From the NCBI GenBank assembly GCA_944990035.1, contig CALYLX010000058.1, positions 124,001-188,000 on the forward strand: DNA of 64,000 nt, in the 5' to 3' direction. The notes under the pieces are model-generated. The model did no database searches, was not told the DNA's origin, and saw only the letters and a program-made list of their open reading frames with translations. Every line of letters begins with the position of its first letter. Position 1 is the first letter of the stretch. Of the stretch, positions 1 to 64,000 are shown piece by piece. The translations under genes were made by a program, and so were the position numbers. Source of the DNA: Clitopilus passeckerianus (lineage: Eukaryota; Basidiomycota; Agaricomycetes; Agaricales; Entolomataceae).

Positions 1-2
1 AC

Positions 3-1061
3 ACCCACAAGGTCAGGAAGAGCATCCAGAAACGCGATTTCGGGTTCTTCCTTCCCCTCGCTTTCCACCGTGGCCATTTCACGAGAGCAGTGCGCGAGAT
101 TTGGAGGCGGTTATACGAGTTGGACACGGCGGTGCAGCAGGCAGATGCGGCGATGGCAAGACGGCCAAGTACCGCACCATCGTTGCAGAAACCCCATGAA
201 GCGGTTCGGGTCATCTACAAGATGATGAACAACATCGTTGTTTCACTCATGAAATCTTGCGATGATGTTCTCGACCGTCGAACGAATGGAGGATCCCACC
301 GTTCACAACAGACTGTGCTCTTACATGCTTCTGAGCGGGCTGTGAACTCATACTGCCTCCTGTTTCACCTCTTGCTTTGCCTCTGCCGCAACTGCCCTGC
401 CGTCCTCGCCGATGCAACAGAGAAGCTTCGCAAGTTCGCTCAAGTTCCCCAAAGCCGCTTGAAGCGGCATTGCCCCGACCTGGGAGAGCTGGTCGTTATG
501 GTCAATCTCGTTCTCGCTCGACCACCCGTCAATGGTGCGACAATTTCCTGGGAGGTACTTAACGGGCCGTTCCTCGAGGAAACAATTACTCGGAACGTGC
601 GCTGGGTTCTCAAGGATAGGCCGGAATTGGAGGTTATGGAAGCGGGTGTATCGGAATACCGACTCCAGCATACATTCGCCGGGAGCAAGACCAGCTTAAG
701 GCTCATGATGTTCCAAATCACCTTCTTGGATATCTTCGTACGAGCCTACTCACGCAGCACCTCGAAGCTGGACGACAACTACGGCTTCCCGCTCCAAGAG
801 CCGGGGCAGAAAGTAGGTTTGGCGGAAAGAATGGTGGATGAGGTGAAGGCAATTTATCAGGTTAAAACCTGGCCGGGATTCTTCCAGCGTGTACGATATC
901 AGAAAGGGATGGGTTTCGGGAAGCAAATCTTTTCAGACATGTTGAGGGATGCTGTGAGAGTCAGCGGGACGCGGGGTTATCATGATCAAAAGTCTGCTAG
1001 GCAGTTGCATCTGCTAGGCCGAGATCGAGATCAGAAGGAACGACAGTGGGCACGAAGATAA
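3..1061 (+). CDS. 3' part of an unknown gene, cut by the left window edge
   Basis: An open frame runs from base 3 to a TAA at 1059-1061 without a stop, so the gene starts left of the window; the first internal GTG at 90 is not a credible start. About 352 residues are visible. The protein is mostly helical, with a Cys/Leu-rich stretch (LLLCLCRNCP) near residue 130 and a basic C-terminal tail. I see no catalytic motif and no signal peptide within the visible part. No intron is needed in this segment. I do not recognise the family; the lack of stops over 1 kb and ordinary composition argue for real coding sequence. The next gene is about 0.7 kb downstream on the same strand. Confidence 0.6.
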   Translation, partial: THKVRKSIQKRDFGFFLPLAFHRGHFTRAVREIWRRLYELDTAVQQADAAMARRPSTAPSLQKPHEAVRVIYKMMNNIVVSLMKSCDDVLDRRTNGGSHRSQQTVLLHASERAVNSYCLLFHLLLCLCRNCPAVLADATEKLRKFAQVPQSRLKRHCPDLGELVVMVNLVLARPPVNGATISWEVLNGPFLEETITRNVRWVLKDRPELEVMEAGVSEYRLQHTFAGSKTSLRLMMFQITFLDIFVRAYSRSTSKLDDNYGFPLQEPGQKVGLAERMVDEVKAIYQVKTWPGFFQRVRYQKGMGFGKQIFSDMLRDAVRVSGTRGYHDQKSARQLHLLGRDRDQKERQWARR

Positions 1062-1772
1062 TGAGGAACTAATTGTACATGCAGCCTGAAAGAACTCAGA
1101 GCCATACATATTAATAGAGTAACAAACCCCTAATAACAATAACGATTTGGACAGCATTCTGGTCGAAGTGGTACGGAAAGTTAACTCAAGAGGGATCGTA
1201 TCATACGGCTCAGGTTTGTCCAGCCAGTCTTAGTATCCACAGGATAATCTGTAACAAGGAAATTGAAGTTGTTGATGAGTTGAAGGCTCTGGCGGGGTGG
1301 ACGTCCATGACAAGCAGTCCTGGTAGGCGCTAAACAAGCGCCTAGGAGAAACCATTGACATGCACTCCAGGTTTGGTCGGGTTTCAAAGTCCGGCGTCTC
1401 CAAGTCCCTTGCTCTTCACCCAGAGCCTTTCAAACACTGTGCCACATGTATTCAAACGGGTCTACTTTCAGAAATGCTGGCACAGAACACCTATGTCCAA
1501 TGTACCGACAAGCCCTTCTTCCCGACTCTCAGAGCCACCATCGTGAGATGAAAACTGTGAGTGAAGATGAGCTTCGCAGCCTAGCCAAAGGGAGAAGAGC
1601 CTCCCAATATATCTAGTCTCATTGCCGACAGCTATTCGGGACAAGCCCTTGCTTCTAACTAAGAACCGGTCAGGAACGTGGAAAAATATATTGACGGGAT
1701 TCATGCTTTCGACAGACTATTCAAACCTCGCTCTCCACCACTGACACATACGTGGAACATACGAAGAACAGC
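1062..1772. other. intergenic, nothing recognised
   Basis: Only short frames under 80 codons on both strands, none with a family resemblance. The right end is the promoter side of the small calycin-like gene. Confidence 0.5.
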
Positions 1773-2497
1773 ATGGCAGCCCCAGAATCTCTGACGATCG
1801 GCAACCTCAGTGGAAAATTCTCTTTGGTAGGGGCTTCATTTGGCTCCCTTGACTAAGAACTAATGAACAACCTCAGAACAAAGACCTCACTGACATGAAA
1901 TACGAAGTGCTCAAGCTTGCTGGGGTCAACTGGCTAGTTCGCAAAGCTCTCGATCTCGGGCAGCTTCATCTTGATATCAAGCATTACACTGACTCGGAAG
2001 GAGTCGAACGTGTCGACATAGCCCAATCACTTTTCGGCGCCCCCCGCATTGCTTCAGTCACCGAGAATTGGGTGTTAGATTGGGAGATGAAAAACCATTC
2101 AGATCATGTATTCGGATACGTGGTTGGGCAAGCACGGAGGACACCAAACGATGAGCTGTCTGATTCTTGTACCGACATTGTATGGACCGAGGACTCGTTG
2201 GACACTGGTTTGGTTTATGGGCGCGTCTCAAGCGACACGCCAAAAAATAAGATACCATGGACTGTTGAGCAGGTGAGCAAATCGTTGATGCATTTGTGTG
2301 AGGTGGATTCATAGGGATAACGCAGACATGGGGTATGGCAATAATTAACGGTGAAAGGCGATATGCCCGGAAAGCAAAATTCACGGGTCCAGCGAATGAA
2401 GTGTTCACTGCACGGTTAATCTATGACTATAGTGAGTACAGCTGGGCCATGTGGTTTTACTCTTGCTCATCTGCATCTAGTTGGTCCACTAAACTAG
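1773..2497 (+). CDS. small conserved fungal calycin/lipocalin-like protein
   Basis: Four exons (1773-1826, 1877-2272, 2326-2431, 2481-2497) with GT-AG introns of 50, 53 and 49 nt join in frame to a 190-residue protein starting MAAPESLTIGNLSGKFSL. The order 'short leader with G-K-F, D-E-x-L-K-L-x-G-x-x-W-L, DIKHY, DHVFG, SDTP, W-T-V-E-Q, T-W-G, IINGERRY, RLIYDY-IGPLN' matches, from memory, a family of about 190-residue proteins common in asco- and basidiomycetes and annotated as hypothetical or calycin-like. These are beta-barrel proteins probably binding a small hydrophobic ligand; function is not established. No signal peptide, so probably cytosolic. The last intron is needed to end with the usual YDY-x-GP tail; reading through it would give a longer unrelated tail. 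Confidence 0.75.
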
Positions 2498-2588
2498 AAA
2501 CGTAGATTCACTTGTACGCGTGAAACATCGAACGATCTATGCCCCAGCGATTTCCTAACCCAACGCTTGTCGGCTATAACTAAAAGGA

Positions 2589-2629
2589 GGGAGGGCGGAT
2601 GAGATCGACTCGATCTCATCCGCCCTCCC
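2589..2629. repeat. perfect 20-bp inverted repeat (hairpin)
   Basis: Left arm 2589-2608 (GGGAGGGCGG...GATCGA) and right arm 2610-2629 are exact reverse complements around a single C at 2609. It lies 92 bp downstream of the calycin-like gene's stop and upstream of the aquaglyceroporin. It could form a strong stem in RNA of either strand. No flanking duplication is evident. Confidence 0.85.
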
Positions 2630-3035
2630 CATGTCAATTCATCCCTATCTTCGCCCCACGATCTTGGCCGCAAGCGGCCCATCATGATATTCGAGATGTC
2701 TGAAACAAATCTGGCTCACCTGGTCTTCGGCCGCTGGAACGTCCAGAGCGTTTTGAAATTTGCTGGTGGCCAAACAGAGACTCTACTTGCTGGAGATTGG
2801 CCGGCTGGAGGTGAACATCGAGTCTCAGTACGGCGTAATACTCAGTTCTCTGCAGAAAGTGCCCAGGAACGATGGTCTAAGGTTCTGTACTGGATGACGC
2901 CATGGAATCTGTTTCATTGGCACCAATGCCAGAATTCCATATTGCCTCGAGCGTCCACTCACCTGATATCTCATTCCCTCCCTCCCTCGTTGCCTCACAC
3001 AGCTCAACAATCCACTACTCGAACCATTCAACACG

Positions 3036-4508
3036 ATGTCACGCAATCAGGATTTCCCAAATGGCGGGGGTCGACCTGCTTCAAATGCGTTTCTAGGGGA
3101 GAAATCCCAATCTGGAGGAAGTACCCACATCGAAGACTTCGGCCGCGACGATGTTACTAGCCGAAATACTACTCACTATGACAAAGAGCCAACTCCTGGC
3201 GCGGGCGTGGATGCGAACTCTAATATCACATATCAACCGAACCGTTGGGCAAAGTTCCGGTGTGTTGATTTTTCGCTCTTGTTTCTTCTCGGATATCTAA
3301 GCTATTCTAGTCAACGTATTCGTGAACCTGCTGCAGAGCTGATAGGAACGTCGTTTCTGGTTATGTTCGGTCTGGGTGCAAACTGTCAGAGCACGCTGAC
3401 CGCGGACCCAAATGTCTTTCCGACCCCAAGAGGGGTATGTTCTATCCTTGTTTAATAGTTGACGATCGGTTGCTCACGTACTCTAGGATCCGGCTTCGAA
3501 CGTTCTCGGTTGGGCCGCTGGTATCGCTATGGGTGGTTGGGCTTGCGGAGGGATATCTGGAGGGCACATGAATCCCGCAATCACACTTGCCCTCGCCGTC
3601 TTCAGGCGATTCCCTTGGAGGAAGGTTCCTGTGAGTACATCCGAGCCATTCCGCGTCGTTCGGCACATCTGATTATGTCCCAGATGTATTGGGCAGCGCA
3701 GCTGTTGGGCGGGCTCATCGGAGCTGCTCTCGTGTATGCTCAATGGTTCCATGCTATCAGCATCGTTGAAGGGGGTAGCAACACCAGAACTCTCAAAACT
3801 GCGAACTTGTTTGCTACATATGCCGTGAGTAATCAATAACCATTTCATCCCATGATAACTCACCAGGTTTCTTCAGGCACCTTTCTTGACGAACGTCTCT
3901 GCATTTTTCTGCGAATTTTTCCTCACTGCGATCCTGGTCTTCATGGTATTCGCAATGACCGACAAAAACAACATGGCTCCGCAGGGCGGTACTTCTCCTC
4001 TGCTTCTCTTCGTTGTGTTCACCGGCATCGTCGCATCCTTTGGGAGCCTGACAGGTGCGTCACACATTGCCTACACGTCTTTCAATGCTGAGGTGACCGT
4101 CCTTAGGCTTCGCTATGAACCCAGCTCGTGACCTTGGCCCACGTTTCTTGACGGCTATGGTAGGATATGGTAAATCGGTCTTCACTTTCCGCAAGTACGT
4201 CAAGGGTTTCTTCCTTCGCTGTTTACTAGAAAGTTCATCCCTTTCGTAGTCAATACTGGCTCTGGTGCCCCATCATGGCTACCTTCCTAGGAGGGCTTGC
4301 GGGTGGCGCACTGTATGACTCCATGCTATTCATAGGCGATGAAAGTATCACAAACAGACCGTCCGTAGTCCCCACTGACCAGTCGTCTTTGGGCTGATTG
4401 CTATACCCCAGAAACGCCCGGTCGCGTCGAAGGAACCAACATGCTCCTCCGGAGGAGCTCCAGGGCACCATTGCAACGCATGATACTCATACCGCCGAAC
4501 GCGTTTAG
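3036..4508 (+). CDS. aquaglyceroporin (MIP family channel)
   Basis: Eight exons (3036-3259, 3311-3434, 3487-3630, 3684-3824, 3877-4054, 4107-4194, 4250-4360, 4412-4508) give 368 residues. A hydrophilic N-terminus of about 75 residues leads into [17 protein letters not shown] (first helix). Both pore motifs are present: GGHMNPAIT in the first half and GFAMNPARD in the second. The Asp after the second NPAR is typical of glycerol-permeable members, so the plasma membrane channel probably passes glycerol and/or water. All introns are 51-55 nt. The last one (4361-4411) has a CTGAT branch site and replaces a TGA at 4395 by a 32-residue charged tail; if it is retained the protein ends 'QSSLG'. Length and topology are usual for fungal MIPs. 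Confidence 0.92.
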
Positions 4509-4739
4509 GTCCAGCCCTGTCGACCATGCTTTACCAAGCAGGTGTCGAGTCTATGCCCTCCTCCGCCATTTTCTCTAATTTTCATTCGAATCTCATGTTT
4601 TCTGAGTACTACCAAAAGCAAGCTCGTTGGCGTACAACATGGTCCTATGATTACATATTAAATACAATTTGTACGGAAATGTCACAATTCGTGGCATAAT
4701 TGTTCGATAATTCGACACTTTTTGATCATGACTGAACCC

Positions 4740-5739
4740 TCATGACATGATAACATACTTCTTCCCAGTTTTCATGTTGCTTCCGCTAGGAGCTAATGAA
4801 CTCGTGGTCTTGCCAAGCCCAACATTCTTCACCACTGGCGCCCTGATTTTCTCGCAAAGGCCCTGTACTTCCGCTGAACAACTCGCCAAGGGAACACCTT
4901 TCAACTCCTCCTTGAAGAAGTCTACGAAGTGATTCTCTGTGAGCTTCATGTACATGGGCGAACTGTGCTTGTATCTGTAGTTCGAAACTTGCAGCCCTTT
5001 CCGGAAGCACTGTAGTCCATATACGCGGCGACTAAAGTCAAATCCTAGTCGCTTGGCATCCTCATCGTCGAGACATCCTTGCATTTCCGAAAGCTGCAGT
5101 AACGCGGGCCAATACCATTCTTGGATATCGTACTTTCTTGCAGCCATGATCCGGTCTACTGGGGAAATCCTCATGAGGGTCATTTCTCGAAGGGCCTTTC
5201 TGCGAACGGTTTCAAAGTCCCACATGCTGGCGAGCTTGAATACGGATAGCCAAGCTAACCATGTCAATGCCTCATACACTCTGAATGACGCAAGCAATCA
5301 AGACCTACGACGCCTTTAGGGAGAAAAAGGGGCTTACTCTTGGCATAAAACTTTGGCGAAAGGAATAAAATCTGCCTTCGAAATTCCATCTAGGCGAATT
5401 GGACGCTCTTTGGAGGTTCCTTCTGGTTGCTGACCTGGGATGTGTGGTAGGGTGAAGAGATCGCGAAAGAGATCGGATCCTTGCTCAAAACAGTGGCGAG
5501 GTAGTGTGAAGAAAGTGTGTTCAACCTGACGTATGGTCAAGTCAACAGTCTAATCCTAACAAACATGCCGAACCTCTCACCAGAAAGACAATGTACTGGT
5601 AGAGCGGGTTATCTGGCGGGCTATTTGAACACACATAGTCACTGGATCCAAACTGCTTGGCAGGATGTGTGGAGGTAGGAGGTGCATAGTTGTAGGCTGG
5701 ATTGGCCATTTTCGTATTGGAAAATAGTGGTGCCGACAT
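4740..5739 (-). CDS. BTB/POZ domain protein (copy 1)
   Basis: Three exons on the minus strand (5739-5581, 5525-5338, 5280-4740) join in frame to 295 residues. The N-terminal half has the fungal BTB core: VFLVEHTFFTLPRHCFEQ, then an L-D-G-I-x-K-x-D-F-x-x-F-x-K-V-L segment, and the second half the usual helical region W-L-S-V-F-K-L-A-S-M-W-D-F-E and Y-D-I-Q-E-W-Y-W-P-A-L. These proteins form an expanded family in mushrooms and are assumed to mediate protein-protein contacts; no substrate is known. A second BTB gene of the same build follows upstream at 6782-7614, so this is a tandem pair. The start is the first ATG of the exon; the 30-residue N-terminus before the BTB core is poorly conserved. 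Confidence 0.85.
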
Positions 5740-6781
5740 CCCCCTTGAAATGCAGGGTATATATGTACCAACTCCAAGATCCGGCAGGGAATGTGAGTTC
5801 TAGCGGTGCACCTACACGCCGTTTCCAGCATAAAGAAGGCTCGTTCGTGAGCGTCGACCCGAGGCGGGGTAACCTTTACCAAATTATCGATTCCCGAGGA
5901 TTGACAGCTCTTGGCACTCGCATCATGGGGGACTCGACCGTCAATGATGCCACAATCTGGGGTGGTGTCCTTCCGCAAAAGCGATCAATTTCTCTCGGGT
6001 AAGCTTTGCTTCGGCTCCACGAACTCTGGTATGCTTGTTTGAAGCGGTGGGCGTTCATCTCAAAATTTCACGCAACGCTGCAGACGGCAAGTTTAGCCTT
6101 AGAATTTTGCAGGTGGTGCGGTGGAAGGGGTGAGACCAAATGCAACGTTTCCTGGATGAATGAGGTATGGAATCAAATTGTTTTGTCGGATGTGCAGCAT
6201 TGTTTCCGGCGACGTCTATAATCGGTAGCAAAAAGGTTCCTTTTCGTGAGCGAAGATTGATTAGACAGCTGAGCGCTACCGTCGCCTACCGATTTGGGAC
6301 CTGTGTTCTAGGCCTGCTATTTCAAGACTGCAATTGTGGGGTAAACAGGAAGCAAGAAGAGGCGGGAAGTGGAGGCAAAGGCTGGTGCAAAGTCAGAGGC
6401 ACACCCATTCTTTCGTCTAAATCAAAAAATGAAGCCTGTAGGCAGATCATAACTTGCATCGATGCCCATCGGAGAAGGAAATTGCGAACAGCTGCCTTCA
6501 AGGTTGGGTTCCGTCCGGCCTGCCTCCATGTGAGCGAGGGTACTTCATTTGCTATCGCGTATCCGCAGCGAGTTGACTGCCAAGGTTCTATGCGGCCAGG
6601 CCGAAATTGCTGTCACGAGATAGAACCAGCGCCAATGCACCGAAGTGTCTTTGATTCCCCGAAAAGCCTGAATTACAAAACATACAGAAATACCAGTGAA
6701 ACATCTGGATTAGACGCCACAGTTCCTGTGTGCACCTTGTCAGCGCCGATCATGCGAAAAGAAAAGGTAAAGGCCCACCTT
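5740..6781. other. spacer between the two BTB genes
   Basis: Holds a 219-codon plus-strand frame (6167-6826) that runs into the 3' end of the next BTB gene, has biased composition and matches nothing I know; I treat it as chance. The rest shows no gene. Confidence 0.45.
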
Positions 6782-7614
6782 TCACGGTTTTGCCAACTCA
6801 TTGCACAACCCCTTCAGCCTTTCTGAACACTTCCCAAAAGGCACGCCACTCAACTCTCTAGCAAACAAATTCGTGATATGATCCCTCTTATACCTCAGCA
6901 TCACACTCTGCCCCGTACTCGCATGTATCCCTACAATACCCAACATCACACCCTGGAGCGTAGCGACCCTCAACGTGAAGTCCAGGCCCATCTCCTCCAT
7001 GAGTCCTGCTTCGGTGACTTTAGCTAAAGGTTCGTCAGATGTAATGCGAGGGCCATCGGCGAGCTGGAATAAGGCTGGCCAGTACCATTCCGTGAGGTTG
7101 TACTGCCTCAAAAGGCGGATTCGTTCGATGGGATCGATCCCAGGGAGGGGCTCCATAGATTTTATAGCGAGTGCCTTGACGGCTTCAAATTCCCAGAGCG
7201 AAGACAGACGTAGCACAGAAGCCCATTCCTGCCAGCTGAGTTCCGGAAGGGTGTTGAACCGTCTATGAGGAATATCACATTGAGCTTCACCCACGAAATT
7301 CTCACATGAAAAGGGGTAGGTAGCACGTACTTGGGGCAGATGACTTTCAGAAAGGCGACGAACTCTGTCTTCCTGATCCCATCCAACCTCAGTGGGTTCT
7401 CTTTGGAGCTGCCGTCGGCAGGCTGATTTGAAGGCGGTGGGAGGGAGAACATCCCGCGGAAGACGACCGAATCTTGTTCGAAGTGATGGCGAGGAACTTT
7501 GAACAGGGTGTCCTCCACCTGAGGGGAGTAGGTCAACCAGAGCTGTCAATACCAAGGCAAAATACTCACCGAGAATATTATATCCTGAAAAAAGTAGGCA
7601 TCATCTTCGTACAT
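6782..7614 (-). CDS. BTB/POZ domain protein (copy 2)
   Basis: Exons 7614-7570, 7518-7331 and 7262-6782 (introns 51 and 68 nt) give 237 residues beginning MYEDDAYFFQDIIFSVED. The BTB core VEDTLFKVPRHHFEQ, then L-R-L-D-G-I-R-K-T-E-F-V-A-F-L-K-V-I-C-P, and a following helical part (LSWQEWASVLRLSSLWEFEA; NLTEWYWPALFQLADG) parallel copy 1 in order and exon structure. The short ATG exon encodes only the strand before the BTB core, so this copy lacks the long N-terminus of copy 1. Function unknown beyond a likely protein-interaction role. Confidence 0.85.
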
Positions 7615-8070
7615 TGTAATTCCTTCACTAGTCGGGAAGGCACGACGTGGATTTGGTGAACCTGGGTGGTCTCGAGCAACTATGTAGAAGAGCATATAGT
7701 AGTTTCAGCCAAATAGGAGAATCATAGGTAGCGTCGCGTTCAAGTGGCGCAAAATATTGTCTCGGTATTCGAGGACCCTGTTATAAGCGATTAGCCAAGT
7801 ATGGCTAGCTCACGACAGGTAATGACGTTGTTCCTGCGCCCAGTCGTCCCCGAAAGAGCTGGCATTTCCGAAGTGTCAAGCACACCACGAAAAAATAGGT
7901 GAATGAAATTTCTCTCAATTCCATGGTCTACGACAACACAGTTCAATAAGGATATCAAGTCCGATACGTCTCTAAGCAGTCGAAGTAGGCTTCGACGAGT
8001 CGGCCTCCTTGGGTGTAACACCCTCCTAGTAAACGATGAGTCCAAGGTCCCGAGCTAATACTTGCACCGA
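7615..8070. other. intergenic, nothing recognised
   Basis: The region between the BTB copy-2 start and the end of the mitochondrial-type gene. Short frames only. Confidence 0.4.
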
Positions 8071-8857
8071 CTATACCTTTGCGGCATCCCTTGCAACACC
8101 TTGGTTGACTGGGGTTTTGTCCTCCTCGAAGGAGGTGGTCTTCTCACCCGAGCGGGCAGCTTGGGTCTCAGCCTCAGGAGAAGGTTCGGACGTGTGAGGC
8201 TCAGGGTCGGTGGCGGTGGACTGTACAAAAATTTGAAGTTAGAATGAGTGAGGGACGCCCAGTAAAACCAGAATATACACACCTTAGCAGAGTCCTCCGC
8301 AGCCTCAGATTCCCCGGCCTTCTCATCGGCAACTTTCTCCGAAGGAGCTTTTGAGGCTTCCGGTTCAGCCTGAGGGGCGTCATCCTGCTCAGCGCGGGTG
8401 ATGGACTGGGAAACATCGGCTTCAGTGCCTTCGTCATCCTTCACAATGACGGGCTCATGTTTCTCAGCCTCCTTCTTCCCCTTGTGCCCCGGGAAGTCGT
8501 GCGCGTCGTTGTGTGCATGGTGAGTGTTCTTGCGCGCAGAGGGCGACAGCAGGTAGAGCAGCTAGAAAAGAGTGGCGCGGAGTTTAGTGACGTTGTTCCA
8601 CTCTTGCATTAAATTGTTCTATTACTCACAGCTGGGCCGAAAACAACTGCAGAGCCAACCTAAATATACATTCGTCATTTTTCATGCAGAAATTAATGGA
8701 CCAGAAGTCGGCGTACGATCCAAGGCAAGTCACTCTTTTTTGCCGGAGCGGCTTGTGAGGAGTTCATTCTCCTTGCGCCCACCCGGCTCACACGGGCAGA
8801 CCTCAAGGATGCCCTAGCAGAGGCGGAGAATGCGGTCCTGGCAGCAGCGAACGACAT
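8071..8857 (-). CDS. single-pass membrane protein, probably mitochondrial
   Basis: Four exons (8857-8717, 8659-8630, 8561-8283, 8220-8071) give 199 residues. Residues 1-35 are rich in Arg, Ala and Ser without acidic residues (starts MSFAAARTAFSASARASLRS), a typical mitochondrial presequence. A hydrophobic segment W-I-V-G-S-A-V-V-F-G-P-A-L-L-Y-L-L follows, split by the 30-nt exon 2, and then a hydrophilic, Glu/Ala/Ser-rich tail that is probably disordered. I know similar proteins in other Agaricomycetes only as hypothetical ones. The upstream gene (homeodomain) lies on the same strand, its stop 160 bp away. Location is inferred from the presequence alone. Confidence 0.75.
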
Positions 8858-9018
8858 GGTAGTTTTGGCGAAAGGTGAACAATGGAACGAACAGTCAGCT
8901 CAGCGGAAAACTCGAAGCCACCTCAGGTTCGGCTTGATTTCCCGGGACAGTCCGAAGGCATCATCATGACGTCGAATTCGTACAAACACCGCAAGGTCAA
9001 CAACTCTACAAGTCTAGA

Positions 9019-10606
9019 CTACCAACTAAGTCCAGTATTACGGAGGAATACAAGACCCATCGCAGCTTGGAATGGATCCTCTTCAACCAAATGATCGTTC
9101 AACAATGCCTCCGTCATGGATTCCCGATCGAAAATTGCGCGAACGCCATCCAGAGTGTTCACGGTGTTGAACGGCTGGAGCACGGAAAGGTTTTTCAAAG
9201 GGGTCGTTGTAGGGTCCCAAAGCAGACTTTCTGTTCGAAGATGTAAACAAGCTCGGCTCAGGAACAAATTGTACAATTACCTGACGACACTGACGGGAAG
9301 GTTTGGGTTTGTGGTGCTGCCTGCAACATCGGCCGAACATTCTCTTTCCCGGACGGAGAGTCAAACAGTGGCCAATGTTTCGACAGGTCAGTTTCACCAA
9401 GGCAGAGGAGAGAATCAGATGCGAAGTCAGTGAGCCCAGCGGGAACAAGAGCAGGTGAACTAGTGTATTGTGCAGGGGCGTAGTTTGCTGGTGAATAATC
9501 CTGGGTAAGAGGGAGAAGGCGCGGCCTTGAAGACAGAGAAACTACTCGAGATGCCGGAAAAGAGGCAGGGACGGATTCTGGCGCCGGGAACTCAGTCACT
9601 ACTCCCCCTTGAGCGCCCGTTGTACCCTGACGCCTACACGCAGCAGCCACTGAAGTAGGAACTTTGGGGGCAAAGTCAGAATACGTGTAATTCTGAACCA
9701 GCAGGTCGTCATTCATAGAGAGATTAGAAAGATTCTCGAATGTGTTGAAAGACTGCTCCACAGTGCTAGACGGCATATGCATCTGTCGAATAGTGAATGA
9801 CTTGATGAGATGCTGAGCATCCTGGGATGGATCGACAGGTGTCTGAGGTTTAGCAGGAATTGCAACTTGGAAGCAGGAGCTATCGGAAGATATGTCTAGT
9901 ATATCCTGTGGGGAAGTACCCTGATTCTGGGAGGTATAGTTGGGAACAAGAGTGGGCGTTGGTTGTCGAGCGAGTACAGGACGCTTGCGAGATCGAGAAT
10001 TCGCCTCGGGCAGAGCAACCCCGGCTTTACGTTTTCTAGCAACAGATCCTTTGGGCCGTCCCCTAATAGCTTTCTTGGGTTTCTCAGAGGTAGGCAGGTC
10101 AAGAAGCTCGATATCGTCATTGGTAGAAATCACAGGTCCACTCAAGGTTGGTTCGCAGTACTCAGTTTTGGGCTTCTTGGGAGTGCATATAGCCGTATTT
10201 TTGCCTTTCGTAAACTTCTTCTCTTTCACCTTTTTGATGGCTGTATGAGATATTGGAGCGCTGGTGAGCAGCCCAGAGTCGTCCTCTTCCATTTTGATTT
10301 TTCGTCGTTGGCGACCAAACCAGGAGGTGATCCATTTCGACGACCTGAGAACATCAATGATAGGGTTCAACAAAAGCTCTCTCGGAAGAAAAGACGGATA
10401 TGTGAGGATATATGCGCATTTTGGGGTGCATATATCAACGTAAATGATGAAAAGGTAACGTACAAGCCAGTCTCCTCCGTCAAGTTTTGAATTTCTTGTG
10501 CTGTAGTCCTTAGTTTACGAGAACCAAAGGCGGCCTGGAGGACAGAAAGTTGGTCCGCAGTAGCAAAAGTGGGAGGAGGTCGTTTGGGAGCAAGGGTAGT
10601 GTTCAT
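9019..10606 (-). CDS. homeodomain transcription factor with an AT-hook
   Basis: Exons 10606-10464, 10344-9281 and 9230-9019 (introns 119 and 50 nt) give 472 residues. Near the N-terminus, A-T-A-D-Q-L-S-V-L-Q-A-A-F, an L-R-T-T-A-Q-E-I-Q-N-L helix and the recognition helix KWITSWFGRQRRKIK form a homeobox; the W-F-x-x-x-R motif is intact. An AT-hook-like RGRPKGSVARKRK follows around residue 150, then a long Ser/Pro/Gln-rich region that is probably disordered. A nuclear regulator is the likely role. It faces the next gene head to head. No partner homeobox gene or mitochondrial intermediate peptidase gene is nearby, so I do not read this as the A mating-type locus. Confidence 0.85.
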
Positions 10607-10898
10607 GTTGGTCCCAGCGCTGGTGTCAGTTGGGAGCGAGAAACGAAGTTATTACCCAGTGCAGCGGAGAGCCGGACCGCTCTGATCTAACCCGCTTAAG
10701 CCCAGGCGCAAAGCCGCATACTTACAACCTGCGTTGGTCGCTGCGCAAGCATGAATGATTCTTACTGGCAATACAGGAAGGAGATGCGTAGCACACACAG
10801 TACGTGTTATAAGAACTTTCACTGTATTGTTTTTTCTAAGTTTCCTCTAGAAACATCCATCGTATTCGAGAAAGGCGTTGTCGAATTCGAATTCGAGT

Positions 10899-13123
10899 AA
10901 TACGGCAGTGGCAACGGTTTCGACGCCTACAAGGAGGCCACAGTCGCAAGGTTGCCGAGGGTTGCTGCGAGACCTGCAACAGCCCTTGGTGATAACAAGG
11001 AGAAGGAGAGGGAGAAGAGGAGGAGTAGGGTGTTGGGAGATGTTCCTGTCAATGTTAATAGGTCCGGGGCGAGGGATTATCGCTCGAAGGATAGCTTAAG
11101 AAGGGAGAAGGATGGGGGCAGGGCGAGTCCGTTGCTTGTGAAGAAGGAGGTCAAGAAGGAGCCTTCGGTTACGAGTGACAAGACTAGGTCGAGTGGGTCC
11201 GATAGTGTGAGGAATAGGGTTAAGGAGTGGGAGAGGGAGAGACAGAGATTGAGGGAGATTGCGAGGCTGGAGGAAATTGAGAGGGAGATTGAGGAGGCGA
11301 CTACTGAAGAGGAGGAGGACGACGAGAAGGAGGAAGAGGCGCAAGTGCCGGAGAAGGTCGCTGCATTCTTGCAGGTGGAAGAAGAGGTGGTTGAGATACC
11401 CCGACGTGTCAGTGGGATCTCGACGCCTGCCTTGTCGAGGTCAACCGCGACTGCAGTCACTTCTAGTAAGTCACCTATTGTCCGATGTCTTTCTCATGTT
11501 CTTACCCAAAGCTCTCAGAATCACCCAAGACACCACCTCTTTCCACCTCAAAGGATTCTATTTCAAGGGCCTGTAAGCTCGACCTCCGACCACTGGAAGA
11601 TGGTAAGTTCATTGCGTCAGGTTCTTTGTATTTTTTGCTCACATCCCATTGAAGATACCGATGACGTTGACGTTTACAAGTCATCTCCGGCCCAGATGAC
11701 AGGTCGCTCGACACCCGCTGTTTGGCTAGCGGCGAGTCCCAAAGCCGACTCTCCAAAGAACAGGAGGCAAAATCGAGATTCCTGGGCCAATGATATCTTA
11801 GGCGAGAAGAGTATGTTCATTTCATTGGCTCGAAGAGAATACTTGCTGAACATGTTTTTAGCGTCTTCACCTTTGTCTTCTATTCTCCGAGCAAAGCAGG
11901 GCGAACGAATTGTCGCAGACGCCAAGAGGGACAGGATGGAAGCTTGGATGCGCACTGTGGAACGTAAGGCATTGTGAAGATTTCTCGATTTGCCCCATGC
12001 TGATTGTTCCCATAGCCGTGCTAGAAGATTCCAAATCCAGTTTTACTTCTTCCTCAGCACACGACATCTTGCCTTCCCTGCCGATACCACCGTCACGTTC
12101 TGCCTCGCGATACCCGAGCAGTCGGTCGTCTCGAAACCCTCGAAGAGTTTTATCTGCAAGCCAGATTTTCAACAGTGACGGTGGTCCCGCAGGCACAGAA
12201 ACGCCAGATACTAGTGTTGCCGGGATTGACACCTCTCTGGTCAGCACCCCCAGTAAAGGTTCCATCCTTCCATCCGTACCCGAAGTTAGTTCGCCAGCAC
12301 GAGCTCGGCGCGCTACAATGTCAACGTCATCACCATCCAAGGTCTCTGGAGGTCCTCACGAAGAAGACTCTCAAACTGGGTCACCTATATCGACCAGACG
12401 AAGGGAGAAGAGCAAATCTTACGGCAACTTGCTCCAACTACGAATTGCACCCATCGCGGAGCTAGAGGCCGAAATCAACAAACGTAAGTATTCATACACC
12501 AGTACCCCCACACCATAGATGTACTGACGCTCTGACAGCGGTGATACCCAACTCATCAAGGCGCCTCTCTGAGGTTGTAGACAGCAGCTTGTTTATCGCA
12601 CCACCTAGAAGCCCACCTCCTGCAAATTTCGATGATGACGACCAGGACCTCTCAGCAGAATACCCGTCCTTCAATGACCTAACCTCCTTCCCCATCGTTG
12701 TGGAATCTTTATGTAAACGATCCAGCAAACCAACCAAGACAATCTTGCCAGAAACACCATCTCAAAGACGACTTGAAGGCGTCTACGACCGATTCCGTTT
12801 GGCAACAAGTGGGCGTCAGGCGCTTGACCAAAGGGTATCAGAATGATATGTCAACACCCGCGATGTCTCCAACTCCCCAGGCTGTTTCTGTGAGCAGCCG
12901 CAAGACCCCATCTTCTCGTCGCCAAGCCGCGCCGCCACCCGTTGCACTGAAGAACTTCAAATTTGACGCCTCAACTCACCGCCGAACAGTTTCCGCCGCT
13001 GGCGCTGTGGGGCAAACACTCACCAAGGATGACAGCAAGAATACTGTCGGGCTTATGAAGCGGGCTTTAAAGGCCATGGTTCCTGGAAAGACGGCCTCTA
13101 GAAGGCTGTCTCGGGCTGCGTGA
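10899..13123 (+). CDS. Ser/Arg-rich coiled-coil protein, 5' end unresolved, one frameshift
   Basis: Exons ~10899-11465, 11519-11602, 11655-11810, 11862-11963, 12016-12483 and 12539-13123 join with 51-55 nt introns. The frame opens at 10899 without an ATG, so a first exon or a 1-nt error upstream is missing; a frame with N-terminal-like sequence (SNSNSSNTAV...) ends just where this one starts. A charged helix rich in E and R (V-K-E-W-E-R-E-R-Q-R-L-R-E-I-A-R-L-E-E-I) lies near residue 105. The rest is Ser/Pro-rich with basic patches. In the last exon the frame ends at a TGA (12844), but a homologous-looking continuation (G-V-Y-D-R-F-R-L-A-T-S-G then V-R-R-L-T-K-G-Y-Q-N-D) is restored by one base fewer in the GGG at 12811-12813 and then runs to 13123. 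Function not recognised. Confidence 0.55.
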
Positions 13124-13866
13124 ACAATTTTTTCTTACCACTTTGTCTCGATATTGTTCTCGTTGCATTCATTATTTGCTATCATTGCTTAGTCTGGTTT
13201 CATTGTCCATATCTGTTGCTCATCTACATATTTGACCTACTATTGCTCCTCATTTGCCACCCCACCATCATATCTCACCACTGTGCTCAAGTTCGTTCTT
13301 CCCTAGCATTTATTATATCGTCACCAATCTCATTTCATTTATAGCTCACAAGTATCTTATCATTATATTGCTTTCTCAAATTTTTTCTCGACAGATTCCT
13401 CGTATACCATCGGATGACCGGTTGGACTTCTTCCTTGCTTACTATCTTAACTGTCCGAAATTTGAACAATAGCTCTCAAGTTAGTTACATTTCACGTTAT
13501 GATGCCTGACGCTTTCGTGCTTTTCAATGCCACGTTAATGACCCCTCATACAAACCCAGATTTGCACTGGGCCGTTACAACCATATTTCATCTGGGCCGC
13601 CCATTGGCCAACGTATCATAATACGGAGCTAATGTACTATGACTACTATTACTTTCGGAGCCTAACTTATTCCACCAGCACCCTTGCTAGTGGTGTCTGT
13701 CCTCTTCGTGTGATCAATTCCGGCTCGTGAACGTTGAAACTCTGGACGGGCGGGCATTATGGAATTAGTTAAATATACACAGGTTCTAGATCTATATGAT
13801 GGGACAATGATATAGTCGTAGACAGGATAAACGAATGCAGGAGGGAAGTTGAAGAATCTTGATGAT
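13124..13866. other. T-rich convergent 3' region
   Basis: The space between two convergent genes. 13124-13420 is strongly T/C-rich on the plus strand, as expected for 3' UTR and polyadenylation signals. No gene seen. Confidence 0.5.
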
Positions 13867-16800
13867 TCAAGCCTTGTCAGTGCGAAGCCGCTTTGCAGCT
13901 GCAGGTTTGTCAGAGGGTGACTCCCCAGGACCATCTTCATCATCGTCATCTCCGTTCTCCCAGCCCGTTTCTGAACCAATTAGCGGCTGATTTGGTGAGA
14001 GATCAAGGGTGACAATGGGAGGTGGAGCCTGAGTTGTGTCCACAATTTTTGCTGTGAAATTTCTAAAATAATGTAATTCAGCCTGGCGCTCCTTGGCCAC
14101 CTTCTCAGCTTCTTCGGGGCATTGCTCTGCCATGGGCCCAACCTCCTTGATAGTTTTATCAAGTGCTCGTAGAACAAAATCATGGATACCTTCAAAGATC
14201 GGGTAGGCATGGGCGAGTTCAATGATTTCTCTCCATTCCACCCACAAGGTGCAGAGTGGCTGGAAGTAGGGTGCAAAGAGTGCTATTACCCCAGAATCAC
14301 CGTCATCGTTCCTGAATGCCTGCAGTACTGCTGCTTTGGAACCCGCCATTGCTTTGAGGTTGCCCTCCACGAATAGGTCACGACAGAGAGTGTGCAACTG
14401 TCGATCAGAGTCTGATGTCTTTGGGTTATTGGGATCCTGCTGGAGCTCCTGCCGCCTCTTGCCACCTGGGCCGGAATGAGTAAGACAAATGAACGTCAAA
14501 ATCCAAAACAATGCTTCTATGTCATGAACAGCATCATGGCAAACCCGGGCTTCTCGTGGGGTCTTCCGCTTGCTGAGATATTGTGTCAGATGGCTATAGT
14601 CGGTGTGATTTGAGAGGGGCCTTTTCGGGGACGAGGGGTACATCCTTTCCGAGGACAGAATTTCGCAGCTCGCGAAGGGGATGGTGGCCTACAAGAACGG
14701 TCATTGTTGAGCTAAGCCAAAGCATACAATAGGATTAGATTGCATACACTTCTTTCCCGTGATTGTGCAGTTGTTGCTCGAAAGTCTGGCAGCTTTTTGT
14801 CCTGCGCAATCACGTCGTTAGACAATTTCATGGGTGGCACATAGCAACATGCTATACCTTGGAGAGCAACCCTAGGTTTGTTACATTGCGCTGATGGATA
14901 TTTAGTGAAGAATACCGCAATACAAGAAGCACCCTCACCTCTGTACACCGGCCTAGAGCTCTGATTTCAAAGATCGCGGACAAGAAATGCGGACCCGGAC
15001 TTGCGAGTAGATATATGTTGATCAAACGATCCAATTCCGGGTGGGTACGACAACCAAATCTAAGAGAAATGCTGTCTTTGACTGAAGTTACAATCGGCTC
15101 GGGCTCCCATGGGCCAGGTATCCTATCAAGCGCTCCGAGGACCGACATCATCTTCTCCTTCGCTCGCTTAGCATAGTCGTAGTCGATGAGATATGCATGC
15201 ATCTTGAGACCGTCGTCACTGGACGGGACAATTAAGATGTTCCCAAGGCTGATATCTCTCTGGAGCATGTTCTCCTTGAAGTAAAGAGCTTTTTGAGCTA
15301 TGCGAAGAACGACAAGTTTAATAATTTGACTCAAGATGCTGTTGCTGAGGAAAAGCTCACCTTCTACGACTTCCTTCAGTATCAGGAGAAACTCTTTCAG
15401 GTCACGGAAACGGTGAATAGGCCAGCCATAATCTTCGCATACTAGTCGTGACTGGACTCGCGAGATCGGTGTGTGTCGTGTGATCGTATACTTTTGGTCC
15501 AGAAGAGTAAACGCCAGGACTTTGGTTTCGGATGCTTCAATTTTTTCCAGCTGCGCGTTTTGAGCTGCAATATCCTGGAGACTCTGATGTAATGCCGGAA
15601 CCTTGTGCCATTTGTTGTGACGCAGGTATTCGACGGTGGTGACCACCGTCTCGTCGTCCATGACGTCTTCGTAAGAGTAAACTTTAGTGATATTCGCCAC
15701 CCCGGAAGGTATGAGTGTGCCCTCTGCGTCAGCAGTAGTTGGTCGCCAGCACTGCTTGAGAACGTAGATCTAACAAATGATGTTAGTGCTTGTCTTGAAT
15801 CGTCGTAGGCGCAGTTCCGTACCTCATGGTTACGCATGCCTATATCCTTGTATCTCATGGCTACCCATACTATAGTTGCTCGCCCAGATATGTTGCTCGC
15901 TCGGATCGTGCTGATGGCCCGGATTGTGAGAAACTTCTCGCGTCTCTCGTTGGATTTTCCCGGCATCTCAATGACCCAGTTTTTTTCCAAGTTATTTCGT
16001 CGCCATTCCTCAAGTGGCACGTCAGGATGATAAGATGGCAATGCCATATTCTTGGATGGCATCCAAAGCTTCATCGATGTGTCATAGCCGAGGGCCGTAG
16101 GTTTCCCCAGTGTGCAGCCAAGAATTACTTGTATAAATCGGATGGGTTCCTAATAATGTGAAAGTAAGATTCTCGAGTGTTTAATAAGAAGAGATTAGGC
16201 AACACACTTTGTGGATATTGAAGGCCGTCTCCGTGCCGAATACTCCGCTTCTATCAGCGTGCCATACCGCAAGTTCATTCTTACAGAAGAGTAGCCCAAT
16301 AGCAGATCGACGGTCATGTTGGTCGCGAAGGACCTGTTGTAGGTACACCACCAGTTGTACCAGGTGTTCTTGAACGGTGGCAACTTTCTTCTTGACCTCA
16401 ACCACAACGTTGATACGAGACCACCATATTGAGAGCTTTTCCTCAAGCGCCGTCCGCTATTTTGCTAGCTGGAAGATAATGAGATCCAGCAGTTACACAG
16501 AAGGACTATTCACGACTGACCATGGCTTTATCACCTCGAGCTTTTCTAACAGCATTTTGCTAACAATGAACATGAGTATGATTTCCTGCATGAGTAGAGA
16601 GTTGGTGTATTACACTTCTGTCGATTTCGAGCTCCAACTGAACACGACACTCAATTTCCTCCTGGGACTGGATAACAGAGGAAACATCGGGTCGGGTTTC
16701 AGAGGCAATGTCTGCTAAACTCTTGGGTGCCGAATTGGGGTTTTCAATCCACTTGGTGAGGAATGGGTAAGGTTCTTTGTCGGAGTCGGGTAGTTCGAGA

Positions 16801-17111
16801 TAACACTTCTTCATATCCTCAGCCCTGCCGACAAAGAAAGGATAATAATCCTTCTCTGGGGCGGTATCCTCCGGCGTACCCGCCCACAAGCAAGTCCCTT
16901 CATCGTAAATACCTTTTTCACAGAGGAGGGTATATACACTCCTTGCCCTTTCGTAGAAGGGAAACATGGCATCCAGAAACCCTGTCGTCTCTGTGAGGTA
17001 GGTGTTACTTTCAAGCTCTCGAGTGGCATCCTCCTTGGCCTGAGCGGCGCGCATTTTGTCACCTCCGATTGTAGTATTGGTAATATACTTGAGGGGGGTG
17101 CTATACGCCAT
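13867..17111 (-). CDS. FunK1-type fungal protein kinase
   Basis: The N-terminal exon starts at 17111. Resolved later exons include one ending at 16208, then 16149-15823, 15769-15361, one from 15297, and the last 14688-13867. FunK1 landmarks in order are: E-P-I-R-F-I-Q-V-I-L-G-C, a kinase core with LQRDISLGNILI (catalytic loop) and YLIDYDYAKRAKEK (metal-binding loop), then SATIPFASCEIL (activation segment) and V-H-D-I-E-A-L-F-W. The catalytic Asp is kept, but the usual HRD His is Gln. Between the metal loop and the activation segment lies an extra open stretch (about 15150-14940) that the family normally lacks. Two N-terminal exon joins (about 16610-16450) are not resolved. This kinase family is expanded in mushrooms, with unknown substrates. 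Confidence 0.8.
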
Positions 17112-17899
17112 GTTCGCTGAGAGTAACAGAGTGGGAAGAAGGGGGACTGTACTGACTTGAAAGAAACAATTAAGGGCTTTTATTAGTAGCCCAATCGATA
17201 ACAGGCTTGGTCAGCAGTATCGCAAACGTGGCGAATACTTTCGGGAACTGTGTCGGAATTTGTGGGCGCTCTGTCTGGCCAGCCAATTTTGAAGCCAGCT
17301 CTTTAAACCCCGAATGTGTGATCTCTACGCACTAGACGGGTTAAATATCAGGATAACCAGTTATCCAAGTACTCTGTGGCAATGCAGCCCCCAGAATAGC
17401 TTTCAAATTTCCAGTAACCTGTTACAGTCCAAAAAGCAGAGGGCCAACCGTGGTCGTGAAGAGCAAGACGCGTTGGTCATGTGACGGTGGTGATCAGTGA
17501 ACTCCGCTTTTCAGTTATCTCCATTTGACGTTACTAGCTGTTTCTTTCGGCTCCTTCTGAATTTCAGCTTGTTACCTTGTTTGTTATACAACTCTTTGTC
17601 AAGAGTCTCATAAGACCGCACACTCTTAGCCCTAAACCTATCTACAAGGTCAACCACCTCAGCCACGTCCAATATTTTCCGTCGAGGCATACATGGCTCT
17701 CAAACGCAGACTTCCACACATTTGCGCCGTCATTGGACCCCTTCACTCTGAAAATCTACTTCATAGAGTTAATACAGGTCCTTCGCAGATCTCATCCCGG
17801 GACTGTCGCTTCTGGCTAGTTAATTCATGATGGAAACTTCTTCGGCGTTCTTCGCAACCTACTCCCATCTCGTTCACCTCTGGCAACACCTAGCCCAAC
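17112..17899. other. intergenic, promoter side of the kinase
   Basis: No gene recognised; short frames only. Confidence 0.4.
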
Positions 17900-18238
17900 A
17901 TGCGAGCATACTACTTTGACAACGTCCCTGGCGACCAGCGCCCCCCACACGCCCACGATCCGCCTCGTCTCGTCTCCGAAGAGCACCTCACTAAAATCGG
18001 CGTCAAGTACTGGTTCATCGACGTCGAGGGTTACGAGCCCAAGTTGGATGCTATAGCTCAAAGTTCTGAATCTTTCCGAGTGCAAGATACCGTTGTAGAT
18101 ACTGTTTTGGGAATCACTTCTGGGCGCTACACGGGGTCGCTATGGACCCACGAAGGACATACAAAAGTCAACCTCGTTGCCACCAGGTTGATCATCACAT
18201 TGATCATGGCGGTGCTCGTCGATATCCCTATAAGATGA
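17900..18238 (+). pseudogene. N-terminal fragment of acireductone dioxygenase (ARD)
   Basis: The frame starts MRAYYFDNVPGDQRPPH and continues with S-E-E-H-L-T-K-I-G-V-K-Y-W and Y-E-P-K-L-D-A-I-A, which is the N-terminal quarter of acireductone dioxygenase, the Fe/Ni enzyme of the methionine salvage pathway. Similarity ends near residue 65. The cupin core with its metal ligands (H-x-H-x4-E and a later His) is absent from this frame and from the sequence up to the next gene at 18315. Usual family length is about 180 residues. The remaining part cannot bind metal, so it is a relic or a truncated duplicate; the functional gene should be elsewhere. Confidence 0.75.
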
Positions 18239-18314
18239 AAGCTTTCGGCTGTGACGCAGACTCGCCCTGGAAGCTGGTCTTCTAAACAGGCAGGCCCCAT
18301 ACGCACAGGAAATC

Positions 18315-18972
18315 ATGCACCTTGGTTGCCTTTCATTTGCTGGACTGCTATTGCTTCTATGCGCCCCATCCTTCGGACTTCCGTCGGGTCTTCACACCAC
18401 GAACGAACCCTTCCATGGCCGGAACCATCTGTATAGATCTGAAATCGGAGAAGATGTACGGGGTAGAGGCTTCTTTGACTTCTTCAAGAAGAAACCAGGG
18501 GCTCCCGTCACACCCGCGAAGTAAGCAGCTGAGTTCAACCCCCTGCGTCGTTTATAGTATCTATAATTGACTGGCCCATCGTAGCTGCGTTGGTCCTCCT
18601 CATATCAAGGATCTCCTACCTGGAAAGACATGCGCTGCACTTGGCGGTGCTAGTTTCCGTGAAATAGGCAAAGATAAAAAGTGCCTCGATCGGAACCAGA
18701 TGCGAAAGCTGAAGGATAGCAAACTAGGAGAGTGCTGGAAGCCTATCTCCGTTACCCAACACCCGAACGATCATGCCGACCAACCGCAGCATCCTGAATC
18801 AGCTGGTGAGCCAAGGCCCTCGCGAGGCTCAGCCTCGCATGATCGACCAAGGCTCGATGTGAAGCCGAATGGTCCCAGAAAGCCGGAGAAACCAGCTGGG
18901 CAGCAACGAAAGCCTCGACCTCTTCCGACGCCACTCCCAAGACCTCTCCCCAAACTTCCTGCTAAGCAGTAA
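18315..18972 (+). CDS. small secreted Pro-rich protein
   Basis: Two exons (18315-18520, 18585-18972; intron 64 nt) give 197 residues. Residues 1-22 (MHLGCLSFAGLLLLLCAPSFGL) form a clear signal peptide. The middle part has four Cys after cleavage (C-V-G-P-P, T-C-A-A-L, K-C-L-D, E-C-W) that could make two disulfides. The C-terminal 60 residues are rich in Pro, Arg and Lys and probably unstructured. It looks like the small secreted effector-like proteins of mushrooms, but no family is recognised. It lies just downstream of the ARD fragment on the same strand. Confidence 0.75.
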
Positions 18973-19129
18973 CTGGTTTGATTGGGGGTGCATGCTAAGA
19001 GGATACACTCCTTCGTATGTGTTTCCAGGCTGGATCAATTACGAGTCATAAATGTCAATACACTTCAAGTACCTCGGATAGTGTGTCTACTACACAAGTT
19101 TGGTTTCCATATCATAAGCCCTGATACAG

Positions 19130-20526
19130 CTACCAGATACGATTGCGGGCATCATGCTCGAAAAAAGTCCCGAGAGACACTGTTGAAATACTCCCATGCA
19201 GACTTGCGGTAGGGACCCTCCCATGCGGACGGATTGTGCAAATCAGCTTTAACATCCCAGTAACATCATTGGCCATGGGGGACATAACGGACAAGCAGCG
19301 CAAAACCCGCATTGCATCTTTGTACAGGAGTGGTGAGTTCGACAAGTGCACAGATCTCAGATTCCGATTCCCTCCGATTCCGTTGATGAGGTTAAGGTCG
19401 ACGGGTTGACACTGCACTGATATCTGGAGCTTCTCGATCCTGGGGCTTCCCGTGAGGAGGGGTAATAATCCTTCTAGAGTTATGTGTGGGTTGTCTTCAT
19501 CCGACTTTTTGGCACATATGATGATTGTAAGACTTTGTAGATTCAGCCAAGCTTCTGCAGCATGCTGAATGAGGCAATTACTGAAGTGATTGACTAGAGG
19601 GGTGACGATGTATAGTAATTCCAGGCGATGCAGGCTGAAGAGTTGCGAGAACACGCGAGCGGTGGACTGAAGAACCGGGACAAGGGTGTTGCAGACAAGT
19701 TGGAGGCGAGTTAATTGTTGGTGACTCCTGATTTGGGCAAATAACCGGTCTGGAATGTCAAGGGAGATCGGTGGGGGCCTCAGGACTTTCAACTCCTGGA
19801 TGTCTTGCGAAGGGCTGCTTAGTCTTTTAAGGAAGTGAAGGCTCTCTAGCCACGTAGACTGTTGAATTCTCAGCCCGGTCATGGCACTGATTAGTCCATC
19901 GAATACGCCAGGTGTGTAGTAGCCATCCTTGAGGTTCAATGATGCTCCATTTCCAGAGACTTGGAAACTGGCCGAGATGGCCTAATAGTCCTGGGCTCAC
20001 GACGACACGCTGGCAGCTGAGGGCCTCGAGTTGGTGGAAACGGGTTATGAACGTTCGAATACGGCGGAGTCTCCGGTAGTACCACAACTGAAAAGGATCT
20101 CAACGGAGCAACAGTTGGGGCATGAGTTGGACTACATCTTCCGCTTTGATGGATAGTGAAGTTGAACTTCTCCAAGCTCAACCGATTTCAGAGTAACATC
20201 TGGTTATCAACATCCGCGATAAGAGGTATTCCGAGCCGTAATGATTTGAGGCGAATGCTTTGGTAGACATGTGCCAAGGCAGCGGCCAAAGGTGAATTGT
20301 CATCGGCAGCCTTCCAATGTGATGCTAGTCAATTGATGGAATTTGGAAAGGGTACGAAAAAGGCGATGCAGTACGTCGTCGGTGGGTAGAAGCTACTCTG
20401 AAGATTCGCCCTCACTGGCGTGAAGGGATTCTGAGGATTGGTCAACTTCTCCAGAATGATAGTAGCTATGTCCCATGAGGCAAATTTGAAGGTAGTCAAC
20501 AAAGGAAAGAAAAAAAGGTTTTTCAT
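19130..20526 (-). pseudogene. F-box/LRR protein pseudogene
   Basis: Minus-strand pieces in different frames read in order like one F-box protein with leucine-rich repeats: K-F-A-S-W-D-I-A-T near 20490, L-S-K-F-H-Q-L-T-S-I-T-L near 20330, S-L-R-L-G-I-P-L near 20230, L-E-K-F-N-F-T-I near 20165, T-R-F-H-Q-L-E-A-L near 20040, and a 269-codon frame 19939-19130 with further repeats. At least three frame changes and one in-frame stop separate them and no introns explain the changes. The N-terminal F-box itself is missing. A gene of this family has decayed here. Confidence 0.7.
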
Positions 20527-20781
20527 AGGTTCTAAGAGTTGTATGCTCCGGTCTTCAATAACTCACTGCCCAGACAAACCTGTGAAGGGTCAGATGGTAA
20601 GTGCAAGAGAGAGCAAGGTGGGTCACGTCCGTGTGGTCGGTGTATTCAGCAGACCGCAAGTCACCAGGCGGAAACTTTGGAACTGCATGCTCGGACCAAA
20701 TGGAGTAACATTCATTATGGCCGCCAAAGTCTCAGGGTAGCGTGTCGCCTGTTTGCAAGCAACCACCATCCCTTCCGTACC

Positions 20782-22575
20782 ATGGCTGGGACAACCGGAC
20801 AGGTCCCACCGCCATTGTTAATGCCATCGCCCCGGAGGCCATCATCTGGCTCAGTGAGCTCGTCCACTTCATCACATCGGAGCCCGTCGCCCGACATTGC
20901 AGCACTGGATTCATCCGCAGCGCTCATCCTTGTTCATGACGAGGATGACGAGCAGCGGAACCCGTTCAACCTCGAAAGCGAGGAGTCGGATGACGACGAC
21001 GACGGGTTTCCTTCGCAGTATGATGTGAGGAAGGCGGTCATACCTCCGTTACGGCCAAAGCTTGTGTTTTTATACCTTTTAGCACCATATCTCAAGCTCG
21101 GGGCAATGTTCTTGTTGAACACTGAGTTGCCACTAAAACAGGGGCTTCCTCCACTTTTGGTCTTCGCTTTACTCTCTGCATTCTCCAGGCAACTATGGTT
21201 CATGCTCGGCCGGTACATCCGAAAGTTGGACATGGAAGATGTCATCCTGGATGCATTCGCAAGAGGTCGAGGGAAGGAACGTCGACGAAGCATCTTGCGT
21301 AGTGTCGTAAGAGCGGGTACAAGCGGGTTGCGAATACTTATCTCTGCTGTTTATCTTCGAGGTGCGATATAACTACAGTACTGGCTAAAATACCAAATCT
21401 AATTCTTCCCAATCACAAGAATCTACCAACATCTTTCTTTCTATCTTCGGCGACTTTTCTCGGGCTCCAAGGCTTTTCCTTACTGCTATTATCACCATTG
21501 TACTATTACCCCTCATATTCGCCCAATCAATTGCCTCAAAATCTGTCGTCTACTCGACCTGGCTGTCGATCATCACCTACGTTATGTGGCTCGGCTTCGT
21601 CGTCTTTTCATATATTCGTGGCATTTCACTGGCGACTCCAGGTTGGCTCAAAATGGGTGCCTTCTGGCAAGGGATAGGTATGGCCTTCGTTATTTGCAGT
21701 AGTAAGGGGGGCTAACACACCTTTCAGCGACAACTTCATTTGCTTTTACCACCTCATCCACACTCTCATTGTATTCTTCCCTTCGAGGGCATCAGCAAGC
21801 CTCTGGTGCATCCCGAACCTCCAGAAGGCAGTCTTTCAGAACCCTTTCCATCCTATCCGTTGTTGTATCAATAGCCCTCACTCTGCCTCTGATCTTCTTT
21901 GCTGCATACCCTCGTGTGCAGGATACAGTAAGTCGTTTCCCAACCCTATCCTCCTCACCTCTTCATCTCACCCTTTCAGCAGTTCAAACCTTCACAGACG
22001 CCGATCAAAATCATAACCAACATATTCACAGCATTAACGCTGCTTTTGAATATCCCTGCGATCCTCATTACGGCTCCAGCACTCCCCATTCCTGATCGCA
22101 TCCGATGCTCCACCTCACTCCCACTCTCGAGGTTGTCCTTAGCTCTCATAGCTGCTGGGCTCTCGATTCTTCCTGAGATCGGCGCTATCGTACTGAGCGA
22201 CATTCTCCTCCTCTCTGCATTCACAAGCACCTACTTCCTCCCAGGTAGATCCTCCCAGGTCATTCATCGCTCATCCCTTGCTAACATTCATCTTCAGCTC
22301 TCATACACGTCACCACACACTTCTTCAAACGCCCGCTGGCTATCATCGTGCCTCAAACACCTCGCACATCCATGAGTGTCAGCTCACCTACAACCGCTGG
22401 GACAGAGCCAGACTCTGAGGCACGGGCCGACGAGCTACTCCTCCGGAAGGAACGCGCGCTGCAGAAGAGGCAGTGGAGGAAGAGGATTCTGTGGGATCTA
22501 GGGGTTTGGGTATTATTAGTGGGCGGAGGAGCTGGTTTTGTTTGGGCTATTGGGAGGGTTGCTGGAAGGTGGTAG
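20782..22575 (+). CDS. multi-pass membrane protein, amino-acid-transporter-like (AAAP/Avt type)
   Basis: Exons 20782-21361, 21420-21677, 21728-21927, 21980-22244 and 22298-22575 (introns 50-58 nt) give 526 residues. The first 75 residues are polar and acidic (E-D-E-Q-R-N-P-F, D-D-D-D-D), then about nine hydrophobic segments follow, including LLTAIITIVLL-like, Y-V-M-W-L-G-F-V-V-F and L-F-L-L-N-type helices. The segment F-W-Q-G-I-A-T-T-S-F-A-F after helix five resembles the W-x-x-x-x-x-x-S-x-x-F conserved in vacuolar Avt transporters. A basic stretch (KERALQKRQWRKR) precedes the last helix. Substrate is inferred from weak resemblance only; it may be a divergent member. The ATG at 20782 is the first one before the acidic region; an upstream frame reaches back to 20539 but looks like leader. 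Confidence 0.7.
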
Positions 22576-22689
22576 AATCTATTTGTATAGCAATTTGCCA
22601 ACAAATTACCACGAAACACTCTTTAAAGACTCTTCGATAGGTTTCATTGCGAACCCGATTTGAAATGTGAATATTGCTACGTTTACGCC

Positions 22690-23422
22690 ATGCCCCCAAG
22701 CAGTAAACGCAAAATGTCCGCCCTCAAGAATCTCTGGGGTAGTCGTTTGAGGCAGCAGCTACAGGAAGAACTAGCTGGTGGTCCCGACAAAGAAAACGCC
22801 CTGGCCTTCGTGAGTCGTCGCGTCAATTCCTGCCTCCATTCAGTTGACATGAGAAACACGAGCATAGCTCGACAAGCCAACACCAAAAAAAGGGGGAAAG
22901 ACGTCGAGGGGTTCCCGGTTACACAATACACTCATGAATGAACTACGCGCCGAAATGGCAGCGAAGGACCCCACCTTGAGTTCATCTGCAAGTTGCCAAC
23001 AAAGCCCGTGGATCACTTGGCCTCCCACAAACGTGAATCAAGACGCGCCAAAACGCGTCAAAATCGTACAAACCCCAACACCATTCCGTTTCAGTGGGAA
23101 CGAACCACGTATCGCTGAGCTAGCGGCCCAATTACGCGTCGCAGGCGCCGTTTGCGAATGCTTGACGCGTCAAGTGGAGCGTGAAGCCACCGTTGCCGAC
23201 TCCCTCGCAATGGCCACAGCGGGTATGGTCGCTTCTTCCCCAATACCACCATATCAAGAAGCTGCGAGGTTTGCAGCAGAAAAGGCGTACGATGCAAAGT
23301 ATCGAGTAGCCAAGCCGAAAGAGCAGGAGGCGGAGGCGCGAACTATTCTAGAAGGGTTGATTGAGGAGTATAATCGAGCTAGATGTCCTAACGAGATACG
23401 TCGGTCAACGAGGAAGAGATGA
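22690..23422 (+). CDS. small basic helical protein, unknown
   Basis: Two exons (22690-22809, 22868-23422; intron 58 nt) give 224 residues. It begins MPPSSKRKMSALKNLWGSRL, has Lys/Arg-rich patches, then a predicted helical part around residues 115-210 (R-I-A-E-L-A-A-Q-L-R-V-A, E-Q-E-A-E-A-R-T-I-L-E) and ends with RRSTRKR. No signal peptide or membrane segment. I do not recognise the family; composition suggests a nuclear protein. It converges on the next gene with only 60 bp between stops. Confidence 0.65.
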
Positions 23423-23482
23423 AGCCTTGAAGGAACTTCGAAGAGCTGGGTATTATTATACATGTTTTATTTAATTAAAGAT

Positions 23483-24305
23483 TCATACTGGATTCAATTT
23501 GAAGCGATCCACAACTATCTGTACAATGTCCCTCCACTCGGTCATTGCACCCATCCCTGTCCATTTTTCAGCAATCGAAGTTACTTGCAACTTTAATTAC
23601 ATACCGATGTCTCCGCATGCAAGGCTTTTGCCAATTGGACCAACAACGTTGTAGCCAATGACATCACGGATAACGCACAGGTGTTCTGCAGTCAGAGGAT
23701 GTTCATACATCAGAGTGTTCATCGCAGGGAAGATATAGGTTGGCGTGGTGGGAGCCAAAGCTCGCAGGAGTGAGGTCTAAGAGCAGCAAGCTGATCAGTG
23801 GGGAGCCTGTTGAAACGGTGTGCGCTGGGGCTCACAGCAAGATTATCACATATACCACCAGCGATCTTAGCCAGAGTATTGGCGGAGCAGGGTGCTACAA
23901 GCACGATATCTGCCCACCGGCGAAGCTCGATGTGCAATATTGGGTCCCCAATCTTATAGTCCGGCTGCCAATCACGAGATTGAAGACCAAGTAATCATAG
24001 TAATGGAGGTGATCATACTTGCCACTCGTCTGCGTCTCGCCATACTGTTGTTCCTTCCATGGCACCATCTTTCTCATTGAAGAAAGCGAGGGATGCCTTC
24101 GTGGAGACGACTTGAACGCGAACATCCTTGTACTAAAGAACGCTTGCTGAACCATCCCGTCCAGTTGCCGAGGGATGGCACAAACCTTGAGCAGCTCGCC
24201 AATGATCAGAGGAGCCTTCACCGACGCAACACTCCCCGTGGTAATAAGAAGAACATGCGTGTTGTTCTCTTTGCGCTCATCCTTTGCTACAAAGTGCCGT
24301 GGCAT
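23483..24305 (-). CDS. phosphopantothenoylcysteine decarboxylase (Hal3/Cab3-type flavoprotein)
   Basis: Five exons (24305-24186, 24126-24019, 23964-23836, 23776-23605, 23556-23483) give 200 residues. It catalyses decarboxylation of 4'-phosphopantothenoylcysteine to 4'-phosphopantetheine in coenzyme A synthesis, using FMN. Visible signatures are: H-V-L-L-I-T-T-G-S-V-A-S (FMN site), HIELRRWADIVLVAPCSANT with the catalytic His, PAMNTLMYEHPLT (substrate-binding loop) and ACGDIG with the catalytic Cys. Length is that of the monofunctional plant/animal enzyme rather than the long yeast Hal3 forms with regulatory extensions. All introns are 48-59 nt. Confidence 0.92.
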
Positions 24306-24575
24306 GAGAGAAGAAACGTTTAGTCACCTTCGCTGGAGACTCCGAAAACAAGGTCATGCCCATCGGGCCGAGACCCCGGTCACATCTTGGACCCAACGTC
24401 CACCACCAAAAAGCTGTATTAGCCCAAGCCTTTTCATTGAATACAAAGGATACTATTCAACTCCCTTGATATTGTCGGCCTTCTACATTAGCTTAACCTA
24501 GAGGCCTGAAAATCTAAATTGGAGCTCTAGGGCGTCAAAGAGAGCCTCAAATACAAACCTCAATGAAGTGGAGAT

Positions 24576-26075
24576 ATGACGAGCTCACCGCCAGAGGATT
24601 GTTCTGGCAAGCCTGAATCCATCTTTCTCCCCCGCCAACCCACCCCACCGCATGAGCTACTTCCAGCAGACATTCTCCGGGTGATTTTCTCGTATTCTAT
24701 CCCCCATGAGGACTCAGGCGTCCATGTTCCACCGTTAAATTTTAGCCACGGCCCATGGCCACTCCGCCAGGTATGCTCTGCATGGAGGCAAATCGCATCG
24801 AGCTACAGTCTGCTCTGGAGGAGCTTGAGCATCAGCGAAACCGACTACTCATTCGACTCACTGCTCCTCCTCATTCTTGACGTTCTACCATCAAATGGCC
24901 CTCTCAAACTCTCTTTTGGTGACCGCCAATTCCTTCCGTACGCCTTGGTGGAAGATATAATAAAGCCAAATATTACCCGTATCGTGTCTCTCCAAATTTG
25001 CGCAAACCTTTCTATTGGTATCAGTTTCCTTTCGTTGAACCACGCACACTTTGAATCTCTCCTGTCTCTTACCGTTAGCGGAAAGGACCATATTAGCTAT
25101 CCGGGTCACCGACGCTTCGGTGGCCTGGAAAAGTACCCAGCTTTGCAAACGCTCGCCATCTGCCTCCCCGATGTGCCAAATTTCACCTGGGTAATCCGCA
25201 ATGACAACGAGAAGTGGTCCAAACTCACATCTCTCTTCGTCAAGAAGTACCCAGGGAAGCTAAACCATGCTGGCACCTTCACCGGTCTCCCGGCCGTTCT
25301 CAGCCAGTGTCCTAATCTGATCTTCTTGCACATATATGTGGCATTCAACATTCGTGGAGGTCCATTCATACCTCCAATTGTTCTTTCCAAGCTACAAACT
25401 CTTGAACTACTGGTAGCTGGGCGACCAGAATACATGGTCCTGGATTTCATGACCCTCCCATCCCTCCGCACCCTTCGCGTCGAAACGGATCCACGCTGGA
25501 GTGGCGGAAGCTGCCCAATGCAGAAACTCATAAATCTCATCAAGCGATCTTCCTGCTCTACTACCCTCACACACCTCAACAACTTTGAATCCATCCCGTT
25601 CTATGACGTAGAAGATGATGACGAGGTCTTCGACCATCCCGCCGTACAATTCGATCTCCCTCTCCTTGAAGAATTGTTCATTCATCTTCCAGCTATCAAA
25701 ACTCTGCGACTTCCCCTTTGGTTGGACCCGGAGAAACATCTGAGGCATTTTGTGCGCCAGGGTTATCTCTCACAATTGGGAAGCCTCGGCTTTTGGGTCC
25801 GTCTAATCGCTCCACATGGACTTGCGGGGGAGGTTGATACGGTTTGCAAAAGATTGAAGGAAAAGGACGAATGGACATGGGGGAACTTGCAGGAGATCTG
25901 CATCGCTAGCCATGGGTGGAATAGCTCGAAAATCGAGCTCTACGGACAACGCGAGGGTCGCGGTTTCGACATCAAGATAATTCCTCCAGACATACGGATA
26001 GTTGAATTCGACGGGCTTTGGAACGGCGATCCCCGTGAATTGCCAGAGCTAGCCTGTCAAACTAGGTCACTTTAA
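24576..26075 (+). CDS. F-box protein (intact)
   Basis: A single open exon of 499 codons starting MTSSPPEDCSG. Residues 25-75 hold the F-box (PPHELLPADILRVIFSYS and R-Q-V-C-S-A-W-R-Q-I-A) and the rest is a run of degenerate leucine-rich segments (L-T-S-L-F-V, L-Q-T-L-E-L-L, L-R-T-L-R-V). Such proteins act as substrate adaptors of SCF ubiquitin ligases; targets are unknown. Unlike its neighbours it has no introns, a usual feature of the expanded mushroom F-box genes. It is divergent from the decarboxylase gene, with 270 bp between starts. Confidence 0.88.
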   Translation: MTSSPPEDCSGKPESIFLPRQPTPPHELLPADILRVIFSYSIPHEDSGVHVPPLNFSHGPWPLRQVCSAWRQIASSYSLLWRSLSISETDYSFDSLLLLILDVLPSNGPLKLSFGDRQFLPYALVEDIIKPNITRIVSLQICANLSIGISFLSLNHAHFESLLSLTVSGKDHISYPGHRRFGGLEKYPALQTLAICLPDVPNFTWVIRNDNEKWSKLTSLFVKKYPGKLNHAGTFTGLPAVLSQCPNLIFLHIYVAFNIRGGPFIPPIVLSKLQTLELLVAGRPEYMVLDFMTLPSLRTLRVETDPRWSGGSCPMQKLINLIKRSSCSTTLTHLNNFESIPFYDVEDDDEVFDHPAVQFDLPLLEELFIHLPAIKTLRLPLWLDPEKHLRHFVRQGYLSQLGSLGFWVRLIAPHGLAGEVDTVCKRLKEKDEWTWGNLQEICIASHGWNSSKIELYGQREGRGFDIKIIPPDIRIVEFDGLWNGDPRELPELACQTRSL

Positions 26076-26433
26076 TGATAAGCAATATCTTTGTGGTCTT
26101 GTTTGTAGGCTTTGAATACGATATCGTTCAACGGAAAGAGTAAGTACGGGTGCTGAAAGGCCGGCGTTGGCCATGGGCAGGTCAGGACTGCTTTGTAGAC
26201 CTTCATGTCATGATAGGACGCTGGCGCTATCGGTCACCAGTAGCTATATTGGAGATCTCAACGACGGCACGGACAACCAGTGACTGCGAAAGCTTGCTAC
26301 GTTCAAACGTCCATCCAAGTAGCATTTATTGAATGCACACACATACACATGATTCCAATTCCAATCCAATGCAGACATGCCAAAGGCTTAAGGTTGAATA
26401 CAACCGAAGCACCAGGGTATAGTGATTTCTAAA
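26076..26433. other. convergent 3' region
   Basis: Between the F-box stop and the MOB2-like copy A stop. No gene seen. Confidence 0.4.
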
Positions 26434-27398
26434 TCAGCTGGGGAGAATGCCCTTCTCCTTCCATCTCTCCCAGAGAAGCCCCACGCCCGTCGGAGCACTC
26501 GACTCTCCTCGAATGTCCTTAGTTTCCAACAGCTCATACTCCGTTCCAAATGCAAGGAAGTGAGCAAAGAGTGAGTTGAAATGGGGCTCTGCGCGAAGGT
26601 GAAGAATTTGGGGGTAGTGGGCATGGTATATATGCGCAAAGACACGCAGTAATTGCCGGTAGATATGCTTCACCGTAGCGGGGAACGATGCATGGAAGGC
26701 TTGATCTACAATGTAGATGTGACGATCAGCAATCGATCCAGATGCCCAAGCCAAAGGTTCACCTACTTGACTTTGTCGGGAAGACGTTTTCGTCGTTTAG
26801 CAAGTTTTGGATGGATGACATGACAGAGTCAATGTAGGTTGGAGCCGCCAGCGAAACAGCCTTTCCTTGCTGATTCTGCCAGGTATAGTTCAACCTGCAC
26901 AATCAGAGTATTAAGCTCCAGAAGCCGGGAACGAAAGCAAATGAACATACGATGCACCACCCGACATTGTTGGGCATGTGTGTTGGGTACAGCATTCCGT
27001 GATCACACCATAGAACTCGTTGAGGTTGGTGTAGAAATCAAAGACTACAAATCGTTTAGTCCGGCTTGTTGAAACCGACGGAGAATAGGAGCCTACTGTT
27101 GACGGCAACCCATTCCATGATATCCACGTATTTCGGCAACACCACAATCGTCCTGAAGTGGCCTTTCACCAACGCTGCGTCTGCGAATGGGCTTGACAGG
27201 TAGAGAGGCTTTCCACCGCCATTAGGACCTGGAGAAGGTGGTGCAGACGGAGGTCCTGTGCTACGTTCTCTTCGCTCTCCTTGTCCCGTTGGTGTCGGCG
27301 ACCTTCTCTGCCTGTTTGGCGCTCTGCCTCTCCTACAAGCTTGGTTAGTTCACGTATGGGGTTGAACCTGTGTTACAGACGAACCCAAAGAACGACAT
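26434..27398 (-). CDS. MOB kinase activator, MOB2-like (copy A)
   Basis: Five exons (27398-27385, 27332-27097, 27044-26951, 26894-26767, 26705-26434; introns 52-61 nt) give 247 residues. MOB proteins bind and activate NDR/LATS-type kinases (Orb6/Cbk1 for MOB2), controlling polarity and cell division. The zinc site is complete: E-C-C-T-Q-H-T-C-P-T-M-S and H-I-Y-H-A-H. Further conserved segments are Y-V-D-I-M-E-W, F-D-F-Y-T-N-L-N-E-F-Y and FAHFLAFGTEYELLE. The N-terminus is Arg/Pro-rich and differs from copy B. The splice positions equal those of copy B, showing that the two arose by tandem duplication. Confidence 0.9.
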
Positions 27399-27652
27399 GG
27401 CAGTACCAAGAAGTTATGGTTGAAAATGAGAATTGTCAATAGCCTCGTGGGGTCTAATGAACCCCGCTGGCGACTGTTGTCGCTGGGCTACCGATCAGTG
27501 CATGATCATGTCGATGGGCAAGAGATTGAATAGCAGAGCCAAATACCCCGGCCCGGCTAACCGTAGCGGAAAACGAAATATTTCAATATACAATGTCATT
27601 CTCACATTTAGGCAATAGTCCTGCAGTTGCCAACTCCAATAAATAAGATATG

Positions 27653-28604
27653 CTAGCCGTCCAAGATCCCCATATGCTTCCAAGTCTCCCACAGTTGACC
27701 AACACCAACGGGTGCTGAACTCGACCCTTTCACATCCTTGACCTCCAGCAACTCGTACTCCCGACCGAAGGCAAGGAAATGTGCAAACAGCGAGTTGAGG
27801 TGTGGCTCGGAGCGAAGGTGCAGTATGTGAGCATAATGTGCATGGTATACGTGTGCGAAGATGCGTAAGAGCTGTCTGTAGACATGCTTGATGGTGGATG
27901 GGAATGTTGGGGCGAAGTCTTGACCTTTGTGATGGGAACGAAGTTTAAGCAAGGAGGAAAGGGCGCTGAGCTATGAACGCACCAGCTTTTGTAGGGAATG
28001 TTGCTTCGTCGTCCAAGAGGCTTTGTACCCATGTCATGACATAATCTATGTAGGTATGTGCCGGCAGGTTGACATTTTTGCGGTCTTGGTTGATCCAAGT
28101 ATAATTTAGCCTAGACGAAAAGTTTAGCCTGTGTCTCTCATACAGTGTCGGTTGGAAGCATACGTAGGACCAGCGGACATAGTGGGGCAGCTGTGTTGTG
28201 TACAACATTCCGCAATAACGCCGTAGAATTCATTCAGGTGAGTATAAAAGTCGAACACTGTTTGGGGTCAGCAAAATACGCCACAAGGCAGTCTATAACA
28301 TACTGTTGACGGCGACCCATTCCATAATATCGACATAGCGAGGTAGCATTACAATTGTCTTGAAATTGCCTTTTACAAGAGCCGCCTCAACGAAGGGGTT
28401 GCATAAATAGAGAGGTTTCGGCGCAGACAACGTGGGTGAGGGTGGTGTCGATCTAGGAGGAGGCATATCGGTGGAGGTAGGTGTTGTCGCCCTCTTGGGA
28501 CGTTGAGCACTACGGACCATAGAACGACTGCAACCAAGTTTCCAGGTTAGCCACAGTTAAGACGTAAGTCAGAAGACGTACCCAATTGAGTTAAAGAACG
28601 ACAT
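27653..28604 (-). CDS. MOB kinase activator, MOB2-like (copy B)
   Basis: Exons 28604-28582, 28527-28304, 28257-28164, 28110-27983 and 27924-27653 give 246 residues starting MSFFNSIGRSMVRSAQRPKR. The zinc-binding C-C-T-Q-H-S-C-P-T-M-S and H-V-Y-H-A-H motifs and Y-I-D-Y-V-M-T-W-V-Q are intact. Copy B keeps the more usual Y-V-M-T-W-V-Q where copy A has S-V-M-S-S-I-Q, so B probably holds the ancestral role and A has diverged. Exons 3, 4 and 5 have the same lengths in both copies (94, 128 and 272 nt). Confidence 0.9.
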
Positions 28605-29403
28605 TTTTGTGGTACTGAAGTCAATCAGTCCAAGAGCAATAGATAAAGAGAGCGTTCAAGATGTACAAGAATGTGGAACCGAAGTTAGAGGCAGGACCCT
28701 TCACGTTGTTCGCGTCAATGAGCACGCCGCGGTTGGCGTTGCCGCGAGAAAACCTTGACAAGGGAAGGACGGGTCACGTGCGCAATCAAAGAATGCATCG
28801 TGCGAACTGTTTTCCTTTGTCGTCTCTTTCCGCCCACTCAACTTGCTTGAAAGCACCAAGCTCTGCACAATTCCTTTGCTTTGATATCTGTGAACCTCGA
28901 TGTCATAGAAAAGGCCTCTACCGAATGACACTTGGGACGAACTCTTGAATCTCCTCTCGCCTTACGTCAGAACTCGCATTGTTCGCAAGGTTTTCTTCAT
29001 GTGATCCTTCACACTGCCATAGTTTACGGCTACCTGTCAAAGATGAATGGGAAGATACGATGCCGACCTGCCTCTACCGTTAAATAACCGTCTTATCTCT
29101 TGCACACCACGCATGTTCACGCCTGAACATCCAGTTTCATCAAAATCACTGGAGGCGCACAACCAAATGCGGAAATGGCCATAATCCCTCAGTACGACAT
29201 GTCCTTCGCATATCTTGAGGGAAATTGGCTGTTGCTCAGAGATAAGGATATATTGTATGCACAGGCCGCACGTTGTCAGTTTCAGTATCTCACCCGTGTT
29301 TGGTCTGCATTTCAGGAGAAACAGAGTCGACCTATATATATTTCAGACAATTTGATTTTTAATTCAGTTCAGCTCCTCTTTCTTCCGCCTCTTTGTCGTC
29401 AAA
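28605..29403. other. divergent intergenic region
   Basis: Promoter space between MOB2-like copy B and the potassium transporter. Short frames only, no gene recognised. Confidence 0.45.
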
Positions 29404-32347
29404 ATGGCAGACACAGAGTCTTTGGAGAAGGGTAACCGCCCCAAATCGATCCCCTCAGTCTTTCATGCACATAGGACGGCGGTGAAGTTGAGCGGTCCTG
29501 CACTCTTCCTTCTGGCGTTTCAGACTCTAGGTTATTAGGTTCAATCTCACATCCACGACATTTGCTGACGTCGGTAGAAACTAGGTATAATTTACTCCGA
29601 TATTGGAACCTCTCCTTTGTATGTCTTGAACGGCATCTGGCCCTCAACCGGCCCAACACCTTCCCCAGAAGATGTTCTGGGTGGTGTGAGTGCCATCATT
29701 TGGTCAATTACTCTCCTTCCGCTCCTCAAATACGTAAGTTGTCTGCGCTTACCTCAAAAATTCTAACTGACCTGCGTACACAGATAATTATTTCATTGAT
29801 GTTCGGCACGGGCGAAGGCGAGGGTGGCTCATTTGCCCTTTTCCAAGGCCTCTATCCGTCTGCGGAGAAGGATTTCGATGCTGATCGTACGTTGACTGGA
29901 GAGAGCACAAATGTACCCTTTATTTGGGACTCAGAAGGCCGCAAAATTAGTCCCAAGTTTCGTTGGCCTCTCCTCATCGTCGGCCTCCTTGGAACTGCGT
30001 AGGGAATATCCATTCGAAAGTTTTATCTCGTGCTAATACATCGCTCTAGACTTACTATGGCTGATGGAATACTAACGCCGGCCGTCTCTGTCACCAGTGC
30101 TATCGGTGGCATTGGTGTTGCAAAACCCTCAGTTACAGATAACCTACGGCCAATATCGATTGCAAGTGGTCTGACCTGATATAACCTTAGCAGAAGCTGA
30201 CTTGACTCTCTCATGCCACTAGGCAATTCTCCTCGTTTTGTTCTTCTTCCAACAATTTGGTACAGAGAAGGTGGGTTTCACCTTTGCACCAAGTGAGTTG
30301 AACACCTTCCAAAGCTATTGAACCGTCATTGACTTCCCCTAGTATCATTTGTTTGGTTCGCTCTTCTCGCTGGAACTGGCGTTTATAACATTACGGCACA
30401 TCCTGGGATCTTTCGCGCCTTCGACCCCTCGCGTGCTATTCTTTGTAAGCACCCTTTCTTACTCCTACATTATTTCTTCTCACAAAGATTACAGTATTCG
30501 TTCGTACCGGAAACTATGACTTGCTTGCCGGCATTTTGCTCGCAATTACTGGCTGCGAAGCCATCTTCGCAAAGTAAGGTGCTTGATCGTTCTCCATATC
30601 ACGATGCTTACACCCTTCCTTTAGCCTGGGACAGTTCAATGCCATGTCAATTCGTCTGTCATTTTGCTTCATCACCTATCCTGCTATCATTCTTGCATAC
30701 CTTGGGCAGGGCGCACGTTTGATCAGGGATGGGGACACGGTTTTTGACAACATATTCTACAAAACCATCCCCGGTCCCGCTAACGGTCCCTTGTTCTGGA
30801 TCGTCTTCGTATTTGCTATTCTTGCAACAGTATGTTGACTAATAGATGTTTGTCGTTTTTCGCTCACAAGCACGGAATAGGTCATCGCTTCTCAGGCTAT
30901 GATAACAGCAACGTTCAGTCTCGTTCAGCAGCTGATCAACACCAAATGCTTCCCTCCCATCCGCATGCGCCATACCTCGGACAAGATTCAAGGACAGATT
31001 TATATCCCAGCTGTGAATTGGCTTCTCATGATTGGTACCATCATCCTCGTCGGAGCATTCAAAGACCTCACCAACCTTTCGAATGCCTACGGCTTCGCGG
31101 TGGCCACCGTCATGTTCACTACTTCCGTCTTGATTGCAGTCCACATCTACTACAGGAAGCAGCTGCCGCTTATCCTTGCTATTGGATATTTTGTTCCCTT
31201 CGGGTTCTTTGATGGTATGTTTTCTCGGTTGCCCTACGCCGTTCATAACCCATGTACAACATAGCGCTGTTCTGGGGAGCTTCACTGAAGAAGGTTCCCC
31301 TCGGGGCATGGGTTCCTCTCATGATCGGCCTTATTCTGTAAGCTACAGCGCCAAACCTTGCCTCCCCGGTATTTCTAACAACCAGTAGCCTCGGCATCAT
31401 GACGTTGTGGACTTGGGGCAAGAGTCTCGAAGATACTTTCGACGGTGCCAACCGCAAAAATCTACGCCATTTCATTCAACAAGACGAGGGCTCTACTGTT
31501 ATCTTCAGCCAGCAGCCAGACACTCAAGATGTCACGCTTCTTCAGGAAGATATGTCTATATTGGAGAGCGATCCGCAATTTTACTATGTGTCAAATGACA
31601 GCAAATCTGTGGATGGCAAGATGGAGATCGAACGGAAGAGGTTACAGCGTATACCCTCATGTGCTATCTTCCACAAGATCACCGAAGGCAAGGGCATTCC
31701 TCACACATTCATCGGTATGTCTTTGTCTCGTTTCGTGGTGCTGCATATTCTCATCATTTTCCAGGCTTCATCCGCCAGTGGCCATCCCTTCCCCGTGTCG
31801 TCGTTTTCTTGTCGGTGTGCATCACGCCTATAGCGAGAGTCCCTCCAGAAGAACGCTACGTTGTCAACAAAGTCCGGACTGTGGAAGGCTTCTATGGTGC
31901 AACATATTACATTGGCTTCCGGGATGATTTTGATGTCAAGGTATGCTCATTATTCACTCCCTCCCCGCTGACGCTGACTCTGACGCATCCAAGGTTCATG
32001 ACTTGGTTGAAAAAATCATCGAAGCTGAGCTACGTATCAACCCGACTCTGAGTCCTGCAATCATTGCAGACATAAGGGCCGCCGCCACGGTTGCTACCCA
32101 TGTGTCAGTTTCAATTACTTGAAGCCCCCGCAACCTGGACTAACGTCTAGAACGCCGCAGTGCACCCCACTACCACGTCGTCAGTGGAAATTTGAAGGCG
32201 GGAAAAGTTTCCATCGTGGTCAACTGGATACGACAGTTCTTCATCGAGGACGTATACCGCCGTCTCGCCACTATGTTCCCCGAGACAGGCAAATGGCTTA
32301 CATCGGCGGACGAGATAATACATGTCGGGATCAATGCTACGATCTGA
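29404..32347 (+). CDS. HAK/KUP high-affinity potassium transporter
   Basis: About 14 exons encode a protein near 790 residues. Conserved HAK/KUP stretches are: A-F-Q-T-L-G-I-I-Y-S-D-I-G-T-S-P-L-Y-V, GTGEGEGGSFALFQGLYP, T-M-A-D-G-I-L-T-P-A-V-S-V, T-G-C-E-A-I-F-A-N-L-G-Q-F and a long soluble C-terminal part ending in D-E-I-I-H-V-G-I-N. It moves K+ (with H+ or Na+) across the plasma membrane, mostly under K+ starvation. The ATG at 29404 (MADTE...) is likely, but its junction to the next exon (A-V-K-L-S-G-P-A-L) needs an unusual GTCTTT donor or an error; the obvious GTAACC donor gives the wrong phase. The intron 30162-30222 has a GC donor (GCAAGT). Confidence 0.92.
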
Positions 32348-33425
32348 TTGGACCGGACTCTGGAGAGAATTGAATTTAGGATACAAGCAGTTTTTAGTTT
32401 CACATATTTCTCAGTAGTATTCCGTATGTTTTTTATGTATGATCGTTTGAGCTGTCTTCCTGATTTCGAGCTCATGAGACTTGTTTACCGCCCAATGCTC
32501 CTCGGATTAGAAACACATTGGTCCCATCGGCGGCTTTACATGCCAGCCTGGATACAATCAAGGTGAACGGCAACTTCTTGCCAATGAACCCTCAATCTAT
32601 CGCCCACACTTCGTTGTCCCATTTTTCCTCATCCCACACCGAAGGATCAAAGTTCTCCACCAGTTCTGGGTCATTCTTTGGCTCGTCAACCTCAGTGCAT
32701 GCAGTAGAAATAACGGATTTTTTTAAGACTAACTTTGTATTTCGCCTGGAAGAGCATGAATCCTCCTTCGAGGACCAGGATATCTTGGCTTGGGTGGCCA
32801 CTAGCTGGACTGTGATCGAGGAGAACTTGCTCATAGACCTAGAGGTCCGACAGAGTTCAAAGATTTATTGTCAAGTATGCGTTTCAAAAAAAACCCACAC
32901 GTGCAGCTTGGGGTCCGCTTTCAACAGAATCTGAATCGTCAGGTACAACATTTAATGGGTGACAATCTCACCGAATCTGCGAAAAGTAACAGTGAAAGAT
33001 AATCTTCTGGGTATGCTTTGCCTTTGTGTCGTTCACTAGCACCTGAGCCCTGCTTGGAAACTCCCCCGAGGGTATACTGATAGCGCCTCTAATATTGCCA
33101 CCATGGAAATCGACGTCTCTAACGTCGATTATGAGGTAGGAGGTTTCTTCGGATTTAATAAGTGCTGCAAGTTCCTACTTGGCAAGAGCATAATACATCT
33201 AAATGACTGCCAAGCGCTGACAAGAGATTTACGAACATCTGCGGTAATACTCTTGACCCTTGACGCTATGTTTGCTGCCATGAGAAGTGTCAGTGATAAG
33301 GTTTCTCCAGCCCACACTTGTGAAAGGCGTCCGTCAGAAATTGGTCATAGGGGAAGGCTCGTGAGAACTGACATCTTAGTGACCACCTCCTTTCTGGACT
33401 GACCGCCACGACACAACTGGGGGTG
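32348..33425. other. intergenic with small uncertain frames
   Basis: Holds an 80-codon minus-strand frame (32834-32592) whose acidic, Trp-rich end (DPSVWDEEKWDNEVW) could be a real short protein, and a 99-codon plus frame at 33103. Neither has homology that I recognise or a convincing gene model. Confidence 0.3.
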
Positions 33426-34300
33426 ATGGAAATTCACGAACTTCCAGAAGAGCTATGGCGGGAATTCGTTCCAGGAGATGACCTTCGGAACCTCTACCGA
33501 GTCAATTCTCCTTTCTTCCAGTGTTCCTGGACACGAGGTACCGCAGAGTTACTTTTGTCAACCGTTAGAAGTCTGCTCAAAGATCAAACAAGTTTCTTGG
33601 AAAGTGGATTCTTCACTTGCTGTGAGTTGCCTCGTTCCTTCACGGACAATAGAATATGCTGACGACACGTTTTACTCGAGTCAACCCCATATCCTCCAGC
33701 GAATCCGTTCCCTGAACATCCAGACTATGGCTCTCGAGAAGTTAGTACGCGCTGTTAGAGAAGGTCGCTCTCGTCGATTCCGATTCGCCTCCATGTTGCC
33801 ATCGAATCTGGAAGCTCGATTCATTCGAAAGTCTGAATCACCAGATCTCCTCGAGCTCTGTAAACAACTCATTTCGCACCTTCTAAGCTGTATAATATCG
33901 CTGGAGATATCAGGATACGGATACGTAGGGTCGACTCACGAGATTCTAGTCTTGACGGCGTTGGCCCGGAAGACGCTAGCCAACTGACGTATCTACGAAC
34001 TTGCCTATCTCTCTAAGGAGACTTCGGTTTCACTCCAGTGCTTGGAGACGCTTGAATTGACATTAACGGGTTCAAACACCTTTCCTGCTTTCTTCGGACT
34101 TGGCCAACAACGCCGACCAGTATTGCGAAGCCTTTTTCGAGGGTATAGCTCCGACCCTACGACACTTAGGGGTACACACACATAACTTCTTGACAGATTT
34201 TATCTTCCATTTGCGTCTTTTGCAATGCTTTAAAAAGGTTCCTGCATTGCAAGGGTTGAATATTTACGCAGAATGCAGGTGATTTGATCCCATCGCTTGG
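33426..34300 (+). pseudogene. F-box protein relic
   Basis: Starts MEIHELPEELWREF with VPGDDLRNLYRVNSPFFQ, a clear F-box. Coding then jumps frames: L-D-T-R-Y-R-R-V-T-F-V-N-R at 33530-33585 ends in a TAG, another frame continues Q-V-S-W-K-V-D-S, and at 34100 A-P-T-L-R-H-L-G-V-H-T-H resumes LRR-like sequence. Several frameshifts and stops without usable introns show a decayed gene. Fragments with LRR-like composition may reach to about 34860. Confidence 0.65.
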
Positions 34301-35508
34301 CCGGCTCATCTAAAGGGCAGCTCCTATGTACTCTCATAACTCGAAGGGAACGGCCTGGATATCCTTTTCATCGAACTTACGCAACCGTTCTATTGGGAGA
34401 AATCCCCCCACGGGTCTCTTTGTCGCGCCCAGTCAACCCGTAACCGAGTTCGCAGGCATAGAGTCTGCGCCGTCGACTCTGTCGCTCACAGTTTTCTCTA
34501 CAGGCGGAGTTTCCACTTTTTCACTTGGAGCTGGCTTACTTCTTGCCTTGACCTCCGCCTCGTTTCTTTCAACCCCCAACTCCTTTCCTTGCTGGCAACC
34601 ACACAACCCATTCTCCAAAAGCTGGCGTTGTTTGTGCTAGTGATCATACCGGATGCCTCCCAAGAGATAACAGTCCGCATTCCAAGGTCTCCTTCGAAGA
34701 TGCACAAAATGCCCTCAACATTTGTGATACGCAGTAGGAATGGTACCCTCCATTCAGAGATCATGATCCGATTATCTGGGGGTTGCAGCGCTTGACAGTT
34801 GCTTGGGTCCTTGAACTGCGCCCACTTCCTGTTTTAGAGAACGAACTGAAAACAGCGATACAGAGGATGATACCCTCTTTGACACGAATTCAACAATTAT
34901 ATGAACTGAGGTCGACAGTCTAATTCTGGGGATAATCATGTGTTGTATGTAACTAGAAGAAGACCTTTGAATTGCGATATTCGTTTTCATTCTCCTTAGG
35001 CATTTGTGTGCATGACGTTTATATGATTGGGCGACGGTCGTCTTGGACTTGCACCAGTCCTGTGCATGACCTTCTGACTACGATGCAGCGGTTGGCACGT
35101 TTACCTGCTTGAACCACGCTACTTTTGTATTCATGTATTGTATTCCCACGTATCCCCGGGACATTATCTTAAATCTATGTGCTTTACACGCAGAAACATT
35201 ACTTCTAGACACGTCTATGCGCGTGTTTAATATGTCAAATCATTGGAAGGAGCAAGGAAAGAAAAACGAGGTCTCTCAGAGACCAGCACAGAGAGAAGAG
35301 AGAGAAAATGAACGACTAAAACGAAATGACCAGCTGAAAACTGCGGTCTTGATACGCGTCCTGCATCAGGTAGAAGAGGCATGTGTGTCCGTTCAGGGAA
35401 AATACAGAGAGGTATGGTGGAATAGACCCGGAAGGCGGAGGAGGTTAACATGTCCAAACCGGACGGAGCCAACGAGTACGAGTGGGATGAAGTTCAACAA
35501 TCGAACAT
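34301..35508. other. degenerate and non-coding sequence
   Basis: Possible remains of the F-box gene up to about 34860, then no recognisable gene. A 236-codon plus frame (35109-35819) overlaps the last exon and last intron of the Cdc25-like gene on the other strand and I treat it as chance. Confidence 0.4.
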
Positions 35509-36488
35509 TCAATTCCAGAAGTCCTTGTCAAAATTCTCGACCAACTGGGGATCGTCCTAGCAAAAGTACCGGCGGGTCAGCAATGTTCAATTCATTGACA
35601 GATCCGGGAAGACAAGCGGAAGGCCAGGGGTACGGCAAAGAAGAGGCGGGGATGAACGGGGGAAAGTTGGGGAAAGTTACGGGGAAAGGTATACCGGGGA
35701 TCGAGGTACAAAGTCGAGGTAGCTTGCTCGCCAAAGACAGTGCAGTACAAGTACGTTGTGGGATCTTTGGCGGTGGGGAAGGTGGTGGGAAGAGGATTCT
35801 CGACGTGTACTCACCCTGAATTTACTCTGGAATAAGCTGAATCCTTCACGCAGGACCATGACTTCTTGATCTGGAGGATTACTGCCGGCGTGAGTTTCTT
35901 TGTCTTGAAGAACGTGGCGGCGAGTTTCTTCGTAGATCTGTGTTGAAGCAGGGGTCATGAATGATGGGTTGAACGGAAGGAGGCGTGTACTTACCCTAGC
36001 TGCCTTTGGCCCTCTAAATCGCAACGAACAAACAATTAGATTCTAAAGGTGACTGTATGAACGTTGGGCGGTACTCACCTTACTTGTGAAAGCGCACAAT
36101 GGAAAATAACAGTCTTTACACCCTCCGTCTGTTTCACCAGCTCGTCGACATTCATCAAGAATTCATTGCTCGGCTTATTCACGGCGCCTTTGATATTGCC
36201 TCCCACGAAGTCATCGTCCCGGACGTCGACGACGATATAGTCCTTCTTTGGTACTTTGTCGCTGTCCTTTATCAGATCTGCGAGTTCCTAAGAACACACA
36301 ACCAGCCATCAGTCGTCGTACAGAGAGCGAACAGAAGTAGAGAAACAACGAACGTCTGCAGTGATATACTTCATATTTGGAGAGCGCAAGGGTACACCAG
36401 AATCAGAAAGAGAGCGGCGAAGAACAGTGCTGATAGATAATCGTGATATCTTATTCAAAACCGACAACGCTCGTCCCCGCTGGTGCAT
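35509..36488 (-). CDS. Cdc25-like rhodanese phosphatase / arsenate reductase (Ibp1 type)
   Basis: Five exons (36488-36354, 36287-36079, 36013-35995, 35937-35815, 35556-35509). The single-domain rhodanese has Y-I-V-V-D-V-R-D-D-D-F-V-G-G-N-I and the active-site loop F-H-C-A-L-S-Q-V-R-G-P-K-A-A-R with the catalytic Cys and CX5R Arg; it ends VENFDKDFWN. Family members are small protein phosphatases or arsenate reductases. Starting at the inner ATG (36374, MKYITAD) gives 139 residues, the family's usual size. An upstream in-frame ATG (36488) adds 38 residues rich in Arg, Ser and Leu (VLRRSLSDSG), which look like a mitochondrial presequence. The last intron is unusually long (258 nt). Confidence 0.88.
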
Positions 36489-36955
36489 CTCCGTGAGGCA
36501 TGCCCTGAAAAGCAGGAGTTTTGAGCGGCGACAGAGTTTGGCTTGAATGGCTTGAATTTAGCTTCATATTTAGCATTTGGAGTATATGTATCCCCTGTGC
36601 ACAAATTTCATTGACGAGCACAGCGGAAAAAAAATTATGCAAAATTGTATTATTTTCCCTCAAGAAATCCATACATCAACGAGCCTCGAGGCTATAATCA
36701 CATCCGGGGAATTACTGATAACTGATTAACCCCAACCAATCAGCGAGTGGACTTGTTGCTACGCGATCTGCTATGGCATATCCAATCAGCATGTGCACTT
36801 TTACACGTCCATATGAAGGGGTCGTAATTGGGCGTTGAGGGGGATCTCATCCATCTGGCTGGGAAAGATCCGCATGACTATCAAATATCCCAAGGCTGGC
36901 GGCCGATTGCGCTCAAAACGATCAGAAATCCCAAAGGTCCAGGCGCAAGTCTACC
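36489..36955. other. intergenic
   Basis: Promoter side of the Cdc25-like gene and 3' side of the WD40 gene. No gene seen. Confidence 0.4.
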
Positions 36956-38808
36956 TCACAACGACTGCTGACCCAGGGGAAATTGGTACAAGGTTTTCTC
37001 GCAAGTTGCCCACAGTGATAACCCCAAAGCTCTCCCACTCCCTTCCGGTCTCCAACCCACATCGTCAATGACTTGTATTGCGGTAACCGGATCAGGGAAC
37101 ACCTTCGAAAGGAAATTCTCCTCCAGGGAATAAGGGGTACTGTGTGGATATGCAGAGGATGGAAACGCATCCGTGGATCGGAAGGTTGTGGACGATGACT
37201 CGGGCGAGGGCTTTGGTGGGGTGAGCGGTTGACCGGAATGAAGTGACCAGCCTCGGATGCGGTTGTCGTCTCCTGCTGCGAAGAGGAACTGTTGTGCTGG
37301 ATCCATAGCGATCCCCTAACCACGAAGGCGACGTTAGCATAGAACCTTTGGAACGTTGCGTACATGTACGTGCCAAATTGTGGGTATACGCATTACAATG
37401 TCCTTTGTATTGCACTACAGGTTGCTCCGGTTTGAGGTATCGCATATCTAGGGCCATAAGCTACAAGCATATATCGTGGTCAGAATTTTAGCAGAAACAT
37501 GATTCGTAAGGGACATGTACCTCATCGCCAAGCAAGCCGACCAACATCTGATGCTCTCCCATGCCCTCTATATGGACGACGCTCGTAGGGGCCCTGCTCT
37601 GCGGCTCGTACAGTGTCCGATATCGAGGTTTCTTATTTTCTTCTTGTACACGCATGTCAAATCGTTGGATGGTGCCGTTGCGACAGCCAGCGTACATGAG
37701 GTGCTGCGCGAACGAGTTAGATTCCTGCGACAGAGCACTGTCATACTAGCGGCGAACCTCTTGCTGCAGGACTGCGAGTGCATCACTATCTGTACCCAGG
37801 CGTTTAACCGAGGAGGATGTCTCGACGTCGGGGAGGCAAACAACGCTTCTATGAGCACCTGTGGGTTGTTCAGATTGTGATTCGTAGCAAATAGTGGACA
37901 GGCTACATACCGACGATTAGAGAGTTATTTTGCAGGTGTGACGACCATATTTCACGGATATTGTTTAGAGATATCAATATTGCCCGCCTGAAATCCTGTT
38001 TGCCAAGTGGTTATGGATTGAGATTCCATGTTGTGCTCACCCAGTACAATCTAAATCCAGTATGGCTACCCTCGGTGAAGGTCCGAATGACATAGATCTG
38101 TTGGAATGAAATATTTCAGTCATTCATGCGCATCGGCAACTATTTCGTGCGAAGGGACCTACGCGACCTTGGATCCAGAGATAGATATCGATTTGACCTC
38201 TGAATCGTATTCAAGGCTGAGTTCCTGTCCCCAGACAGCGTGTCCAGAATCGAGTACACCTGCAGTCCACAGCCAACCACGACTGTCGCCAATGAAGGGG
38301 TGTATTTTTCCATTGTGAACCGTTGCCTGAATGAACCATGAATTTGTGCTGAATACGTAATAGACAGAAAAACTCACAGCAAAACATTTGATGAGTCCTT
38401 GAGTGGGCAACACGGTGGCTAAAGCGCTCGATGAGTTTGCATAATGCGAGCCCAGTATATCACTGCGGACGTAACAGAGGTGCGGATTTATGTTAGCTTT
38501 CCTCTTGGAAGCTGAGCTTAGAGATCGAGTACCGACTGCATCGCCCGAATTCTCTTTGACCCATCACATGTTGAACGGGAGAATTGCGTTAAATTCCAGC
38601 GGGAGCTATCTCTTGAACGCTTCAAGGAAGAGGAAGACGAAGATTTAGCTTGACTTATATCGCTAGAAGCTCCTACAGCCGCTGTGGTTTGTCGGTGTGA
38701 TCCTTGGGCTGCGATGGCATCGGTCCGAGAAGGCTTTGGCTTGGAAGCTATAGGAAAGTAGCGGTTTCGCTCCTCGTCAAAGTAAAATCCTGGGAGTTCC
38801 ATGGGCAT
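36956..38808 (-). CDS. DCAF4-like WD40 protein
   Basis: Starts MPMELPGFYFDEERNRYFPI, the N-terminal signature of DCAF4/WDR21, followed by a Ser-rich basic stretch. WD40-type pieces follow over about nine exons: G-D-S-R-G-W-L-W-T-A-G, L-M-Y-A-G-C-R-N-G-T-I-Q-R-F-D-M-R, M-L-V-G-L-L-G-D-E, A-L-D-M-R-Y-L and F-L-F-A-A-G-D-D-N-R-I-R-G-W-S. DCAF4 proteins are substrate receptors for CUL4-DDB1 ubiquitin ligases. The first intron needs the GTCGGT donor at 38536 to keep frame. The stop is at 36956-36958. Some middle exon borders (37700-38460) are less certain. Confidence 0.8.
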
Positions 38809-39844
38809 GAGGCTTCAGGATTGCGTATGTTCGGGAATATGAAGGAGGAATTAGAAATTAGAGTATAGCCTTTGCAGGGAGAGCTCTCAGGATGAGTGGC
38901 CACTGCGAAGTCGGACTCGGATATGAAGCGCCCAGCCGGAAAAGCCGGAGTTTGTCCTTGGGACCGATGGCTTGGCAAACAAACATGGACAATGCAAATC
39001 TTCTCCGAAGCTGCTGTGAAGATTGCGAAGATTGTCAGAACAGCTCGGGCTCTTCTGGCCTTTCTGTGTGGAATGCATCCTAATACAGCGGGCCCGAAAT
39101 CTTTCATGGGCTATTAATGAGTTTCAGCCTCTCGAAATCTCATGAAATCGTTCTGTTTCATGGTAAAAATCATAAAGAAACTCCAACGAAAGCGTGGTAA
39201 CGGACGAACTCTCCCTTGTTGCCGTAGGCCAACGACGACTTCCGTATGTCATTGGTGGGAGCTTTGAGCTTTAGCCTGATCATGCGCACGCGACGTAACC
39301 AACCGGTGTCAATACGCCACAGGAAAGTGTCGATTCGTAACTGATCCGCATCGCGTGGTGAGAATTACTCGGAAGAAACCTCAAGAAATCCAGCACAAAA
39401 TAATCCTCCGTGAAAGCCGCGAACGAAAAATATAGCTATGAAAATGACAAGTGCTGAGTGAATGATGCGCTGAGGCTGAGCGTAACCTGATTCAGCCTTA
39501 TTGCACAGTTGTCAAACAAAAATATGCCGCGCCCATGCTTAGTTTCCGATGTTTTTGGTAGTCTGAGAGAGAAACGATTGACAATTTAAAGAGAGTCTTG
39601 AGCGTTTGACGTGGTTGTTAGCTGGTGGAGCACGGCATCAAGGAAATGCCTGAGGTAAACAGATCATTAAAAGGGTTGACCATTGACTACTACCACGCTG
39701 CTTGTATTTCAACTTCCTGAACGCATTCTTGACGCTGCAAAAGACGACGAGCACCCTCTTTTTCTGGTATTTTGGAGCTCAGCGGGAGAAACTGTGGTAA
39801 AATTGTAGAGGATCTAATCAAAGGACCCTCGATCGTTGACCCAT
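38809..39844. other. divergent intergenic region
   Basis: Promoters of the DCAF4-like and RA-PH genes. A 119-codon minus frame (39107-38748) and overlapping plus frames are without recognisable homology. Confidence 0.4.
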
Positions 39845-42800
39845 ATGGCTCAGCAACCCCACTCGGGTCAACCCTGGTCGTCGAGCAATCTCGGTTCCTC
39901 AACAACTGTTTTTCACAAGTCCTTGTTTAAAATACATGCTGCAGGTCGTGACCTGCCTCACAAGCGCTTGCAACCACCACCAACAACAACGACTACCACT
40001 GTCCTTGTCAGAGACCCGCTTAGAAACAAGCTACCTCCTGGGAGTCCTTCGGGCGACCAGTTTGGCTTAAATCCCCCATTGCTCACTTTGGTATGTTAAC
40101 TTCTAGATCTGCGTCAGACTCACACGGCGGTCCGTATCTTGTTGAATAACCCCCGCCGCCTTGTGATATGATGAGTTCATTCATTACCCTGCTCTATGCT
40201 GACAACCCCGCTCTATAGACACGCTTCGCAGGAAAATCTGACATGGCGGAATTTTACATAACCTCATTGGATCAACAGAAATTGTTCCTTGAAGAGGAAT
40301 ACGACTATTTTCTTCCCTCCAACGTTAATCTCTCAGTCAATACAATGACTAGGAAACGGCGCTCCTTATCGAATCTGCTCATTCATCCGTTCCTGAAAAC
40401 CTCAGAAGACGACCATACCTCATGCTCGCCATACATCCATGATCTCACATCGTCAAGTTCGTTAGATGACTCCGGGCATGACCTGCTTTACCCGCAGGTG
40501 TCGCAAGATGCCCAGGAACTCGTCAGTCCACCCGCGTCGAGAGGATCCTCCCCACCCCCGGATTTCCTGCTCGATGATGATCCATTCGCAAACTACACAG
40601 CACCCATAGTGTCACCTCCGTCGCCGACTAAGAGCACCTCTTCATCGTCTCTCGAGACGCCCGACTCTAACAAAGAAACACTGCCCAAACCGCGTTCACC
40701 TCTTTCCCCCACCAGCGCAGAGAACAGGCCTCCCGTGTTGCCTTCACCACCGCGTGCTGCGCCGCCTACAGTAACACGCGCACATTCCGGACGCGTTCGC
40801 CATGCGTATGAGCGACCTGCTTTCGCAGCGCGGCCATCATTGCCATCCCTCGATGCCCTTGCGCAAATGAATGTTGTGCTTCCTAGGAAGGTAAGCCACA
40901 TCCGCTGCACCATCGAGAAGGCAGTTTCATTGACTTTCGGCCGTCAGCCACGAAAAGGACGCGTCGGTGCCAAACTACCGTTTGAGCCATGGGATAACCT
41001 CAGCAGCGATGATGGATCCTTATCAGGCTGTAGCTCCCAGGAATCAGTGGTCTTGCAAGACACCGTCCCCGAGCTCTCGGTTGATTCCGCGATAACCGGG
41101 GAGTCATTGGATTTCGTCGCGGAATTGGAGGCTGATTTTGCCGAATCGTTTGGTGACGAATATGATGGACCGCATGCTGGATATTTCTCATCTGCGCCCG
41201 GACCTTCCTCCGAGCTATCGCCTTTCTCACAATCCGCGTCCACAAGTGGTGATGATGAAGATGAGGAAACATCCGAGATTTCGTACCTATCCGACTCAGA
41301 CTCGCAACTGGAGGAAATTGAGGAAGAGGAGTTGTTCCTGGTAGCCGAATCATCGTCGTCGTCATCTTGTGTGATGCCAATCCTCACGCGTACAATCTCT
41401 GCTACGTCTACATCCTCCTCTTCCGACTTCAGCCACGAACTCTCCTCGAGTAACGGACATGAAACTAGCCTCTCTTCAGCAGAAGATAGCGACATTTTAG
41501 CTTCCCCGCCACAACCGTTCCTCTCAGCACCCACCCTCTCACGCTTCCCCTCGGTCGCAACCACCCAAATGTCTTGGTCGCCAACTGAACTCTACGACTC
41601 GCTGAAGGATCCGGTCCTCACTGACGACCTCCTCTTCCCAACTAAAGACCTTGAAGAATCGTGCGAGTTGGGCACTTCAGCAACTACTATACGACCATCT
41701 TCAACCATGACCGCCAAGCCCTTGAGCACCGAGGACGTATCCCGGGTGGAAGAGGAAGAAGCTGTGGACGCTGGTGAACACGAGAGATACCAAGGTTATG
41801 GAGGCAGCTCTGGCGGATTCGGGGGTTATGGTAATGGTGATTCTGGCTCTGGTAGAAGGGGATACGGACAATCACGTCAAGAGGGAGGTGGGGCACCAGG
41901 ACGAGGAGGTGCTGGCGGGCGGGGAGATGGTGATGGAGGACGAGACCCACGCAGACTACCAATCTCAGCAGTCCCGACTCAATCCGATTCCGAGTCCGAA
42001 GAAGCCTCTGAGACGGACGATGATGTTCCGATTGCTCAAAGTATCCCTGGTGCTTTGAAGGCTCAGAAATCATTGAGACAGCAGGTGCGAAGCGAGCACA
42101 AGAAGAGGAAGCAGGAGAAGGCTTTGGAAGCTGCTACTTCACCCAAGTCACCCCCTCGACCAATCCAGGTTATGTCACGACCACCTGGTGGCGGAGAGCC
42201 CGCCCATGGAGGTCTTTCGAGCTCGCGCGAGGCAGCGTCATATGCAACCAGGTCCAAGTCCCTCAGACGTCCCTCTACTGCCGATTCTACCACAACACGT
42301 GAAAACCACTTTAGCCCTGACGACATGGCAAGGCAATTGCGTGAACTAAACCACAAAGGTGCTTCAACCGCCCAACAGCTCGCCCCTGCAGGTTACACCA
42401 GGCAACGGGCTGGAAGTGTTGGTCATGCTCTCCGAGAACAGCCCCCTTCCGCCTATCGTTCGCCTTCCCCACCGCAAAGCCCACAGTCTGACAGGTCGCG
42501 AGGCTTGCTTCGCCCTATGCGGTCCTTCCATCGCCCTGAAAAAAAGCGGCCTATGGCGGACGAACATGGAATGGTCCCTATCCCTACTGCTACCCAGAGC
42601 CTCGGACGAAGCTTGACACGCGTTGACCCTAGAAAATCAGAGGAACAGACCAGACAACCCAGGAAGTCGACGGATGAGAACAGGTCGAGATCTGCTAGGT
42701 CATCAAGCGACGCTGAGAGGGCGCCACGACCAAGCTTGCATCGCCCGCCAATGCCTCCGTTGCCTTCCGCTGAAGCCATTTCAACAAGTCCTCCACAGAC

Positions 42801-43765
42801 GCAACAAGTTACCCCACCTTCCCAAGCGTTGGTACCTCCTACGTCTAAAGGTGTTCAGCAACGTATATTTGTCGGAGACATGCAGAGGTTCAACATGGTG
42901 GAAATTACCAATGCCACCGCTGCAGGAGATGTCATCGAGATGGTGAATGCCCAAGGCTCCCTTGAAGGCTGGGTTGGCTCTGGCGGATGGATGGTCTGGG
43001 AGATTGCACATGACTTTGGGATGGAGCGCCCTATTCGAAGCTATGAACTTCTTGCCGATGTCCAGGCGTCTTGGAACCAAGATAAGATGATGAATAGTTT
43101 CGTTATCAGGATAACCCCACTTGCCATTCCTTTGAGTCGTTCTGTAAGTTTTTTTTTCTTTTGCTTAACCCCATGAATGATGCTAATATCCTTCTTAGGC
43201 CATGCCTTCTGCTTCACCAACTCATTCAGGATACGTCGAATGGGAGAGCAAGCGAGGAAAGTGGAACAAGCGATGGCTTCAGCTTCGGGAACACAGCTTG
43301 TGGCTCTCGAAACGGGATAACGCCCGCGACGAAGTTATGCTCTGCTCACTGTCAAATTTCGACGCGTACTTCATCACAAGACCATACAAATCGCCCAAGG
43401 CCTTCACTTTCGGTATCAAATCCACCGACAACCTATCCTACTTCGAGAACACCAACGACTACCTCCACATCTTCTCTTGTTCAGAGAAAGACGGAAATGC
43501 ATGGGTAGAGAAGATCCTTGTTGCGAGGTCTTATGTCCTACATCAGGAGCGAAATGTGTTGTTCAATCCCAAGGGGAACGCTGGCGCCAGTATCACTGGC
43601 CTAGGTGGCCCTGGTGGGCTCAGCCGTGCTGGTACCCGAAAGGGACCTCAAGCACCTAGGCCTGCGCAACCCTTGGTCTCTGTCGTAACGCCAGAAACAT
43701 CAATGCACCACCCACCACATTCAGAAAACGTATTCAAGATCGGATCCCTCCTGCGCAAGGCGTAA
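39845..43765 (+). CDS. RA-PH domain scaffold protein (large, mostly disordered)
   Basis: Exons 39845-40090, 40219-43143 and 43199-43765 give about 1,245 residues. The long N-terminal 900 residues are Ser/Pro- and Asp/Glu-rich with a Gly-rich patch (Y-G-G-S-S-G-G-F-G-G-Y) around 41800 and are probably disordered. Near 42840 a Ras-association-like domain begins (QRIFVGDMQRFNMVEIT..., W-E-I-A-H-D-F-G-M-E-R-P-I-R-S-Y-E), followed by a PH domain (S-G-Y-V-E-W-E-S-K-R-G-K-W-N-K-R-W-L-Q-L-R) at 43230-43530. The RA-PH pair resembles the MRL/Rap-effector arrangement, suggesting a link between a small GTPase and the membrane or actin. 40891-40947 looks like a 57-nt intron (GTAAGC, TTGAC, TCAG) that is in frame if kept. 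Confidence 0.82.
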
Positions 43766-44070
43766 TCTTCATTCCCTTCGTTGCAGCTTTTCATTCCTTT
43801 ACGCCACTCTTTACGCTATTTCACGACCCAGCCCATTCTGTATTTATCCATCCGTTCTTTACTCATTCACCAAGGCTATCCTGTGTATTGTTGTTGTAGT
43901 ACTCCTTTGCGGATTGGAATCACTCTCTAGATTACCTTATCTCTCCTTCTCTTGCACCCACGATACGCAAGTCGTCTGAAATAGCATTCATTATAGATGT
44001 ATCAAAAGTAGCAAACGGGATCCGTATGTAGACCAAAAAAATGTACAACAAAGTAGAAAAATACGCCAAC
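43766..44070. other. convergent 3' region
   Basis: Short space between RA-PH and POB3; T-rich. No gene. Confidence 0.4.
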
Positions 44071-46427
44071 TTAATCAGCAGATGTTTTTGCCTTCTTCTT
44101 TGGCGGCTCTGGACTCTCCTCTGAAGCCTTCGCGACTGCCTTGGGTTTGGGCTTTGGTTTGGGCTTGTCTTCGTCCACATCCATAGCGTCGGCCGAACTG
44201 GGCTTGGGCTTGGAGGGGTCTTTAGGTTTGATGACTTGCTTCTTCTTCTTCGGCGCCTCGTCGTCGACCTCCATCTCATCGTCTGATTTCTTCTTGGGCT
44301 TGGGTTTAGGAGCAGGTTTCTTCTTCGGCTTGTCCTCGTTATCGTCCTCGGCGTCACTACCCTCGGGCTGAGCAGCAGCTTTTTTCTTCTTGATGACCTT
44401 CTTCTTGCCGTCCGTCTCTTTGCCCTTGCCCTTGGACTTTTTGGGCACCATGAGAGCACGGTCACCAGAGGCATCTGAGGCTGTTGCAGCTCCATCATCG
44501 TCTGATTCGCTTGCAGAACTTGGAGAACCTTCATCAGACTCGGATACGTGGAAGTCCTCTGGTACGCAAAATGAGCGATGTTTTTGAGCCAATAGAAGAG
44601 TACAACTTACCATCTTCCTCGCTATCATCGTCATCCAACCCACCCCTACTAGCCTTCGTCCTCGACGGACCCTCCTCATCCGAGCTGACAACACTAGCCA
44701 TGTCCTCATCATCGTCATCGTCCACAGCAGCAGCCAGCAGTTCCGCATCCTCCATCATCTCATTCTTAATCTTGATCTTCTTATCCTTCAAATAGCTCTC
44801 CACCGACTCATGATCCTCCTTATTCAAACTCGTGAAGTTATGCTCCGGGCCACTCTTCGTGACGATCTTCAAGTCGAACGTCCGCGAAGCGGCCACACCC
44901 ATGCTAGCTCCGACACGGGAGAACACGACTTGGTGGATGTCGGCAACCTCGATGAGGGTGGGCTGCTTGGAGACGAAGAAGATATATTTCTCCAGGAAGT
45001 AGAGGTCGCCTTGGACGGCTTTGAGGTTGGCTTTGACACCTGGCTGGCCGTTGCGGCTCTGAAAGCTGCCTGCTCCAACGATCTTCTTCTTTGCCAGCCC
45101 TCGGAAGATGCCAGAAACGACCTCGAAGGTGGGGTCTTCGTAGTTCTTCTTGAGCTTGTCGTATTTAGCAACCTCTTCCCTGCAAAACCCAGTTTAGGTA
45201 CGAACAAATGCGCATATAAGGATGAGTACGTACTCGGTCATGTTCAGCTCTGCTGTGATCTCTTCTTCTCTTGCAAATTGCATGACGAGGTATTGATACC
45301 GTGTTTGACCCTGGTTGATGACTTGCTTCAAGTCAAGCTGCAGGATTCCATATCAGCGGAAAGGTCGAGATTCAGAAGCGAAATGACCTACAATAAACAT
45401 GACCTGCTGGTCATCCTTTGGTAGAAGGAACATCCGCGAAATGCCACCATAGAAGATCTTGTAGTCGTACGTCTTCCCCCTCAACCTGAAGAATTCAGGA
45501 TACATGTCCATGTCGTAGCGGCCCCTAGGTGTGACCACCAGAATCTCCTCAAAGCTGAGAATGAGGTCACTTCTATCCTGGCCAATGTCGGCCTTTTCTT
45601 TGATCTGGTCGTGGAAGACCTGGGCAGCGCTAATCTCTTCCTCGTCATCATCGTTGACTTCAACATCGGACCCAGCATCTGAGCCAACTGCGCCTTTTGG
45701 CTTGGTCAAGGTGCCGGGTACGTGGAACCGGATTTCAACCATTTCGTCCCCGGCATGTTTGTTGGGTGTTTTTGAGGAAGAGAGGGCAGAGGCAAATTCT
45801 AGTGATACTTCGGTTTTGCCAGCAAGATTGGAGTTGGTGACTTGGTCGAGGGGGAGTTCGAAAGCTGTTCGGTCAGACACCATGAATACAAGGTTTTTGC
45901 CTAGATTTTGGGATATGTAAGTCAGAAAGCGTCAATATAACACGATGAAGGGACGCGACCTTGGAAATCTGTTGTTCCCCAATTCCAGCCCTTGAATGTT
46001 GCCTCTCTAGCCTCCAGTGTCTTGCCAAAAGAGTTTTTCATCAAGGATGAAAGCTTGTCAAAATCCTGAAATAATGAGTCAGTGACTTGTAGGCGCCGTT
46101 TCGGGAAGAAAAAACTGACCTCCCGCATGAATCCTTCAAAGTTTTCGACCTTGTGTTCTTTGCCTTCTTTCAGGCCCACTCGCAGCTGATACTGTCGAGC
46201 AACGCGCGTCCATTGGACCCAATCGATGGTAGGAGTACCCTTTGCTGCTGCTGACTGCGCAGCCATGTGTACTGTCTCCCCACTCTCGCCTCCCTTCCAT
46301 GCCATACCACTTGCTGCCACCCGGAACTCTGTTGTAAACGTGTCAGGACCAGACTTTGGATATTTATGCAAACAGACTCACTTCCAAGCTCATTTTTGTG
46401 CCAAATCTGGTCGAATTGGGTGGTCAT
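44071..46427 (-). CDS. POB3: FACT complex subunit POB3 (SSRP1 homologue)
   Basis: The first ATG at 46427 (MTTQFDQIWHKN) is followed by about eight exons, with small introns at 46381-46329 and others of 50-60 nt. Conserved parts are FRVAASGMAWK, the middle-domain segments (RYDMDMYPEFFRLRG, Y-D-Y-K-I-F-Y-G-G-I-S-R-M-F-L-L-P) and G-S-F-Q-S-R-N-G-Q-P-G-V-K-A-N. The C-terminal 200 residues alternate acidic runs (DDDDDED) with Lys/Pro-rich ones. Like yeast Pob3 it lacks the HMG box of animal SSRP1, which a separate Nhp6-type protein supplies. With Spt16 it moves histones H2A-H2B during transcription and replication. It shares a 171-bp promoter region with alpha-actinin. Confidence 0.95.
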
Positions 46428-46598
46428 GCTGGTGGTAGGAAGCCAAGCTGGACGTTGTTGGTAATCGACTGTAAATTGGAATGAGGCTCGACGCGACGAC
46501 GGAGTCCGAATCCGACGCGCCTAAGATCAGCATCAGTAGCATTCCCGGAAGCGACAACCTCTGCTTTTCTTCTCTTCTATACCCTACAACTCACGCTA

Positions 46599-49280
46599 AT
46601 GATGCTAGATTCACTGGAGTCACGCTCGAGGAGCATGCAGGAAAGGACTTTCTGCAAATGGTGAGTGCGATAGTAGAGACGATCCTCAAGAAATAACCAA
46701 GAGATTAGGTTGAACACGAAGCTGGAGGCAAATAACTATCCCCCAATGTCGTCGCTGGTCAAGGATTTGTCGGACGGTGTGCGGCTAATTCAACTTATGG
46801 TGAGTGTTCGGAGCATACATTCACCCCAACCTTCTAATATTACTCCAGGAAATCATGGGTTCGTAGACTCATATTCCAACCATATTCCTCCGTTCTAACC
46901 AGGGGGACATCAGGCGACGTATCTCTCGGACGTTACAACAAGAATCCTCGGATGCGCGTCCAAAAGGCAGAGAACGTCAACAAGGCCCTGGAGTTCATTA
47001 CCTCTCGGGGAGTCAAACTTACGAACATCGGACCAGAAGGTACTCTCTCCCAACCAAACACCACCTGCTCTTCATTAAATCCCAACCGCCCAGATATCAT
47101 CGATGGGAACCTCAAGCTCATCCTCGGGATGATATGGACCCTCATTCTCCGGTTCACGATTGCAGACATCAGGTGCTTCCACATTAGTAACCCTTAGCCC
47201 CAGCCCGCTCATTCGGCTCATCCGCTCTCAAGTGAAGAAGGCTTGTCAGCTAAAGAAGGTCTCTTACTTTGGTGCCAACGGAAGACAGCGCCTTACAAAG
47301 AATGCAACGTGCAAGACTTCTCCTCGAGTTGGTCAGATGGGCTAGCTTTGTTCGTGCGCCGGTCTCTGACGCTTCCTTCCGGCCAAATACTGAACGCTCT
47401 CTACTGTATAGATGTGCCTTGATTCATTGTCATCGACCCGACCTATTGGATTACGATAAGCTTGACAAGGTATGTAACTCGCAATATTAGCCCGTTGTCG
47501 CTCTAACCAAAGCATTCTTTTGGCAGACAGACCGGCATGGGAACACTAGACTAGCATTCACCGTCGCCGCTGAACATCTCAACATACCGGTGAGTGACTT
47601 CTACCTCCTTCCATGCTCACTCATAAGTATTCCAGCAACTCCTTGAAGTAGAGGATCTTTGCGACGCGGCTCGCCCCGACGAACGTAGTGTCATGACGTA
47701 TATCGCCAGTTACTTCCACGCTTTTTCATCCATGGGTTTGTCCATTCATCATTCCCCTCGCTGACTACACTAACATACCTCAAGATCAAGCAGAAACCGT
47801 TTCACGACGTGTAGAAAAATTCGCAGAGCTCATGCAATCCGTGTGGGTATCCCGCAATGACTATGAACGTCGTATCCGCCTCGTAAGTTCCACCCATATA
47901 TTCACCGAAGTCTGGACCCATCTCATCCCCTACACCACAAGCTTCTCTCAGCCCTCTCCGAAATCCAATCCCAATGGTCCCTTGCCAAATTCACGGGCAC
48001 ATATGCCGACGCCAAGGAACAATCCGCCGAGTTCAGGAAGTATAAACATACCACCAAGCGAAAGTGGGTAGCTGAACGGCAAGATGTCGCAACGCTCTTC
48101 GGAAACGTGCAGACGAAATTGAAGACCTATGGATTGCGCGAATATGTGCCGCCTCCTGGGTTGTCATTAGCAGATTTGGATGACGCGTGGAAGGATATGT
48201 TGGCTAGTGAAGCCCAGCGGTCGAGGACGATCAACGCACAGATCAGGCAGTGGGTGTGGTTTGGTATCTGGCGATGGGTTGTAGTACTAACTATTGTTCA
48301 GAATTAAGGAGACCCTACGGAAGAAGTTTGCAGATCTGGCGAACGATTTTGAGAGGAGACTACACCAGGTGTCGTTTGCGCTCACGGCGGTCGATGGTCC
48401 CTTGGAGGTGAGGCATTCCTGTATGAAAAGCTTGAGGTACTCTAGGCTGACGAATCCTGCAGTCACAGCAAGAACAGATCCAGAAAGTACAGGGGCGATT
48501 ACCAGAGCTGACTGACCACCTTACGGCAGTAGCTAGAGCAGAAGAAGAATGCGTAGCAGCGAATATCGAAGAGAACGACTATACGGTGTTCACGAGTCAA
48601 GATCTTGAATATGAGCTGGAACTATTGACTCAGGGCATTGCGAAGAAGATATCCTTCATTGATAACCAGGTTTGTACTTCTAGAAAAACTGGTTCTGCAC
48701 AAGCTCATGTAGCTTTTTTACAGATTGTATCCCGCAACATGACGAACCTGACGCCGGCACAGCTTGAGCAATTTGAAGGCACCTTCCGATACTTTGACAG
48801 AGACGAGACGAACACGCTCAGCATCACCGAAATGGCTGCCGCGCTGGCCAGTCTGGGGATCGTGTATTCCGACGAGGACATGGACTACATCTATGACCAA
48901 CTTGTGGCCGATTACGGCGCAATTACTTACGAAGCATTTATCAACCTCCTGGTACGTCGGCCCTTGGTACGGCTGTGGTATAAGCGCTCAACTATTTTTA
49001 GGTGGACATCACTGAAGACCAGACATCTCCAGAACAACTGCGGGAGTCATTCCGTGGTATTGCTTCGGACAAGGTATGTACTGCGGCGTCCTTCTGTCCT
49101 AGGATTTTCTTGCTGACTATCCCGATGACGCAGCCGTTCGTCACCGAGCTCGACCTGCGCCTGGCCCATCTTCCGCAACCTGCGATTGATTATCTCCGAG
49201 AAGCGATGCCTAATGAGCCGAACGATGTTGGAGAGCCGCAGTACGACTACGAGCGATGGTTGGATGAAGTTTTCGCGTAG
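46599..49280 (+). CDS. alpha-actinin (actin cross-linking protein)
   Basis: About 14 exons encode some 640 residues. Two calponin-homology domains come first ([46 protein letters not shown]), then [20 protein letters not shown]. Spectrin-like helices follow and an EF-hand pair at the C-terminus ([17 protein letters not shown]). It bundles actin filaments, in fungi mainly at the contractile ring. The first frame break at the ATG exon is solved by the intron 46661-46708, which forms the invariant Trp (K-W-L-N-T). The N-terminus before CH1 is short; a further upstream exon cannot be excluded. The cofilin gene follows after 220 bp. Confidence 0.92.
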
Positions 49281-49500
49281 AACCACCTGTATACTACCTG
49301 ATTTCTTGTAATTTGGACTACGATACGCAGTAGATCATTGGGAGTTGCGATATCTTTCTGTTGACGACGCAGTTGGGCCTGGAGCGTCACGCGGATCACA
49401 GCCACAGATATCTCTGACTCTAAAGAGTTGATCCTCCTCGTCCTTTCAACTTGAACCACCACTATCACTACTTGAACGCGATTCTTCATAACTTTCAAAG

Positions 49501-50092
49501 ATGGCAAGTACATAGACCACTGGCGCTGCAAAGATCTCACCGCGATCCAGGCCTCCGGCGTCGGTGTCAACTCTTTATGCATGGACGAATACCAAGCACT
49601 CAAGCTCAAGAAAACGCACAAATATGTCATCTTCCAGCTGAGCAAAGATCATAAAGAAATTGTCGTTGAAAAGACGTCGTCTTCGACTGATTACGACGAC
49701 TTCGTCGCCGATCTTCCGGAAACGGAGACTCGCTGGGCCGTCTACGACTTTGAGTTCGAAAAGGAGGGGGCAGGTAAAAGGAACAAGTTGATTTTTGTTT
49801 CTTGGTGAGTACATCATTCAGACGACAAGATGCATGCTGCTTCCGCTATTCCATGGTTGCTGATTGGTACGATCAGGGCACCCGATACCGCAAAGATCAA
49901 GGATAAGATGTTGGCCGCATCGTCCAAGGACGCACTTCGCCGAAGCCTCGTCGGCATTGCCGTGGAGATCCAGGCTACAGAGTACTCTGAGGTTGCCTAC
50001 GAGTCAGGTACGCCGGTTTTAAATTTTGGTTTATCTAGCAGAACCTTATATACTTTTCGACAGTGCTGGATAAGGCTAACCGCGGCAATTGA
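49501..50092 (+). CDS. COF1: cofilin / actin-depolymerising factor
   Basis: Four exons (49501-49503, 49551-49804, 49877-50007, 50064-50092) give 138 residues, the usual fungal size. It severs and depolymerises actin filaments. Visible: [46 protein letters not shown] and the actin-binding long helix [10 protein letters not shown]. The first exon is only the ATG, and the intron after it begins GCAAGT, a GC-AG intron; the nearby GTACAT donor gives the wrong frame. Immediately downstream of alpha-actinin on the same strand. Confidence 0.95.
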
Positions 50093-50349
50093 ATGTGTCC
50101 ATCATAGAGACCTCCTTCCTATAACTCTGTTTCACGACTTTCAGAATACCTTTGCAACTAAATATACATATTTTATGCCCCCCATGACGCGCTTGAACTT
50201 CACCCTCAAATTCGCAATCGAAATACCGCGAAGCGGTTGATCTCAAACGATCTCCGTAATCCTGTGTAACAAATAACCTACTATTGTGAGAGGTCTACCC
50301 TACGAGCGGTGGTATAGTTGGGACAATGGTCCCTCTGGTATAATATGCA
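50093..50349. other. convergent 3' region
   Basis: Between the cofilin stop and RanGAP stop; no gene. Confidence 0.4.
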
Positions 50350-51617
50350 TTAATTAATACCGACCTTACTCATAAGCTCTGCAAGGTCGTCGGCAGCCTT
50401 CTCTACAGCTTTCTTGTCCTCCTCCCTCAACTCGACCTTCGAAAGGTCAGCCGGGGCTTTGACAGGCTCTACGACTGCAGTTCCAGCTGCTTCTTCCTCT
50501 TCTTCCTCTTCCTCCTCCTCTTCGTCGGTTGCAAACAGTTTTCCGCCTCTCTGCTTCAGGCTGAGTGCAAGGGTCTCCAAATGCTCATCATCATCCTCCT
50601 GGTCGTTATCCTGAAGTTCCAGTCTCATGAGACTTGCAAGCCCAGAGGTGATAGCGTCGGCGAGCAGGGAGAACGTCTGCGACTCCAAGTTGTTGTTCTG
50701 CAGCTGCAAAGTGTGCAATTTCCCATTTGATCCCGTCGCCAGTGCAGAGAGCAAGATCGGGACCTCTCCCTCATTTGACAGCACACAATCCGAGAGATTG
50801 AGCGTATGCAGCTCTGGCCACGACTGCAACGCCTCTGTCCAGGCTTCCAAACCCTTCGAGGCGCCATCCTCCGTGAAGGTGTTATCCTGGAAATCGACAT
50901 GCCGCAGGTTGGGGTTCTTCGCAAGCCCCTTCGCCAGCGCCGTTATACCGTCCATACGGATACCATTTTGTGGCATCCTGACCTCCTCAAGTCCTTCATG
51001 AGCAGCGAACGCATCGGCCCAAGCATTGGCTGATCCATTCTCCAATCGATTTCGACCACATATCAGTGTTCGTAGGTTTGATTTCTTTCCCTCGGCTTTG
51101 CTTAGCTCGGCCGATTTGAGGAGGGCGTTGGCGAGGACTGCACCGCCTGCTGGTCCGAGGCCGTTGTTGTTGAGTTTGAGGATTTGGAAGGAGCGGTTCT
51201 GGGTGAGGAGGGGGACTATTGGGTCGACTGATCGACCACCGAAAGCGTTGTCGGATAGGTTTATCTCCACGAGGGATGTTTTGTCTTTGAGAGCATCGCA
51301 GATCGCGGTCAGAGCTTGGGGTATTTCTGAGATCAGACGTCCGGTAAAGATATCTGCGAAATCGGCGATCTGTAATGAGAACTCGTTCAGAAACGAGACT
51401 TTTGGAGTACATTAAGCAGTCGCACCTTCAGAGCCTCGGTCTTCTTCAGGAAATCAGCAAGTTCTTGTGATGCCTCGATGCCAATGGTGTTGCCTCCGAG
51501 ATGGATCTCTTCAACCTTTGTAGGGTCATGAGATGCGAGGTGAGGCTTAATATCCTCCCGGGTATCGAGCTTTAGGCCCTTTCCATTGATTGACAAGACC
51601 TTTGGATTAGAAGCCAT
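50350..51617 (-). CDS. RNA1: Ran GTPase-activating protein (RanGAP)
   Basis: Exons 51617-51426 and 51369-50350 (intron 56 nt) give 403 residues starting MASNPKVLSINGKG. It is a leucine-rich repeat protein of the Rna1 type: V-E-E-I-H-L-G-G-N-T-I-G, L-V-E-I-N-L-S-D-N-A-F-G-G-R, L-K-L-N-N-N-G-L-G-P-A-G-G and the invariant catalytic Arg region (I-C-G-R-N-R-L-E-N-G). An acidic run of about 13 Glu and a charged tail close the protein. It stimulates GTP hydrolysis by Ran on the cytoplasmic side and thus powers nuclear transport. The transposon starts about 110 bp upstream of the ATG, inside the promoter. Confidence 0.95.
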
Positions 51618-51735
51618 TATGGATGCAGTCGTGGTATAATCCAAGCAATGCCGAAGTGCGTTCAATCAAACCAAAAAAGTTGGTCAAATGGGTTTATCAA
51701 TTCGCAATCAATATCGCCATTAGAGATAAGATATG

Positions 51736-51764
51736 GGCACTTTAACTATAGTTGGGGGTTCGCG
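51736..51764 (+). repeat. left terminal inverted repeat
   Basis: 29 bp, starts GGCACTTTAACTAT; directly preceded by the target duplication AAGATATG. Confidence 0.9.
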
Positions 51765-52038
51765 AAGCGTTTCGAAAAAATTAATTAATTAATTGCCGAT
51801 GGAGCGAGGGAGAACGGAAATTAATTGATGAGGTACATGTACTACCGTATCGTAGCAACCACCAGCCCGACGAGACCAAAGAAATCGGCAGGAAATCAGT
51901 GAACGGGTAGCCTTACCAAAGAAAAGTATTGATTATATTGCAATTGAGTATCGGAATGCGTTTCGTAGACTGCAAAATGTTTTCCGAGTCAGAATTAGCA
52001 CTTGAACACCTACACAGACAGAAATATCAAACATACCT

Positions 52039-55000
52039 TCATGAACCGCTTGCACTGGAGCCAGCAAAGTTTGGACAGTAGTGTTCTCCGCCTCTCCCCT
52101 TACATTTGTCTCCGCCACAGCAAAGACAAGTTCGGGGCTTGTGGTACATCACCCGTGATAGGCCCAAGTTTGGACCTGGATGAAAATCACTTGGTTGAGC
52201 CCGTTTCTTCCCCTTGTCACGAGAGCCTGAGGATGCTGACCCTGCAGCCACTGGCAGGGTTTGTTGGAAACGGTGCGCTGAAGAATTCTTGAACACAAGT
52301 GCAGTCGGAGCCTGACTACCAGTGCTGCTTCTAGGTCCACTCTGCTCTGCCGGTGGGTTGGATGTATTGATCATTGTCCAGTCAGCGGGTATAGCTGGAC
52401 GTGGTAGCGGGAGAGCCGTGATTTGAGCAGCAACCAGAGTACGCTCAGCAATTGGGATAGGTGGGATAGCAGAGCGGTCTGGAGTAAGATTAGAGGCAAC
52501 TTGCTGGAATGTAGCACGATAGGGTTCGAAGCTGTTCTTCTCATTTCTTGTTTCCAACCATGATTTATAGAAGTTCTTCAAGTGTTCAGGAAGCTAATGG
52601 AACAAATATGGAGCACTTAGTTAGTACTATCAACGTATGTTCAAGTACTACATAGACATACCTTGTAGAACACTTTTACTCTGTCAGATTTTGCAGACCA
52701 TTGAGCGGTCAATGTTATCCAATTTGGCTTTAAACCATGTGTAAAGGGACCATCCGGCCTGAGGAACTCTCTGAACAAAGCATGTTCCTCTTGGGTGTGG
52801 ACGGGAGAACAGCAAACCGAGTTTCTTGTTGTATAGCAAGGTTATAGTGGCGGATTTTGTTGTCTTTGGCATGCTGAACGGAAAAGCTGTCCATACCAAG
52901 GGTTTGTTTGGAAGCAGGAGACAGAGGAAGAATACCAAAGGTCTCCCGGGATGGTCGGTAGTTAGTACCGTTGACCCACCCAACAAGAGAAGGTTCCAGG
53001 GTAGTTGGGTCAAACATGTCTCGAGTAACATCGATAAGGTCTGCAAGGTGGTTCCGAGTCCAGATATCAAATGATCCTTGAAACGGCTTTCCTGTGCGGT
53101 TTAGAGTCCCAACCTAAGTAGTTTAGAATGCCACTGTACTAAGCTTGTAAGGATAACAGTACTTACTACAAGGTTGTGATGACTGCAGTAATCACGAAGG
53201 AGGTTGGCTGCAAACTGCGGTGAGGCACAATATGAGCCAAAGCGCCTTGCTATGTTCTGGTGCACCCCACCCTCAACTCCATTTGTGCCCGAAGACAGTG
53301 ATAGAGTTGAAGACCAAACTTGTCTTTGCGATCGGGAGTGTAGAGTTTGACTCCACATGGGTCAGAATAGTAACCCGCATGGATGTTCTCAAGGATGTTC
53401 TTTGCCTTCAAGAATGATGCTTCATTGAAAAGTGGCTGACTGGTTGTCGCATCAACAAGTGGTCCATAGGTACGGATGACCTGTGCAACTCGAGGAGCTA
53501 GAACATCGGCCCGGGGACAAACCGTCGAACACGCTTCCAGACCCAGTTGGACTTCCAGAGAACCATCTGATCCCAGGTGATACCTTGAGTAGCTAAGAAC
53601 CGCTCTACTGCAGCCTTATCCTCTGGGTCCGGAATGAAAATAGCATCACGAAGAGCCCGGGCAAAGGCATGACGCAGACCATGAGTTCGTGAAATCTTGA
53701 ACTGATCCATAAGATGCCAAATGTCCCCGAGCACTCGTGAGCGTAACTCTGGGTCTGAGTAGAGACCAGAGACGGTAGCTGCAGTAGTGGCAAGGGCAGC
53801 CGGGATGTATTTGTCTGCCAGAGACATTGCTGCAGAATCAGCAGCTGATGATGCTGTCAACTGCTCGGTCTCCGCATCGTGGCTGATCAATGCTGGCCAT
53901 TGAAGCCGCTCAATATCATCCATACTCTCCTCCTCAGATAATAAGGAGGGATCAGGATGGGGCTCAATACCTTCAATAGGATCAGAGTAGGGATCATGGT
54001 TGGGAGTGTAAGGGTGGGGTGGAAGGGGGCAGCGGGGTAAATCACGAACAGGTGCAATACCAAGTGCTATTTGAACATCCCGCATATCACAGAGCATCCG
54101 GTAAGGAAGAGGCTGAGCCACTTCAGAGATAGCTGTGTCCGCTTTCGAGGGTAATAGGGCACCTCGGACCAGGTATGCAGGTTGGATAATGGCCGTAATA
54201 TTGATGAGAGTGCGGGTGCGGGTGACGTTCACACCATTGTGCTTCTTGACGCTTGCACGATCTGGTGCAACGTAGCCAATGGCCACAACAGAAGAGCCAT
54301 CCCGTGAGAGCAACTTCACCTGAGTGCCAGGAGGGGTGTCAAGGGATATGGGACGCTGTGAGGCCACACTGGTGATGTGCTCTTGGAGGGTCCAGGTTGC
54401 ATATCCGTCAAGGCTTGCATACCGAATTGCATCACTGGATAGTTCATCCTCAACCCAGGCTGTACTAATGCGAACAGTTTCATTCTTGGAAATGTATCGC
54501 TTCAACAGAACGCCAACAAGATCCTGCAGAGAGGTGTTGGATCTTTGAGTCAGGTTGCGTTCATGGGCCATAGCGCCAAGCTCAATGGCTCCAGAAAATG
54601 GAGGGATGTCACGTTTTGTGTCAAACCCACAGTTTTTGAAAAGCCGGGTGAAGTCAGCTTTAATATGGACACCGTATTTTCGGATCCGAGGGCTTCGAAG
54701 CAAGGCCAGCAAGGCTGAGGGAGGGTTGAGGTATCCAGTGGCTGTAAGAGGAAGTTTTGAAAGCTATAAAGTATTTAATTGATGAACATAGTTGCAGTCA
54801 ATGCAGCTTACACAAATAAGATAAATCTTCTTATCCACAACAAGTGTAACAACGGCAACGTAACCCTGGATTCCTTCATCGACCGGCCATTCCATGTCCA
54901 TCCCCACATCAAAGTATTCTCCATCTCCAAGCCGACTAACCTGCTCCATTACGAGATTCATCTGGAAGGTGATCTGGAATGATGACTCCAGAATAACGAT

Positions 55001-57473
55001 TGTCCAGTCCAAAGGTATGACAAGGGCATCCAGTGTAGTCGATGACAGTATAGGCTTGACATCACGACGAAGAGACGGAAACACTTTCTCGAGCTCTGCC
55101 TTGTCACCCCGAACATTATCTGTGAAGACCAGTTCAATATCATCATGGCCATACTCTCGAAGAGAGTGAGGAATGGTTGCCAATGCCGGCATGAACTGGT
55201 TGTGGGCCTTTGTGGGAGTGAGGGTCATGGTTCGAACCTCGTTGTACTCATTGATGCCGGTATGTAGAGCACCAAAAACGGGCTCGCCGTTCACCTTCCC
55301 GATGTGCTTCGAACCTGGAAAACAACGAGCACCTTGATAAGCACCCATATGATGTGTTGGAGAAAGGTTCATACCTTGAAACTGTGGTCTATCGTCAGTA
55401 TCCGGCAAGACAGCATTGCCATATGTTGGTCGATCTCGCATGCATGTCTTTCCATAAATGCATTGTAGAGATCTCCAAAGTAGCGCCCTGAGGGGACGTA
55501 ACCTGCATACTTAGCACGGTCATTCCACAGCCCAAACCGGGATGCTGCACTAGCAGTCCTCTTATGGACTCAGTTTCCATCCGACTTTTCACGAGCTCGT
55601 AGTACAGCAGCTGGAGTTTTTCATGGCGACGAATGTAGAATGTACGAATCATGGCCGCAAAGGGAGATGGCCCATGACCGCGTTGAAAGCTGGATCGAAG
55701 GAGAGCAATCAGGCGGTCGGTAACACCGCAACGATGAGTGAGGTAGAATGTGAATTGTGAGGCAACAGCAGGGGAAGGGCATCGAGGAGGGCGGGTGACC
55801 AGCTTTGATAAGTCTTCTTGCATTCCGAGCGTCCGCACTTATATCGGTACCCGATGATATAGATGTTCTGGTCAATGTCAACAATTCTTCGAGGCGAATC
55901 CGTCCAGCCGTTGAGCTGCAATGCGACAGGTATGTGATTCCCAGCTGTTCGCCCAGCTTTGCGACACTCTGGGCACGGGATGCTCTGGTTGTCGACAAAG
56001 AAATGCGGAAGCCATACGAACCAGGTAGGTTCATAGAAGATCTCGGGTTCAATTTGAAAGATGCGTGCGGCCTTGAAGAGCGGATTTTTTGGCCGAATGA
56101 AGAACGATCCGTTCTCATAGCAGGATGGCTGCTTGGAACGGTTCCTGTCGGCCTCCTCACGGAGGTGGGTGCAGATTTCCTTGTATTTGGATTTGAGCCA
56201 GTGGGGTAGCGTCGAGTTCGGTTGTTTGCTCGTTGCGGGAGACATCTCGTCGTCGTCTGGGAGGGTCCCGAAGTTGTCTGCTTCGTCCTCTCTGTCCTCT
56301 CCTTCGCCCTGAAAGGCATCCGTGCCACCCACTCCCAAATCCTGGTCCAACCCACCGTCGAAATCATCGAAATCGTAGAAATCGCAAGTGAGCTCCACCG
56401 GCTCCGGTGGAGCTCTAGAAGTTACATCCGGCAGCGGATGTAACTTCCTCTGGTTTGTTGGAGCTGCTGGTGTTCCTGCTGAGCAACGGTTAGCGTCAAA
56501 ATCCAAGCAAATAGTGAAATGCAACTCACTGGTGCCGAAAGCGCGATGCTCGTGCCGTACGTCTTTGTCACGTAGCCTGGGGTCGACTACATTGAGTTCT
56601 GGGTAGGAAATAGGTGTTAGCATGCTTATATATCTTCGATAAAGTGAAATGAACATACCTGGATTGGCCGGCTCTTCTGTGAGATCTCTCCCTTCCATCG
56701 TGCTCTTATTGGCAGTTGCCGGCCTCTTTCCTTTCTCTCCAGTCGTGGTATTTGCTTGGTTTGTTACTAAGATATATTATTAGAATGTAAGAGTGTCAAT
56801 TTTACCAGAGAACATACATGGTAGTTCAGTAGGTGTGCCATGGCGTTCACTTGCGGCGACGCTGGTAGCACGCGAATGAGAAGAGAAAAACCCTAGGTTT
56901 GTTAGTCAGGGAGGCCTTCGAACATATGTTGAGTGATCACATACCTTCGAGCGATATCTGCCTTGTATTTCGAGGCGGATAAATAGCAGGAGATGAGTCG
57001 CGAGACTCGCTGCCTGATCCAGTCTGAGCACGAGACAAGCGCTTGTCAGGGCGCTTGTCAACGGCCGCGCTTGGTGCATTTGGCAAAGGTTCGGCCACTA
57101 CAACAGGTGGCGAGGCTGCTGGGGCATGCTGAGCCAAGGGAGTTGTGCCAGGCTCGTTGTCTGTAGGTGGGATGGATCAGAATCTCGTTTGGTTGCTCTT
57201 ACACGTGCGTGAACGTACCAGGAGCCGTGATTGGCTGGCAAGAGGCCTCGACAGCCTTGTTATGGGCGTCTGATTGATGGAAGCAGCTGTCAGCGCTGCG
57301 TGGACTGAATAAGGTTGCCAACACTCACCTGGAGCCGTGCTCGATGCTGCCACCCTGGCCTTTGCAGGTCGGCCAACGGGCCTTCCGGTCGCGGAAGGGG
57401 CGCCTTTCCTATTCTTGGTCCCTTTCGGGCGTCCTGGACCGCGTTTGGTCCTTTCAGTCGCGTCTTGCTCCAT
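52039..57473 (-). CDS. transposon protein: AT-hooks, DUF6729, WRN-like 3'-5' exonuclease, Cys-rich tail (four 1-nt frameshifts)
   Basis: The first exon (from 57473) has two AT-hook motifs (RGPGRPKGT, GRPVGRPAK). After several exons with low-complexity sequence comes the DUF6729 region: paired Cys (C-P-E-C; C-G-R-S-E-C), WSPALLDALP, IDHSF (55389), FTDN (55120). A 3'-5' exonuclease of the DEDDy class follows with its motifs intact: GMDMEW (54890-54898), K-A-D-F-T-R-L (54653) and YASLDGYATW (54407). Then TNGVEGGVHQ (53272) and a C-terminal Cys-rich finger (C-L-C-C-G-G-D-K-C). Single-base shifts occur near 55742, 55566, 53515 and 53289; one extra G or C in an existing short run repairs each. The exonuclease and DDE-like parts are recognised by motif order; the length is about 1,600 residues. 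Confidence 0.82.
56390..56447. repeat. two adjacent perfect hairpins inside the transposon coding sequence
   Basis: 56390-56401 pairs with 56404-56415 (12-bp arms, loop CT) and 56418-56430 pairs with 56435-56447 (13-bp arms, loop GCAG). They follow each other within 2 bp and lie within the exon downstream of the AT-hook part. Confidence 0.85.
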
Positions 57474-57550
57474 AAGAGGACGTGCTGATTGTTGGTTGTC
57501 GTGAGCTGGTCGTCGTTGACAGATGGCCGCCTCCTCATTGCCTAAATTAG

Positions 57551-57584
57551 TAGTTAGCCGGAACATTAATAGTTAGCCGGAACA
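57551..57584. repeat. subterminal direct repeat of the transposon
   Basis: TAGTTAGCCGGAACA occurs twice (57551-57565, 57570-57584), between the gene start and the right TIR. A candidate binding site for the element's own protein. Confidence 0.7.
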
Positions 57585-57640
57585 CGAGGACTTAAAGTTA
57601 CTCAAAAGAGTAAGTAGACTTAAATTAATAAATTAAGTCT

Positions 57641-57669
57641 CGCGGGCCCCCAGCCATAGTTAAAGTGCC
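57641..57669 (-). repeat. right terminal inverted repeat
   Basis: 29 bp, matching the left end in 25 positions; the four differences are all transitions and in each the left end has A or T. Directly followed by AAGATATG. Confidence 0.9.
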
Positions 57670-57826
57670 AAGATATGAGGAATCCTACAACGCAACGGCG
57701 ACGGCGGATCTCAGTTTGTATTTAAAGTGGGCGAAACTCAAACATGTTAACAGTTTACTGCTTTCTTTCTAACCACCATCATCAGTAAGTACGACGAATG
57801 CTGATAGACCCTGAGACCGCCCGCTC

Positions 57827-58463
57827 ATGTGCAAACTAGTGACTGAGACTGCCACTTTTGCTTCTGGTTGCTTCTGGGGTGTCGAGCACATATTCCTCAA
57901 GCATTACAAGGGCAAAGGTATCATTGACTCTCAGGTCGGATTTACTGGTGGCAACCCAGACATCAAGGATCCAAGCTACGAGCAAGTTTGCAGGGGCAGC
58001 ACTGGTCATGCTGAGGCTGTGAAGATCATCTTCGATCCTAGCCAGGTCAGCTACGCCGAGCTCGTCGGTAAGTCGTCTTTGCGGCTGGGTTTCTAAATAG
58101 CTGGGCTAATGTGTCTTCAGAGTTCTTCTACCGCACCCATGACCCTACCACCGTAAACAGGCAGGGTGGTGACATCGGAGATCGTAAGTGGTCTCCAAAT
58201 TCCATTGGCGACTGCAGATTAATAAAGTCATTATATTCGTAGAATACCGCTCCGCCATCTTCACCTACTCTCCCGAGCAGGAGGCCACCGCCAAGAAGGT
58301 CACTGAGGAAGTTCAGGCCAAACACTTCACACCTAAGGGCAAGAAGATCGTCACGGAGATTACCCCCGCGGTGGACTGGTTCGATGCAGAGGAGTATCAT
58401 CAGGAGTACTTGTTCAAGAATCCCAACGGTTATCAATGTGCTTCTCATAAACTTCACTGGTAG
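57827..58463 (+). CDS. msrA: peptide methionine sulfoxide reductase A
   Basis: Exons 57827-58067, 58121-58183 and 58243-58463 give 174 residues. The active-site motif GCFWGVEHIF with the catalytic Cys is at residues 14-23; Q-V-G-F-T-G-G and R-G-S-T-G-H-A-E-A-V follow, and E-Y-H-Q-E-Y-L near the end. It reduces methionine-S-sulfoxide in proteins and free form with thioredoxin. Length is that of the cytosolic fungal enzyme; no targeting peptide. A GTAAGT at 57784 in the leader could start a 5' UTR intron. The transposon ends about 150 bp upstream of the ATG. Confidence 0.95.
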
Positions 58464-58825
58464 ATGAATTTGATTGTGATAGAAGATTTACATGAATAGT
58501 ATTCAAGAAATTGAAAAGGGATGACTTGGAATCTTGGTAGGGGGCGCTTTTGAGCACTGGTATTGGTTGGTTTGCTTGGTTATCTCGTTCAGTTCGTTCA
58601 GTTCGTTCTTGGTTCGTTCGTATTCGTATTCGGCCAGTCAGTTATTCGTATTGTATTCTTCGTCTCCAGTCAGTCTACCTTCAGCACTCCACTTTACCTT
58701 TGCTCCTACGTCCTCTACCGAATTTATTCGAGCCATCTTCCAACCTCAAATCGAGTTATCCTGAGGAAATCGTGGATTTCATGTATGCGCTTTGATAGCG
58801 AGGGGCGCGAGATACAGATTGAGTT
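58464..58825. other. 3' region with GTTC(A)/GTATTC repeats
   Basis: 58588-58635 has short degenerate repeats (CAGTTCGTT, CGTATT) typical of a microsatellite. Otherwise no gene. Confidence 0.6.
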
Positions 58826-60376
58826 TCAAATATTCAGCCCATACAATCTGTTTGCGTTGTGGAATAATATGTTCTCCAAGATGTTTATAGCCTGGGCTTC
58901 GGTAAGGTCCCCTGATTCAACGATTTCACTCAAAACCTGAGCGAGATTTCTCCAATTAGTTTGGCGCTTTACGCCAGATTTCATGAATAACACCTACAGC
59001 GTAGAGTGCTTGTCGTGACTGCCGGGCGCTAAGGTGATAGGTTTCTGGCCAGAAGTGGCCCTCAGCTGAAAATATAACAGATCAGCCGTGTATGTGACTC
59101 TTCTTTCCAGAACGGGGAAGCGCGTACTGGACCACATTATCTTGTTGGTGGGTGCGATTTCAAGGAGTTGGCGAATGACTGATCGTTGACCATGTCCAGC
59201 AACACCCGGAAAGATCTGTTGAGTTCCCCACTTCATGAGTCGGCAACCCGTGATAAAACGAGCCGAAACTTACTTCACCGAAGTCCAAATAGACATTTGG
59301 ATGCGCATAGGCGAGATACCCTGCGTCGCGGGTATAAGAATACGAAGAGTGAAGGAGTACAAAGGTCACGTCCGGGTACTGTTTAATCAGTGGTTGGAGG
59401 TGGGATGGCGAAGCAAGAGTTAATGTTTGGGGTCCATTTAACACCCTAATTTGAAACTGGACTGTGAACAAGAGGCCATGTTATAGGACACATTCTCCAA
59501 ACGAACTTGGATCTGGACTGGCCCGAAGTCTCTCACCTGGAGTCTTTGTAGCCTGTGCCACACCAAGTCCAAGATGCACCAAGTAGTCGCTATATTCCTT
59601 AACATCGAACCGAACATTGCCCTGGTTATCCTTGAGACGTGGATACGAATCGTTGTTTATCCGTGGTTGTTGCACGTCATGGGCTGCAAGCCCCAGCCCG
59701 GGGCAATAATGGATGACAGTCTTGAAGCCAACAACGTCCGCTCGATTCGCCAATCTCGTGAGCTCTTTCGTTACTTCATCCCAGAACAACGTGGTGACGT
59801 CCCAGCCCATTTCCTCTGATGATTCAGCAAGAGGCCACGGGATCAACTTTTCAAGAAGCTCCTGCCAACCATTGGGAGCAATCAGGAACGATGAACCACG
59901 AAAGTCCCGTAGATAGATCCCACCTCTGCCACTGTGTCGACCCGGACTATCCTCATACAAGGTGTCTAACCAACCGTAAATTGATCATGCCAGGCAATGT
60001 CATGAAGGATGGGCTGGAATTTCAAGCCGTCGTCTATCAGAATCGTCTTGATCCCAGCTGCAGGATGCTGGAAGCATAGTGTGCAAAGCTCATGATAGTC
60101 GAGCTCGGATCGCTTTGCCTTGACAAGTTCCCAAGAGGCGGTCTTAGGAAGGCCGAAGAGCTCTGCCAGCTGATGAGTTGCGCGATAGCAAGCAAGCATC
60201 TCGGTAGAGTCTGTCAAGAGTGCATCGCCCGTGGCCTTTGATATCATGCCTTCGAGTGGCAGATCATCCTTGTTCTCAGGTTTCAAGATCTGATGAGCGT
60301 GGCTATCAATGGCAAGAAACTCGGATGCTGTCCTCCAAAGATTCGGACAACGTTGGTCTCTGGGAATTTGGGACAT
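58826..60376 (-). CDS. FluG-type amidohydrolase (one in-frame stop)
   Basis: Exons 60376-59924, 59861-59537, 59461-59274, 59215-59128, 59065-58998 and 58936-58826 join in phase to 410 codons. The amidohydrolase-2 fold shows: A-I-D-S-H-A-H (metal site), V-V-G-F-K-T-V-I-H-Y, S-H-L-Q-P-L-I-K-Q-Y-P-D-V-T-F-V-L-L-H, N-V-Y-L-D-F-G-E, PTNKIMWSTEGHFWPE (C-terminal metal/substrate loop) and N-R-L-Y-G-L-N-I at the end. It corresponds to the N-terminal half of FluG, without the glutamine synthetase part. A TAG at 59966-59968 follows D-Q-F-T-V-G; the sequence after it (R-I-V-R-V-D-T-V-A-E) is still the expected continuation, so this is a nonsense change or sequence error. No intron of normal size removes it. 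Confidence 0.85.
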
Positions 60377-60445
60377 GGTAACGGTCAATCTAATCGAACT
60401 TGTGAATGTGATGTTGGGATCTGTTGACCTTGCTTGGGCTTCACG

Positions 60446-60456
60446 GGTTCGAAACC
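60446..60456 (+). promoter_or_regulatory. isolated Pol III B-box-like sequence
   Basis: GGTTCGAAACC matches the B-box consensus and the flanks form a T-arm-like hairpin (CGGG-TTCGAAA-CCCG, 60444-60458). No tRNA acceptor or D-arm can be found around it on either strand. It lies 70 bp upstream of the amidohydrolase ATG. Confidence 0.4.
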
Positions 60457-60505
60457 CGGTGATGGCAAATCCTTTCAGTGGGTGCGTGTTCTGCGTCCGT
60501 AATTC

Positions 60506-60749
60506 TCAAAGCAGATTTATTAAGGCAAGTTCAAGCGTAACCACTTTGTATAATAGGCTGACCCGTTCTTGCCGAATAGGTTGCCTAGAATAGTCATATA
60601 CGAAGTGAAGCTCCCGAAAAAGTGGGCGTTGAGAGAACAAGCGGAATTGCTGATTCACAAGGCAAAGGGTTGTTAGGACGGCGGTCTCTGAACAGGCTTC
60701 AACCACTATCTGAGATAATTCTAGGGGTAGAGTTGGCGTTCCAGTGATA
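60506..60749 (-). pseudogene. F-box fragment
   Basis: The frame from the ATG at about 60749 (MPITGTPTLPLELSQ) has an F-box-like LPLELSQIVVEACS and L-C-L-V-N-Q-Q-F-R-L-F-S-Q-R-P-L-F-R-E-L but ends after about 82 codons. No substrate-binding repeats follow. A truncated copy; it could also be the first exon of a gene whose rest was lost. Confidence 0.5.
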
Positions 60750-60799
60750 GGCATGACTTGGTCAATGTCGCTTTCTGTTGGTTCAGGAATGGGTATCAA

Positions 60800-61104
60800 C
60801 TCAGGCTGAACGGTTCACTGACATGTTGTATGTGCGTGTTTGGATCTAGCTGAGTTTAAAATCCGCAATCATGGGCAAGCTTCAGGGCTTCAGCCTTCAA
60901 CGGACGCGTTCAAGACACGTCTTATCTCAAGGCTTATACGTCCAATGGCATAAGAATACAATTGACTAGATAAAACGCCTGAAAACTTGTTTGCATGATA
61001 TTGAGCCGAAAACCGCGACGGTGTCACGGCTTCCGAACAAATCGAAGGACTTGCCAGTGAAAACATTTTACAATCTGTGTTCTCTCGTGGGCAACGTCTT
61101 TCAT
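60800..61104. other. 5' region of the tRNA gene
   Basis: No gene; leads into the tRNA. Confidence 0.4.
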
Positions 61105-61210
61105 GGTGAGATGGCCGAGCGGTCTAAGGCGCCAGACTAAGGAGACCAAGGCAGTTGCTGCCTAGTACATCTGGTCCGAAAGGGCGTGGGTTCGAATCCC
61201 ACTCTCATCA
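61105..61210 (+). tRNA. tRNA-Leu (anticodon AAG) with a 26-nt intron
   Basis: Acceptor GGTGAGA (61105-61111) pairs with TCTCATC (61203-61209), with A73 at 61210. The D arm (GCCGAGCGGTCTAAGGC), the anticodon stem CCAGA/TCTGG, a long variable arm (TCCGAAAGGGC), and the T arm GTGGG-TTCGAAT-CCCAC fit a class II tRNA-Leu. The anticodon AAG is at 61139-61141, and the intron 61143-61168 follows position 37 as in nuclear tRNA genes. Spliced by the tRNA endonuclease. It reads CUU (CUC by inosine) codons. Confidence 0.95.
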
Positions 61211-61211
61211 C

Positions 61212-61224
61212 TTTTGTCTTTTTG
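61212..61224 (+). terminator. Pol III terminator
   Basis: TTTT and TTTTT runs directly after the tRNA. Confidence 0.8.
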
Positions 61225-61454
61225 TACAACCAACTTCCCCCCTACCACCGACCAAACTGACTATAGTTTCCCGATAGATTCCATAGGGGTTACAATTCAT
61301 AATCAATACAACAATAACCACCACTGCGTGGCCGGACAGGGGTCCGAATCTTATCGTCGAGCTTATCAGAAACCGAGAAACTCACAAGATTGAGAAGATC
61401 ATCGAAATTGGAACATAGCCACTCATAGATTAGATCTCTTCCCTCATCGCCACC

Positions 61455-62627
61455 ATGCACCAGAACAGTGGGCGCATGCAAAGAGGGTCGAGAAGCGGAA
61501 GGCCGTGGAGAGGAGCAGGCAGAGGAGATGCCCCGTGGAGAGGGACTACAACTTCCCGAGGATCGAAAGTGCATACGCCACCCAAAAGAACAATGGAGCA
61601 CATAGCAAGTGTTAGCAGGAGCAGCGGGCTCGAAGCTGATGGCGACACGCTGAAGGATTGGAAATTACAGGAGGAATATCGAGATTTTTTGCAGAAGAAG
61701 GTGAGTGCCTCCTGGATTTAACTACGAGCGAGTAACGTCAAGTGCTAGGTTACGGATCTGTTGGCCAAAAACGCAACCAACGATGCCCAAGCTAATCTCT
61801 TGATTCTTTTCCGTACGGTCGCCCTCCTTGCTATCAGCGCCAAAACTCAGAAACCAACAGGCAAACTTAGGGAAGGTATCTACTCTTCCAACCGCAAAGA
61901 TCAATTCGCACTGGAAGTCTACGAAACATCTTTCTACTTGTCCACGCTTTTCTCCTCCTCGCTGCAATCTACATCCATAATCTCCCATCTTCTCCCACCG
62001 CTCTACATCTCTACATCCAATTATACCAACCTCCACATAACCACCATTCTCGCACTCTTGCATTACCTCGTTGAAGGTTATCCGTCACAGAAATCGTACT
62101 ACCAACTCCTCTCGACGCTCACAGACGCATCACTTCGACAACGTGCAGACTTCCTTCCAACTAACGCAAAGCACATCAACTGGATACGGAGTATTGCAGA
62201 ATCACTACGGACGTGTAACTATGCTAAATTTGAGAGGGAGACGAGGAGGGAAGTTGTCAAAAACCTCTTTCCCTCGAGCCTTGAAGAGAAGTTGATCAAG
62301 ATCTCGATATCTGACCCCCCAGACGAAGCCGCATCAACTGCCTCCCTCCCCGCCCGCTCTCTCCTAGCCCTCATCTCCCTTCTCCGACTCAAATCTCGCT
62401 CGACTACATGGTCCATCATCGGCACCGCGTATCGTGAACTTACACTGTTACCCTCAACGGATACTCAAATCTGGCTAGAACGAAGTCTTTGTCTGAAAGG
62501 AGTAGAAGTTGAAGAGATGTCTGCTAGCGAGTGGCTAGAGGAACAGATTCAGAAAGGGGGGACTAGGAGGAAGGAAGTTAATGGACAAGTTGTGGAAGGA
62601 AGGTGGATTGTGTTTAAAGTCCGATGA
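61455..62627 (+). CDS. conserved protein of unknown function
   Basis: Exons 61455-61700, 61749-61812 and 61861-62627 give 358 residues. The N-terminus (about 55 residues) is rich in Arg, Gly and Ser (GRPWRGAGRGDAPWRG), suggesting RNA binding or disorder. The rest is helical with D-W-K-L-Q-E-E-Y-R-D-F-L-Q-K-K and L-E-V-Y-E-T-S-F-Y-L-S-T-L. The 48-nt stretch 61813-61860 (GTACGG...CAACAG) looks like an intron that stays in frame if kept. There may be a distant link to helical PCI/SAC3-like proteins, but I cannot show this. Confidence 0.65.
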
Positions 62628-62845
62628 ACATTTGGCGTTCGCTTCTAGGAGGGACAGGAATGCTGTTATACTTATCATAGGAGCAGCATATTTACTTTTG
62701 CCCAAAATACAACGAAATCCGCCAGAAATATGTGTATTGGACTCAGCAACTACAAAAGAGTGCAGTCAACTACACGAAAGAGGCGCACAAACACACCGAC
62801 TATCGAGCAGTGACATTGAAGCCACCGCTGGAGCGAGAAAAACAA

Positions 62846-63450
62846 TCAGCTGCCGCCAACTACCTTAACAATGTCGCCAACAACCCCATTGTTACTTTGA
62901 ATTTCAGAAATAGTTGATTGTACCGCCTGTAAACAACCATTAGTCCCTCTTTTAAGCATAGAGTTGCCTGATTCTGCACTTACATTACCTGCGTTCGCCG
63001 CAGCAACACCCACACCCTGTTCGGTATTGGCGGCTACCCCACCAAGCATCTGTTGAAGAGCATTCAGTAATCAGAGGAAGGAGTGATATACGTGTGTTCT
63101 TACATGCAACAGTGTCAATTGCAGAGCCCAAAAGATCGGCAACTTGTTGAGTGCCTTTCGCAGCCCCAGCAACTCCTCTACCAACCCCAGTGAGAAGTGG
63201 ATTAGCCACTCCCTCGACAACAGGCATGGTAAGAGACTTAATGCCTCCCTTCGTTGTTCAACTTTTGAGCTGCTTGGTCTCGCTTGAACACATTTCCCAA
63301 TCGGCGCAAGGTTCGGTTTTTCTCGCGCGCAAAGATCGCGGGATCGACCACGGTGCCGTGAACAGTGGCGACGGGTGCAGGTGCAGCGGAGACGGAGACA
63401 GTGAGTCCCACGAGAGCGAGGAGAGAAGTGAAAGCGATCTTGCGAACCAT
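62846..63450 (-). CDS. small secreted protein, one 1-nt frameshift
   Basis: Starts MVRKIAFTSLLALVGLTVSV, a clear signal peptide ending near A-A-P-A-P. A K-R (F-K-R-D) near residue 56 could be a processing site. Frame 1 ends shortly after (L-N-N-E-G-R-H), but removing one base of the CCC at 63247-63249 (GGG in the gene) continues as G-I-K-S-L-T-M-P-V-V-E-G-V-A-N-P. The later exons encode Gly/Ala/Val-rich sequence (GGVAANTEQGVGVAAANAG) and end V-V-G-G-S; the phase of the intron after 63107 is not resolved. Secreted role unknown. Confidence 0.6.
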
Positions 63451-64000
63451 TTGTTGTTGTGGAGGAATACAGTTGGAAAACTGGTGAGGAAAGGTCGTTC
63501 AATTGTATGTCTTTTTATATTGTCCAGAAAGTAGCACTAGACCGTAAATTGCCCGGAATCGGAGGCAGGGAAATAATACCTTGTGGTTTCTCAGCCTATT
63601 GCATCAAGAATTAAGGCGCCAGAATTTAGCTACGCCTCTAAAAGCCAGTACTAAGGTGTTTCTCATGGAACTGCCGTCTGAAATGTGCGAAAAACCTTTC
63701 AAAACCCGTTAAGGCATCCAAGATTCATCGATCGAAAATTTTGATCAAGGAGGGAGGGAGATCGGCGGGGGATTCACCGGAGCATCGAGCTCAAAATATC
63801 CTTTACTTGTGGTAGTTCCGACCTCCGCAGTTTCTTGGATGATCATAACAGGCAGGATTAGAAGTGAATCGGTGACGGCCCCTGGCCCGTTCATTCTGGT
63901 AGACGAGGGTAAAATAGTCAAAGAAATCCGTAACCCGGTTGAGAGCATCCAGGAGAGCTGCTGCGGAAGGTGTCAACTATCGCCAGTGACATCCAGGAGT
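63451..64000. other. right end, possible partial gene
   Basis: A minus-strand frame (63948-63745) ends E-L-D-A-P-V-N-P-P-P-I-S-L-P-P and an alternative frame reads L-N-R-V-T-D-F-F-D-Y-F-T-L-V-Y-Q. Either could be the end of a gene beyond the window; nothing is recognised. Confidence 0.25.

Follow-up and report, generated by a model that had tools for sequence, protein, structure and literature searches.

A Dada-like DNA transposon with a nested exonuclease, defined ends and element-free alleles in Clitopilus passeckerianus

An element of 5934 bp in the genome of the basidiomycete Clitopilus passeckerianus is best explained as a DNA transposon that was active recently, belongs to the Dada-like elements with an exonuclease and is moved by its own DDE protein; we hold this reading with high confidence. 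The element lies in a stretch of 64,000 nucleotides of contig CALYLX010000058.1, hereafter the window. An exonuclease-bearing Dada-like element is now available with its exact ends, its target site duplications (TSDs), many insertions and element-free alleles. In the open-licence literature, in so far as its text was available, we found no such ends, TSDs or element-free alleles for an exonuclease-bearing Dada, and fungal Dada elements with terminal inverted repeats (TIRs) may exist in Repbase.

Results

The features of the element are collected in Table 1. Its ends are GGCAC...GTGCC, and the original prediction of a complete transposon with 29-bp TIRs and an 8-bp TSD was confirmed by the repeats themselves, by AAGATATG on both sides, and by the recurrence of the same ends in 16 copies. 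When the window was scanned for further matches to the TIRs, with up to seven substitutions allowed, none was found beyond the two ends of the element. The insertion is located within what would be a divergent promoter of about 270 bp between two neighbour genes (window 51617-57827). One of these, on the minus strand, has its likely ATG at about 51617, 118 bp from the element, and the other starts at 57827; from their sequences, we take the former to be an LRR-type (RanGAP-like) gene and the latter an MsrA-like gene.

Table 1 Coordinates of the element, its ends and the motifs of its gene in the window.
Feature	Position	Strand	Remarks
Left TSD, AAGATATG	51728..51735		single AAGATATG in the element-free allele
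Whole element	51736..57669	-	single gene on the minus strand; same end bases in 16 genomic copies
Left TIR, 29 bp, begins GGCACTTTAACTAT	51736..51764	+	25/29 identical with right TIR
C-terminal cysteine knuckle, CxxC-x4-C-x8-C	52075..52134	-	23/63 relatives have a similar motif within their last 120 residues
Stretch absent from the deletion derivative	53217..53550		334 bp, includes the Glu motif; at C126 and C142
DDE motif 3 (GTNGVEGGVHQN), predicted catalytic Glu	53254..53289	-	E in 55/57 relatives, 3 gapped
DxxH motif (LGDIWH)	53699..53740	-	after the second Asp
DEDDy 3'-5' exonuclease motifs	54392..54913	-	insert in the predicted DDE core
Exo III, YASLD	54392-54433	-	DEDDy exonuclease
Exo II, KADF	54638-54673	-	DEDDy exonuclease
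Exo I, DMEW	54887-54913	-	DEDDy exonuclease
DDE motif 2 (VFTDN), predicted second catalytic Asp	55100..55138	-	58/58 relatives, 2 gapped
DDE motif 1 (ILTIDHSFK), predicted first catalytic Asp	55375..55404	-	D in 54/54 aligned relatives with a residue, 6 gapped
DUF6729 match	55772..56050	-	paired cysteines: CPEC within 55946-55981, CGRSEC within 55799-55852
AT-hook-like N-terminal stretch (GRPKGTKN...)	57402..57446	-	likely first exon; GRPK/GRPR in the consensus of relatives
Right TIR, 29 bp	57641..57669	-	25/29 identical with left TIR
Right TSD, AAGATATG	57670..57677		identical to left TSD

The host assembly (64.8 Mb, 160 contigs) was searched with the element; 41 matches were listed, the best 37 of 42 candidates being scored, and the counts are lower bounds. 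At least 16 matches are near-identical full-length copies, which we call family A, while the rest comprise shorter, interrupted and truncated pieces and diverged relatives. All 16 copies begin and end at the TIR edges, no full copy ends outside them, and each is enclosed by its own perfect TSD, different from the others, of 8 bp in 14 copies and of 9 bp in two, so that the expected copies with other 8-bp duplications do exist. As a single 8-bp match has a chance of about 1.5e-5, the 16 TSDs are not due to chance. Three more two-ended insertions, interrupted or deleted, have the 8-bp TSDs TCTAGCTT, TCTCGAAG and GTCCGAGC. A 28-base TIR pattern gave at least 45 zero-mismatch matches genome-wide, and those listed are all found in copies or remnants of the element; the two matches listed with three mismatches correspond to a lone end and to family C, described below. 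This search also added two family-A copies, in tandem on contig C18, to the 16 first listed. No target motif was evident across the 18 sites with 8-bp TSDs. At one locus (L010:1357-1508), an extra right end of 152 bp directly adjoins a full copy, and both are contained within one TSD.

The joined flanks (50 + 50 bases with one TSD) of 20 insertions, 16 of family A and the four TSD-bearing ones of family B, were searched in the host assembly, where the best 40 of 58 candidates were scored. Junction-spanning matches, 85-99% identical, were obtained for 13 of the 16 family-A and for all four family-B insertions; for L004, L008 and L014, no element-free match was among those listed. The element is absent from all 17 stretches, in which the target sequence is either identical (11 alleles) or has substitutions or short gaps (six alleles). 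The predicted empty site with a single AAGATATG is present in the same assembly, at C139:1619658-1619817, and is identical with the joined flanks of the window copy at 157 of 159 aligned positions. From these 17 alleles, both haplotypes appear to be represented in the assembly, and the insertions are polymorphic between them. Fixation of the interval without a transposon-free allele, which would have spoken against a transposon, is not what is seen at 13 of the 16 family-A sites.

Three related families were found in the same genome. The six copies of family B, each about 6.12 kb long, are 99.5-99.97% identical among themselves. The family has a DNA identity of 66% to family A and carries the same gene and related TIRs beginning with GGCACTCTAACTATGG. 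Clean 8-bp TSDs surround four of its six copies, so TSDs, which are present throughout family A, do not match in two copies of family B. These two (L032 and L035) have unmatched flanks, yet ATGGAAAT is found on one side of each, which reflects either recombination between copies or a chimera of the assembly. Family C is a single copy (contig C139) with both ends recognisable and without a TSD. Family D (contig C146) consists of the gene and one recognisable end, and a second end was sought there and not found. The ends of families B, C and D match those of family A at 19-24 of 29 positions, and TIRs and protein diverge in parallel across the four families. At L043:50-6569, a perfect inverted repeat with 368-base arms, which differs from the GGCA-type end, flanks the aligned part of the family-D gene.

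A deletion derivative, which lacks the 334 bp that include the Glu motif, was identified at two insertions, one on contig C126 (L018) with TSD TCTCGAAG and one on contig C142 (L019/L023) with TSD GTCCGAGC. The latter contains an insert of about 7 kb of other DNA, and both share two substitutions that are absent from the three full copies compared. The presence of the derivative at two sites with different TSDs indicates that it moved after the loss of the Glu motif, and thus in trans; the protein of the element probably also moves defective copies. Internally deleted copies had been predicted and occur in this 334-bp form; no short (MITE-like) derivatives were among the genome-wide TIR-pattern matches listed.

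Six open reading frames of the window and seven relatives were scanned with Pfam. The window's own exons, on the minus strand, matched DUF6729 (E 7e-5) and DNA_pol_A_exo1 (E 1.8e-4), both below the curated cut-offs, which four of the seven relatives passed for both domains; no transposase family, hAT and KDZ included, was among the matches. The N-terminal GRPKGTKN stretch resembles an AT-hook. It is followed by an N-terminal CCCC motif, which consists of C205, C208, C251 and C256 of the read-through translation, and the paired cysteines of DUF6729 are probably zinc-binding. The putative second catalytic Asp is located 70 residues after the first. Between this second Asp and DxxH, a WRN-type exonuclease is embedded as a module, and its DEDDy active site is conserved among the relatives.

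Conserved motifs, a profile alignment and a fold comparison support a catalytic core of the RNase H-fold DDE type in which the exonuclease is an insert. Animal relatives that have no exonuclease align across the exonuclease insertion point and keep the DDE core, and the predicted model of one of them resembles the transposase of ISCth4, of the IS256 family. The matches listed for a model of the whole fungal protein are exonuclease-type structures, and a profile search of solved structures returned exonucleases and a few weak unrelated chains, with no transposase among the matches. A second profile search scored only the candidates that shared most words. The exonuclease-free animal-type relatives are P0086-P0115, and P0114 has a precomputed OTU domain (PF02338). 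It could be supposed that the DEDDy exonuclease is itself the transposase, as it is the only enzyme recognised by Pfam and has a conserved active site; however, it is surrounded by a complete DDE triad, and the animal relatives keep the DDE core without it, so we consider this extremely improbable.

Alternatively, the element might carry the gene without being autonomous and depend for its movement on an unrelated transposase of the hAT or KDZ group, since 8-bp TSDs occur in both (PMC12730594). Against such a carrier speak the DDE triad in the element's own protein, the location of all 45 listed zero-mismatch TIR matches in copies or remnants of this element, and the joint divergence of TIRs and protein from family A to D. 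A KDZ or hAT carrier was discarded on the DDE motifs and the TIR search, and is very unlikely in our judgement. The many copies, the TSDs around every family-A copy, the element-free alleles and the related families that share the gene and the TIR motif point with high probability to this protein as the enzyme that mobilises the transposon family, as the original prediction proposed.

The predicted DUF6729/exonuclease gene has both of its domains, but the reading frame of the assembled window copy is interrupted about five times by length differences of a single base, most of them in runs of C or G. By our reading of the alignments, none of the 16 family-A copies, as assembled, is frame-intact at all affected runs, and many run-length differences occur in family A too. 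Five of the family-B copies have, among themselves, one substitution column against seven indel columns, each of which falls within or next to a short base run, while the sixth adds 25 substitution columns. Because of this one-to-seven ratio, the frame breaks look like homopolymer read error, which suggests error in the assembly rather than decay. A programmed frameshift at a C run common to families A and B was rejected, as the run length varies there in both families; it is also disfavoured by families C and D, which are frame-consistent over the stretches aligned with A. Among the youngest copies (L001-L016 and L031-L036), there are more single-base differences in run length than substitutions.

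Discussion

A single protein would bind the TIRs, probably through its AT-hook-like, DUF6729 zinc and C-terminal zinc parts, and its RNase H-fold DDE core would cut and join the DNA. The target is staggered by 8, sometimes 9, bases, as is seen in the TSDs, and insertion takes place at dispersed sites without an evident motif (18 sites). The most likely role of the nested exonuclease is to trim 3' ends in the course of transposition or after it, in line with the 2013 proposal that the exonuclease of Dada processes the cleaved 3' ends (Kojima & Jurka 2013, PMC3706591). Defective copies would be served in trans, as the deletion shared by two sites suggests.

The element is called Dada-like from the order of its motifs compared with the published description, not from a sequence alignment. 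The same motif order was described in Dada of Laccaria bicolor and Ectocarpus siliculosus (PMC3706591), and the available text of that paper gives no termini for these members. Both systems have a DDE triad with DxxH after the second D, an N-terminal CCCC motif and introns; a DEDDy exonuclease between the second D and DxxH is found here and in only some Dada. The order of the short spacings in CCCC differs from that of Dada-U6_DR, and the D-D spacing is 70 here and 68 in Dada-U6_DR. The C-terminal zinc motif is CCHC in Dada, while the CxxC-x4-C-x8-C found here has Cys for His at the third ligand and the same last spacing as Dada-U6_DR (PMC3706591). At the level of DNA, the Dada elements with clearly definable ends insert into small-RNA genes (snRNA or tRNA genes) with 6-7-bp TSDs, and no TIRs were found in them, Dada-U6 and Dada-U1 having only subterminal repeats (PMC3706591). 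In contrast, the element described here has 29-bp TIRs, TSDs of 8 bp (14/16) or 9 bp (2/16) and no small-RNA-gene target. Rfam, at the gathering score, had no match in the 16 family-A loci (about 1.5 kb on each side) and the 17 element-free alleles, and ARAGORN reported a single tRNA, which lies about 590 bp from 1 of the 20 insertions; it was run in its bacterial setting, in which some fungal tRNAs may escape it. The nested-exonuclease design of the enzyme is thus not new, the order of DDE and exonuclease motifs being published for Dada, but with its TIRs, its 8-9-bp TSDs and the lack of a small-RNA target the element differs in its DNA-level behaviour from the Dada described and is a variant. 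A categorically new superfamily, considered for the nested exonuclease, was dropped, as the layout is already in PMC3706591. Target specificity appears separable from the type of transposase, since this branch inserts at dispersed sites.

Other known systems share parts of this design. KolobokD, a lineage of Kolobok, pairs a DDE transposase of the C/DxxH type with a DnaQ-fold exonuclease (PMC9587614); the exonuclease is DEDDh there and DEDDy here, and Kolobok has TTAA TSDs. KDZ (Zisupton) and hAT elements are alike in their 8-bp TSDs and differ in that the proteins scanned have no Pfam transposase match and the ends here are GGCAC...GTGCC. ISCth4 resembles the element in its 8-bp TSDs, in a 6-bp spacer that separates abutted ends in one tandem here, and in the predicted fold of the DDE core, for which the model compared was that of a relative lacking the exonuclease and not that of the window protein. 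It differs in being bacterial and in that copy-out has been shown for it. We know of no exonuclease or DUF6729 in IS256 or ISCth4.

Cut-and-paste is assumed for hAT- and MULE-like elements, and ordinary cut-and-paste by the same DDE protein is slightly more likely than not to be the route here as well. The core is of the DxxH type of DDE, which fits this route; no footprint was seen, but the 17 element-free alleles, which are probably the other haplotype, cannot show one. The tandem on contig C18 (G000:C18:40428-52306; L039-L041) bears on the question. It consists of two family-A copies, head to tail, which are separated by CTTTTT and enclosed by CTTTTTGTG on either side; the CTTTTT spacer equals the first 6 bases of the right flank. 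Its site has an element-free match at C111:707972-708054, 99% identical, and it was the only match in the assembly to a junction pattern of ends at most 30 bases apart with no mismatch. Under cut-and-paste, a second element nested at the first, with a 6-bp duplication, could account for the tandem, but a duplication of this length would be unusual among these copies. Under copy-out/paste-in, which is possible though rather unlikely, a circle with abutted ends and 6 bp of donor flank between them would be pasted in with 8-bp TSDs, like ISCth4, and recombination of such a circle, with its 6-bp junction, into a resident copy would yield the layout on C18. The integration of ISCth4 is most efficient when 6 bp separate its ends, and its TSDs are of 8 bp (PMC7780238); tandem copies of Dada-U1 are separated by GCGAAT, the last 6 bases of the apparent 8-bp flanking repeat CTGCGAAT (PMC3706591). 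Both C18 copies also agree at 5/5 variable sites, which is a weak point because the same haplotype is common (7/16 full copies). Against copy-out, there is one tandem case only, open to the nested-insertion explanation, no circle was seen, and another pair of Dada-U1A copies is in tandem with no extra bases (PMC3706591).

For Dada-U1, a 6-bp TSD was chosen over the apparent 8-bp repeat, partly for the 6-bp tandem spacing and partly from the second pair, in tandem without extra bases (PMC3706591). By analogy, and from few cases, we infer that a circle model would account for both lengths in Dada-U1, 6 and 8 bp, and not by itself for the second pair. That exonuclease-bearing Dada-type elements in general are eukaryotic copy-out/paste-in elements, with 6-bp circle junctions and 8-bp duplications like IS256, the "6-bp TSD" of Dada-U1 being a junction spacer within an 8-bp TSD, is a speculation that we consider unlikely. 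If copy-out were true, the nested exonuclease would process 3' ends at the stage of circle formation or of donor repair, and an IS256-like pathway would be placed in fungi.

For the DDE protein of this element, by whichever route it acts, the findings suggest that the orphan domain DUF6729, on which no study was found among open-licence papers, belongs to transposases, as do dozens of proteins from mushrooms that are annotated as "hypothetical" or "3'-5' exonuclease". One DUF6729 protein from the second profile search (P0081) is labelled as coming from a Legionellaceae metagenome bin and is probably a fungal contamination.
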